Below, piece by piece: positions 1 through 64,000 of a DNA stretch of 64,000 bases. The notes under the pieces are model-generated. The model made no database searches and was not told where the DNA came from. It saw only the letters and a program-made list of their open reading frames with translations. The translations under genes and the position numbers were made by a program. This DNA is from Argentina anserina (taxonomy: Eukaryota > Streptophyta > Magnoliopsida > Rosales > Rosaceae), in the NCBI RefSeq assembly GCF_933775445.1, contig NC_065877.1, positions 28,768,001-28,832,000 of the forward strand. The letters run 5' to 3'. The first letter of the stretch is position 1. The number at the start of each line of letters is the position of its first letter.

Positions 1-958
1 TGGGTCGTGACACATATTGTTCATTTGGATAAGATTTTCACGATCACACAAACATGCATAGTCAAGTTGGTTCTTCCAGATACGAGCTGCTTAATTACGA
101 GTGTTAATGGTCCAAAATATATAGAAACCAGAGTTGTTCAACAGTTTAGGCTCGGTTGATTTTCAAGCTTATTGCCTCTGTTTCTTTCACAAAACGTTAC
201 AAGCCAAACTCAGACCTGTATCAAATCAGCTAGCATGCAGCCCCAATAGTATAGTCTGAACTCTGAACTGAAGATATACATGGTGGAATCGAAGCAGCCA
301 AGCAGGTAGATATAAACTAGTCTGTAGATCAGAAGAAAAGATTATAACTTGAAGCAGCTAGGTGTACATTGTAGCGTCTAAGACTCTAAATCATGCATAA
401 CGATCAGTGATCGATTATCTGCATTTTGAAATGATCGTATATGACATATATTACTTTATCTATGTTTCCATTCGCAGCCGTACGTGCATAATGGAGGAAG
501 AGACGAGTGCGTACTGCGTATAAAGACTGATTAAATGATCATCTAAGAACGCACGAAGAGACGAACCTTGATTTGTTATGATTAAATATTAACGATTTTT
601 TTAAAGTAAAAGATATTCTAAATATATCTGAAAGTTTCTTTTCATCATATTCCAGCGGAGGAGCACACTTTGGGTTCGATCGATCTCTCACTCGTTCAGA
701 AATATAAAGTAAGAAGAATAAGAAGTTTTATACGTACATACTACTGCATGCAACACAATGAAAAGCAAGATCTTAGAAAAGGAAATGTTAGCACAAGTGA
801 TCGAGTCCATAAATTGGCGAAGTTGGCTAGCATAAGTTTCTCGATCGATACTTGCATGATGTTTGGCTTAGGGTTACAAGTAAAACCAAGAAAAGACACA
901 AGTACGTACGTAAATGATGAGCTTATTTATAATCCTAGAAATACCTAATTAGTTAATT
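1..958. other. Intergenic, no gene recognised
   Basis: AT-rich DNA with no protein similarity I recognise and no clear repeat boundary. A short open frame at 670-948 lacks an ATG start and family features. The last nine bases (950-958, TAGTTAATT) are the left target-site duplication of the element that follows. Confidence 0.5.
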
Positions 959-1704
959 GGTAAAATTGTCAAAATACACTCCAAACTTGATTGAATATCA
1001 ATTTACATAACGAATTTGCATTTCAGTCAATTTATCTCTTAAATTTTGTAAAAATTCCCAATTTGCACCTCATCCGTTAAATTTAACTGTTTTTATCCAA
1101 TTTTGCGTCACATATTATGCATATGAGGGATAATATTGTCATTTTCTATTTATATTTTTCTTAAAAACAAATAAAAATATTTCTTAAAAGGAGGATTATT
1201 ATTTTTAATGAAATTATTTATTTACATATTTTTTCTACATACTTAACCATACTTCGAATTATATATTCAACATACACACCCATTCAAATATAGTGTGTTG
1301 TGTATATATATATATATATATTATTTTCTATATGTACACATTTATTTTTAATTTTCTATGTAGTTATTTATATTTTTCTAATATCTTTTAACATATCATA
1401 TCACGTAAAATAATAAATATATAAATCAATAACATGTTTCGAAAAAAATATAGTAGCAAGTGTTCCTCTTAATTAATTATATTAATTTATTTCATTATTA
1501 AATATGAATAAATATATAATGACAATACTGCTTCTTAAATACATGACATGTGATTTAAAATTGGATATAAAACATTAAATTTAACTGTTGGGGTGCAAAT
1601 CGGCAATTTTGACCAAGTTTAGGATGTAAATTGACTGAAATGCAAATTCGGGGTGCAAACTGATAATTATGGTCAAATTTGATGTGCAAATTGACATTTT
1701 TACC
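959..1704. mobile_element. Mutator-like MITE with ~200-bp terminal inverted repeats
   Basis: The left end (GGTAAAATTGTCAA) and the reverse complement of the right end (GGTAAAAATGTCAA) start a long inverted repeat of about 200 bp. Both arms share, in order, a block containing GAATTTGCATTTCAGTCAAT and a block near GTTAAATTTAA. Flanking 9-mers are TAGTTAATT (950-958) and TAGTTAACT (1705-1713), an 8/9 match. Long TIRs with a 9-bp duplication are the usual signature of Mutator-like elements. At 746 bp with no ORF it is non-autonomous. The superfamily is inferred from structure only. Confidence 0.8.
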
Positions 1705-1862
1705 TAGTTAACTTGATGAGATAAACAAGAGCCCAAATACTTTTACAGTCTATGCTCCCTGATTATTCTCATTTAGCATAGGACGGTCAAGGTGTTTTTA
1801 TGGGACCTCCAAGTTTCTTTGTAGTACGTAACACGCTTGACATAATTCATCTAATTAGAGTT

Positions 1863-1909
1863 GTAAACTAATTATCGCGTTTTTTTTTTGGTAAACTAAT
1901 TATCGCGTT
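1863..1909. repeat. 19-bp direct repeat around a T-run
   Basis: GTAAACTAATTATCGCGTT occurs at 1863-1881 and 1891-1909, separated by a short T-rich spacer. It looks like a local slippage duplication next to the glucanase relic. Confidence 0.8.
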
Positions 1910-1929
1910 CTCCTAATTCATTGTGGTCA

Positions 1930-2112
1930 TTTGACTCATTTGGTTATCACCACCAGTGGATCGAGGGCCAACCAGTCTCCGATCGATACGACGGTTTTTA
2001 GATTACTACTTCCGGCAGGCTTTCCCTAATGTTGAGCAATATGCATGTAAAATTTCATGAAACAAACAAGTTTTAAATCTCGTGGCCATAGCCAACTGTC
2101 CATCTGTAAATT
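1930..2112 (-). pseudogene. Relic of a GH17 beta-1,3-glucanase gene
   Basis: The stretch GAGGGCCAACCAGTCTCCGA is shared exactly with the intact glucanase gene at about 13547-13566. Read on the minus strand it encodes the nucleophile motif SETGWPS. Collinear similarity continues on both sides: 1930-1950 matches the 13510-13545 region, and 1998-2105 matches the 13580-13665 region (for example CCATAGCC followed by TGTCCATCT). The rest of the gene is missing and the reading frame is broken. I infer an old, decayed paralogue of the gene about 11 kb away, in the same orientation. Confidence 0.65.
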
Positions 2113-2286
2113 CATGGACTTCGTTTCGATAGATTATTAAACTTATATTAGGGAAACAGCTCATATAAGTACTGATTTAAAGATGCAGTCAAACAAGCTA
2201 GCAAGCCAAATAAGAAGACACCCATGATCGACAAAATAGAAAATGAGTTTAAGAAAGACAAAATTAAAATGTTCCAAAAGTTCAAT

Positions 2287-2892
2287 TGACAGCTCACAGT
2301 CTTCTTTATTCACCATATCTTATCCCGTAAAATCCGTACTTTTATATTTCAATATTTAAATGTACTCATCTCACCTATTTATTTTCCCGAAATTATCCTT
2401 ATATATACATATCTAATTTTAGACAATTTAAAATATTTGATGCAATATATGGCAATGAAAAACAATAATTAAATTTCCATTTGAAGAAAATTTATTTCCT
2501 AATATAATTAGATTAGAATAAATTTCCATTTTCTTATTACAAAAACAATTTTGATGTCCATCTATTTTGATTCATGTCAACAGATTCAATATTTAAACCA
2601 ACGAAGAAAATAGTTCTTTTGAATCTAATTTGTATTTTCTATTGTACAAATTTTCATCAAGTTAACACTAATGGTTTCATGAAATGAATTATAACAAATC
2701 AAAGATGATGAGAAAGCAAGGAAAAAACCAAGAAACTATTCACCATCCAATTAAATATTTAATTTTTCTTCTAAATTAAGTAAAAAATTAGCGTACATAC
2801 AAATCATTTTACATGTGGGTAAGATAGTTTTTCAATAAATGATATATGTATAGGGTGAATAAAGAAGATGGTAGGGTGACAATAGCCGTACA
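2287..2892. mobile_element. Possible MITE with short inverted ends
   Basis: CTTCTTTATTCACC at 2301-2314 is matched by its exact inverse at 2854-2867. Outside these, the ends are only loosely inverted (GACAGCTCACAGT versus GGCTATTGTCACCCTACCAT read inward). About 600 bp, AT-rich, no ORF. No target-site duplication could be fixed, so the boundaries are approximate. Confidence 0.45.
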
Positions 2893-3417
2893 TATTATGT
2901 AATAATAGCCCTTCAAAACATACGGAAAGAGAAGAACAAATCCAGACACCATTTCATATATACTAGTAATTAGAGAGCATATTGAAGATCAACTACTCTA
3001 TTGTGAATGTAACTAAAGTATGGGATAAATTTATGAAACCGGCAGGAGATTGCTAACCCAAAAAGGAAGCTGATGTTAGACTTTGATTTGAGCCATGGTT
3101 TGCTCGTTAAATTGTACGTGGTGACTTAGAAATTATAAAGGCATGATTCTAGTATATATCTAGGGCTCTAGGCAGAGCTCTCGAAGATTAAGATCGAGGT
3201 GAATTTGAAGCCAGCAAAAAAAAAAACGATATTGAAGTTAGATACGTAAATACGTAATGCAACGTACTCCTAGCTACTTCCTTCTAGAGTTGGCAAAAGC
3301 TGGCCGGCCAACTGGCCAAGCCTACACTACCTCAGGACCTCTGGTCTGATACTAAAAAGAAAGTCTTCAAGTATGAAGAAGCATCATCAACTGCAAGGCT
3401 TTGCTCTACATTATTTT
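2893..3417. other. Intergenic, nothing recognised
   Basis: No gene or repeat boundary recognised. It ends with ATTTT (3413-3417), the left target-site duplication of the copia element that follows. Confidence 0.5.
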
Positions 3418-3555
3418 AGATGAAATGTATATTGATTCGATCATTCTATACACATCATTATCCTATATATAATCAAGAGTACAATTAACCATAAATCACT
3501 CTTTGATTTCCTCCTGGAATCACGCCCGTGATTCCCTTCATCATTCACGCTAACA
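3418..3555 (-). repeat. 3' LTR of copia element
   Basis: 138 bp. It matches 8425-8561 with scattered substitutions, for example ATTGATTCGATC versus ATTGATTGATC. The adjacent polypurine tract lies at about 3556-3570 on the minus strand. Confidence 0.9.
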
Positions 3556-3623
3556 CTTCCCCTCAAGTTGGCGCATACACATCAACCATGCCCAATTTAC
3601 TAAGTGAGTCATAAAAAGCCTTC

Positions 3624-6600
3624 TTAGACACTCATTTTTGTGAGCATATCGGCAAGTTGCTCTTCTGTAGGAACAAAAGGAAAACTAATGATATTCGTGT
3701 TTAGCTTCTCTTTTATAAAGTGACGATCAACCTCTACATATTTTGTACGATCATGTTGCACATGATTCTGTGAAATATCAGTAGCCGCCTTGTTGTCACA
3801 GTACAGCTGCATAGCACACTTAGGCTTAATACCCAAATCTTGTAGTAAATTTCTAAGCCATAACAATTCGCACACTCGCTGAGCCATACCTCTGTATTCT
3901 GTTTCAGCACTAGATCGAGCTACCACTTTTTGTTTCTTACTCTTCCATGTAACAAGATTACCCCCAACAAAGGTAAAGTACCCTGATGTGGATATCTGAT
4001 CTGTAATATTTCCAGCCCAGTCTACATCTGTGAAGCCACAAACCTCAAGGATATTATTGTGATTAGAGAACATTACTCCTCTCCCTGGAGCTGACTTCAA
4101 GTACCTCAAAATCCTTACAACAACATCCATGTGGTCCACACTGGGATTATGCATGAACTGACTCACTACACTTACTGCATACGCAACATCTGGTCTGGTA
4201 TGTGATAAATAAATCAGGCGTCCAATTAGCCTTTGATAATGAGGTTTGACAGTAGGCACTTGATCTGGATACTCTGTTAACCGATAGTTCTGCCCAATAG
4301 GAGTGCAATCCAACATACTTGTCTCTGTTAGTAGATCAAGGATGTACTTCCTCTGACACAGATAGATACCATCACTTCCCCGGGCTACCTCAATGCCCAA
4401 GAAGTACTTGAGTGTACCTAGGTCCTTCATCTCAAACTCTGTGGCTAGCTGTTTCTGTAATCTATCCACCTCAATAGTATCATTCTCAGTAACTACCATA
4501 TCATCAACATATATAATTAGGGATGTTACCTTCCCTTGTTGATGTCTGAGAAATAATGTGTGGTCTGAATTACTATGTCTGTAGCCAATTTTCCTCATGA
4601 ATTGTGAGAATATTCCAAACCAAGCACGATGTGATTGTTTAAGACCATACAAAGACTTTCTCAATCTGCATACAAAGTTACTTGGAGAAGCGGCTACATA
4701 TCCAGGCGGAAGATTCATGTACACTTCCCTCTGTAAGTTCTCCATGAAGGAATACATTCTTAACATCAAACTGTTTGAGTGGCCAGTTTAAGCTAGCAAC
4801 AAAAGAGAGCAATACCCGAATAGTGTTTATCTTTGTAACAAGTGCAAATGTCTCATCATAGTCTATGCCATATGTCTAGGTGAACCCTTTTGCTACTAGG
4901 CGTGCTTTATACCGGCTCACTGACCCATCTGGATTATGCTTCACTGTAAACACTCAACGACATCCCACAGTCTTCTTGCCATGTGGTGGAGATACAAGCT
5001 CCCAGGTATTGTTATTTTGTAATGCTTCTATCTCTTCCTCCATTGCTTTCCTCCATTTTAGATCTCCCAATGCATCTTACACTTTGTTAGGTACTGATAC
5101 AGTAGATATTTGATTCACAAATGATATATATGACTTAGTCAATCTTTTGGTAGACATAAAATTTGCCACATGATACTTAGCTTTAGCCTAAACGGTAGGT
5201 TTATATTTTTTTGTTGGCTGACCTCAAGTAGACCTATTTGACAAGACATATTGTCTACTATTAGCCCCAATAGATTGACTAACCTCAGATGGGTGATCTT
5301 CCATACCAGGAGAGCATTGGTCAGGTGTAGAAACAGTAGTACGGGAGACATGAGGGGCAGTTATGTTGTCATCTTCTGGTACCTGAATCTCTAGAGTGAC
5401 TACACCGGAATCATCCGGTGGTACCTGTGTAGCTGATATTTTGGAAGATGGACAAAAACAACACAACTGAAAACACGGGCAGGAATATTATGAAAAGAGG
5501 GTAATGAGACATGAGATGCAAACACCTCATATGAAACTTTTCCCTGAAGTACACGAGAGGGAAGAGGATTAATGAGGTGGGCGGAAGTTATGACAACATC
5601 ACCCCAAAGGTAGTTAGGCATATGGGCACTAAAAAGAATACACCGAGCCATATTAAGTAAATGACGATTTTTCCTTTTTAGAAACTCAATTCTGCTCAGG
5701 TGTGTAATGACACGTTTTTTGATGAACAATTCCGTGTGTGTTAAAGAACTCTTGAAAGACATGATTCACATATTCCCCCCCCCCCATTATTAGAACCAAG
5801 AAACTCTAATTGTGGCATTATATTGTGTTTGGACAGTGGTATAGAAAGCTTGAAAAGCCGGAAACACCTCATCTTTAGTTTTGAGGAGAACAATCCACGA
5901 AAAACGAGTACAATCATCAATAAATGACACATAATACCGCATCACTGACACAGTAGACTTTTTGGAGGGTCCCCAAACATCATAATGAATTAATTCAAAA
6001 GGAAGTATACGTTTATTAGAATTACTAGGGGAATAAGTAGATCGATGACTCTTGCCCAAAACACATGTCTCACAACGTAAAAGTGACTCATCCACACTAA
6101 TAAACAAAGTAGGCATAGATTTTTTCATAATACTAAAAGATGGATGCCCTAAGCGACGATGCCATAACCAAACTTCACTTAGCTTGTCAGAAGCGGAGAT
6201 TAAAGCGGTCCGAGACTGTGCCCCTGGTTCCCCCCCCCCCCCCCCCCCGCATATGTCTGATCCAAATGAAACAACTGGCCCCTTAAATACCCCCGACCAA
6301 TTAACTCCCCGGTGAGAAGATCCTGAAATATCACATACATAGGAAAAAATGTCACATAACACTTAGCGTCAGTGTTCAATTGGGGAACATATATCAAATG
6401 ATGAGATAAAGCAGGTACATATAGCACATTGTGAAGCTCTATTGTGGGAGTAAGACGAATTGACCCTTTCCCTAATACGATGAATGCCTCATCATTAGCA
6501 TTAGTAATATATGGTACTGGTGGAGGAGACAATACGGTAAAATAAGATTTGTCATAAGTCATATGATTAGACGCACCAGAATCAATAATCCATGTATCAA

Positions 6601-6706
6601 AACCAACAAAGTTAGAAATATTTAAAGCCATACCAATTTTACCACGACCAGCTATGGATGCGGTAGGTATTGCTCCTCCAACGGTGTGATGATCATGTCC
6701 AATCAT
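3624..6706 (-). pseudogene. Degenerate copia pol (protease, integrase, RT, RNase H)
   Basis: Fragments in copia order on the minus strand. The protease motif is WIIDSGASNHMT with its catalytic Asp, near 6570-6600. The pre-integrase zinc-finger and integrase core lie at about 5400-6230, including WHRRLGHPS and CETC. The RT palm YVDD lies near 4500, inside the longest open piece (3624-4769, 381 codons), which also carries the RNase H motifs YCDNKAA and LADMLTK. RT upstream of 4770 continues in other frames. Frameshifts occur around 4790-5130, 5224-5466 and 5790-6362, and a 19-base C run (6230-6248) interrupts the protease-integrase junction. Complete family members have one continuous ORF, so this copy cannot make a working polyprotein. 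Confidence 0.9.
6230..6248. repeat. 19-base poly-C tract
   Basis: An uninterrupted run of C on the plus strand inside the dead copia pol. A second run of 11 C lies at 5775-5785. On the coding strand these give glycine runs and make the frame uncertain. Length errors in assembly are possible. Confidence 0.9.
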
Positions 6707-6733
6707 ACCATAGATATCTGGTTCCTGGATGAA

Positions 6734-7643
6734 TTAAATAGCTGCTTTTGCCTTGGGACGATAATTAGGCCGCTTAGGCCTAAGCTGTGGATACAGCTTC
6801 CAACAGGTTGCCCGAGCATGGTTAGTATCATGACAATAAGAGCAAGGAGGGCGGGGCTGATTCCCGAAGCTTGGTGGCGGTCCTCGCTGATGAAGTGGAG
6901 CTGAAGTTGCCTGCTGAAGGGGTAGTGTCGGAGAGCTAACACGAACAGTAAGGTTGGAAACTTCAACTTGTATTTGATTAAGACTCTCCTGTTGAGATTC
7001 ATCCTTACAGATATATGTGAAAGCTGTAATTAGGCTAGGGAGTTCGGTCTTTTTGAGCAATTCTCATTTCGCACTGTTATGCTTTGCATCAAGACCTTTC
7101 AGGAAATGGTGAACTCGCTTAAGCTCTTTTTCTTTTTGGTACCAAACAATATCCTCATGATTGTTGATCAGGCAAGGACGTTTCACATCATCTCAGCCCA
7201 AATATTCTTTTGTTTGGTGAAATATTGCGCCACTGGTTGCCCATCCTGTTGCATCGTCAAAACAGTGCACATTACTCATTAACCTATATGAAATCAGAGT
7301 CATTAGTATATAAGCCTTCCAGTGTCTTCCATATTGCATGCGCCAGTGTCACATGAATCACCAGATCAACTATCTCTTCATTCATAGCTTTCCACAAGAC
7401 TGACATTACAATACCATCATCGTCGTCCCACTTAGTGTAGGCAAAAATATCATCTGCACTAGGAGCCTTAGTGACTCCGGTTACATGCCCTATTTTGTGC
7501 ATGCCTCGAAGATGAGCTGTCATAATTCTCTTCCATTTACGGAAATTGGTCCCAAAGGAACCACTGTCAGAACTGTTGACATATACTTCAAATGTCGGAA
7601 CATCATTGATCTGAGAACACTCAATGCTGTCTCCAGAACCCAT
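6734..7643 (-). pseudogene. Degenerate copia gag
   Basis: The N-terminal part (7284-7643) starts with an ATG and resembles plant copia gag with the pattern W-x-R-x(2)-A-H-L. The downstream part (6734-7060) carries the nucleocapsid zinc knuckle C-x2-C-x4-H-x4-C (CSYCHDTNHARATC). The two parts are in different frames, with a gap of about 220 bp between them. Gag would normally form the virus-like particle that packages the element RNA. Confidence 0.85.
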
Positions 7644-7765
7644 TGAAAAACAATTGAAAAATCAAGAATTATACAGTGGAAACACCACAAAACGGATATG
7701 AACCTGGCTTGGGTGCACGTGCACTGTCGGTGAACCTGCACTGACAACCAAGACTACCAAATCTG

Positions 7766-7887
7766 GTCCGGGTCGGGTTGAAACTGGTCTGAGTCGGGTC
7801 GGGTCGAAACTTGTCCAGTTCGGGTCGGGTTGAAGCTAGTCCGGGTCGGGTCGGGTTGAATCTGGGCTGGGCCGGGTCGAATATGGT
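7766..7887. repeat. 26-bp tandem repeats in copia leader
   Basis: About four to five imperfect 21-26 bp units built around CGGGTCGGGTTGAA, in the untranslated leader between the 5' LTR and gag of the copia element. Confidence 0.75.
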
Positions 7888-8412
7888 CTGTGTCGAATTT
7901 GGAGCTCGAATTCGAGCCCGGCGGGTCGGGTAGAGCCGGAAAAACGGGTCAAACAGCGACTCGTCGGAGGGCGGTAACGTCGACGCCTTTGAAGATGACG
8001 GCGACGTCGGTTGAGCATGCCAACGTCGAGAGAACTGATTCAAGCAGGCCTGGGAATCGCGAGCTGCACCGAGAGCGGCGACTCATTGTTGCTCGCGCGG
8101 GAGAGATGGCCGCTGGATAAGATAAGCTTTTGTTAAGGAGCTCGCCAACGCCGACTGCTCCTATAACCTCAGCCCCGAGGAGCTCTGCTCAGCTTCTGGT
8201 CATAATCTCAATGAAAAAAAAGGGTGTGAATTTTGGAGCAGGCAAAGACTCCCTTGGCTGAAGAGAGAACTCAATGTGATAGAAGTGATCTTTACAGCAA
8301 GGTTGGTTCGAAGGGAAATATAAATGGTTATGTACGGAACTGATGCAAAGTGTTCCAAATCGTCCGCCGAAAAAAAAAACAGAAACTCAGAAAAAACAGA
8401 GTCGATTTTTCT

Positions 8413-8424
8413 TCTCTGAAACCA
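8413..8424 (-). other. Primer-binding site (initiator tRNA-Met type)
   Basis: On the minus strand TGGTTTCAGAGA directly follows the 5' LTR. It differs at two positions from TGGTATCAGAGC, the usual plant PBS complementary to the 3' end of initiator tRNA-Met. Confidence 0.85.
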
Positions 8425-8561
8425 AGATGAAATGTATATTGATTGATCATTCTATACACAAAATTGTCCTATATATAATCAACAGTACAATTAACTATAA
8501 ATCACTCTTTGATTTCTTCTTGGAATCATGCCCGTGATTCCCTCCGTCATTCACGCTAACA
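8425..8561 (-). repeat. 5' LTR of copia element
   Basis: 137 bp, partner of 3418-3555. It is followed on the plus strand by the ATTTT duplication at 8562-8566. Confidence 0.9.
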
Positions 8562-9362
8562 ATTTTCATCATTAAGTGTCCAGTAAATATGGTGTACGTG
8601 CATCGATCTGAATGTTTGATCGGAGCTAGCTATGTGAAATACTGGTGGAATTGAACACGCTGAAGGCAAAGAGTTGAAGCGGATAGTTAAACAGTATTAT
8701 TCCAAAGGAACAAGAAAGCTTGCAGCAGAAATAGTACTGCTTCGATCTGTTTATGATCATTCGACATTATCAAGACGTAAACAAATATATATTAACAAAA
8801 GGCTTCATTTTCAATGCCATGCAGAAATTAAAGAAGCAATACTGCATGATTTTCATCCAGACAAATTGAATTGCTTTGGAGTATTTCATTACATACCTAT
8901 TTTTAGTGCATGCTTTTAAAATAAACCCACTTATTATTTAATTAGAATTTTTATTCAAATATTGTCAAATAAGATACTAGATTGTCTTTTATTTTAACAA
9001 AAAAATACATATTACTACTATTTAATTCTAATTAGTCAACTTTTGTAATAATCCTAGTTTTCGAACAATATTTGGTTTGATTTGGATTCTATCAAGTTGT
9101 GAAATTTAATTAGAATGAATGTGATTGTTTGCGACGTTACGAAACTAAAAACGGAAACGTTCTCGGAACGTTTAATTAGAAAAACGTTACGTCTCCGCAA
9201 CGTATATATCGACTTTTATTCCGTCACTCGGTTGCGAAAATTTCCTTCACGAAAGTTGTAGAGCTCGTCGATACGAGTGCGTGGACATGTGACGCGTTCG
9301 AATCGGACATGGGACGCGAAAGTTATTAACGCCGGAAGTTTGTTTCCGATTTCGGAAACTAG

Positions 9363-9369
9363 TATAAAA
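9363..9369 (+). promoter_or_regulatory. TATA box of the solo LTR
   Basis: TATAAAA about 320 bp into the LTR, followed by a CT- and GC-rich stretch typical of an LTR leader. Possible donors are AAAATAG/GTGAGG (9668) and AAG/GTGAGTA (10468), with a pyrimidine-rich acceptor ending TTTTCAAG near 10401. The splicing is inferred. Confidence 0.6.
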
Positions 9370-10544
9370 GGAAATGTTTTCAGCTAGGGTTCCCATAATT
9401 GGAAACCCCTTTCTTCCCTCTTTCTCCCCGCCTCCCTTTCTTCTCTCTCCCGAAAACTCCCTCTCATCCTCTCGGCTCGCCGAACGATCTCCCTCCACCG
9501 AGGGACGTGGTCCTCACCGCCGGCACCAGCGACATCACAGGCACGACGCGACGCACCACCGAGCAAGACCCGAGCCAGCTCGCTGCCGTGAAGCTCGTCG
9601 CGCCTCGCCGGACCGCACGACTGGACCAAGCTCTCCGACGAGCTTCGATGCCTCCAAGACCAAAAATAGGTGAGGTTTCGACTCTAAATGATGTTGTGAT
9701 TGTTGTTGTGTGTATTGTGGATGTTTTGGTTGATTTGTGGAGGAGATTGGAGTGAGATCGGGGAGGGGGAGAAATGATGAACACCGCCGCCTTAGGCGGC
9801 GCGTGTGGGGGCGTGGGGCAGTCTAGGGGTGGTCTGAGACCGTAGGAAGGAGGAGGAGGAGATGAGGAAGAGTTTTTGGGCGGAGGTGGCGTGATACGCA
9901 CCGGTGCCGGAGTAGGCGCGTGGGCCCCACGCGCGGTCGCCGGCGAGTTGCGCGTGTACCCTACGCACCGGCACGTGCGGTGGCGCGTGAACAGTGTTTC
10001 CGAAAACGGTAATTTTGTAATTTATCTTTACGTGCGGTAAATGTAAAAAGGTGATTTACGTATGATAAATGTAATTTTTATTTACGTACGGTAAATGTAA
10101 ATGTAAATTACTTTTAGTAAAGGTAAAAAGTAATTTTAGAAGGGTAATTAGGTAATTATTATTTACTGAGACAGTACGTACATTTAAATAGTATTTATAC
10201 GTACAAAAATACGTAAACAGTATGTACTCGTACAGAGCTACGTATTGGATGTGTATTTGTACAGTAATACATGAATAGTGAATAGTACTCAGTGAACAGT
10301 AAATTCGTAAAACCGAAAATTGCTGAAGAGTAACTGATTATTACTGTTTCGGCATTTAAAGGTTTACTAAACGTTTCTAAATCATTTTCTTATCTTTTCA
10401 AGGTGATCGATAAATCAAGGAAATGAATTATCTTCAGAAATTGTGGATTTACGCTCGAATCGATAAGGTGAGTAAAATCTCACATATTTACGAATCTACC
10501 CTTGCGGTGAATTCAAGATTTTTGCAAGAGTTTTAAATATTGAA

Positions 10545-11050
10545 ATACGACATGTATATGATATAGTGGAATATATATTTGTATGAATGGTAATTACGTA
10601 CTTATATATATAGTTTGCTATATTATATATTGTTATGAATTCATTGGAATTGGTCATTTCGATGACGAGAATTATATGACGAGCATGTGAATTAATTTGT
10701 ACAATATGAGGGGTAATTATTGTACGTGATTTTAATGTGTTGTTAAACATTTTGTCTTCGGACGTGTTTATGAATTATGGCATGTATATGATATAATGGA
10801 TTATATATATATTGTATAAATGGTAAATAAGTACATATATATATAGTTTGCTATATAATATACTGTTATGATTTTATTGTGATGATGTCATTTCGATGAC
10901 AAGATATTATCGAGCATGTGATTTTGATTTGTACAATATGATGTGAGATTATTGTACGTGAATTTTAACATGGAGATTGTTAAAATGTTGATTTGTCTTC
11001 GGACTTGATTTTTGTACAATATGATGTGAGATTATTGTACGTGTTTGGCA
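10545..11050 (+). repeat. 230-bp tandem duplication inside solo LTR
   Basis: CATGTATATGATATA recurs exactly 230 bp apart (10551 and 10781). The two copies stay collinear through ATATATAGTTTGCTATAT, GTCATTTCGATGAC and TTTGTCTTCGGAC. A third partial copy (TTTGTACAATATGATGTGAG) starts near 11010. Confidence 0.85.
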
Positions 11051-11852
11051 AGTCGGAACCTAGCCTTTGGCCGGGCGAAAGTTACGATACAGTTAGAGCT
11101 CTAGTCTGTCTACCGGAGTACTGCATGTGAGGTAACGGGTGGTTATCGGCTCATGAGTACTCAGATTGTTTTGGATGTTGGGTAGCGGGTGGTTACCCAA
11201 TATCAGCGGTGTACTACGTGAGGGGTAACAGATGTGTACCAGCGTTCATTAGTACCCATATTATAAATGTTTTTGGGTAACCAGAAGGGTTGCCTGATTT
11301 CTCATGAGCACTTTCATTTCATATATTTTTTGGGACAACCAGATGGGTCGTCCATTGACTCATGAGGGCATTTATATTTGTTGATTTGTGATTTTTCGTA
11401 TATATTGATATGCGAATTATATTTTCATTTTACTCATACGAGCTATAAGCTTACCGGGTTTGTGTTTATAATCCCGGTGCACCAATTCGATGGTGTAGGG
11501 GATAATTCCGCCGGTGTTGATTAGTGGAGATTGAGTGACGACTCCGGAGACTCGAAGTCATTCGTATCCTGCTTGTGGTGAGGTTTCTAGTGTGGATTTG
11601 TGTGTGAAAATTGGTGTGGATTTATTTGTGAGTTTTGTGAGAGATTGTGAGGATTATTATATTTCCATCTTATGAAATGTTGAATTATAAATTTGGGTTG
11701 TAATAATTAGTTTTCTGAGTTGTATTGAGAACTCAGTAATGATCCACTGTGCATTTTAAATGATTTTGATTTCATTGAAATTGTTTAGTGTTTAACGACT
11801 TTGAAATTTTGAGTTTTTTTTAAGCTTGAAATTTTAGGGTCGTTACAACTTT

Positions 11853-13320
11853 AGTATTAATTTTTGTTTACCTTAATTATAGATTGGATATGATTTTGCA
11901 AGTTTCCTTCTAACTCATCATTATTACCAATAGATTATATTCAAATACCTTAAGATAATGAATTTAAAACTTATAATTTGGTGATTTAAGATTTCTATTC
12001 GTGAAACTTGGAGAACTTTGTTATATCATAGTCTTTTTTCTGATTTTTAAATTTCATGCCTACATTAAAAGGTATGTAGGACTTTAAGTGTTTAACCTAG
12101 TTAGTAGGTATCTCTTTAATTACAACCTAAGAATGAGAATCATATCTATTTAGAATGTTCACGTAGAATTCCTAGTTCATAGATATATGTCTCATCTATA
12201 TAAATCTACATTTTATTGAGGAAGACAATATATAAGGGAAGTTTAGCATGCCTCTTTATTAGATATTATAGTGTATGTATATACCTATGATTCTTGTCCA
12301 GAATATTGTTTAATACTTCTTACAATGGATTAATGTGACAATATACCCAACAAGAAGGAAAAAAAAGATAATTCAACAAGAACAATATGTACCTCACGAA
12401 AAGAAACACTTACTAAATCAAGACTGTTTAGTACCTTATATACTTTCATATGAATTTCTCATATAATCTTCATATGACTAGCTCATATTGCTTGAAAATA
12501 AGAATTGGTATAACATTTTGCAAAATGGAATTGATAGAAAAAGAACAATAAGTTGCAAAACTAAATTTGTGATGAATATATATACACATTGATGTTAGCA
12601 GTATGAATTAAATACAATAAAATAATTATGGATACAATTGATGAGCTTCACATTCAAATATGATTTTAAAACATAAGATTAGGAAAATTATTTAGTATAA
12701 CATTTATATGTTAGAAGGGTAGATTAGACTTATACAAAAATAAAAATTAATAATAATAAACGATTTTGGGTGTAGAATGAAAGAAAAAATGGGTGTGGGC
12801 TTAGATTTTAAAAGGTGCTCCATTATTGGGTTTAACTCTAATTTCGTGAACATAACCTCATATACAAAATGAAACAGATAAGAGAAAAGATCTTCTAACT
12901 GAGAAATTATAATATATACTCGGTATATAATCTATGTAGTGTATTCCTTTAATGTTATTTGTCTATTTTTTATTGTGTTTGTTTCTAATTGGTTACTCAT
13001 ATTTAAATCATTTCTTTTTTTCACTTCGTACATGTTTACCACACCATGCAGTAATATGATTGGTTGAGTATACCATATGACAATGTCATATGGTGTTCCG
13101 GGTACACATAATAATTACTCAGCTTCAGCGATGACCACTATACTAATGAAAAGCATACATTCATGCATGATCTTGGATATATTATATATAGAAGTTCATC
13201 AAAGTTCATTATTTTGACCATATTCCGTACTAACATTATTTCTTAACTAGGATTACAAGCAATACCTAGATTTTATCTATGCTTATGCATCGCTACACAA
13301 ACGAAGTGCTTATACAATCC
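11853..13320. other. AT-rich intergenic, 3' side of GH17 gene
   Basis: No ORF, repeat boundary or RNA gene recognised. The right part presumably holds the 3' UTR of the minus-strand glucanase gene. Confidence 0.5.
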
Positions 13321-14498
13321 TTAGTTGAAATTGATGGGATAAACAGGACTTTTGTTTGGGTAAAAGAGGCCGAAATTCTTCTCAGTGGGGTCTCCATTTT
13401 TAAGATTCTCATTGAACATGGCGAATAAGTAGGTTTCTATCGGACCTCCTCTCCTTGGTGTTCCGCCCTTAACATGCTTAATCACATTTTGGTTGTAAAT
13501 TCTCGCATTATCCCTATTTGTCACTGAACCATCATTACCGGCGGAGGGCCAACCAGTCTCCGATACAACAATTCTCACAGAACCACCACCGGCCTTCTCT
13601 AAAGCAGCGTAATGTGCATCAAGCTCTGCATCAAACAGGTTTCGATAGCCATATTGTCCATCTTGAACCATAACCGACGGATATTGAAAAAGAGCATATT
13701 GAAGGTTAACACTTTGTCGGTTATAAATGTAAGTGAAGTAGGGGTAGACATTTAGAAGCAATGGAGAGTTATGTCGCACTAGAAAACGTATGACTGGATC
13801 CATAAATGCTCGATAGCTTTGCTTAAATGATCCTTGTGACGGAGGGTACGAGTTTTGGAGGATTACAGGATGAACGGCCGTAGACACTTTAATTCTGTTT
13901 GCAAAACCAACCTTAGTAATTGCAGTCTGAATTCTTTCCATGGCAGGGCCAACGTACTGTGATATTGGACCTGATTCTATTTCATTCCCAACTGCTATGT
14001 ATTTGAAGTTGACATTTCCATAATTTGCGACGTTTTGACGTACCCAGTTATCAGCACTGGCTTGATTAGAAGCAATATCCTGAAGGCGTTCGTTTTCGAC
14101 ACCAAGCATGAGTTCGATGTTGGAGGTCCTAAGAGCTTCAAGAGCGTCACGGTTAGGACCATAAAGACGCATCCTTCTGATGTTATATTGCTTGTACATT
14201 GCTATTACATCTCGTGCGGATGGCAGGTTGTTTGCAACAGTTCCATAACAAACACCAATCTGGGCACCTGCATATAATTCATACATGTTTATATATTAGC
14301 TCCGGAAATAAGATTTACGTACATATAGGATAAGAATACAGCATGTATATAACTTATAAAGTTAATAATGATTATGCATTGATCGAGAGAGAGATCGAGA
14401 GAGAGACCTGTTGTGGTAATGGTAGCCATGAGGATACCCAATAGTAGTAACATGGAAACTATGGAAGGGACCGTAGGAATTGCATGGGACTTCGCCAT
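13321..14498 (-). CDS. Glucan endo-1,3-beta-glucosidase (GH17, PR-2 type)
   Basis: Secreted hydrolase that cleaves 1,3-beta-glucan, as in fungal walls or callose. Two exons on the minus strand: 14498-14408 (91 nt) and 14267-13321 (947 nt), joined across an intron of 140 nt with GT at 14407-14406 and AG at 14269-14268. The split codon is G/GT, and the product is 345 aa. Residues 1 to about 31 form a signal peptide with a leucine-rich core; the mature protein would start near [11 protein letters not shown]. The GH17 barrel shows the acid/base Glu126 in AVGNEI and the nucleophile Glu267 in SETGWPS. Length and intron position (right after the signal peptide) fit classical family members without a C-terminal CBM43 or GPI tail. 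A second ATG three codons upstream (14507) is possible; 14498 fits the usual signal peptide. A TATA box lies about 65 bp upstream. A decayed relative lies at 1930-2112. Confidence 0.93.
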
Positions 14499-14560
14499 CT
14501 TGTGCATGCAAAAGGATGCAGCTTACCAGATTACATGTTCAACAACTAATTCAAAGTGCC

Positions 14561-14569
14561 ATTTTTATA
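14561..14569 (-). promoter_or_regulatory. TATA box of GH17 gene
   Basis: TATAAAAAT on the minus strand, 63-71 bp upstream of the chosen ATG, which is a normal plant spacing. The upstream region to 15049 holds no other gene. Confidence 0.65.
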
Positions 14570-15049
14570 GGCGCAGGAATCCAAGACACTTATGAATGAC
14601 TTTTCAGGATCTATAGCATACCTTGGTCCAGATTATGTGAGTGCGTATGTTTCAAGTTCCACTGGTAACTTATCGAAGAGGTTAGTTGAACAAGTCTAGT
14701 TTTTCTTCCCGGCCTAATGGAGCACACAGCTAGCTAGCTCCATGTATTTGTTTGACAAATCCGATTGAACCATGTCCACTAGTCCATATATTTATGGAAT
14801 CGGATTATATATGCAGTCTTGCTCACCTAAGGAAAACTACAAGTAATTCAAACACAAATAATCAAGCTCAGTTAAATGTAGTATATATATTTCAATGGTA
14901 AAATCACTACACCTCAAACTTATGCATATATATATATATCACTACACTAATACACTATCGTTGTGCATCACTGGTCGCCAGAATCGCCGACTTGCGGACG
15001 TCTGCATCCTCTCCGTGTGTGTATATATATATATACAGCCCTTCTTGGC

Positions 15050-15428
15050 TGCGGAGGTCCGCACCAAGATTTTGGTGCGGATTTCCATCTTTTTACCACT
15101 TTTTGATCAAATTTTCTCATCTCCACCGTTTAGTATCTAGATAATATTGTGTAGATCATCTCTGAAAAATGTCAGCCAATTTGGTAATCGTTAAGGCCCT
15201 CAAAATTGTGTTTTTCTGTTAAAAATATGAACGGTAACGGTTCGACAGAATTCGATCCGTCCATTTGTTATTCGATTTTGAGGGCCTTAGCGATTACCAA
15301 ATTGGCTGAAAATTTGTAGAGATGATCTACACAATATTATCTAGATACTAGACGGTGGAGATGAGAAAATTCGATCAGTGGTAAAAAGATAGAAATCCGC
15401 ACCAAAATCATTGGTGCGGACCTCCGCA
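15050..15428. mobile_element. Foldback MITE, near-complete palindrome
   Basis: The left arm starts TGCGGAGGTCCGCACC and the right arm ends with its exact inverse. The arms stay complementary for about 170 bp each, through AATTTTCTCATCTCCACCGT, ATCATCTC and CCAATTTGGTAATCG. They enclose a short loop around 15220-15250. TA-dinucleotide runs flank both sides, so the target duplication cannot be read. 379 bp with no ORF. Confidence 0.8.
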
Positions 15429-17279
15429 TTTGAGAAAATATATATATATATATATATATCTTAATTTTCAGCACTGTCTTGGATCCATTGGAATGTTACC
15501 CACTAATTATAAGCAGGAAAGAAGACATTAATTCTAATTTGTTGCACTAGTACGTATATATAAGAAGATCGAAAAGTGCAGGAATTGCAAATTCAGTCCT
15601 ATCATTAATTCTGCGTACGAATTATTTCCCTTTTCTTTCAGCTGGTTCTAAAGCATTGAGGTCGTCTTGATTGAATGAGTGACCAATTATTAGAAGACAA
15701 GCCACCATTAGATTGATATCCATCATCATATCCGATTACCTAACTAATGGTGTAGACTAGCTAGGGCTGCCATTTGCCAAATCAATTACCAAACCTACGT
15801 ACTGAATACTGAGCAATGTTTTAGGTCTGGTAAACTGACTTTTTTGTAATCGTGATTTATAAAATTAAAATATCTCATGTATCAACAGAATTTTCAATGC
15901 TCATATTCCGAAGACTGTATTAAGTCGAGGACTCAGTAGACATTCTTAAACGAACTTCCAGAACTAATCAAGAACATGCTACTATATATGCTAATTGACT
16001 TGACCCATAATTCCACAAATACATACAAAGTGTAACTGTGTAATAGCGTAACTCACAAATCACAAGTCACCACTTCAACTTGATCTAAGAGGGATACATA
16101 TAAGTTCCTATTTATAGCAAAATTAACCCCTTTGGACAAGTTGAAGAAGACTGGCTCCAAATTAACCTTCCGGACTACAACATAATGCTGCGACTAATTA
16201 ACAGAAATTTGGTCTTAAGTTCTGATTCATGTATGTGTGTGCATGTAATCGTGTAGATACCACGCACAAAAATTAATAAACTTGCTTCCCCAAAGAAATT
16301 GAAGCTACTCTTGCAGGCTGCAACTGGAGGATCCGAGTATTCCCAAATCACAAGAAATTGAAGACTACAGAAAGAGATTGGACCATTTATAGGAGCTTTA
16401 GGGCTCGGAAGATACTAGCAGTGGAGCTTTGGTGCCAGTATTTGCTTGGCTCATCACTCATGGAGATGAGAAGGGTCAATCGTAAACGTGGGACGCCCAC
16501 AAAGAAACAATAACACGAAGACTAAGGCCTCTGTGTGCTTTTGAAGGTGAGGCAGTTTTGCAATGTGATGGAGCTCCTATTAGCCTTAGCTACAAGGGTC
16601 AGAACAATTCATTGTTTCTAGATTAACCTATATTTACATTTGAGTGACTTGGTAGGTTTAGTAATATCTCTGTTTCAATGAGTCCACGTACAGCTATGGA
16701 CCTATGGTAGTGAGAGTAGCTTTCCACAACTTCTTAACATGCTTATAACATAGTGACGACCGGAAGCAGGAAATGTAATAGCTATAACAAAACGATTTTA
16801 TCCCGGATTAATTTGAAAAATTGCAGGATATTAAATTAAGTAAATAAAAGTAACAAGCTCGTAGAAGTTGTCATTTTAATTGGTATGGTGTGAGAAAACA
16901 ATCAAACTTTTCCCACAGTCTCAATTATTGATTGTTCGCCAAAGTTGTATTGGTCCTCCAAAAGTTCTTCAATGTGAAGAACTTCCAATTGTAAGATAAT
17001 ATCACTTAATATATTTGTAAATGTTTCGTCTCATAAAAAAAATATTTTGTAAATGTTGTGGCAAATTGGTTTTCAATGAGAACTTAAAGTTTGTCACATA
17101 AGCTTTACGTCGACAGCTCACACAAGTATTTGCTAAACATTAAAACATGTTGCATAACACTAAACCTGCAAGATTTTGATCAGAAGTTGAATCGATCATC
17201 AGAATACGAATAAGGCCAAAAACCATTTTGGAGAACTTTTATTTGTCATTAGTCATAAACACTCAATTTACACTAACCA
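15429..17279. other. Intergenic, nothing recognised
   Basis: A TA microsatellite occupies about 15437-15460. The remainder has no gene or repeat boundary I can support. Confidence 0.45.
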
Positions 17280-17352
17280 GCCATCTTAGCTCAGCTGGTA
17301 GAGCGCGTGGCTTTTAACCACGTGGTCGTGGGTTTGATTCCCACAAACGGCG
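17280..17352 (+). tRNA. tRNA-Lys (UUU), possibly degenerate
   Basis: 73 nt that fold as a tRNA: acceptor 5' GCCATCT with 3' AAACGGC; D arm GCTC/GAGC; anticodon arm CGTGG-CTTTTAA-CCACG with anticodon TTT; variable loop TGGTC; T arm GTGGG-TTTGATT-CCCAC. D, anticodon and T stems pair perfectly, but the acceptor has two mismatches (positions 4 and 6), and the T loop has T where the conserved C56 is expected. No intron. It could be a functional gene with a weak acceptor stem or a recent pseudogene. A chromovirus-type element starts 105 bp downstream. Confidence 0.75.
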
Positions 17353-17457
17353 TATGGTGATTGATTAATTTTTCTATTTGAAAAGATCTTTCTCTCTTTT
17401 AATTAGGCCGACCAGCTATGATTTTCTGAAATACTTCAAGTCTTTAACTCTGTATAT

Positions 17458-18058
17458 TGTCACGCCCCGCCAACCTTCATAGAAATTTCTTTGGGCATTT
17501 CTGAAGCCAGCATGGCTCAAGGAAGGTATTAGAGATCACTGGAGTATTTTGGAAGCATCTGGAAGACTTTAGAACCCTCCGGAATGTCATAGAAGATTAT
17601 GGAAGACTTTAGAAGATCGTAGAAGCCTCTAGAGAGTCATAGATGGCTTTGGAAAGTCTTAGAAGTCTCTAGAAGGTTTGGGAACCTTTGGACATCTCTG
17701 GAACTCTCTAGAACCTTGGAGAGGCTCAATGACCTAGACCACTCCGGAAGTCTCTAGAATACTCAATGTATCACTTAGAATTGTATAGACTTGTATAGAC
17801 TTGTATAGAACTCTCTAGAAGCAACTACACTTGTACATAGTCCTATAAATAGTAAGACACCCCTCTCATTTGATCCATCAAGTAAGCAAGAAGCATACTT
17901 GTAAGCTTTATTTCTTTGTTCAATATAAGTTATCTTTCGAGATATTCTCTTTGCCTTTCAATTGTTCTAGTAGGGCGTTTGCGAGAGTAATGCTGATTTA
18001 GCATAAGGGAGTTACTAAGGCCGCACGAGTTACATAGAAAAACAGTAAGCTCGTGACA
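17458..18058 (+). repeat. 5' LTR of chromovirus-type element
   Basis: 601 bp, ending CTCGTGACA. It is rich in degenerate short repeats around TCTAGAAG and GGAAGACTTTAGAA. A leader region with CAATATAAGTTATC-like sequence lies near its 3' end. Confidence 0.9.
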
Positions 18059-18060
18059 AT

Positions 18061-18072
18061 TGGTATCAGAGC
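18061..18072 (+). other. Primer-binding site (initiator tRNA-Met)
   Basis: TGGTATCAGAGC two bases after the 5' LTR, an exact match to the common plant PBS. Confidence 0.95.
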
Positions 18073-18103
18073 CGAAGTTCGATCAAGAGGCTAGCTCGAC
18101 AAA

Positions 18104-20070
18104 ATGGCAAAGAATGGAAATCCTATTAGTAGTGTTTCCGACGACACGCAAGAGAATGGTCATGAAGAACTTGTCAACCCGACGGTTCCTAAGAAGGAAC
18201 GGGTGAAGGACATATTAGCTGCAATCGACTCACGACTAACTCAAGTGGAAGAAAGCGTGAGTGGCATGGGAGCCCAGGTGGAAGACTTGGAGGCGAAGGA
18301 CACCGCAATCCACACAACGATCAAGCGCATGATGCTCAAGCTAGAGAAGTCCTTACGGGGTGAGATAGACAAGGTTCGCAAGGAGTTCATGGGGGAACTC
18401 ACCCGGATGCGTGAAGTGCAAGAAAGGGAGCACAATAGCATGCTTACACGCATGGAGGAGATGCAGGCAAATTATGCGCGCATGGAGGCAATGCAGGAAG
18501 ACCTTACCCTATGCAAGCACGCACTAGCCACGGGGGCTAGCACCAGCACCAGCATAGAGGCCAAGCGGATTGAGGTGCCTAAGTCTAAGAGCTTCGGAGG
18601 CATGCGCAACACTCGAGAAGTAGACAACTTCTTATGAGGGTTAGATCAATACTTTGGGGATGTAGGCATCATGGAGGAGGATGCCAAGATAAAGACCGCG
18701 ACTCTTTATCTCACCGACAGCGCCATATTATGGTGGAGGAGAATGCGAGGAGATGTTGAAAGAGGTATGCGCACCATCTCTACCTTTGATGACTTTGTTA
18801 AAGAGCTCAAGAAGCAATTGTATCCCGAGAGTGCCGAGGATGAGGCAAGAGCTCGCTTGAGAAGGCTCAAACACATGGGGTCTATTCGTGATTACATTAG
18901 AGAATTCACGAATTTGGTGCTTGAGATTCCCGACTTATCCGACAAGGATGCTCTCTTCTGGATGGTCTTCAATTATGGGCCAAGATGAAGCTAAGGCGAC
19001 GAGGAGTGCAAGACCTTACTACCGCCATAGTTGTGGCCGAAGGCTTAGTTGATTTCTCAAGTCCAAGAGAGCCTACCAAGCCAAAGGAGAAGAAGAGCAA
19101 CTATGCCAAAGGTGGGGGAGACAAAAACCAACGCAAGGAGGAGCCACGCCGTGAGAGCTACTCGGCACGATTCAAGGATAAAGACAAACAACGAGACATG
19201 CGGAGCTGGGACAAGCCTAATGATAACAAGCGCTTGTTATGCGATGGTCTGCATTGGGCTAGGCATTGCCCACAAAGAAGAGCTCTAACCACACTCCTAG
19301 GAAGTCATCAAGGCGGGAGTGAAGCCGAGGGTGGAAATGAAGGTGCACACTTGGGGTCTATATAGGTGCTCAATGCAATCCACTCTATACCCAAGGTCCA
19401 AGCCAAAGGTTTGCTCTACACGGACACCACCATATGTGGGAACCCAACAACGGCGATGCTCGACACGGGGGCAACTCACAACTTCATTTCTGTTGAAGAC
19501 GCACGCAAGCTTGGACTCAAGGCAACAAATGGAGGAAACTCCATTAATGCGGTTAACTCACCTGCCCGCCCAATACAAGGAGTAGTTCGGTGAGTCAAGA
19601 CAAGCGTGAGAGCTTGGTGTGGGAGCCTAGACTTCTCGATAGTACCGATGGATGACTACAAGGTAGTCTTAGGGTTGGAATTTCATGACCAAGTCAAGGC
19701 ATTCCCGGTGCCATTCACTAATAGCCTGTGCATCATGGACGACGATAAGTCTTGTGTAGTACCGGCAACTAAGGTACAAAACAAGGCGTAAAGGTGTTGT
19801 CGACATTACAATTCATGGAAGACTCATCAAGGGGAGCTTCACATCTGGCACCAACAACTTTTGTCACTTCTATAAGGAAAGAAGTAGATGAAGTACTCGC
19901 TGATCGAGTCACCCGACGTCGAGGCATGCCGATGTACAAGGAGTAGCTCATTAAGTGGAGGGGTCTGCCTGAAACGGAAGCAAGCTGGGAGTCCGAGGAT
20001 ACACTATGGTAATTCAAGGACAAGATCCAGCGTTACGAGAAGAAAAGCGCGATGAGGACATCGCGTGCTT
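18104..20070 (+). pseudogene. gag-protease-chromodomain remnant
   Basis: Open pieces at 18104-18637, 18671-18988, 18985-19365, 19366-19593 and 19606-19791. The first starts with ATG and encodes a charged, coiled-coil-like N-terminus. It ends at a TGA just before the conserved gag segment (LYLTDSAILWWRRM), and the frame resumes after it. A frameshift follows near 18985. A zinc knuckle is damaged: LCDGLHWARHCP has lost the first Cys. The protease motif AMLDTGATHNFIS with its catalytic Asp is intact near 19453. After about 19800 one frame passes almost directly from the post-protease linker into a chromodomain end (LIKWRGLPETEASWESEDT), with TAG and TAA interruptions. Everything from RT through integrase is missing. 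Confidence 0.88.
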
Positions 20071-20083
20071 AGGTGGGGGAGAG

Positions 20084-20729
20084 TGTCACGCCCCGCCAAC
20101 CTTCATAGAATTTTCCTTGGGAATTTCTGAAGCCAGCATGACTCAAGGAAGGTATTAGAGATCACTGGAGTATTTTGGAAGCATCTGGAAGACTTTAGAA
20201 CCCTCCGGAATGTCATAGAATGTTATAGAAGACTTTAGAAGATCGTAGAAGGCTCTAGAGAGTCATAGAAGGCTCTGGAAAGTTTTAGAAGTCTCTAGAA
20301 GGTTTGGGAACCTTTGGACATCTCTGGAACTATCTAGAACCTTGGAGAGGCTCAAGGACCTAGGCCACCCCGGAAGTCTCTAGAATACTCAATGTATCAC
20401 TTAGAATTATATAGACTTGTGTAGAACTCTCTAGAAGCAACTACACTTGTACATAGTCCTAGAATTCTCTAGAACTAGTGATGTAGGATGAGAAGGCCTA
20501 TAAATAGCAAGGCACCCCTCTCATTTGATCCATCAAGTAAGTAAGCAAGCAATCAAGCAAGAAGCATACTTGTAAGCTTTATTTCTTTGTTCAATATATG
20601 TTCTCTTTCGAGATATTCTCTTTGCCTTTCAATTGTTCTAGCATGGCGTTTGTGAGAGTAAAGCTGACTTAGCATAATAGAGTTGCTAAGGCCGCACGAG
20701 TTGCATAGCAAAAGAGTAAGCTCGTAGCA
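20084..20729 (+). repeat. 3' LTR of chromovirus-type element
   Basis: 646 bp, about 45 bp longer than the 5' LTR. Extra sequence around 20460-20500 and base differences show that the insertion is not recent. It ends CTCGTAGCA. Confidence 0.9.
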
Positions 20730-20980
20730 ATATGTTGCAGCGCATGACATAGCATCTAGCCTTTGGGGTTCTTCTTGTATTTGATATTTTAAACATAAAT
20801 AAGAAGTACAGAAATTATAAAAGCACATCAAGAATCAATAGATAGGAATACATTTTCAAGAAACAATACACACGAAAAATTAACAACCCATAAAAAGGTA
20901 CCAGAGCAAGCTAGTTTCGTACTCATTGTAATAGAAATTACTACAAAAGCTTACATGAATCTACATATTCAATATATTAT

Positions 20981-21700
20981 TCAGAAGGCTTCTGTCTGCA
21001 ACTGCTTGATGCCTAATTTGTTCATTATACGTTGGAATCTCCTGTTCAGGTCTTCATCTGTTGGTAATTCGTCGATCGATTTTCTCCATTGTCTGCGAAC
21101 GCTTTCTTGATACCAAACCTTGGAATCTCCTATTCAGTTCTTCATCTGACATCAGTGACATGGTCGGGAATTGATTATCTTCTTCTGGAATACTTACTTG
21201 AGTTCCTTCATGCTTTCCCATTGTATTCGACCTCCTTATTATATTGCTCTTGCTCTCGTCGATCACCACTCTTTTCTGCTTCTCCGACTTACTTCTCTTG
21301 TAAGTTTTTTCTTGAATAGTTTCTTTGTTACCACTTTTGGAATGTACGTGGAGTTTCCTCTTTGCTTGGAAAGCAGTTTCATCATCAACACTAGTATTAG
21401 GGTTTTCTTCATGCTCTTCTGCAAGTACACTACTCTGCCTGTTTTCTCAGTTTTCTACATTTTTATCCGTAATTTGGTGATCCTCAATAATGACTTGCTT
21501 GACTACTTCACGAGGATATTCCGAAACAAGTATTGGAGAAGTAGTTTGAGCTTGCATGTCCATCATATACTCTTCTTGGTGATTAACTTGGTCGACGTGC
21601 TTGTCTATGGAAAAAGAGTAGTCGGCTGTAAAGATAAGAATCAGGGTGTTGGATATTGCAAACCAAAACTTCTTGTTGTTGAACAGAGTGGAGGGAGAGA
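20981..21700 (-). pseudogene. DUF4408/DUF761-type gene, broken
   Basis: On the minus strand from about 21700 a frame encodes a hydrophobic segment (KKFWFAISNTLILIFTADYS) like the N-terminal membrane part of plant DUF4408 proteins. A charged linker follows, then two copies of the DUF761-like motif D-E-x-L-N-R-R-F-Q, the second near the C-terminus. An in-frame TGA interrupts it near 21447. The two DUF761-like motifs are in different frames, so a 1-bp shift lies near 21110. No in-frame ATG precedes the membrane segment. The true stop is TGA at 20981-20983. These are poorly characterised plant proteins; this copy looks dead and lacks its 5' end. The family call rests on motif memory. Confidence 0.6.
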
Positions 21701-22619
21701 GGCTGAAAAATAGAAGATTGAACTAAAAATTACTACAGAGAAGAAGCAATCAAGGATCTTGGACTGTTATAGAGGGCCACGTTTATGGACTCGTGTGATA
21801 GTTCTGCTACACGGAAACCCTAAATTCTTAGGGCACCGGCCGGTGTCGTATGGATTTCTTACTCCAACGGTGAAGTTACTAAGACACTATCAAGTTAATA
21901 CCCAATTCTTATGGCGTAAAGATGGGGGATTATATAGATAAATTGAAGGTCCTTGTAAAGGAAAGAATCCTAATTGATTCATGCTGACTAAGAAGATACT
22001 AGAATTATGTTCCTCCTTGTTTTCCTTATTATCTTGTGCAGATAGAGTTTCGTCTAACAGATGACCTACCCGTATTGAGGTATAACATAGCTTATTTCCG
22101 TATTCGGTTTCTTCCGTATCAAGGTAAACATATTTTTGAGGACCATATGAACAATCCAACAATTACCAAAAATCAATGGCATTAAGTAGATAACAGTACT
22201 AACCTCATTCCCTTTAGCGTTAAACTAGACAGCGATCTACAAACTAAATTATTTTGGGTGATATTCTCCATAATAGGAATTTGTGTGGGTAAAACAAAAA
22301 TTATAAGATAATTAACCGAAATTGGTAAGTAAAAAATTGCACTTTATCAATATTCTAGAGAACCTTTGGATCTTAATCCAACTCTTTTATGTTTCTTCTT
22401 TTCATTCTTGGTTCTGTATAATCCAGTAATCAACCCCAAGAATCATTGATAATGGCAAGAAGTTCTGGAGAACATTACGTACTCTACATGTTCTACCACT
22501 CGAATTGTGGCCCGTAACTTTCTTGGTGCAAATTTACAGATATTTTCTTTGCTCTCATGTCTCATCTTTCTCTACTCAACTTCTTCGACAAAAATCTGAG
22601 TTCTGTCATTAAATATCAA
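21701..22619. other. Intergenic, no gene recognised
   Basis: A 90-codon minus-strand frame (21890-22162) has no recognisable features. Positions 22368-22400 share a short collinear motif with 28131-28160. The last nine bases (AAATATCAA, 22611-22619) may be a target-site duplication for the next element. Confidence 0.45.
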
Positions 22620-23392
22620 GGGCTTCTTATAAAAAAAAAGTCAATTTTAACACATGAAATGAGAAAAGAGTCAAGTTATAAAAATTAAAAAAAAGCCACT
22701 CATGTAAAAGTGCTAAAGCGTTGCCCCTGTAGTTTAAAATAATTACAACCTTGCCATTGGATCTATTTCCACAGAGTCCCGATCACCAGTGCTCCACCGC
22801 GCCACCGATCCCAGCACACACTCACCTCATGTCGCCTCTCTAGCCTCCCCCTCCCGCCCTTAACAGACCTCTAGATCTCGACCTCACGATCGTTTGTGCC
22901 AAGCACCACAAGCCTTCAACCAGAAGAACAACGACCTCAAGCCAGATCTTCAACAAGATCGTTGGGGCGGCCATTCTTGCAGGCAGAGCAGGTGTAGAAC
23001 TCATCGGCGGAGCATGTACGGAGAGCGCAAGTGAGGAGATTGATGCATCATCGCTATTGGTCCTTCGTCAGCAGCGTTGCATCGTAGTCTCTAGGCAACG
23101 CTGGGAGTTAGATCCATCTTGGCTGGAGGAAATCAAGCTCAAGAGGATTGTGCAGAATGACGACAACTTGAAGTTGAGGAGACCAGGGCTAATGTTGCTG
23201 ATGCAGGGGCTGCCGGAAAAACTAGGAGAGAGATCAAAGCAGATTGTGCATTGTGTGCTTTGGGCTTGCCGGAAACATTTGAGATCAGTGAAGATTGTGA
23301 TATGGGTGCCCACCTCAGATATCAGACAATTTGTTTTTTTAGAAAATTGCTATCACACTAGTTATCATACTACCAGTTACACTAACGTTTTG

Positions 23393-24166
23393 ATGTGATA
23401 GGTAGTGTGATAGTTAGTGTGACAAGCCTGATAACAAGTGTGATAGGTAGTGTGGTTGGGGGTGTGACATCACATTAATGTCGATATTTGGATCGTACGA
23501 GTTGATTTGAGAAGTTCCAGATCACATAACAATAAACAAATGTTCGTTAGTTCTAGTAATTTTTTTTCTTCTTCTTCTTTTTCTAGACACAACAGTCACA
23601 TAAAATAGTGTAACAACCGATGTGACAACGAGTGTGACAGGGGGTGTGCTGGTTAGTGTGATAAAGTGTGACAGGTACTGTGACAGTGGGGTGGCAGTTA
23701 GTGTGATAGATAGTGTGACATGTAGTGTGACAACGGGTGTGACAGTGTGAAAGGTGATGTAATATGAGGTGTGACAGCGGGTGTGATATGTAGTGTGACA
23801 AGGTGTGTGATAGGTAATGTGACAGTTAGTGTGATAGGTATTGTGACAACGGGTGTGACCTGTGGTGTGACAGTGCGTGTGACATGTAGTGTGACAGCAT
23901 GTGTGTCAGCGGGTGTGACAGCGGGTGTGATAAGCAGAGTGACAACATGTGTGATAGGTAGTGTGATATGGGGTGTGACAGCGGATATGATAGGTAGTGT
24001 GACCGTGGGTGTGGCAGATAGTGTGACAAATAATGTGATAGGTAGTGTGATAATCAATGTGACATCATGTGTGACAATAGGTGTGACAGTAGGTGTAACA
24101 GTAAGTGTGATAGTGGGTGTGATAGGTAGTGTGACAGGAGGTGCGACAGTTAGTGTGATAGGTTGT
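23393..24166. repeat. 12-bp minisatellite, copy A left part
   Basis: Two blocks (about 23393-23470 and 23607-24166) of degenerate 12-mers with two recurring forms, TGTGACAGCGGG and TGTGATAGGTAG. Because 12 is a multiple of three, several frames on both strands stay open and give artefact proteins of V-T/V-I type. Confidence 0.92.
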
Positions 24167-27125
24167 ATCACGCCCCCAAATCTGAGACCACTATTATATG
24201 AAAATATGGTTCCCGAATTAGAGATGTGACCTTAAAACCAATAAAATTTCCTCAATAAAACTTATAGAAATATATGTCTAAATAATACTTTTATTAAGAA
24301 ACAAAATCAGAGTTATTTTACAATACATCGGATTTAGAAATACTAAAATTTAGCAAAGATACATGAGTCTCGCATTTATTGTCTTGAATTAATAATTGAA
24401 GAAAAAATATTATTTTATTTAGTAGATTCATCTCATTACCCAAACATCTACTCATTACCTGAAAATAAGATTGTGTAGCATCATGAGTAACACAGACCCA
24501 GTAAGTACATAATACATTCTTATAATAATTTGACTAATGAGAAATTCAAATATGAACTACCAAGTAAAATGTACCAAGAACCAGGTGTATTTGGTTACAC
24601 TAATTCTTACTTATGCATATAGATATACATATCAGCATCAATATATTCAATCAATTGTGTGAATTTTCAAGAAAACTGGTAATTAATCACAAAGTCACAT
24701 GTTAGGGTTCACTTTTACCCAAAACATGGATAAATCTCAGCATACCGAGGTCAACACCAAAGTATGTATACTCAAGGTCAATTCTCCTATGAGTATAATA
24801 ATGCACTATCTGTAAGGACTATGGTCCAAGGCTAACTCACAAAGCACAAAACAATTTTACCAGCAATTCACTTAAGCACGGGGTAGTACTAATCACCTGA
24901 CTTCACACCTCCAACTCAATAATGTCAATAGAATATCACAAAGTTTAGTAGTTAAGACAATATTTAAATACTTAAAATATATATATAATCTCACACCAAG
25001 ATATAAATACTTATTAATAACTCAATGTATGCATGAAATAAACAAGTTAATAAAATTGAAAGTAAATGTGCAAATAAAGTAAATGTACTTTAAATTAAAA
25101 GTAATTTGATAATATTAGTTAATAGTCAAAAGATTAGTAGTCATTTCTCTCATAATGAGGAAAGTCCTTGTCTAAAGTAACAATTGTCATTCCAATAATA
25201 GTGTCAAAGTCCGTCAACTTTCCATAACGATAACTCAATCAATAAACGTCCAAATTAGGCAAGTGATGAGTCTATGTTCAAGGATTTTCGTAAGGAATCC
25301 AATATGATAAGTCATACAGTCCAGTTCAAAGTCATTGAGTCCAAAAACGTTTAGACACAGTAGCAGTGCAAAAACCGATCATCAAGTTATCATATTAGAT
25401 ATCTACATATTCTACTCAATGTTCTAAAAATCGCCGCCTAGGCTCCCGGAGACCCATGTCTGCCGCGATTTTGTGCTAAACGGCGGTGTTAGGCGGCTGG
25501 CTGATTTTTGCCCGCCTAGGCGGCTGGGCGGATCTTGGGCGGCTAGGTTTTTTTTTTCTTTTAAGTTCTGGATTTTTGAGTTTGATTTGGATACATAAGA
25601 AGTACTTGAATGATATGGAGAAGAAGAATTTGATGAGCTCCAAGGATTAGGCTTGCAAGAATGCATTCCCGTTGTTTGAATTGTTTTTCTTATATTCCAA
25701 AGGGTTGGTGAATTGTGTTTCTTATTATTGATTTTCCTAAGTTCATTGTTGTTGAATTGTATTTATTTTTTTCCTAAGAGGCTAAGATCATTAGATCATT
25801 ATTATTGAACATTTCTAAGGATTAAGAACATATGTATTTTCAGTATTCTAGACATTATATATATTTTTACATTAATTTCATGCATTATATTCTTATTTTA
25901 ATTATATTTATATAATCATTTGTTATTAAAAATTCAAAATATATACAAAAATACAAATCCGATTAATCCTCTGGGCGCTGATTTTCAGTTGTCCGCCCGA
26001 TTAACGCTTAGCGTTTTTTATAACCTTGATTCTACTTATAACAAAAAAAATTCATTTCTTCTGAAACTTTCCATATTAAAATTGTGAGTGCTACAAAAGA
26101 TTTTTAGTGAGTTTATTAACTCTAACTTTGATTAGCCATAACTTCTTCATTTCTAAACATTTTTGAGTGATTCAAAAGCCTTAATTGAAGCAATTTTCAT
26201 GAGGAATTCAATGTTATTGTTACCGTAGACAAACACAGATGTTATAAAATATGAAAATATAATTCTTACCAAAACATGGTTTTTCCATTTGATCATTAGT
26301 TATGCACTATGATAAATCTTAAAAGGCAAAAGATTATAAGGATGTAAGATGTACTTACCTTGAAGTTTTAGGGGTGAAAGGAAGGTTTTGATGTGGATCC
26401 AAAGTTGGATTACTTTAGTAAAGAATAAACTGGTTTAAGAGAGAAAGAGTGAAGGCTATAATTTTAGCTTGAGAAACATTGAATGGTTGAGTTTTCTATA
26501 AACTAAGGGAACTCTAGACTTGCATGATTTCTGATTTTGAAGTGTGAAGAAAACTTGAGGTAGCTCACAACTATAAATAGGCCAAGAAGGAACACAAAAG
26601 ATCAATTCTCACCTACCATTCTGGTTTCACCTAATATTGAGTGATGTCCTAACTAGTTAGTGTGGTTGTTGGCAAAGAAAAAAAATAGTGTGATGGGGTA
26701 AAACATAAAAATAAATCAGCTAAGTTCAAAACATATTGACATAAGGATTATATATATATATATATAGATATAACAAACATATTTATATTTGTTATTCTAA
26801 AAAGTAAAGGAATTTAGTATATTCTTTTTATAAGGTTTTCAATATATTTGCACTATCTAATACTAATATAATGTACAAAATATAATACCATTAGTATTAG
26901 TCTTAAACTCGATTACAAAGTATCGAGTATACGCAACAATTTGAGCTAACGTATTCAAATCGTGGTCTAATACTACTTACAAAAAGAATTTTTCTATATT
27001 TGAAAGTATGTACCTTAACATAATTGGTTTCTAAAGAGAAATGATAGAAAGAAAATTGGAATTAATCCTGAGTTAATATAACCATAGAGTACTAAATAGT
27101 AAATACTAAATTTCGGGGTATTACA
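24167..27125 (-). mobile_element. Solo LTR (~3 kb), gypsy type, inserted in the minisatellite
   Basis: Minus orientation: starts TGTAATACCCCGAAATTT and ends GGGGGCGTGAT. The repeat GTTGT on both sides (24162-24166, 27126-27130) is the duplication: removing the LTR plus one GTTGT restores two 12-bp units exactly in register (TGTGATAGGTTG, TGTGACAGTGAG). If the end is instead ATACA the register breaks. Minus-strand features near the start are a TATA-like CTATTTATAG (26571-26580), a CT-rich leader and the donor CTTCAAG/GTAAGTAC. A segment reading CTTACTGGGTCTGTGTT resembles CTTACCGGGTTTGTGTT of the solo LTR at 9044, which suggests the same lineage. Confidence 0.85.
25417..26028. mobile_element. 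hAT-type MITE nested in the solo LTR
   Basis: 612 bp with inverted ends CAATGTTCTAAAAATCGC and, read inward, CAAGGTTATAAAAAACGC. A perfect 8-bp duplication ATTCTACT lies at 25409-25416 and 26029-26036. An 8-bp duplication with CA-starting inverted ends is the hAT signature. No transposase frame. Confidence 0.9.
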
Positions 27126-27256
27126 GTTGTGTGACAGTGAGTGTGATAGGTAGTGTGACATGGGTGTGACAGCAGGTGTGACATAAGGTGTGACAACGGG
27201 TGTGACATCACATGTGGCAGCGGGTGTAACAACATGTATGACAGCGGGTGTGACAT
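27126..27256. repeat. 12-bp minisatellite, copy A right part
   Basis: Continuation of the array after the solo LTR, about ten units, followed by the block starting GACATGCCGAGATGAAATGT, which also follows the array in copy B (37910). Confidence 0.9.
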
Positions 27257-27739
27257 GCCGAGATGAAATGTCTAAATATGCGAAATTATGTTCAAATTCA
27301 AAGGGGATTGGTATGAGTATGCTCATAATAAAGAGAATAACTAGATTTAGGGAACCTTGAGTTCCGGTTTCCCAGAATTGCTTAAAGCACTGCCATTGAA
27401 GGTTATTGCGCCTTGTACGGTTTAGGGTTCGGAGTGGGTATGGTATCAAATGCAAGAAGGGAGAGAGATCTTTCCAATGGTACCAACCACTCTCAAATCC
27501 ATTGTCGGACGACAAAGTTATGGCCAGAACTAAAAGAAGAATTAAAAAAATGAAGAAGAAATAACAAAACAGTTCAGAAATATTTTAAAAGTGACTATTT
27601 TTAATTTTGTTTTAACTTATTAACTATTTTCTAATTTCTAGTTAATTGAGATGACTTTTTATAAATGAAAAATAAATTGTGACTTTTTATAATTTAAGGT
27701 GGAAAATGATTTTTTTTTCCTAATTTGCCCAAATATAAT

Positions 27740-28771
27740 TCATATGGTTCCATTATTATCTTCTGCATGCCATTTTTTTTTTTAAGATAAACCCCAAGTC
27801 CAGCCAGAAATTAAGTTATTTAGGCTGATATATACCCTCTACAACTGGACCAGTTCAGGAAATTGTGGAAACATGGTGAAGTCATTGATGTAACATATGT
27901 TAAGGTTCACCACAACAGTTAAGATGATAAACAGGTAAGAGTCTCTGAAGTCTAGCTCGTGGGAGTAGGGGACACCAGCACTATGAATTATTCAATCCAA
28001 AACTCAAACCAAGACTCGACCAGGAAGTAATACAAAATGTGACGAGATTTAGATCCGAATATTCTTCTTTCAACATCTACCTACAAATATACAATTAACT
28101 GTGTAACTGCCTCGGTATTATTATACACACCTTGGATCTTGATCCAACTCTTTCTTACATCTCCTGTTTTGGTTCTATATGATCTAAATCATCCAATGAA
28201 TTCCACTAACCACCCTGAATGTCTCGTAATGCATGTTCAGGTTTGTTTTATCCGCTCCAATTCTTTAAGTTCTGTTCTCGTTTAAAAAATGCTACAATTA
28301 TTGGTGTGTCTGAAGAAACTAGTGAACAGTGTTGTGAAGAGACTGTAACTTTGTAAGCAGCTCATGAATACAAGATTGCATGCTTATAGGAGCAACTCAA
28401 AGTCATGCACCACAAGGGACAAGTTCAGTGAAATCATAAATAATCCTTCTTTTCAACCCAATTTGGAAAATGTGACAATATTACAAAGAATAGAGAAAAT
28501 TGTTCAGGAACATATCAAACTTGAAGAAATCACAATTGGTTGAAAACTTTGTCAATGAGTGTCATAAAAGATTCACCAGAACAGAGAAACTTCTGTTCAG
28601 GGGTTCTTGTATGTAACACAGATTGAGTATACATTATACAAACTAGCCTGTCCATCTTCTTAACCATAAAACTCGATCTGGATAAATATGTTACCTAAGA
28701 CCACCCTCTTTGAAGGCTTCAGTACATATGCCATGATGCCTTTTCCTTTTCTGGGTTTCTTCTAGCAGTCA
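27740..28771. other. 3' flank of the MSR-type gene
   Basis: No ORF recognised. The right part presumably contains the 3' UTR of the minus-strand gene. TTGGATCTTGATCCAACTC at about 28131 matches 22368-22390 with one difference. Confidence 0.45.
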
Positions 28772-31550
28772 CTAGCAAAAGCATGAATATGCCAAATGGT
28801 TCTTCTTTGATACATAATGCGTGATGAAACTGGCGGCAGATGCAGAAGAGCTGGAAATGTCAGCTGGCACAAGTATCTCAGTTTTGCTGGAAGCAATTCT
28901 CTTACCAGCTACATTTGCATAAAACAAGCCAGAGATGGCTGGTATGAATACATCACTCTGAGAACATATATAGTAGTCAATGATCTTTTCATATTCAGAA
29001 CCCTCTGAATCCAAAAACTTTGATTTTTTGTCTGCTGGGACAATGCCATCCTGCAACAGATAACAGAGGCATTTAATACATTGAGAACTTAAATATCAAT
29101 GTTATCGATTTATAGGAAGAGTATGAGCATTCCAAAAGAATAACCAGCAAGTACACCAAAGTTTAAAAGTTCATTTAGACAATTTTAAATTAATAGTCGA
29201 TAATTTACTAGTTATCCTCAACTGAGGTTAAAAGCTGGATACTCATGCGTATATAAATAAAAGAGCAGAAGAAGCTTGTACCTTTATATAAGTTTTAGGG
29301 AAGATATCTTTCAGATTATCAAGGCTGCTGTCCCATTTTGATTCAGTCACATAGATGGTGGTATCCTTACCAAATCCAATTTTCCTCAGAAATAAAGCAA
29401 CTTCTTGCGGATTGTAACAACTTTTTGTTCCACTTTCATCTCCTTGGCAACCATTCTGCTCCAACATCTCAACCCTCAAATCCACTGCTACAAATTGACC
29501 ATTTGTCTTGCGACTCAAAGTTCTCAGGCGCTCAACCGTTGAATCAACCACTTCGCTGATTTCTGGTTGCAACTCCAAAGTTCCGAACATTCCTAAACAA
29601 GCAACTGATTCACTAGCACTCTTTTTTTCTGTCTTCTTCATGTTTACTGAGGGAAAGTAAGTTGCCAGCCTTATATTGCCCTTGGATCTGTAAATTGGTT
29701 CCACATGTTCTACAATGTAATCTTCTGTAACCCGATTAGGGACCTTCACAGCAGCAAGATTCCTCGATGACAGTTTACCAGGTCGTTCTTTTGCTACTCT
29801 AACAACCCCGTCCAGGCTAAGAATAAACTTCTCAACATCATAAATCTCTTCAAAGTTCCTGAAGAAGAAAATCCGAATATGTTTTAGACTTCAATGGATA
29901 TGGTAGACAATCATATAGTTCATGGTGTTGTCCATTCATCAAGTTGACATATTAGTACCTTGCCTGCCATATTACACTGGCCAAAAGACTAACACAATGA
30001 AGACAAAAGCGGCACTCCTATTTTAAAACTAGAACTAGTCATACCAAATCAAGGTTTCAACTGACCATTTGCAACTAACCTTTCATCCCCTGGTTTGCTC
30101 CCTCTAATATCAGGAACTACAAGAGTTGCCCCCAGATACCTTGCCACTACAACCGCATCAGCAATCTAGAGAATACGAAGGAAAAGGTTAGCAACAGAAT
30201 AATGAATTTGTTACAAAGTTGATGGCTAATAGAAAAAAAAATTACAGAAAAATTCTTGGTAAACATATGCAACATCCATCAAGTAGCAATACTCATCTCC
30301 AATCACATTTACAATCATTTGACCGCATGAAAACGTAACCAAGTTCCTTTACATGTAAGACCAGCATGCAGAGGCTGCTACAGAAAAGATTTTTAAAAAG
30401 AAGCTCCAGAAAATAGGCAATGGTAGAGACACTTGTAACATGGTCCACTAATTGACAAAATGATGAATGATGAATTATTGCATCTTCTGAAATGAAATGA
30501 CTATTTAGGAAAATTTAGATCCAGTTAGGCCAACAACCATAAAGAACAGATAACTGGATCAACTAAATCAAATTATAATTACTTAAATTAAATACCTGTG
30601 AAACATGGTATTCAGGACCATTTGTTAATGAGAAAAGGACAAATCCCTCAGTCTGCTCCACATCATCTGCAGAAAGGTAAGAAGTAAGGATCTACAGAGA
30701 TCAAGAATACCAGATTCTGATAATTCTGATAAACATCACATAAAAAAATTGATCATTAAGCAACGTAAAGCAAACTTACCCAAACCTGGCTTAGACCAAC
30801 ATGGTTTTAGCTCTTGGCCATCATCACTTAAAGCCCCACCCTTCTTAACAAGGGAAAATAGACCCTCCTTTGAAATCTTGGCATTCTCCAAGGAAGAGCT
30901 GCCGTCTCCAGGAAATTTCTCCTACACAAAGCAAACCAGAAGAAAATGAATTGAAGAATCCAGTAACAAATGATCCAACTTATTAGCAACATATGAACTC
31001 ATAAATCCACACATATCCCATTAGAAGTCTAAATAAATCTTCAAGAATAACTATTTTAACACTCAACAAAGATAGTTTCATAACCATCAGATTTAATCGA
31101 CCAAAATCTTCTTCAACAAGTTGGAGAACTCAAGACTCTAAATCCATATTGTACTTCTATTGCTAACAAACAAAGAACGGAAATTGACACACAAGTAAAT
31201 ATTACTGAAATGGACTAAATCCAAACAGAGACTCTCAGCAATGGTTTTTGTCATGATTCAATCTCAGTCACAGAAAATCAGATAAATCCCATCAAATAAA
31301 ACAACTTAAATGAAACAAAAACATCAGACAGAGACAGAATGAGATAAAAGCAATGACATTTATGTGAAACTTCTGCAAAGAAACCAAGACAAAGTAGATC
31401 AGATACAACAGCAGTAACCAAACCATTGTAAGAGTACCAGAAACTCACTTCAGCATAATCAAAATTATCTCTTTTGATCATATGCCCAAGCATCACAAAC
31501 ATAGTCAATGTCAGTATCCCTGCCACTACCTGCCTCAAATCCACACCCAT
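28772..31550 (-). CDS. O-fucosyltransferase-like protein, mannan-synthesis-related (MSR) type
   Basis: Six exons on the minus strand, all with GT-AG borders: 31550-31449, 30921-30780, 30666-30596, 30165-30080, 29858-29282 and 29050-28772 (1257 nt, 418 aa). The N-terminus MGVDLRQVVAGILTLTMFVM is a signal anchor (about residues 5-25) typical of type II Golgi proteins, and I recognise it as the start of plant MSR proteins. These are putative glycosyltransferases of the O-fucosyltransferase superfamily that promote mannan synthesis with CSLA enzymes; their exact reaction is not settled. Exon 4 carries the early nucleotide-sugar-fold segment (DAVVVARYLGATLVVPDIRG). Exon 5 holds most of the lumenal domain, with FVAVDLRVEMLE. 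Exon 6 has the SQSDVFIPAISGLFYANVAG region. The length agrees with the family and no disruption was seen. Confidence 0.9.
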
Positions 31551-32040
31551 CTCTCTTTTTACTCACAAACCCAGATCTTACTCCACACTCTCACTCTACC
31601 CCAAGAGAGACAGAGAAAAAGAAGCAAGAAAGTGAGAGCCTTGAGAGATCAGGATTGAAGCCTAGTGGCTAGTAGTGAGGGAGCAGTACACAATGAATCA
31701 GTTGGGGGTTAAATAGTGGGAGGAGAGAGAGAGAGAGTATATATATTGTAATGGGTAGCTGAAATGGAAAGGTTGAAACAAGGGACAAACAGACATTTTG
31801 TGATGAAAGAGTGATGGATACAACACCGTTTGTTACTCCAAACAGAGTTATTATGATACCTTGTAACTTGTTGGGTGTTGTTCTTTCTTACTTACAGCAC
31901 CGACACTTTCCTACTCGATGGAGACGCCTTGCCTAAACCTCCCCCTGCTTGCAGCTCTCACGTACCTTCTTTGAGTTCTTTCTCTTCCTTTTTGTTTTTT
32001 GTTTTTTTGGTTTGGGGTGTGATTTGTATGGAGGAGAAAT
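31551..32040 (-). promoter_or_regulatory. 5' UTR and promoter region of MSR-type gene
   Basis: CT-rich leader on the minus strand (31551-31680), a TATA-like TATTTAA at 31709-31715 and a GA microsatellite at about 31721-31738. The last part is unassigned. It ends at the TAA duplication of the next element. Confidence 0.45.
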
Positions 32041-32043
32041 TAA

Positions 32044-33207
32044 GGGGGTGTATTATATATGGATTTAGTGGGAGTTTTAAAAAAATCTATGAAATGTAAA
32101 AGTCTAGGTGTATTCAATACATATTTTAATTATCCATACAAGTCTTGAATACACATTAGGATTTTTAAAAGTTATTATGGAATCTATGAAAGTTTATGAT
32201 ATTCAATCAAGACTTTTTAAAATGAATAGAAGTCTGTGGGTATTCAAAATATCATTCATACTTATGGAATTATAAACTCATGGAACCTCATGGACTTTGT
32301 GGTGTTAATTATACACAAAAATTATTTAGCCTCTAGACCAAATATTTCCATGGAATTTTCCATGAACTTTCTCATTGTATTTTGTTTTCTCCACCATTTT
32401 TATTTATTTTATTTTTGTTTAATCTTTACCAATTTTTTTCCTACAACCCGACATGTTTATTCAACATATGATTCCATGATTGTTTTCTTCTTCTTTATGT
32501 TATGTTCTTACATTGTATGTTTATACAAATTAAAACATCATTCTCATATGTGGACACATGCCCAATACTAACAATAAAAACAATGACGATGAAAAAAATA
32601 CGTAAGAAGAAAGGAAAATAATAATTATATCAATGTTTTATGAACACCGACTTTTTTAGCTTAAAACTTCAGAAATAATTTATTTACTTCCATTTCTTTA
32701 ATACCTATTGGTAGATATATTAAATTTGAAAAGTTTATTTTTTCTTATAAATAATCGAGATTCTCTAATTTATTTGTAAAAGATACATGTTATACAACCA
32801 ATAAATTTGCTTAGAACAAAAATTGTTCCATAGAAAAAATTTCTTACCATGCATTAAATCCTCGTTCAATAGCATCCACGAGGCCCAGAAAACCCATAAG
32901 GCAACCTAGATGCCTAAGGCACAGCCAGGAGTGAAATAAATTATCACAGAACCGTGAGCTTGTAGTTGAGAGACATGGTTTGCACATACATTATGAATAT
33001 TGAGAAATCTGTAGAAGTCAATCAATATGAATTATGTTGAATTCATGAATCAATAAAAGTCTGTAGAAATCAGCCAAAAGTCTGTAATTGAAATCAGTTA
33101 TTTTAACAATTCTATGAAAGTCTGTGTACTTTTTAAAGAGTCGGTGGACTTTTCAAAAAGGCAGTCAATTAAATAAGTCATCACAAATCTATATATAATA
33201 CACCCCC
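32044..33207. mobile_element. PIF/Harbinger-like non-autonomous element
   Basis: The ends GGGGGTGTATTATATATGGA and, read inward from the right, GGGGGTGTATTATATATAGA form a clear TIR that continues degenerately for about 100 bp. A TAA duplication flanks it on both sides (32041-32043, 33208-33210). TIRs starting with a G run and a 3-bp TAA/TTA target are typical of PIF/Harbinger. 1164 bp, no transposase. It carries many copies of AAAGTCTGTAGAA-like words. Confidence 0.9.
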
Positions 33208-33210
33208 TAA

Positions 33211-36200
33211 TTAAAAATGGTAAAGTGCCATGTTCTGGTGTATTTTTTAAGAAATCAGTCAATTTTTTGTACAGTAACATTACAAACTTTATACAAAACG
33301 TGAGAATGATCGAGTGAAAAATTATATATAAATTGTAAGAGGTGTATACCATCAATTACTATAGTTCAGATGACAAAATTTTCTGCTGTTAAATGAAGAT
33401 CTTGAACTATGTTGAATCTCAATTTAAAGTACTCTTATCTCACACATTCAAATGTGAATCTATTTAGCTACGAATAGAAATTACATGATTCATATGGATA
33501 GTATATTTATTAGTTGACTAAACTTTTTTGATTTCTACATGATAACTTAGTTGAATATGCCATATGGTACATTCGTCATAGAAATTTGAATCTAGAACTA
33601 AATATGGCAAAACCATTATTCGTACCAAACTAAATATACATATATTACTAGGGTTTTATAAGAGAGTTGCTATGTTGGTCGTCAGTCCCGGCCTAGTTTT
33701 CAGCCTTGTATTTTTCATAAGTATGTCGTAGTTGTATCTTTCATTATTCATTAACAGAATACATAAACCATGATTTGATAATCATTGATTATCTTTTACA
33801 AGTGATTCATGCCTTGGGTGTTATGTCAAAGAATATAAGGCTTTCTCCACTACTGTAATATACTATATGGCTTTGTCTTTAAGACTTTTGCCCAAATTGA
33901 GATTTCTTAATAATCTGAAGGATAGTGGAGTGGCCAACTCTGATGAGGACTTGCCATACCATCCGCCTCCGAAAGCGGATTGTGAGTCAACAAAGACATA
34001 CATGGTCGTTTGTTATTAACAAAATCAACATCATGTTTAGGGTAAACTTAATTGTTGCCGTAATATTCTTGTTAGCAGTCGGCAGTTAAGTGAAAGTGTC
34101 TTAATATCCCAAATAGACCTTAAGACAAGTTGATTAAGGAGATTGTAGTCTTGTAGATTTTCTGCAACCAATTTGCTCTGTATTGAGATTACAATAATCT
34201 GTTATGTCTAATGAACTCGTAGAATAATAGGGTGATTATCTAAAGTTATTATTTTTTTTTGACTAAGGGAGGTCTTAGTTTGAACTTTGAAACTTTGAAT
34301 TATCTAAACTATCAGTAATTATAGGAGCAACAATGCTCAGCTAATCCTTGTGTTAGTTCATTGGGTCAAATAGTAATGACACTTAACAGATGACCTAATT
34401 AAGATGGAGGGTGATTTCAACTTGTATTAGGCTGGCTTTAGATAAAATCTAGGACTTCCTATTTTTTGATTTGCAGAAATTTCAAAACACCAAGCCAATT
34501 AAGAATTAACCCCAAAATAATAAAAGCAATTTAATTTGGGTGATCATTTCACAGTTGGACAGTTAGGTTGGAATACCTCATCCTAGATTAGGCCATATAT
34601 TTTGATGGAAACAAATTTTTCGCACATCCCTACCGTACTCATCACATGTCCACCTCATAAATAAATGATAAGTAACCTTTATAAAAACTATAGTTATAAA
34701 TTTGTTGAGAAAAATGGCACTTGTCATTTTTTTTATGAGATGGCATGGGGTGGGCACAGTAAGGGTGAGCGACAAATTTACTTCCCATTTTGTTTGTATG
34801 TGGGTACAACTACATGTCATAAAAATGATAAAATTTGTCTTCAAAACGAAATATTAATGTTTTAATTCACTGATTTCATTTCCTTCAACATGTGCTGCAA
34901 TTTGCAATCAATCATCAATCTGCAATGGATTTCAAGTCTTTCTCTTTGTGAATGCATAAGCTAGTGTATGTATATTAATCGCAAGCTAGAAAAGACCATT
35001 ATTACATATCCTCCTATAAACCATTCGGTACACAAAGAGTTCATGGCAGTAGCAATTGATACATGGTTCCATGCTTGTAAACAAAATCTATAGACTACTA
35101 ATTTATTGTACAATATTACTATTTGGGCCTAAAATAATACTTCGGTATTATCTATTATTTAGGCTCGTGGACCGGTTATTTGGGGAAAATCTATCATAGA
35201 GCAAGATTACCTGCCGTATTGGAATAGATTTAGGGGACTAATGCTGTATAGAATCTGAGTTGAATAAGGAAGATGAATCCAAATCAACTAAGAGGTTCTC
35301 AAGACTTGATCCGCAAGAAAAAACAATTTGTGTTCTCTATATAAAGGGGTCGAATGTGCAGAATAACACACACTACGTCAAACAAACTATCGCGCAACCG
35401 CATAGTCAAATCTCCCCACGGAGTAAAAGTCCGATTAGCTTCGGCAACCAAGTCTCACATCGGAGCGGAGCTACCAAGATGTACGCATCGCGCTGCATGT
35501 AGCAAACAAGTCCGATTAACCTCGGCAACTAGAGTCAAGTCCATCGAGTCGCTAGCCTAGCTTCTAGCAAACACAAAAGTCTGCACTACTCAGCAATTTC
35601 CTACAGCGAGAAAGTCCTACTATCAACGACACATTATAAGCTCTACTTTTCCCCAAACGGTCTAAAGTAAGATCGGTCATCTACTTGAGGTGGAGTGAAA
35701 GGTACCTAGCAACTCCGGTTGTGTATAGGCCATTCGAACTTCAGCGGTTTATCAGCAACTGCGGAGCAATCGTTTGAGAAGAAGACAGAACGTAAGCGCA
35801 ATCATCGTCAAACAAAGCAAGAGTTGTACCTAACTCAAAGGTACTGGCACGCCAGAGAACGAAGGTTAGAACCATCTAGGGTTCGACACCGGGACTTGCT
35901 GATTGTTCTCTGAGGAAGATCTTTTTCCCAGCTCGAACAATTACTTAAACGGGTAAGAGCTCTAAATAATCGAATTCATTTAATTTAGTACAAGTATGTG
36001 TACATGAAGCTCATTTTTCTGAAACATAAATAAAATGCAGCTACATGTTTTATCCGGTGGAACAATACTCGATTTATTTTGTAACAATTTTAGTAAATGT
36101 CGATTCTAAACATGATCGAGAGTTATCAATTTGTAGTATTATAAGAGGAAATTTGATAGTTACAATTTAATATTAGTCAATTACATATATTCATGTATAT

Positions 36201-36211
36201 ATAGTTTTTTT
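33211..36211. other. Intergenic, no gene recognised
   Basis: AT-rich. Apart from the LTR-like stretch at about 35108-35945 I see no gene, RNA or clear repeat boundary. Confidence 0.45.
35108..35945 (+). repeat. Possible LTR fragment
   Basis: The stretch runs from TGTACAATATTAC through GGGCCTAAAAT, then a TATA box CTATATAAAGG near 35338, to a region ending GCTCGAACA. The layout (promoter, TATA, GC-richer leader) resembles a plant LTR. No second LTR or target duplication was found, and both boundaries are guesses. Confidence 0.35.
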
Positions 36212-36839
36212 TAGGTTCTTATAAAAAGTCACTTTTAATACCTGAAATTAAAAAAAAAGTCACCTAAGTTTTTAAATTATAAAAAAGTCAGGTTCTTAAA
36301 ACTCTTAAAGCGTTGCCCATAATTTTGTAAATATTTACAACCCGTGCCATTCTCCATTATCACAAAAAAAAAAGATGGAACAGTTCTGAATCCATGGTGT
36401 TGCAGCCACCATCAACTCGATCTCGCCGATCACAAATCATGAACCGTCATCGAGTCAGTGCTACTCACCTCTCGGAGCCCAACCCTTCTTAATCACTGTC
36501 AGGAGGAGGACGACGACGAGAGTTCAATTCAAAGAAGCGAGTTGCCGGAATCGACATCCAAATCAACTCGTCTCAGGTGGCAGAGGTGATGGAGTTCACT
36601 GAGCTGTTGCACAAGGAAGCGTGGGTTGTGGTTCGCCGTCAATGGTTGTGGTTATGCATGGTCGCATGCCATTGGTTCAAATCGTCCTCCGATCTCCCCT
36701 AATCTGACGCATTTCTCTTCGTCCAAGACCTACTCTAAGCGTGGTTGCGTCCAGACCTCGTATGATGGCAGCAGTGTCGATGGAGTCACTAGGGCGCCGT
36801 GAAAGAGAGAGGGGGCGAGCAAGGTAAGACTGCTGCCAT

Positions 36840-37297
36840 CAGGGGCGGATCTAGGATCTGAATGTTGGGTGGGTTTGAAGTTGGCCGAAGGCCAAAATAA
36901 TTTTTTTCAGTACAAATATATAATCATGTAAATTGTAGACGTCGGTGAGTCTTTAAAAGTGAAAATAAGTGTAAATGAATGTAAAACAATATTCTTAAAA
37001 TAAATGAAAAATTAAAATACTCCAACAAATTTTGTTCGCAAAATGTTTAGATTGAAACGTAAGAACTCATACTGTCAATTTCAAATTTAATATATAGAGT
37101 AACAACTAACAAGAATATTATAAGAGTTATACTTGATAATTTTCAATAATTTAAGAAGAAGAACAAAGTTATGTAGGAGAAATGCATATTAAAAATCCAA
37201 TTCTATACATATATAAATATTTTTTTTGGCTAACACTAATATACATGTAGTAAAACATTTGGGATGAAAAATCTTGCATGGGCTGGATCCGCCCTTG
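36840..37297. mobile_element. hAT-like MITE
   Basis: 458 bp with inverted ends CAGGGGCGGATCTAGG and, read inward, CAAGGGCGGATCCAGC. The outer 8-mers GCTGCCAT and TTGGCCAT agree only partly (5/8). CAGGGGCGGATC-type ends are common for plant hAT elements. Confidence 0.75.
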
Positions 37298-37500
37298 TTG
37301 GCCATGGCAGTGTTGGTGTTTCCAATGGTGGTGTCGACGAGAAGATGTTGACATGGGTGCTAGTGCTCGTGTGATCGGAGAAGACTTGACATGGGTGCCC
37401 ATAGCAGATCCTTTTTTTTTCTTTTGTTGTTTCTTTTTTGTTTCTTCAATTTCAGTTTTCTACTCATCACACCACTTATCACACTAGTCGTCACACTATC

Positions 37501-37914
37501 TGTGACAGGCAGTGTGACGACTAGTGTGATAGACAGTTAACTAGTGTGATAGGTAGTGTGGCTAGGGTGTGACATCACATTAATATCGATATTTGGATCG
37601 TATAAATTGATTTAAGAAATTTGAGATCACATAACAGTAAACAAATGTTCGTTATTTCTAGTCATTCTTCTTCTTCTTTTTCTTATTCTTCTTCTTCTTC
37701 TTGTCACAACATAGTCACATAAAACAGTGTGACGACTTGTGATAGCGGGTGTGATAAAGGGTGTAACAGTTAGTGTGACAGCGGGTGTGACAGTTAGTGT
37801 AAATGGTAGTGGGACAACGAGTGTGATAGGTAGTGTGACAGCGGGTGTGTTAGGTAGTGTGACATCAGATGTGACAGGTAGTGTGACAAGTAGTATGACA
37901 GCGGGTGTGACATG
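37501..37914. repeat. 12-bp minisatellite, copy B
   Basis: Two blocks (about 37501-37580 and 37725-37914) of TGTGACAGCGGG / TGTGATAGGTAG-type units. As in copy A, a unique spacer with CTTCTTCTTCTT separates them. Confidence 0.9.
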
Positions 37915-38437
37915 TCGAGAGGAAATGTCTAAATATGTGAAATTATGTTAAAATTCATAATAGATTGGTATGAGTATACTCAAAATGAAGAGAATAACTA
38001 AAATTAGAAGACCTTGAGCTTCGGTTTCACCAGAATTGCTTGCACCGCCATTGACGGTGATAACCCATTTTGAGGGTTGTTGCGCCTTGTACGGTGGTCA
38101 GTTCAGAATGGGTAGGGTATCAAATGAAAAATGGGAGAGAGATATTTCCAACGGTACAAACCACTCTCAAATTCATCGACGGACGGTAAAGTTATGGCCG
38201 AAATTAGAAGAAGAATGAAAAAGAATGAGAAATGGCAAAATGGTCTGAAAAATATTTAAAAAGTGACTTTTTCTAATTTTGTTCCAAATTTGTAGATTAT
38301 TTTCTAATTTCAACTCAATTGAGATGATCTTTTTATAATTGAGAAATACATGATAACTTTTTTATAATATATGATGGGAAATTGTACTTTTTTCTAATTT
38401 GTCATTTATTTTTCTTATAAAAGAGGATATACATGTG

Positions 38438-39133
38438 AGAGTTTTTATTCATACCGCCTAAAACAGTACTTAGACCTCCCTCTTTTCTCAAATGTATTTT
38501 GACATTTTCAACTCATGTGAAATTACAAAAAAAGACATATAAGAGTAAAAAAAAAGGAAAAAAAACAAAAGAATTCGCAACTTGCCTATTTTTAAATAGT
38601 GATTTATGTATTTATTTCAGGAAGACTCCAATTCAGAATAATAAATTGAATAAGATGATTTAATTACTTTTATTTTTTATTATTAAATAATACAATAAAT
38701 AACATTATTAATCTTCATGTATCAATTGAAAATCTACATAGAATTTTTGATAAACTTTGGTTAGGATATGAGAGAAAAAAATTGTTTAATATATGTTAGA
38801 ATCTTTCGTTTTGATTTTACTATTTGGTGAGTTTCAAATCAATGAATAAAAAAATAATATTATTAGATATGAATTTAGGAGTGATAGAAAAAATAAATTT
38901 GACAAGATAGATTATGTAATTACTAAGATTTTTTCGAATTGTTTATAATAATTGAATTAAAGTATAATTAAAAATATATTAATGGATAGTAGATTAATTT
39001 GATATCTAATAATGATATATTGATTATGGACATTTTCGGAAATGTAAGGAGGTCTAAATTTGTAAAAGTAAAATAGATGTTTATTAAGTAAAGAGATCCA
39101 AATACCATTTTTAGAAGTATGAATAGAAGCTCT
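38438..39133. mobile_element. Mutator-like MITE
   Basis: Inverted ends AGAGTTTTTATTCATAC and, read inward, AGAGCTTCTATTCATAC, with a further match through CTAAAA...GTA. Near the ends are ATATACATG (38427-38435) and ATATACGAG (39134-39142), a probable decayed 9-bp duplication. About 700 bp, AT-rich. Same family as the element at 40686. Confidence 0.7.
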
Positions 39134-39468
39134 ATATACGAGTTTCACATATACTCTGGTCATATCATATTCATATATATAAGCGATTTTTAAAAACTCA
39201 TACAGAGGATAGAATGACGATCACAACTACCAGTTCCGGTTTTTTATTAGCAACAGAGATCATGCGCCCAACATTATAGGGTTGGTGCCCTTCTCCTTGA
39301 TTGCTAATTAACGCAACAACAAATCGAGCAAAGTCTTCATTTGACATATCGATATATGAGAATGAGGAGCTAATGTCTAAGTTGATATATCCAGTCGATT
39401 GAAAACAATCACATTTATTCACACGAAGATTTCCGGTTTCAATTTTGATTTGCTTAGAAGGAAGGTAA

Positions 39469-40454
39469 GGTGTTGTTCGGTATCGTAAAACAAGAATTAA
39501 AAACGATACCGAATTCTGTATTTCGAATTCGAAAACAGTCTGTTGGAGAGGAGAGATCCCACATCTAAGAAGTGGTAAAGAAAATAAAGCTTATAAGTGG
39601 GTGAATAATAACCAATTATACCGAGGCATTTTGTGATTAAAACCCAACACATGTGAGGTGGCTAAGTTGGGACAATATCGGTACAGTTGGTCCATGTGCC
39701 ACGTTTGTCGCTGTTTAACACAGTCTAATACACGTTCGATGCAGTGAATTCTAAAAACAAGAAAAATGGTTTTCCTAATACAACTCTAAGCCGCCGTGTA
39801 ATTTGTGGAAACGTCTAATTCTCGTTTTCAATATTTTCCAAATACAATCACCGAAAACCAAAAACCTGAAACTCTTTATGCTTACTATGCTCTCTACCAA
39901 ACTCTCGATTCTAATTGATAGATTCTTGTTCCCTCTATCCCACAATCTCAATTCTCCAACACCTGTTCCACTAATCTTCCTTAGTTTTCCCTTAATTTCG
40001 ATCTCTGGGATTTGTAGACTTTGTATCAATGAACAATCAGAACAGAAGCCCGACAAAATTAGAGAGAGAATCTCAAAGTTCCATCGTGTTCCATTTCTTC
40101 TCTAATTGGTTCGTTGAAAAGTTATAGATCTCTGGGATTCCTAGGTGTTTGAATTTGGGTAGGTTATTAAGGAAATAGGATTGTGATGTCTGCTCAATTT
40201 GGATAAAAGATCTTAACTTGGGTTTCTGGCTTTATGCATGGTACAATATGCTTTGATGCAGACACATGGAGGGGTTACTTCGGGAAGAGAGTAGAAGAAA
40301 GACAAGTTTATGCAGAAAAGCCACCGAACACATATTCAAGTTATGAAAATATAAAATATCATTTATTGGTTTTTTTTAAATGTACCATTTATTGTTTTTG
40401 TTTTGTAAAATAGTTTGTAGAAAATTATTTTGTAAACCATTACCGAATGAGCCC
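39469..40454. mobile_element. PIF/Harbinger-like MITE
   Basis: Ends GGTGTTGTTCGGTAT and, read inward, GGGCTCATTCGGTAA, flanked by TAA on both sides (39466-39468, 40455-40457). 986 bp. Small internal frames have no recognised homologue. Confidence 0.75.
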
Positions 40455-41297
40455 TAAGTTATCGAGAGGCGAAGTTTTAAATACACTACATTAAATATTT
40501 AATACAGACCCACTATTCATTACACCACTCATTTTATTACTCATTCTAATTTTATACTAAATACAACCTCACCAGTCCATAAATATTGATTATTAAAGTA
40601 TTCTTACATATACTTGTTCTTCGAATTCTCAAACATGAAAAACGGTAAATGTATTTTTCTTCTTATTTGATAAACTTTTATCTATGGGATCTTCTATTCA
40701 TACCTCCAAAAACGGTATTTAGACTTCTTTATTCAGTAGACCTCTATTTTGCTTTTTTAGGTACATAAAATACTATTTAGACCTCCAAAATTTTCCTGAA
40801 ATGTTCATTATATAATTTGATATATCAAATCATACTACTATTTATTAATTTATTTCATACTCTATTTCAAATTCATTTATCATATACAACTCGAAAAAAT
40901 GCATAATAATTACACAAACTATCTTATCGAATTAATTTGATCACTCTTTCACTCATTTTATAAATTCATAATAAATTGGTAAACTATATTTTTCCTTCAT
41001 TGATAGTAATATCAACGTATATGAAATATTTTAACCTCTAGTTAATAAGTTTTGTTCATCAATGTATATAAAATATTCTAACCTCTAATTAACGAGTTTT
41101 TTTTTGGCTCAACTCGAAGTTTATGATAAATTCTATAGTTACATAGTTTATACATTAAATCGTCCACATTCAATTTGATGTTTAACAACTACATTAAATT
41201 TTTGACTAATGATGTTTATTAAAAAGAAGATAACCAATTTAATCATTTAATGCAATTTGATATCCCATTTTGGATGGGCTAGCAATATATATATAAG

Positions 41298-41528
41298 TGT
41301 TATAGGGAAAATGAAATGATCTACTCATCTCATTGATAATCTCCTTTATATAGGGGTCAAGATTACAATAGAAATAAATGGTAATTACAATGGCAATTAA
41401 GGCTACATAACGGTGATTAAGGCTACATAACGGTGATTGATCTGTTACATCCGTTGACCATAAACGTCATTAACTTATTCCTTTATTTGCTTTAACGAAG
41501 ACACACTAATGGTGTTTTTCCTTCAACA
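41298..41528 (-). repeat. 3' LTR of decayed copia element
   Basis: 231 bp. It carries an extra tandem copy of about 20 bp (AAGGCTACATAACGGTGATT) compared with the 5' LTR. Confidence 0.85.
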
Positions 41529-42283
41529 CTCCCATTTGTGTCAAGTTTAAAGATATAATGGTGCACAAGGTGTTGCCTCATTAAAAACCTTGCCAACTAA
41601 CAAAACCCAATGGGAGAAAATAAAACCTTGGTCGAAGGAGAAAAGAGCACAACACACCTATTACATTTAAGATTAGCATATATATGCTAGACTCCCCCTG
41701 ATGTATGCACCTCCCCCCTGATCTTTATATTAATCATAGGAGCTTTGATAACTTTTGCATATTTAATGATGCATCTTATTTGGTACGTATTTCTTTACGC
41801 CAAATATGTAACGACGTGAATATAATCCATTCTCATCATGTCGTTTTCTTTTTTCTCTATAGGGACTATAAACCTAAACCTTTAGGTATTGTTGTTGCGT
41901 GGGCGCTAAGCTATACAGCAAATGAGAGGTCGAGTCAAGTATATTGTGTTAAGTGAAATAATGCGTCTTTGCACTTGTATAGTGAATCTTATTTCCCAAA
42001 AGTTATTCGTCATCTTTCAATTAGACGAAAACATATCTATCTTTAAAGACTTCGACTGATCATGTAAGCTATAAAAACCTCACTTTTAACCTTTAGAGTG
42101 CTTTAAAACCGATTGATTGTTAATCATCAATATTACAGTCCTCAAGATCCATTTTGAGATTGTGTCTTCCCAATGATCTTTTTCATTCTCGACTTAGGAT
42201 TCGTAATGACGACCATCTTTTTAGTTCATCAAAAGATTCTGCAAATCCATATTGAATACGCAATGACATAACACATCTAATCC

Positions 42284-42628
42284 CTATTCAGAATTAAGAT
42301 TTTTACTTCGTGAACCTTTCAATTCCTTTTGTAACGCTACGTGATCTAGAACCATTTTTTGGTGGATAAAGTATGTTCTATGACTTTGATGTATATCTCT
42401 TAATTTCGATCCCCATAGAGATACCTTATTTGACCATTCAAAAGTTGCATTTGTCAATTTTTTGGAAACTACCAAACTGATAAGGTAGTAGAGTGCAATG
42501 ACATCCATTACGATAATATCTCTTTGTGGTCCATTACAAAAGAATATATTCTCGTAGTCGATTTCAGTGCGTTTAGTGAAAGACCTTGCGCCATAAGGTG
42601 AGTCTATACTCTTAATTCTCATACGCAT
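42284..42628 (-). pseudogene. Reverse transcriptase remnant of decayed copia
   Basis: 114-codon minus-strand frame. YYLISLVVSKKL aligns with FRYLISLVVSERL of the intact copia pol, and IDYENIFF corresponds to IDYEETYS. Conserved catalytic blocks are mutated or missing. Other pol traces on the same strand (about 42640-43030) are broken by many stops. Confidence 0.75.
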
Positions 42629-45600
42629 CCTATCAAAGATATATAATAGAGTTTACACTTGCGGTGTCGGCTTCACCTGCCCAAATACCTATCTCTTTGT
42701 TAGTGAACTTTAATTCATGCTTGATCGCTTATTTCCATTGGGCCAAAATTACTATGTTGCTATTTCTCAACGAAGTATGGTACGATATCAAGACTCAATA
42801 TCCTACATCCTCATGTGGTTTGTATTTGTAGAGATCTATGTATTTGCAAGGATTTGTTCTAACATCTAAGGCATCCCCCAGTGATAACCAAAATTCAAGA
42901 ATTCTCATGAGGCGGATTTGAGATTATGGATCTAATTGTGCCAAATTCGCTTTCTTCTTTTAATCGAGTATATATCGAACATAAGGTGATCTCCCCCTCT
43001 TCCTTGGAGAGCCACGGCCTATGACACCATTTATGCCACTTTATAGTGTCAACATGCCATCATCTATGGTGGCAATGCAATGCCCAATTCCTTTTGGGTG
43101 GCGTCATGTCCTCTTCTTAGGACATTGAACCTTGCAAGCATATTTGCAGCTAATATCTGTGATCTCATCACTTTCTGCAATAGTGGGGATCAAGATGAGA
43201 CACAGTAGGGACAAACCACTACAATTCCTGTCGTTCCACTTGAACATTCTTTGTTCTTATCTATCCCTAATGACGGGAAGACTGTCTCATCAAAGTGATA
43301 TTCCACATATCTAGCGGAAAAAGAGATCGTTTGTCAAAGTTGCAATATAGCGGATTATCTGGATGCTCATCTCCAATAAGAACATTTATTCACAGTAATT
43401 AGCTTCATCATTATGCGATGTGGCGTCGCAATTTGACACGTATGTTAATCTAGTTGAGCTCAAAAATTCTAGATCCGTGTCAATCCTGGCGAGCTCAAGT
43501 ATTTCGATCCTTCGATGTTATCGATTGTAATTCTTTTGACAATGATTAAGGTGATAGCCAATAACTAGTGAGTAATAAGTTATTTATGCAAAAATTATAT
43601 TACCCTAAACGGAAAGATTGGTGCGCATTACCATTTACCAATATCAAGACTAGTACTTTAGTCATTTCCGTGAGACCAAGTGGGTTTGTAACTAGCATAA
43701 GTAACATTAGTTTTAGTAGTGTATGGTGTGATGACACGTGACCAGCGTGTCGACATATCAACCAACATCATAAATTATTGAAAGTGTCCGCAAGTTGGTT
43801 GAATTAATCCACATAATTTTTTGTTGGATTCACTCCTTGAGCATATTGACAATACATGTCATTTGCATAAGATGATCTCAATCCAAATTTCTTTAAGAGA
43901 TCAATAAGCTTTTAATGATTAGTTTTTACATATGTAATCACAATGAATATAAGAAGCATAATATGATGTTAGTGCATATACGTGTGCATCAAACACTTCA
44001 CGATTCAGCCTCAGGGGACTATGAAATATGAGGATGAAATAATTTCTTGAATTCCTCCAGAAAATTATATTTCTAGAATTTTTACATTTCTTTGTTTCGT
44101 TTGTTTTTACTTCTATTTATCCAAAACATGAGTGTCTGTATATCATTCTTTAAATATACAGATACACATATATGTCAAAGCTCAAATATGTCAAGATCCC
44201 GAAATTCATTTTTTTATGTTGTGGGATTCAATTTAGCAATTTCATATAAACTTTCTAAATGGACATATAAACTTCTGTAATACGCGGTTACATCCGCAAT
44301 CATTAGAGATAATGCAAAAGATGTCAATCGTAATCTCACTTATTATTTTCACATGGAAAGTCGTTGACATAAATATTTAAAAAGTATGAGGGTTTGATTG
44401 TCTCTTGTTGACCCTTGTTACATAAAGTGTCAATGAAGTATATAGGTAAGACATGAAAATAGAATATAAACTCAAATTCTTTAGAGTAATTTGATAGAAT
44501 CGTAAAACGATATCTCCAACTCATAATGCATATACATTTTGAATCCCGAATGATTATATATTAGCGATCATTATTAATATTATTATTTATATCCATGGAT
44601 ATAGTACGATTATTCTTCAGTACTACTACTGTGGGGATCACATAATGCATTTCTTTGCATTCAGTTATTCATGTCATAATAATATTTTGTGAAGTTGCTT
44701 TACTTTATGCGGTACTTCGCAAAGTCAAATATTAAAAATCGAGCCCGAAAATCGAACCGCGTATATGTCGATTAATTTTCGAATATTCTCAATTCATTGA
44801 GAAAAATTCATAACCTTGGTTGTATGTCAACGATTGCATCAAGGTCTTGTCTAATCCAAAAGTACTTCAATACCGAAATTTTAGGCATAAATAATAGACA
44901 TTACAATTATTTCTTGGAAAATTAGTGACAGACTGTAATTGAAGTCTGAAACATTTTGAATTGACATAGATTTGTGTCGCTCTTAAAATTGAGGAACTTT
45001 CTCCTCGTAGTTTGATATTGAATATACTTTTTCAAATTGTCGTACTCTCATTATTCTATACTCTTTTTGTTAGAGGGAATTCCATTGCTCATATCATATC
45101 CCCTGTGTATTTTTTAAACGGTACATTGTTATCAATTGCCATGGATCAGTTTGTATGAACCTACATGTTCATAATATTTGCCATTTGCTTTAGGGGTATT
45201 TCTTCATTATTATCCATAGTTCGTTCTGAGTTTTTTTTTTTCTGAAAGACATTTCTTTGTCTTAAGAGATATTTCTTTGTCATTTAAGATTTTAAATATG
45301 CTTGCAAGTTACGTGCAGGAAAACTTGTTTGCATAATTCGATCATGGTTGAGCCTTGGTTGGCTTATAGGGAATGTCGGTACTCAAATTCTTTAGAGTCC
45401 AATATATGTTGTGTTGGTTTAACCAACTGTAAATAGAGTACGAGACTTATTAGTTCGCAGTCTAAAATTTTAAATAGACTTACACGAAAATTAAACATAC
45501 CAAAATACATTATGGCCACTTTGAAGCTTTATGAAGTTGCTTCATGAAAATATTTTATCACAAGTTGCTATATTATACAATTTAATTAATTTCTAAGAAA

Positions 45601-47129
45601 TACAAATCGGATTGAATAACAAGAATTGAAATGGTCGTATTTTTCGATGCTTCATGAAAATATTTTATCACAAGAATATGTTTGTCCTCTCTTTATTTTT
45701 TAACTATAAAATTATCATGAAATTTCGTTATCTTGACAATGCTCATATCATATGCTAAATAACATAATTATAAAAATTATATAAACATAACATATGCAAC
45801 AAATAGGCATATCATTTAACATGGTTAAGTAATTTACAAAACTGAGGCAATTATCGTATTCATGATACATGCCAATGACCATGTATAAATATATAATGCT
45901 TAAAAATTTAAATTATAGCATCACGATTTAATGACATGTTAAGTAGTTAAATTTTGATAAAAATCATAACATATACATGAATAATATTTAGAGAGTACTT
46001 TGCTCATATAACATATATAATTTCATTTATATGAATGAAATGCAATAAAACCGACAATACTAATTTAGATTGCCAAATAAACTGCATATTTAAGCGATTC
46101 TTGATCTTATGATTTCATATTACTCGTCACATGGTTATAAATAAATCACATGCAAAAAACAACAATACTTATATGATTAATCACTTTAATCATATGTAAT
46201 GAAATTTCATTTGATTTTAATTTACCTTATTCAATAAAGGTAATAAATAATATATAAAAAGTAAAGTGGATTGCACATTTACCATTTATATAGTAATTGT
46301 TAAATTGAGATCAGTAACAATGAATAGTAAATATGATTCACTGAGCGGTAAAAGTAATAAAATAATTACTTTTGACTGTTTACCATAAGAGGTAATTAAG
46401 TTTTTTTATAACCAGCGGTAAAAACTTTTTTTTTTCATGGGTCGGGTCGGGTCCACGGATTTGATTTAGGAGTCGCCGGGTCGAGGTCTGCAACCGCAGA
46501 TATGAGTAAAGCATCGTCAGATTTGTAAATTTGCCAAATAACTGCTTTTAACTGTGGTTGCTCTTCACGTTCGATTGAATCATCGCATTTCTCGCATTAA
46601 TCGTCGTAGTATAAGTGATACGTTACATACAAAACAATTAGAATTATATGATTAGGTCACATTTAATCATATAATGAATACTAATTTACTAATTCACCAC
46701 ATAGAGTAGTAAATAGTCAAATAGTAAATTAAATAATTAGGTCACATTTAATCATAATTTCCAATTAAATTAAGTGAATAGAAAATATGATTCACTGAGT
46801 GTAATAATTTAAATTACCTTGTCAATTATACCAGAAAGAGGTAAACATATTTCTTTATGTTCTTAGGTTGGAATCAGAGCGACCAGCGGACCAGGTCAGG
46901 TTGAGTTCATCGATCTACAAAAACTATGCTGCAACGGCGTTCAGTCGATGGAGGGGAGCGGCGGTGAGAACAAAGAAGGAGGTGGGTGCCCAGATAAGAA
47001 ATCTGGGTGCTTTTATGCCTTCTTCGTCTTCTTCTACAAAAATTCTTTCCGGTAGAAGTTATGGTTTCTAGGTTTTCATGTTAGTTTCTTTGGCTAAAAC
47101 TCAAATCCAAAACAAACGTGCTGATAACG

Positions 47130-47340
47130 TGTTGTAGGGAAAATGGAATGATCTACTCATCTCATTGATAATCCCCTCTATATAGGGGTCAAGATTATAA
47201 TAGAAATAAATGGTAATTATAATGGCAGTTAAGGCTACATAATGACGATTGATCTGTTACATCCGTTGACCATAAACGTCATTAACTCATTCCTTTATTT
47301 GTTTTAACGAAGGCACACTAATGGTGTTTTTCCTTCAACA
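47130..47340 (-). repeat. 5' LTR of decayed copia element
   Basis: 211 bp. On the minus strand it carries a TATA-like CCTATATA and ends CCCTACAACA, followed by CGTTATCAGCACG. Confidence 0.85.
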
Positions 47341-47856
47341 AAAATATAATTATCTATATTTATATTTTATAATAGATAAGTAAAGAATTATTTCTCTTCT
47401 TATATTTTTATTGTTATATATTTTTTGGTAATTTCATATGCCTTGATTAAGTCAAAACTACCTAGGAAAAAAATAGAGGTCCAAGTGCCATTTTGGGAGG
47501 TATGAATATAAGCTCCCTTTATCTATTTTTCATTTTCATTGTCGATTTTATTTTTTAAAGAAGAGCAAAAAATTAAATTACATTGAAATGAGATAGATGA
47601 TAATGTCTTAACATAACTTACCTTAGTTTGACATTCTAACTTGAAAATTATGATTTTTTTAAGAAAGAACTAAATTGATGAATTTATAATCAAAATTTTC
47701 CACTTAATTTTCTATTTGATAAATATAATTATTTTCTTATAGAAAATTACTAATTAATTTCTCACAATATTGGTTTTTCGAAAATTTTAAGATTGTAATA
47801 TTTAAATTTTCTTAATTAGAGGTATATTTTAGTTTGAAACCTAAAAAACACGGATG

Positions 47857-48041
47857 TGTTCCGGGAGAATTACTATTCTACCCTTGTATGTGTCTTAGCC
47901 TATTAGGTTTCCTGTTAGGAGATAGATTAGCATCTCCGTAGTAGATTAGGACTCCGAATCCTACGGGATTGTGGTGTTGTAAATGCCTATATATAGGCCC
48001 CCATATCATTCAATAATATACAAGTATTTCATCCTCAAACA
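47857..48041 (+). repeat. 5' LTR, intact copia
   Basis: Starts TGTTCCGGGAG and ends CCTCAAACA. A TATA-like CTATATATAGG near 47988 should drive the element RNA. Confidence 0.96.
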
Positions 48042-48054
48042 CGTTATCAGCACG
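48042..48054 (+). other. Candidate primer-binding site, CGTTATCAGCACG
   Basis: Thirteen bases directly after the 5' LTR, identical in the decayed copia of the same lineage at 41298-47340 (minus strand). It is not the usual TGGTATCAGAGC. I could not match it to the 3' end of a known tRNA from memory; an internal (half-tRNA) primer is possible. Confidence 0.55.
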
Positions 48055-48107
48055 AAGCCCTAAAACCCTGAATCTTTTAGAGCATTCCGAAAATTTTTTT
48101 CTTCCCT

Positions 48108-48350
48108 TCCTCCGCCGCCGCAAGCTTCCGCCGCCGCATCCTCCTGCCGCCGCCGCAAGCTCCTGCCGCCGCCGCAGCCCCTGCCTGCTGTCGCCGCAAC
48201 CCCCTGCTGCCCCTCGCAGCCCCTGCCCTCGCAGCCCCTGCCCTCGCAGCCCCTGCCCTCGCAAGCCCCGCAGCCCCGCAGCCCTGCAGCCCTGCAGCCC
48301 CGCAGCTCCTGCACGCAGCCCCGCAGCCCCGCAGCGCTTCCTCCGCAAAG
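48108..48350 (+). repeat. GC-rich leader with 15-bp tandem repeats
   Basis: CCGCCGC and CTGCAGC-type simple repeats, including three exact copies of CAGCCCCTGCCCTCG (48217-48261). Units that are multiples of three keep antisense frames open; those frames are not genes. Confidence 0.85.
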
Positions 48351-48488
48351 AAATCTTTTTGCCCCGCAAGTTCCCGCATCAAATCACTCAAAATTGCTCC
48401 TCCCGCATATTCACGCAAGAGACGTGAAAGTCACAAGCAAGGACTTCGCTCAAGAGAAGCTACTCCCGTATACTACAAACCTCCCAAG

Positions 48489-48831
48489 GTAAATTTTTAT
48501 AAACGTTCCCGCTTTTGAACGTATAGATATATTATATCGGGCGCTATTAGCCTTCTTCTTGTCTTAATTCCGGGCTTTCTTATAACGCCGATGAGACTAT
48601 AGAGGGATGGGTTTCCCCTCTTGGTCGATGTTTTCTGTGTGACGGTCCTGGGGGAGTCACGATTGTTTTGAAGGAAGTTAATCGATTTTCGTGTGGTCGC
48701 CTGAGTGCACCGCTGTTTTGGGTGCGATCATGAGTATCGCCGCTTGCATCGATTTTTCTTGTGACCATATACGTCACCCCTTCTAATTCCTATTATACTT
48801 GAATCTAATCGATTCCGTATTCGTTTTGTAG
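48489..48831 (+). other. Predicted leader intron, intact copia
   Basis: Donor CCCAAG/GTAAAT at 48489; acceptor TTCGTTTTGTAG at 48831, directly before the gag ATG. The leader before the donor (48042-48488) has no ATG, while the 343-nt intron has several that would block gag translation if retained. Prediction only. Confidence 0.6.
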
Positions 48832-49899
48832 ATGTCATCGCCATCTCGACCGGAATTTGGCCTTCTTGATCTAGAAGGAAAGGAATACCACCGCTGGGTT
48901 TCCGACATGGAACTCGCGTTTGAGAGCCGAGGGATTGAAGGCATGTTTGCCGACCCTCCTGCTGATTTCCCACATATGGCTAAGACTCAGACTCTCATCT
49001 TTATGAGACGTCACATCCATGCAACTCTCAAGAGGCAATACTTGAACGTAAAAGATCCTAAAGAATTATGGGACAAACTACGCTTGCGGTACAACAACGT
49101 TCATGATAAGCTTCTTCCTGAATTGACTGTTAGATGGGACAACATCCGTCTATTGGACTATAAGAGAGTGGATGATTTCAATCAGGATATGCTATGCTTG
49201 CAATCTGATCTTGGCACCGTTGGTGTCATCAAGACCGACCTAGATCTTCTCAATAAGACATTGGACACGTTTCCAAGCAACTATGAGGTTCAAGCTCATA
49301 CGTACCGCACTCATGTAGAGGAAGGGAAGATCCGGTCTTTTGCCGACCTAATGGCACTCTTAGCTAAGAAGGAGAGACATTCTGAGATTCTCCTCAACAA
49401 CAACAATAGACCTGTTGGCACTAAAAGAATTTCTACGCCACAGGCTAACTATGGGAAAGCTCCTAAGCAAAAGAATCAATCAAGGAACGCTCCATATCAG
49501 CACCAAAATAACAACTCTCGTGGTGGGAGGCAACAAGGCCGATCTCGGCCTCGGTCCAATACATGGACCCGTGATGGTGGCGGCGCCGCACCCTCAGGGG
49601 GAGGCCGTCCCCGTCCCACACTCCAAGGAGGCCGTGCACCTCCTAATGCCTCCACTTCCGGTAATGGCAAGTCTCCATGCTTCAAATGTGGCTCCTTCAA
49701 GCACTTTAATCGCGATTGTCGCGCTAGCAAAGAGATGATCAAGGCTTACTCCGCCTACAAGAAGTTTCTACAACCCGAATCGAATCATGTAGATGAGGAC
49801 CATGAGATCGAGACTCACCATATCTCCATGAAACCCGAGCCCCTTGCTTCTAAAGCTAGGCCTCCGGTTGCTACCATGGATACTCCCGACTTTGATTAG
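48832..49899 (+). CDS. copia Gag (nucleocapsid) protein
   Basis: 355 aa. It starts MSSPSRPEFGLLDLEGKEYH, with a copia gag-type N-terminal half rich in W, L and charged residues (FGLLDLEGKEYHRWVSDME; LWDKLRLRYNNVHDKLLPEL). A basic, Asn/Gly/Arg-rich linker follows (about 205-280), then one zinc knuckle C283-x2-C286-x4-H291-x4-C296 (CFKCGSFKHFNRDC). Gag should assemble virus-like particles and package the RNA. The ATG follows an acceptor-like TTTTGTAG. The ORF ends 957 bp before pol, so there is no simple frameshift or readthrough fusion. The linker contains a GC-rich patch unlike the rest. Intact and probably expressed from a spliced leader (inferred). Confidence 0.93.
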   Translation: MSSPSRPEFGLLDLEGKEYHRWVSDMELAFESRGIEGMFADPPADFPHMAKTQTLIFMRRHIHATLKRQYLNVKDPKELWDKLRLRYNNVHDKLLPELTVRWDNIRLLDYKRVDDFNQDMLCLQSDLGTVGVIKTDLDLLNKTLDTFPSNYEVQAHTYRTHVEEGKIRSFADLMALLAKKERHSEILLNNNNRPVGTKRISTPQANYGKAPKQKNQSRNAPYQHQNNNSRGGRQQGRSRPRSNTWTRDGGGAAPSGGGRPRPTLQGGRAPPNASTSGNGKSPCFKCGSFKHFNRDCRASKEMIKAYSAYKKFLQPESNHVDEDHEIETHHISMKPEPLASKARPPVATMDTPDFD

Positions 49900-50856
49900 T
49901 CGTTTTAGCTTTATGATTCAAGTATTGTTATGGCCGACCGCCATTGTTATATTCATCGACTTTGTAATAGTCTTTTGATTTTGGAATTAGAAGTTCATGT
50001 GTGATGTATTAAAGATTGGCATTCAATAAAATTTCTCATTTCTTGCTTACAAGACGATCTCTTTGAGAATTTTATTTATCCGACACTTAGCATGATGATC
50101 AACGTGTGCAACTCACGTGGTTTTTAAATTGGACGTTTTTGGGTTACATGGGACCCCAATAGCACTACATTGTGAATTTGGAACTTAAAATTCGGAAAAC
50201 GAACCTCGGAACGTCGAAAAACGACGTCGTTTTGCCTTGGCCGGCCCCGGTTACTATTCCGGCGTTTCCGGCTCGTTTTGCCGGCGTATTCGCCGTCTTC
50301 CGGCCATTTTCCGGCGTTTCCGGCACCGCCACTCGGTTCCTGCCGGCGTCCCCTGTCGGACCTGAAGTCCCGGCCTCCATACCGGCCAGTTTCGACAGCC
50401 GCCGGCCGGTTTTTCCGGCAATAGGTGCCGCCGGTTTTCCACCGAGTTTTTCGACGATTTTTTCGTCGTTTTCTTGTGATTCTTCCGGCATATTGCAGCA
50501 GCCCCTGCTGCCACGTTTTCCTCGTCCAAAATTCACCCGGTTTAGAGTTCTTTCGACATGGTTTTCCGGTTTGTTTTTCCGGTTTTCTCCAAGTCCGTTA
50601 TATGCACTCACCGGTACTCTTTGTGTGTGTTTCCACACCATTATTGGATGGTTTCTACCACCCTCATTTACTGTTTGGTATTTCACTGCTTCAATACCAT
50701 GATTTCCAACTCTTTAGTTGAAGAATGTAGTACTATTGCCATGTGATACATTCGATGGGATCGACCTTCGTTCCGATTCCCATTCTTACAATATCCTACG
50801 GCGTATTGTATAGAATTGTTCCCGTGTCGCTGACTCTCTTAATTGTCATTTTGTAG
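49900..50856 (+). other. gag-pol spacer, intact copia
   Basis: 957 bp without a retrotransposon domain. The middle (50220-50520) is GC-rich and built from CCGGCG-type words, so it is open on both strands but has no recognisable protein. The 3' end is pyrimidine-rich and finishes TTGTCATTTTGTAG, an acceptor-like sequence directly before the pol ATG. Confidence 0.7.
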
Positions 50857-53800
50857 ATGTCCCGCGGTGAAATCGAATGTCTAGCTGATTGCGGAACCAC
50901 CCACACTGTCCTACGGCACAGGCAGTTGTTCACGGATCTAGTGTTTTCGACTTCTTCGATGACTACAATGATTGGCTCGAAATCCATCATTCAAGGAAGA
51001 GGCACTGCTTCTTTCATGTTGCCTAATGGTACGACTCTTAACGTCGTAGACGCTCTTTATGCGCCGAAGTCTCCCCGCACCTTGCTAAGTTTTAAGGACA
51101 CACGTGCCAATGGTTTTCACCTCGATACTTATGTTGAGAATGGAGAGGAATATCTTTGCGTTACCTCTGAGAAAGCAGGCCATCGCCGCATCTTAGAGAA
51201 GATGAAGAGTCTTGGGAATGGTTTGTATCTTACTTCCATTCGGATCTTTGAATCATATGCGGTTGAACGCAACTTTTGTGATTCGGACTCTTATATGCTT
51301 TGGCATGCCCGTCTTGGGCACCCTGGACGTGATATGATGATTAGAATTCTTAAGAATTCACATGGTCATCCATTTTTCAAGTCCCGGAAGCGATTGGAGG
51401 ATCACCTCACCCGTGCTCCGCACGGTGAGGCCGTGCCGACCCATGCACCGCATGGTGAGGCCGAGCATGCCTCACTCGGCAGCTCCACGGCTTTCATGCC
51501 GTCGGTGGCGGCATCCCCTCCTTCACAGGAGCTTGTGATGCCTCCCGTGCTTTCACATGCCTCCATGGCAATTTCTGATGCCCATCGCTCGTTTTGCAAA
51601 GCTTGTTCTCTTGCTAAATTTCAAGGAAGTCCTTCTTTTGCTAAGGCTTCAACCGAGAACATTCCATTCTTACAACGTATCCAAGGTGACATTTGTGGAC
51701 CTATTCAACCAGAATGCGGACCTTTTCGATATTTTATGGTATTGGTTGATGCATCGACGCGTTGGTCACACGTCGCATTGCTATCCACAAGGAATGCTGC
51801 ATTTGCTAAGTTATTAGCTGAGATCATCAAACTTCGGGCTCACCACCCCGATTATCCTATCAAATCCATTCGTTTGGATAATGCTGGAGAATTCACCTCC
51901 AAAACTTTTGATGATTACTGCATGTCTATTGGGATCGAAGTTGAACATCCCGTTCCTCATGTTCATTCACAGAACGGTCTAGCAGAGGCTACCATCAAGC
52001 GTATTCAGCTTGTTGCTCGGGCAATGGTTATGGGTACTAACCTGCCGGTCTCTGCGTGGGGATATGCAGTGTTGCATGCAGCGACACTTATTCGTTTCCG
52101 ACCCGCGGCTAACCAAGCGTTTAGTGCGTACCAGATGGTAACTGGTTACGAACCCAATATTTCACACTTACGCATCTTTGGTTGCGCCGTTTATGTGCCT
52201 ATTACGCCTCCGCTGCGTACTAAGATGGGTCCTCAGAGACGATTAGGTATCTATGTTGGCTATAATTCCCCAACGATTGTCCGCTACTTAGAACCAACCA
52301 CCGGAGATCTCTTTACTGCAAGATTTGCAGATTGTCACTTTGATGAGACATGCTTCCCGTCGTTAGGGGGAGATGGGAATGTTATCATTCCAAATGAACG
52401 TCAGGAATTGACGTGGTGTGTCCCCACTATGTCTCATTATGATCCCCGCACTGCTCAAAGTGAGTTAGAAGTGCAACGCATTATCGACCTCCAGAAAGTC
52501 GCGGATTCGATGCCCGACGGCTTTGTAGATATTGCTAAAGTGACGAGATCAAACATACCCGCTGCGAACGTACCGGCACGGTTGGATGTCCCGAAATACG
52601 GGCGTGGAAGACAAGCTCCTGGACCTAGCAACGTTGGCACCGCCCCTGACAGTGGGACGGAGGCCGACGGCGGCACCACCGTACGCCGTGGTGTTGCCGG
52701 CGCCCCTTGTGGCGACGATGCTGAGATGGCCCGGCATGGAGCAGCTTCGGCCTCGGCTCCTCAAAGAAAAAGGGGGAGACCGATAAACTCTAGGGATTCA
52801 AAACCTAGAAAGAAGCGAATGACTAAGGCACAGCGCGTCATCAACGATGAATCACCATCGTATGAAGTTGTCTCTGATTACAGCTATGTCCATGAATCAA
52901 CTCAAGTGTTTCCGTGGGACGCTATGGAACCTTGTTTGATGCCAGAGAACAACGAAATCTCAGTGAACTACACAAGTGAGCAGTCGGTCCGAAACCGAGC
53001 CACTACATGCATTGATGACGTTTTCGCTTATTCCGTCGCACTTGAGATCATATCTGAAGATGACGTTGAACCTCGCTCTGTAGCTGAATGCGAACGCAGA
53101 GCAGATTGGCTGAAGTGGAAGGAAGCAATCCAGGCAGAACTTGACTCATTAGCGAAGCGAGAAGTCTTCGGAAAGGTTGAATTGACTCCAAGAGATGTCA
53201 AACCTGTTGGACATAAATGGGTCTTCGTTCGTAAGCGTAATGAGATGAACGAGATCGTGCGTTATAAGGCAAGACTCGTGGCGCAAGGATTCTCACAACG
53301 ACCTGGTATTGACTATGAAGAGACTTATTCTCCTGTTATGGACATCATTACCTTCCGCTACCTTATTAGTCTGGTAGTGTCCGAAAGACTAAACATGCAG
53401 CTTATGGATGTGGTCACAGCTTATCTCTATGGGGATCTTGACGCAGAGATATACATGAAAGCTCCTGAGGGACTACCTTTACCTCCATCAAGTGCCTCCA
53501 GACCACGGAGTGCTCATGCAGTCAGATTACGTCGTTCGTTGTACGGGTTAAAGCAATCCGAAAGAATGTGGTACAATCGGTTGCATCAATACTTGGTGAG
53601 AAGGGGTTACAAGAATGATGAACTATGCCCATGCGTGTTCATACGAAAGACAAATTCCGGATTCGTCATCGTTGCGGTCTACGTTGATGACATGAACATA
53701 ATCGGTACTCTTGATGAGATTGAAGAGACCGTGTCTTATCTGAAGTCGGAATTTGAGATGAAAGACCTAGGGAGGACGAAATTCTGTCTCGGCCTTGAGC

Positions 53801-54843
53801 TTGTGCATAGGGCCGACGGCATCTTAGTGCATCAGTCAAATTACACGCAGAAGATGCTTCGACGTTTCAATATGGATCTATGCAGTCCATTGTCTACTCC
53901 CATGGTCGTCCGAAGTCTAGATATCAAGAAGGATCCCTTCCATCCTAAAGAGGATGATGAAGACGTTCTTGGTCTTGAAGTTCCATACCTTAGTGCGATT
54001 GGGGCACTATTGTATCTTGCTCAATGCACTAGACCGGACATATCTTTCGCAGTGAACTTATTGGCTAGATTTAGCTCCGCACCCACGCTACGTCATTGGA
54101 ATGGAATCAAGCATTTGTTTCGATACTTGAAAGGTTCCATTGACATGGGATTGTTCTACCCCTATTGCAGAGAGAACACCACCACGGTATCTCCCCACAC
54201 CACCTCCGTCGCCGACCCCGGCCTTGCCGCCGTACGCCGCAGCGACGCCGCCGGCCGCCATGGCGTGGAGACCGTGCGCGGTGCCGAGAGCAGCCACCGG
54301 TCCCGTGCACCTCTATCCCCCGATGCAAAGACTCCAAACAACTTGTTAGTTGGTTATGCCGACGCAGGGTACCTCTCTGACCCTCAAAAGGCTCGTTCTC
54401 AAACCGGTTATGTGTTTACCATTGGGAATACGGCGATATCTTGGAGATCCACAAAGCAATCTCTTGTTGCTACTTCTTCGAATCACGCGGAGATCATCGC
54501 TCTCCATGAAGCAGTGAAAGAATGTGTTTGGCTACGATCACTTGTTCGCCATATTCGTGATTCTTGTGGATTAGTCTCTACAACTGATCAACCTACGTGC
54601 ATTTATGAAGATAATGCTGCTTGCATAGAGCAGACAAAGTTAGGTTTCATCAAGGGAGACAACACCAAGCATATTTCGCCTAAGTTCTTCTACAACATTC
54701 AACAACAGAAGTTCTTGAATGTTCAGATCAATCAAGTGAGTTCAGAATCCAATGTTGAGGATTTGTTCACCAAGTCTTTGCCTAAATCTACTTTTGTGAA
54801 ACATGTGAAGAGCATTGGCATGCGTCGTTTATCGGAACACTAG
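50857..54843 (+). CDS. copia Pol polyprotein (protease, integrase, RT, RNase H)
   Basis: 1328 aa without interruption. Domains in order: aspartic protease at the very N-terminus (ADCGTTHTV, catalytic Asp11; the usual DSG is DCG here); pre-integrase zinc finger (WHARLGHP at 149, CKAC at 247-250); integrase catalytic triad D278, D341 (RLDNAGEF) and E377, with the hallmark 35 residues between the last two; RT (about 760-1010) with YVDD at 942-945; RNase H (about 1160-1310) with DNAACIEQ and FTKSLPK. Protease before integrase before RT is the copia order. Compared with copia relatives it has extra GC-rich stretches: after the HxH part of the zinc finger (about 188-235), between integrase and RT (about 580-640), and between RT and RNase H (about 1105-1155). 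All keep the frame. The ORF opens with its own ATG after TTTTGTAG. Confidence 0.95.
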   Translation: MSRGEIECLADCGTTHTVLRHRQLFTDLVFSTSSMTTMIGSKSIIQGRGTASFMLPNGTTLNVVDALYAPKSPRTLLSFKDTRANGFHLDTYVENGEEYLCVTSEKAGHRRILEKMKSLGNGLYLTSIRIFESYAVERNFCDSDSYMLWHARLGHPGRDMMIRILKNSHGHPFFKSRKRLEDHLTRAPHGEAVPTHAPHGEAEHASLGSSTAFMPSVAASPPSQELVMPPVLSHASMAISDAHRSFCKACSLAKFQGSPSFAKASTENIPFLQRIQGDICGPIQPECGPFRYFMVLVDASTRWSHVALLSTRNAAFAKLLAEIIKLRAHHPDYPIKSIRLDNAGEFTSKTFDDYCMSIGIEVEHPVPHVHSQNGLAEATIKRIQLVARAMVMGTNLPVSAWGYAVLHAATLIRFRPAANQAFSAYQMVTGYEPNISHLRIFGCAVYVPITPPLRTKMGPQRRLGIYVGYNSPTIVRYLEPTTGDLFTARFADCHFDETCFPSLGGDGNVIIPNERQELTWCVPTMSHYDPRTAQSELEVQRIIDLQKVADSMPDGFVDIAKVTRSNIPAANVPARLDVPKYGRGRQAPGPSNVGTAPDSGTEADGGTTVRRGVAGAPCGDDAEMARHGAASASAPQRKRGRPINSRDSKPRKKRMTKAQRVINDESPSYEVVSDYSYVHESTQVFPWDAMEPCLMPENNEISVNYTSEQSVRNRATTCIDDVFAYSVALEIISEDDVEPRSVAECERRADWLKWKEAIQAELDSLAKREVFGKVELTPRDVKPVGHKWVFVRKRNEMNEIVRYKARLVAQGFSQRPGIDYEETYSPVMDIITFRYLISLVVSERLNMQLMDVVTAYLYGDLDAEIYMKAPEGLPLPPSSASRPRSAHAVRLRRSLYGLKQSERMWYNRLHQYLVRRGYKNDELCPCVFIRKTNSGFVIVAVYVDDMNIIGTLDEIEETVSYLKSEFEMKDLGRTKFCLGLELVHRADGILVHQSNYTQKMLRRFNMDLCSPLSTPMVVRSLDIKKDPFHPKEDDEDVLGLEVPYLSAIGALLYLAQCTRPDISFAVNLLARFSSAPTLRHWNGIKHLFRYLKGSIDMGLFYPYCRENTTTVSPHTTSVADPGLAAVRRSDAAGRHGVETVRGAESSHRSRAPLSPDAKTPNNLLVGYADAGYLSDPQKARSQTGYVFTIGNTAISWRSTKQSLVATSSNHAEIIALHEAVKECVWLRSLVRHIRDSCGLVSTTDQPTCIYEDNAACIEQTKLGFIKGDNTKHISPKFFYNIQQQKFLNVQINQVSSESNVEDLFTKSLPKSTFVKHVKSIGMRRLSEH

Positions 54844-55020
54844 AGTTTGGTAGACTTCAGGGGGAGTCTACATCACATGTTAAGATCCTTAAGTAGTTGG
54901 TGCGTTGTGCTCTTTTTCCCTTCGATCAAGCTTTTGTTTTACCCAAGAGGTTTTTGTTTTGCTTGACAAGGTTTTTACCGAGGCAACAATGTGTGCACCA
55001 TGCAACCTAGGCATGCGACA

Positions 55021-55030
55021 CAAGGGGGAG
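55021..55030 (+). other. Polypurine tract, intact copia
   Basis: CAAGGGGGAG abuts the 3' LTR; it primes plus-strand DNA synthesis in this family. Confidence 0.9.
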
Positions 55031-55215
55031 TGTTCCGGGAGAATTACTATTCTACCCTTGTATGTGTCTTAGCCTATTAGGTTTCCTGTTAGGAGATAGA
55101 TTAGCATCTCCGTAGTAGATTAGGACTCCGAATCCTACGGGATTGTGGTGTTGTAAATGCCTATATATAGGCCCCCATATCATTCAATAATATACAAGTA
55201 TTTCATCCTCAAACA
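55031..55215 (+). repeat. 3' LTR, intact copia
   Basis: 185 bp, identical by eye to 47857-48041, followed by the GGATG duplication. Its promoter faces the beta-COP gene. Confidence 0.96.
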
Positions 55216-55220
55216 GGATG

Positions 55221-55454
55221 TGTATTAAATAAATAAATAAGGGTGTGTATTTTTTTATATTTCCAGTTCCAAAACATTTATAAGGGTGTGATATAAAATT
55301 TTATTAAAAGCCCGACCCGTTGCTTTAGGCCCAATCCTTACCAAATTAAAAGCCGAGAAAAAAACACACCCCACACAAAATCCATACTCACTGCTTCCCT
55401 TCCTTCCCTATTCCCCTCATTTCCAGATCCGAATTTCCCAATCACCGATCTCCG
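55221..55454 (+). promoter_or_regulatory. Proximal promoter and 5' UTR of beta-COP copy 1
   Basis: Contains TTATAAGG- and ATATAAAA-type boxes, CCCGACCCGT at 55311-55320 (also upstream of copy 2) and GGCCCA (TGGGCC on the other strand), a site-II-like word common in plant housekeeping promoters. The young copia 3' LTR ends only 240 bp before the ATG. Confidence 0.5.
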
Positions 55455-58400
55455 ATGACGGAGAAGTCATGCACTCTCCTGGTCCATTTCGACAAGGGCA
55501 CGCCGGCCCTCGCCAACGAGATCAAGGGAGCTCTCGAAGGCAACGACGTCGAGGCCAAGGTCGAAGCCCTCAAGCAAGCCATCATGCTCCTCCTCAACGG
55601 CGACACCATCCCCCACCTCTTCATCACCATCATCCGCTACGTCCTCCCCTCCGAGGACCACACCGTCCAGAAGCTCCTCCTCCTCTACCTCGAGATCATC
55701 GACAAGACCGATTCCCGCGGCAAGGTCCTCCCGGAGATGATCCTCATCTGCCAGAACCTCCGCAACAACCTACAGAGCCCCAACGAGTACATCCGCGGCG
55801 TCACTCTCCGTTTCCTCTGCCGGTTGAACGAGTCCGAGATCATCGAGCCGTTGATTCCTTCGATTCTGGCCAATCTGGAGCACCGGCATCCGTTTGTGAG
55901 ACGGAACGCCGTCAGCGCCGTCATGTCGGTGTACAGGCTGCCGCACGGCGAGCAAATGCTGGTGGATGCGCCGGAGATTGTGGATCGGTTCTTGGCTTCG
56001 GAGCAGGATCCTTCTAGTAAGAGAAACGCTTTCCTTATGCTGTTTAATTGTGCTCAGGATAGAGCTGTTAGCTATTTGTTTTCGCATATCGATAGGATCA
56101 CTGATTGGGGTGAGCAGCTCCAGATGGTTGTGTTGGAGTTGATTAGGAAGGTTTGTAGAGTCAATAAGGGTGAGAAGGGGAAGTACATTAAGGTTATTAT
56201 ATCATTGCTCAATGCTCCGTCGAGTGCTGTTGTTTACGAGTGTGCCAATACACTTGTTTCGCTGTCGTCTGCGCCAACAGCCATTAGAGCTGCGGCCAAT
56301 ACGTATTGCCAGTTGTTGTTATCGCAGAGTGACAACAATGTGAAGCTGATAGTGCTCGATAGGATTAATGAGCTCAAGGCTTCGCATAGGGAGATATTGG
56401 TGGAGCTGGTTATGGATGTGCTGAGGGTGCTTTCCAGTCCGAATCTTGATATTAGGAGGAAGACCCTTGATATTGTTCTTGAGTTGATTACTCCAAGGAA
56501 TATTGACGAGGTTGTGATGATGTTGAAGAAGGAGGTTGTCAAGACTCAGAGTGGTGAGCTTGAGAAGAATGGGGAATACAGGCAGATGTTGGTGCAAGCT
56601 ATTTATTCATGTGCAGTTAAGTTTCCAGAGGTGGCAAGCACTGTGGTGCATCCTTTGATGGATTTCTTGGGTGATTCCAATGTTGCTTCCGCCTTGGATG
56701 TTGCTATTTTTGTTCGTGAGATAATTGAAACCAATCCAAAGTTGCGTGTTTCAATAATAACAAGGCTGTTGGACACATTTTACCAGATTCGGACTTCAAG
56801 GGTGTGTACCTATGCCCTTTGGATTATTGGGGAGTATTGTCTGTCACTTTCTGAGGTCGAGAATGGGATTGCTACAATTAAGCAGTGTCTAGGAGAGCTC
56901 CCGTTTTACACGGCTTCTGAGGAAAGCGAGACTCAAGAGGTTTCAAAGAATTCTCAGGTAGTAAGCTCGTCGACTGTCTCTTCCAGAAGACCTGTGGTTC
57001 TTGCAGATGGGACCTATGCTACCCAGTCTGCTGCACTTGAAACTGCTATGTCTGCACCTCTCCTTGTTCAAGGATCATTGGCTTCTATCGGGAACTTGAG
57101 ATCGTTGATTCTCTCCGGTGACTTTTTCCTCGAGTCAGTTGTGTCATGCACACTTACAAAGCTTGTTTTAAGATTAGAAGAGGTCCAGCCTTCAAGAGTC
57201 GAAGTGAACAAGGCAACTACACAAGCATTGCTGATCATGGTCTCTATGCTGCAACTGGGTCAATCATCAGCCCTTCCACATCCAATTGACAACGATTCTC
57301 ATGATAGAATTGTTCTTTGCATCAGACTGCTATGCAATAAAGGTGAAGAAGTAAAGAGAATATGGTTGAGATCTTGTCGTGAGAGTTTTGTCAAAATGCT
57401 TGAAGATAAGAAGCTCCGGGAAGCAGAGGAGACTAGAGCTATGGCTCAGATATCAAATGCACAGCCAGATGACCTTATTGATTTCTACCATCTGAAGAGT
57501 AAAAAGGTAAGGCTGCACTGTCTTACTTGTCTCTTTTGTGCTGTAAGATTACGTGTTTAAAGAACTGTTGGGCTGTGTTTTTTTTTGTTTTTTTAAATAA
57601 TTTCTTTCGTTTTTCTTTTCTAGTGTTGGACAACAATTTTTTTTCTTTTCTGAAGACAAAAAAAATTTCCTATTAGTACGGTTTCCTTGTTTTCTGATGC
57701 ACGAGGTCTTATTTACCATCTCATCTGAGATATAAATAAGAATTATGAAAGCTTGTCCAGTTGTCCCTAATCCTGATGTATGTTAAATGATACTCTTATG
57801 AATAGTGATCAGACCCGTCTCGATGGTTTTAAGGGACCTTTGTTGGGACCGTGTAATCATGCATATAAAGCTTTAAGTTGCCGCACATAATTAAGTTGAT
57901 GCAAAAAAAAAAGGGGTGGTTAGGCCTATGCTGTCAGTCTGTCACACATATCACCCCTACTTTAAGCTGTCTGTGTAGTTAGTAGTGACAAAGTTCAACT
58001 CAAATGTACCTTCTTATTTTTACCCCCTCTTTAGTTTCAATTTGGTATGATAGTTTTTGTGTGTGTTCCTGCATCATTTGGAATAATAAGGAATGATGTG
58101 TTTCTTCGATTATTTTAATTTGTAAATCGACTGTTTCTATAAGACCAACATTTTGGTCCCAAACATTTAGAGCTATACAGAATCTTGGCAGTAAGAAGTG
58201 CAGAAGATAGATCAGTGACACTGGGTGAATCAAATTGATTTTTGTATGCTATTTTCCTTTCTAATTATGCATGTCTTTTGTAGGGTATGAGCCAGCTTGA
58301 GGTGGAAGATCAGGTCCAAGATGACCTCAAACGTGCCACTGGAGAGTTTGTCAAGGATGGAGATGACGCAAATAAACTGAACCGCATTCTGCAGCTCACA

Positions 58401-60278
58401 GGATTCAGCGATCCTGTTTATGCTGAAGCATATGTTACAGTTAATCATTATGACATTGTTCTTGATGTTACAGTCATCAATCGGACGAAAGAAACTCTTC
58501 AGAATTTGTGCTTGGAGTTGGCCACGATGGGTGATCTCAAACTTGTTGAGCGTCCTCAGAACTATACACTAGCTCCAGAATCAAGCAAACAGATAAAGGC
58601 AAACATTAAGGTCTCTTCAACTGAGACCGGAGTAATATTTGGTAACATTGTGTACGAGACTTCTTCAAATGTGCTGGAGAGAAATGTTATTGTTCTTAAT
58701 GATATCCATATTGATATTATGGATTACATCTCTCCTGCATCATGTGCTGATATATTATTCCGGACAATGTGGGCCGAGTTTGAGTGGGAGAATAAGGTAC
58801 ACTATTGTCACTTCATGCTCAGTGGTCTTTTTGCTGTTAGTAATCTCTAAAGTGTATCAGTAAGTGCGCCTGAAAGAAATTATTTGACCATGACCCAAAA
58901 TGATATGATGTGTTCATACCTGGTAACAATTGTCAATTTTATAATTAGGCCTACAATAGAAATACTTTGTCAAAGTCTTGAAATGTTTTCTGATCGTGGT
59001 TATTTTGATTAAGGCTCATTGGTTATATAAAATGGTTACTGCTCTCTTGTTTATAGCGATAGTGGAGTTTTATTATGGACTATATGTAGCATTATTTAGT
59101 GTTTGCGGACTTTCTTTGAGAATGGTTACTGCAACAATGTGACGGCACTGTTGCTTTCCCAATCAAAAGCCACAGATGTAGCAGGCAATTCATTATTGGG
59201 TCTACGTTCCACATTTAGGGGTTACATATTTTATACTTTTTTATGTGGCTATTGTCCCATGCTCCCATGCATCTGTTATATGTTATATTTAATGTGTATA
59301 TATATACACACGGTTGCTTTCAAATTTGGTTTCTGTTTTTCCATAAATGAGGCTCATTTGGATAGTACTTCTCAGTGATCTTTTTTGAGGGAAGATTATT
59401 TTAATATTTTTTGTGTGTGTGTATATGCTGGTCATCTTATATAATAAACTAGTGTGTTTTCGGGCTGTTATCCTTGTGTTGTTAAATTTATTTTGTTGGC
59501 CTGCCTGATTGCAATGTCCTTTCTAAGGATTGTTTTGGACTCTCACATCCACAAGTATATCTTTATTGGCTTTAGAGTCTTTTATTCCTTCTCTAGCACT
59601 CATTATCTCTTTCAGGTTGCTGTGAGCACTATCATTGAAGACGAGAAGGAATTTCTGAACCACATTGTTAAAGCAACTAACATGAAGTGCCTGACTCCAC
59701 TGTAAGTATCAGAACTTTATCAACCCGTTTACTCTGTAATCTGCTCTGTTACATGTGGAAGTGCATTGTTTCGTTCATACATGCAGTGTCATACATAATT
59801 GTAATAGAAACCTAAATTAAGTATAAAAGTATATATGTTAGTTTCCAACGAATAATTGAGTTAAATATAAGGGTTGCACCAATGTTACGGAAGAGGGTGA
59901 CACAAATTAGCTACATATATTGTTGTTATGTCATGATATTTGTCATTAGATGCATAGATTCATGTAAGAATACTAATATCGCCTTTATATTTCCTATGCA
60001 TTGTATTGTATCTCTATTGGGAATTTGTGGTGGATGATTGATGTTCCTTCGTTCTTTTCTAAAATGACACTAGGTCGGCACTGGAAGGAGAGTGTGGAGT
60101 CCTTGCTGCTAATCTGTATGCAAAGAGTGTTTTCGGGGAGGATGCCTTGGTGAATGTGAGTGTTGAGAAACAAGCAGATGGTAAGCTGAGCGGATACATC
60201 AGAATTAGAAGCAAGACTCAGGGTATTGCCCTAAGTCTTGGGGACAAGATCACCTTGAAACAGAAGGGCGGCCCTTGA
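55455..60278 (+). CDS. Coatomer subunit beta (beta-COP), copy 1
   Basis: Component of the COPI coat (F-subcomplex) that forms vesicles for Golgi-to-ER and intra-Golgi transport. Four exons: 55455-57506, 58284-58796, 59616-59701 and 60074-60278 (2856 nt, 951 aa), all with GT-AG introns and phases that keep the frame. Residues about 20-540 form the adaptin-like HEAT-repeat trunk ([38 protein letters not shown]). After a variable linker (about 495-530), the C-terminal beta and appendage-platform domains follow ([40 protein letters not shown]), ending [12 protein letters not shown]. Length equals known plant beta-COP. The first 430 nt have very high GC at third codon positions and are almost identical to copy 2; the rest diverges. 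No disruption seen. Confidence 0.96.
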
Positions 60279-61240
60279 TTGGAGAAACTCTTGCCTAATT
60301 GTGCACCATTATACCTACTCCAACCTTGTTAGTACTAGTCTGTTGGCAGCATGACGGTTTGTAATATTTCTTGAGCATATCGGATTGCATGGTTTCTAAA
60401 TAACACCTAACCTTGGTAAAACTATCCCAATTTTTAATGAGACCTGTGTGCATCAGAGAATTCATAGAGGTACATAGATTTGAGCTTCTTGTTGGTTCAT
60501 TTATAGAAATTGAGTTGGTTACATACACCACATTTGTTGCAGATACTTGAACATTTCTCTGAATACCCTCATATAGAGGATTCTGAATTTCTAACTAGTA
60601 TCTAATTTCACCAGCACATCCATTCTCTATATGGTTTTTCTGTTCACCAATGTCTTGTGAGTTGTGACAACTGCTAATCACATTTGCTACAGTGATGATT
60701 TACAAAGCACAATGGTGTATGTTTCAATCATGATTTCTTTGCGCGGGAATACTGAACCAGTTTTCCACGAAGCTCCACTCCTGCTACCATAGTCGTCGAA
60801 CTGTGCTAGCAGGAGAATTGGAATAAGCCGGTTTAGTTGTGCGACTGAGCCTGAGATTTGATGTAAACTGTTAAATTTCCAGTCTCCCATTGTAGAAATG
60901 AATCGAGCCCTCCTAGCTAGGAGTCTTGGAGTTTTGGCCAAGGCAAATTTGAGCATTATTGAATTTGATAATGGACTTTAATTGGAACAATGTCTAATAC
61001 AAGTATTTGAAGAAATAGTTCATTCTAAACAGTGACCAAAGGTTAATCTGGAACAGAACAATGGTACATAAACCCACCAAAGCAAATAAGCCAGTCCTGC
61101 CAATCAAGTACCATAATGTTCGCAAATGTTCGTTATCATCATCTGAAAATCCATTATACCGTTCTACCACTCCTGCGTATCAGTTCTAAGTCGGCCTATA
61201 CTCAATGTTACTAGTCGTCCAAACTTTAATCTACGAGTAT
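60279..61240. other. 3' flank of beta-COP copy 1
   Basis: Holds the presumed 3' UTR. A minus-strand frame of 89 codons (60687-60956) starts with a basic, mitochondrial-presequence-like stretch, but I do not recognise a family and do not call it a gene. No other feature. Confidence 0.5.
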
Positions 61241-61249
61241 AATAAAATA

Positions 61250-62327
61250 GGGAAAATTTTGGTAACTATACATGAACTATGGACCACTATTAATATCAGT
61301 ACACCAAGTTCTAAAACATAAATTTTGGTACATTAAGTTCCAAGCTACACCCAACTCTCATACATTACGTGATATCTACCGTTAAATTTGTGAAATCTGT
61401 TATAATTTGGAGGGTAATTTAGTCTCTTCATATTTGAATTTTGAGCACTCACCACCCACCTCTCTTCTGGTCTTTCTCTCTCCGCCAACCCCCAATTCCT
61501 CCATATCAACGAAAACACAGAAGAAACCTTTTATCTACTTCTGTCTCCATACCAAGTTTTGATGGTAACCCAGTCTCCCCATATTCTAGCATCCTAGAAA
61601 CCTCATGGGACAATCCACTAAAATGACAAAACACACTAAGCTAGAATTGAACAAGGTCCAAACCCAGAACCACCACGACTTTGAGCAATCCAAGAACTTT
61701 ATGAATCAAACAGATCATCTGAAATAAAATTCAGGTGTGAAATCACCTACGCGCCGATCTCGAGTCCCTCCGCCAATTTAGAACCCATACTTCTCGTCCT
61801 CAGCGACGGTGTGTACCGATCGTCGGAGGCCATTACCAGTAGAGAGGGTGAGTGAGGTGTAGAAAGAGATAGTAATCATTAGCCCAAATTGCAGAATTCA
61901 CAATCAGAATTGAGACTTGATGTCCTAGATGGGTGTGGTTGCATTGGGTGCTAAAGAAACTGATGATGATTAGGTCAAAGGAAAGGTGGAGTAGGCTGAG
62001 ACGGATAAAGCAGCGTCAAGGAAGAAGAGGATAAACCAGTGTAATTTTTGAGGCCGATGCGCCTGGGGCGGTGGTTGTGAGCAATTTAGCAAACGAAAGG
62101 CTAGGGGTTTAAGGAAGGAGAGAGAGAGAGAGAGAGAGAGTATTAGCTCTAGACCGTTTTACCCCTAAAACTATGATTCTTGTCCTACAAACTAACGGTG
62201 TCAGAGACATCGTGTACATATATTAAGTCAGAGCTCATATTTGATGTACAAAAATCGCAGGTTTGAAACTTGTTGTACTGATATTAGTAGGGGGCTGAAC
62301 TTCATGTATTTTTACCAAAATTTTTCC
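61250..62327. mobile_element. Mutator-like element upstream of beta-COP copy 2
   Basis: The ends GGGAAAATTTTGGTAACTAT and, read inward, GGAAAAATTTTGGTAAAAAT open a TIR of about 100 bp, with further matches at ACTAATATCAGTACA and TTTTGGTACAT-like words. A perfect 9-bp duplication AATAAAATA flanks it (61241-61249, 62328-62336). 1078 bp. The middle is less AT-rich and may contain captured host sequence; no transposase. A GA microsatellite lies at about 62119-62140. Confidence 0.9.
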
Positions 62328-62336
62328 AATAAAATA

Positions 62337-62511
62337 TAACAAGATAAATGGTATTGGATCTAAATCCGAATAGGGCTGTTGGTTCAACCCGACCCGTGTT
62401 TTTATCCACCATTTTACCCCTGTAGAGTGTAGAGTTGTAGTCACTCGATTCATTCCCACCCCATTCCAACCCAGATCTCCTCCTCCTCCTCCTCTTCTTC
62501 TTCTTCTAGTG
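62337..62511 (+). promoter_or_regulatory. Proximal promoter and 5' UTR of beta-COP copy 2
   Basis: CCCGACCCGT at 62388-62397 is shared with copy 1 at a similar distance from the ATG (about 115 versus 135 bp). A CTC/TTC microsatellite leader (62478-62507) precedes the ATG. The Mutator-like element ends 184 bp upstream of the ATG. Confidence 0.5.
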
Positions 62512-64000
62512 ATGGAGAAGTCATGCACTCTCCTGGTCCATTTCGACAAGGGCACGCCGGCCCTCGCCAACGAGATCAAGGGAGCTCTCGAAGGCAACGA
62601 CGACGAAGCCAAGATCGAAGCCCTCAAGCAAGCCATCATGCTCCTCCTCAACGGCGACACCATCCCCCACCTCTTCATCACCATCATCCGCTACGTCCTC
62701 CCCTCCGAGGACCACACCGTCCAGAAGCTCCTCCTCCTCTACCTCGAGATCATCGACAAGACCGATTCCCGCGGCAAGGTCCTCCCGGAGATGATCCTCA
62801 TCTGCCAGAACCTCCGCAACAACCTCCAGAGCCCCAACGAGTACATCCGCGGCGTCACTCTCCGTTTCCTCTGCCGCTTGAACGAGTCCGAGATCATCGA
62901 GCCTTTGATGCCTTCGATTCTGGCCAATCTGGAGCACCGGCATCCGTTTGTGCGGCGCAACGCCGTCAGCGCCGTCATGTATGTGTATAAGCTTCCGCAG
63001 GGCGAGCAGTTACTGGTGGACGCGCCGGAGATCATCGAGCGGTTCTTGACCTCCGAGCAGGATCAGTCTAGTAAGCGAAACGCTTTCCTTATGCTGTTTA
63101 ATTGTGCTCAGGATAGAGCTGTTAGTTATTTGTTTTCGAATATCGAAAGGATTATTGATTGGAGTGAGCAGCTACAATTGGTTGTGTTGGAGTTGATTAG
63201 GAAGGTCTGTAGAGTCAATAAGAGTGAGAAGGGGAAGTACATTAAGGTTATTATATCATTGCTTAATGCTCAGTCCAGTGCCGTCGTTTACGAGTGTGCC
63301 AATACACTCGTGTCGCTGTCGTCTGCGCCGACTGCGGTTCGTGCTGCGGCCAATACTTACTGTCAGTTGTTGCTGTCGCAGAGCGACAACAATGTGAAGT
63401 TGATTGTGCTGGATAGGATAAATGAGCTTAAGGCTTCACATCGGGAGATATTGGTGGAGTTGGTTATGGATGTGCTCAGGGCTCTCTCAAGTCCAAATCC
63501 TGATATCAGGAGGAAGACGCTTGATATTGTGCTTGACTTGATTACTCCTGGGAATATTGATGAGGTTGTGATGATGTTGAAGAAGGAGGTCGTCAAGACT
63601 CAGGGTGCTGAGCTTGAGAAGAATGGGGAGTACAGGCAGATGCTGGTGCAGGCTATATATTCGTGTGCAGTTAAGTTTCCTGAGGTGGCAAGCACGGTGG
63701 TCCATCCTTTGATGGATTTCTTGGGCGACTCCAATGTGGCTTCAGCTACGGATGTGGCTATTTTTGTGCGTGAGATTATTGAAACCAACCCCAAGTTGCG
63801 TGTGTCTATTATTACAAGGCTGTTGGATACTTTTTATCAGATAAGGTCTTCAAGGGTGTGTACTTATGCTCTTTGGATTATCGGGGAATATTGCCTGTCA
63901 CTTTCTGAGGTTGAAAGTGGGATTGCAACCATTAAGCAGTGTCTTGGGGAGCTCCCGTTTTACACAGCTTCTGAGGAGACTGAGGCACAAGATGTTTCTA
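62512..64000 (+). CDS. Coatomer subunit beta (beta-COP), copy 2, partial
   Basis: Tandem paralogue of the gene at 55455, same strand, cut by the window end (496 codons seen, still open). The start is ATG-GAG-AAG; copy 1 has one extra codon (ATG-ACG-GAG). The visible part is the HEAT-repeat trunk, for example [20 protein letters not shown] and [16 protein letters not shown], and reaches the variable linker ([15 protein letters not shown]). The frame is intact. It should have the same COPI role. Tandem beta-COP pairs are also known in Arabidopsis, so the duplication may be old; near-identity of the first ~430 nt to copy 1 would then need conversion. The rest of exon 1 and exons 2-4 should lie beyond the window. 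Confidence 0.95.
   Translation, partial: MEKSCTLLVHFDKGTPALANEIKGALEGNDDEAKIEALKQAIMLLLNGDTIPHLFITIIRYVLPSEDHTVQKLLLLYLEIIDKTDSRGKVLPEMILICQNLRNNLQSPNEYIRGVTLRFLCRLNESEIIEPLMPSILANLEHRHPFVRRNAVSAVMYVYKLPQGEQLLVDAPEIIERFLTSEQDQSSKRNAFLMLFNCAQDRAVSYLFSNIERIIDWSEQLQLVVLELIRKVCRVNKSEKGKYIKVIISLLNAQSSAVVYECANTLVSLSSAPTAVRAAANTYCQLLLSQSDNNVKLIVLDRINELKASHREILVELVMDVLRALSSPNPDIRRKTLDIVLDLITPGNIDEVVMMLKKEVVKTQGAELEKNGEYRQMLVQAIYSCAVKFPEVASTVVHPLMDFLGDSNVASATDVAIFVREIIETNPKLRVSIITRLLDTFYQIRSSRVCTYALWIIGEYCLSLSEVESGIATIKQCLGELPFYTASEETEAQDVS

What the first reader, a model, noticed from the sequence alone, without database searches (positions are those of the whole stretch)
48042..50860. gag and pol of a young copia element look like two splice products of one leader
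Seen: gag and pol are separate ATG-started ORFs about 950 bp apart. Both ATGs directly follow the same string (TTTTGTAG, then ATGTC). The leader before a good donor (48489) has no ATG, while the segment up to gag has several. Known: most copia elements make one Gag-Pol ORF, and some plant copia elements tune Gag:Pol by splicing. Inferred: one donor is joined alternatively to a gag acceptor (48831) or a pol acceptor (50856), giving separate Gag and Pol mRNAs, much like a retroviral subgenomic RNA but for pol.
Basis: partly seen in the sequence, partly recalled or inferred. Interest (0 to 1): 0.75.

Follow-up and report, generated by a model that had tools for sequence, protein, structure and literature searches.

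The report
Plant retrotransposon splicing separate Pol mRNA
A young copia retrotransposon in a rose-family plant appears to make its enzymes (Pol) from their own spliced messenger RNA, as foamy viruses do, and the genome holds DNA copies of that spliced RNA joined at exactly the predicted bases.

Summary
The element (47857-55215, identical LTRs) has gag and pol ORFs 957 nt apart; each ATG directly follows TTTTGTAG, found nowhere else in the element. Searching the host genome (apparently Argentina anserina) for the predicted junction 48488/50857 found three element copies joined exactly there. One has both LTRs and a 5-bp target duplication. L032 and L033 are each closer to unspliced copies than to each other, so I read the three as independent reverse transcripts of a spliced pol RNA. 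I then predicted the pol junction of a second family (gag about half identical) from its own splice sites: one perfect 30-nt match, control 0. The gag splice (48488/48832) is inferred only: ATG-free leaders, upstream ATGs in the intron, an acceptor abutting the gag ATG in both families. No gag-junction copy was found, and the gag acceptor is not unusually conserved. The half-tRNA-Ile primer site and two separated ORFs match the Bianca lineage, whose expression strategy a 2019 survey left open. The closest functional analogue is foamy virus Pol. No RNA was examined.

The parts
47857..48041 (+). 5' LTR, 185 bp (target duplication GGATG at 47852-47856; TATATATA at 47988-47995, a putative TATA box by eye)
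48042..48054 (+). primer-binding site CGTTATCAGCACG, pairs with the anticodon arm of tRNA-Ile(AAT) if A34 is inosine
   Evidence: lineage comparison from PMC6317226
48042..48488 (+). leader exon without ATG, 44% C, built of variable C-rich repeats
48489..48494 (+). splice donor GTAAAT; GT kept in 49 of 50 copies (L034-L083)
   Evidence: used in the junction copies
48489..48831 (+). putative gag intron, 38% T, four ATGs
   Evidence: inferred
48824..48831 (+). putative gag acceptor TTTTGTAG abutting the gag ATG
   Evidence: AG lost in 2 of 46 copies; inferred
48832..49899 (+). gag ORF, 355 aa, with CCHC knuckle (by eye); Retrotran_gag_2 match below the curated cut-off
48489..50856 (+). pol intron (2368 nt, contains gag); absent from three genomic copies joined at exactly these ends
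50025..50030 (+). AATAAA 126 nt after the gag stop, possible early poly(A) signal
   Evidence: not specially conserved; inferred
50849..50856 (+). pol acceptor TTTTGTAG abutting the pol ATG; no substitution in 45 copies
50857..54843 (+). pol ORF: protease-like, GAG-pre-integrase, integrase and RVT_2 domains
55031..55215 (+). 3' LTR; preceded by AAGGGGGAG (55022-55030), putative polypurine tract by eye; target duplication GGATG at 55216-55220

Best explanation
This is a young two-ORF copia element with two hallmarks of the Bianca lineage. Its transcript starts in the 5' LTR and carries an ATG-free leader that ends in a splice donor (48488/48489). SHOWN BY GENOMIC COPIES: the leader can be joined to an acceptor directly before the pol ATG (50856/50857), removing gag and everything between, so that Pol becomes the first ORF; such RNAs have been reverse transcribed and at least one was integrated as a complete LTR element. 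INFERRED: the same donor is also joined to the acceptor directly before the gag ATG (48831/48832), removing upstream ATGs and giving a Gag mRNA that may end early at a poly(A) site after gag; unspliced RNA is the genome; the Gag:Pol ratio is set by acceptor choice; [quoted passage not shown]
For: Three copies with the exact junction 48488/50857, 0 mismatches, control 0; with the looser pattern the same three, control 1. L031 has both LTRs and target duplication AACAC, LTRs 182/184 alike. L032 and L033 differ by 26/666 from each other but by 22/690 and 12/666 from an unspliced copy. Junction predicted for a second family found with 0 mismatches over 30 nt, control 0. Pol acceptor: 0 substitutions in 45 copies, as good as 36 of 950 windows of the intergenic stretch. 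9 in-frame stops and 14 ATGs between gag and pol argue against readthrough or reinitiation. 34 of 37 leaders lack ATG, 2.5 expected; 4-6 upstream ATGs in the gag intron of 43 of 43 copies. Acceptor-like TTTTTGTAG before gag and TTGTAG before pol in the second family, T-rich acceptor-like stretches before both ATGs in L094.
Against: No RNA was examined. No gag-junction copy found. Gag acceptor no better conserved than its surroundings and its AG lost in 2 of 46 copies. AATAAA after gag not specially conserved. Junction copies are few: three, against 136 leader ends found with up to 3 mismatches, so they do not measure how often the splice is used. A gag-decayed subfamily (L064, L076) has lost TTTTGTAG before pol.
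Confidence: 0.85

Rival explanations
1. Only the pol splice is real: Gag is translated from unspliced RNA despite the short upstream ORFs (leaky scanning or reinitiation), and the TTTTGTAG before gag is a relic or coincidence. This would be the foamy virus layout exactly.
For: No gag-junction copy; gag acceptor not better conserved than background, AG lost in L044 and L078.
Against: Four to six upstream ATGs in 43 of 43 copies; ATG-free leader; TTTTTGTAG abuts the gag ATG in a second family; the intron is T-rich, 38% against 18% in the leader.
Confidence: 0.1
2. The pol splice happens but is a rare by-product: the junction copies record accidents, and working Pol comes from another route such as reinitiation on full-length RNA.
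For: Only three junction copies among many copies; abundance of the RNA is unknown.
Against: Gag and pol are separated by stops in all frames and 14 ATGs; the pol acceptor is among the best-kept stretches of the spacer; acceptor and a junction copy recur in a second family.
Confidence: 0.06
3. The junction copies arose by DNA deletion, not splicing.
For: Donor and acceptor share AG just before the breakpoint, a 2-base microhomology (sequence).
Against: Breakpoints fall exactly at GT and AG in 3 of 3 copies and in 1 of 1 in a second family with other flanking letters; L032 and L033 are not each other's closest relatives; L031 is a complete insertion with target duplication.
Confidence: 0.03

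Closest known systems
Bianca lineage of plant Ty1/copia (Neumann et al. 2019, PMC6317226; passages read)
   Same: Primer site complementary to half of tRNA-Ile with inosine; gag and pol in two ORFs separated by a non-coding spacer.
   Different: Reported spacer averages 172 bp, here 957. The survey says the layout suggests a unique expression strategy and names none; no splicing is described in the passages seen.
Foamy virus (spumaretrovirus) Pol expression (PMC3196705, PMC7828637; passages read)
   Same: Pol translated as a separate protein from a spliced subgenomic mRNA using a leader donor.
   Different: A retrovirus of animals; in feline foamy virus the pol acceptor lies inside gag (reference title seen). 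Here it lies after gag, directly before pol, and gag probably has its own acceptor.
EVD/ATCOPIA93 and other Ty1/copia short-GAG RNAs (PMC8892269, passages read; original paper not held)
   Same: Plant copia element using alternative splicing to separate Gag from Pol expression.
   Different: There the spliced, early-terminated RNA makes Gag and the unspliced RNA makes Gag-Pol; here splicing makes a Pol mRNA.
BARE1 (PMC3735527, passages read)
   Same: Plant copia element with a spliced RNA for one product.
   Different: Spliced RNA makes only Gag; [quoted passage not shown] Here such copies exist for pol.
Ogre (Ty3/gypsy; described in PMC6317226 and PMC3735527 passages; original paper not held)
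   Same: Two ORFs with a spacer that behaves as intron.
   Different: Splicing joins the two ORFs into one polyprotein; here the leader is joined to pol and gag is removed.
MLV SD' subgenomic RNA (PMC2925334, PMC10496198; abstract openings in listings only)
   Same: A spliced subgenomic RNA is co-packaged with genomic RNA.
   Different: Animal retrovirus, accessory product, not Pol.

Membership tests
Ty1/copia superfamily | LTRs with target duplication; integrase before reverse transcriptase in pol | tested here: met
   LTRs 47857-48041/55031-55215, GGATG; rve in 50857-52401, RVT_2 in 52957-54141
Bianca lineage | primer site complementary to half of tRNA-Ile with inosine at position 34 | tested here: met
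   CGTTATCAGCACG against tRNA-Ile(AAT) genes of the same genome; feature from PMC6317226
Bianca lineage | gag and pol as two ORFs separated by a non-coding spacer | tested here: met
   957-nt spacer; longer than the reported mean of 172 bp
Bianca lineage | position in reverse transcriptase trees | not tested
   no REXdb reference sequences at hand
Foamy-virus-like Pol expression (mode, not kinship) | leader donor joined to an acceptor that makes pol the first ORF | tested here: met
   three genomic junction copies and one in a second family; RNA itself not seen
Foamy-virus-like Pol expression (mode, not kinship) | Pol protein made free of Gag | not testable with these tools
   needs protein data; stops between the ORFs agree with it
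EVD/BARE type: gag-only splicing from one gag-pol ORF | one gag-pol ORF read from unspliced RNA | tested here: not met
   two ORFs with stops between
Ogre type: spacer intron whose removal fuses the two ORFs | donor near the gag end joined in frame to pol | tested here: inconclusive
   donors inside or after gag were not searched for; the junction copies found use the leader donor

The most novel reading that the evidence does not exclude
A whole copia lineage of flowering plants (Bianca) expresses Pol the way foamy viruses do, from its own spliced mRNA, using one ATG-free leader donor shared with a spliced and perhaps early-terminated Gag mRNA. The Pol mRNA is itself packaged and reverse transcribed, seeding gag-less pol-only copies that record splice-site use in the genome.
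Probability: 0.6. Interest if true: 0.85.

Novelty: new variant of a known kind. Interest (0 to 1): 0.78.

Why it matters
The plant copia strategies described in the passages I saw give Gag its own RNA and leave Pol on the full-length RNA; a 2025 review (PMC12786077, passages read) names two main strategies, frameshifting or a full-length RNA plus a short Gag isoform. A separate spliced Pol mRNA would be an independent counterpart of the foamy virus scheme. It would explain how two-ORF Bianca elements make Pol, and it raises how Pol made without Gag enters particles. Junction copies in genomes give a cheap test that can be run on any sequenced plant.

Tried and rejected
Gag-junction copies were sought with two patterns and through any leader end not followed by G: none. 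Within-family conservation is a weak test because the copies are young. A first version counted alignment gaps as changes and was replaced, which counts substitutions only; for the spacer one search used 45 of 47 loci given (L071 and L077 dropped because their loci end before the acceptor; L001, L064 and L076 not given) and for the gag intron 46 of 46 (L063, L064, L076, L079 not given). Readthrough was rejected by stop counts. The viral-contig scan gave no relative. The genome-contig scan gave three loci: L094 was informative although its gag is split over two frames, L095 has a single long ORF, L096 was not studied. Another donor for the second family gave no junction copy. The 3' LTR of L032 was not in the stretch fetched (L085), and no 5' LTR of L033 was found in its locus, so only L031 is shown as a complete insertion. 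Structure prediction, fold search and RNA-family tools were not used. Literature: eight searches on splicing or two-ORF layout in such elements listed foamy viruses, EVD and BARE among others; in titles, abstract openings and the passages read I saw no spliced Pol mRNA in a plant copia element. The library holds open-licence papers only, and the original EVD and Ogre papers were not held.

Full report
WHAT IS THERE. The window holds a copia element at 47857-55215: 185-bp identical LTRs and a GGATG target duplication, a gag ORF 48832-49899 and a pol ORF 50857-54843. Pfam finds protease-like, GAG-pre-integrase, integrase and reverse transcriptase domains in two pieces of pol; the gag match (21.4 bits) is below the curated cut-off of 27. 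The ORFs share a frame, but 957 nt and 9 in-frame stops (gag's own included) separate them. TTTTGTAGATGTC occurs only before the two ATGs; in 2000 shuffles of 48489-50856 TTTTGTAG never stood before an ATG.

HOST AND COPIES. The window lies in a 236.8-Mb assembly. Its contig C5 has 28,859,254 bases, the contig length given for an Argentina anserina protein, so the host is very probably that species (Rosaceae). Leader ends of this family were found at 136 places with up to 3 mismatches.

THE DECISIVE TEST. A spliced RNA may now and then be reverse transcribed. I searched the genome for the leader end joined to ATGTC, the start shared by gag and pol: three places matched, and the reversed control matched once. 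All three run from the leader end, 48488, straight to 50857, the pol ATG, without the 2368 nt between. A stricter pattern with more of pol gave the same three, 0 mismatches at the fixed letters, control 0. L031 has both LTRs and a target duplication AACAC; its LTRs agree at 182 of 184 aligned bases, with one gap: a recent, complete insertion. The pol piece held (1503 nt) has no stop in L031, one in L032 and two in L033. L031 ends its leader in CCCTCCAAG, L032 and L033 in CTTCAAAG; copies with both leader types and a following G exist. Over the start of pol, L032 and L033 differ at 22 of 690 and 12 of 666 bases from an unspliced copy (L009) but at 26 of 666 from each other (34 loci compared, nearly all of the youngest subfamily). 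I read this as three separate events. For L032 and L033 the second LTR or target duplication was not shown.

A PREDICTION THAT CAME TRUE. A second family exists in the genome: its protein P0033 is 48% identical to the window's gag over half its length. I read three short stretches of one member on C7. Its gag ATG directly follows TTTTTGTAG; its pol ATG lies two bases after TTGTAG; upstream of gag lies CAAG|GTTAGT, followed by 485 nt, 44% T, with 16 ATGs. Two donors were possible, ten letters apart. The junction predicted with the second, 30 letters, matched the genome once with 0 mismatches, control 0; that with the first matched nowhere. The matching locus was not read further.

THE GAG HALF. 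A copy with 48488 joined to 48832 was not found. Leader ends not followed by G are four: the three pol junctions and L064, whose donor is mutated but whose intron is present. The gag acceptor has 3 substitutions in 46 copies against a mean of 4.9 for windows of that size, so it is not unusually conserved, and its AG is lost in L044 and L078. In favour: 34 of 37 leaders (those where primer site and leader end were both held; 299-602 nt) have no ATG, where shuffles give 2.5 on average (the leaders are related and made of C-rich repeats, so these are not 37 independent tests). The intron carries 4-6 ATGs in 43 of 43 copies, and an acceptor abuts the gag ATG in the second family too. Splicing puts A instead of T at -3 of the start codon (sequence; that this is favourable is recalled). 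One possible reason for the lack of gag-junction copies is that the Gag RNA ends near the AATAAA at 50025 and so lacks the 3' LTR; this is inference, and the hexamer is not specially conserved.

THE POL ACCEPTOR. It has no substitution in 45 copies; 36 of 950 windows of the spacer are as good, and its last 32 nt have 7 substitutions against a mean of 46.9. In the gag-decayed L064 and L076 the site reads TTTTGAGA. The donor's six letters have 1 substitution against a mean of 3.7, which 129 of 338 windows match.

WIDER RELATIVES. One search found 36 gag-like proteins, among them ones from Cuscuta, Orobanche, Lonicera, Rosa and Fragaria. In an alignment of 15 of them with the window's gag, 13 of 16 rows end in DF(D/Q) and 3 in LYD, so a separate gag with its own C-terminus is old. 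The length filter of that search hides fused Gag-Pol proteins. Of 694 pol-like proteins the best 120 were listed; 86 of these 120 match within the first 30 residues, and 73 of the 86 start with their own Met with at most 15 extra residues (the same filter applies). L094, plant-like sequence in a bacterial assembly, has T-rich stretches (48% and 46%) ending in AG before its gag and pol ATGs. L095, with the same primer site, has one long ORF.

LINEAGE. The primer site pairs with the anticodon arm of tRNA-Ile(AAT) genes of this genome if A34 is inosine. PMC6317226 (passages) reports half-tRNA-Ile priming and two separated ORFs for Bianca and says the layout suggests a unique strategy of polyprotein expression. 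Both features are met; the RT tree was not tested.

MECHANISM AND COMPARISON. The best-supported reading is one ATG-free leader whose donor is joined to the pol acceptor for a Pol mRNA and, probably, to the gag acceptor for a Gag mRNA, with unspliced RNA as genome. It works like foamy virus Pol expression (PMC3196705, PMC7828637, passages), though the element is a plant copia. EVD (PMC8892269) and BARE1 (PMC3735527) give Gag the spliced RNA (passages). The BARE authors argue that retrotransposons must avoid copying spliced RNA; these families did copy it at times.

LIMITS. No RNA or protein was examined. How often the pol splice occurs, whether the gag splice occurs, and how Pol enters particles are unknown.

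Noticed in passing
L063, L064, L076 (G000 loci): Copies that share leader, gag intron and spacer but have about 530 nt of stop-ridden sequence in place of gag and, in L064 and L076, a diverged pol start: a gag-decayed subfamily that may be mobilised in trans.
   Followed up: partly
48100-48340: The leader is made of C-rich repeats and varies from 299 to 602 nt between copies while nearly always lacking ATG.
   Followed up: partly
47121-47140, minus strand: A reverse complement of the primer site with the bases around it lies just upstream of the element, suggesting another element of this kind in opposite orientation (seen by eye).
   Followed up: no
55455-57560: A long ORF starts 240 nt after the element; it looks like a coatomer beta subunit (recalled, not tested), so the insertion may lie in its promoter or 5' UTR.
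   Followed up: no
50881-50898: The protease motif reads ADCGTTHT, with Cys where several homologues have Ser (ADSGTTHT); the second family reads ADCATTHT.
   Followed up: no
P0040 (Papaver somniferum gene model): A public gene model joins the gag N-terminus directly to MSPGEIEYLVDS, the pol start, as if the pol acceptor were used from a donor inside gag.
   Followed up: no
L094 (NZ_QPKJ02000023.1), L095 (CAKZGI010000010.1): Plant-like copia sequence sits in records titled as a Solirubrobacter genome and a cyanobacterial MAG, probably contamination.
   Followed up: no
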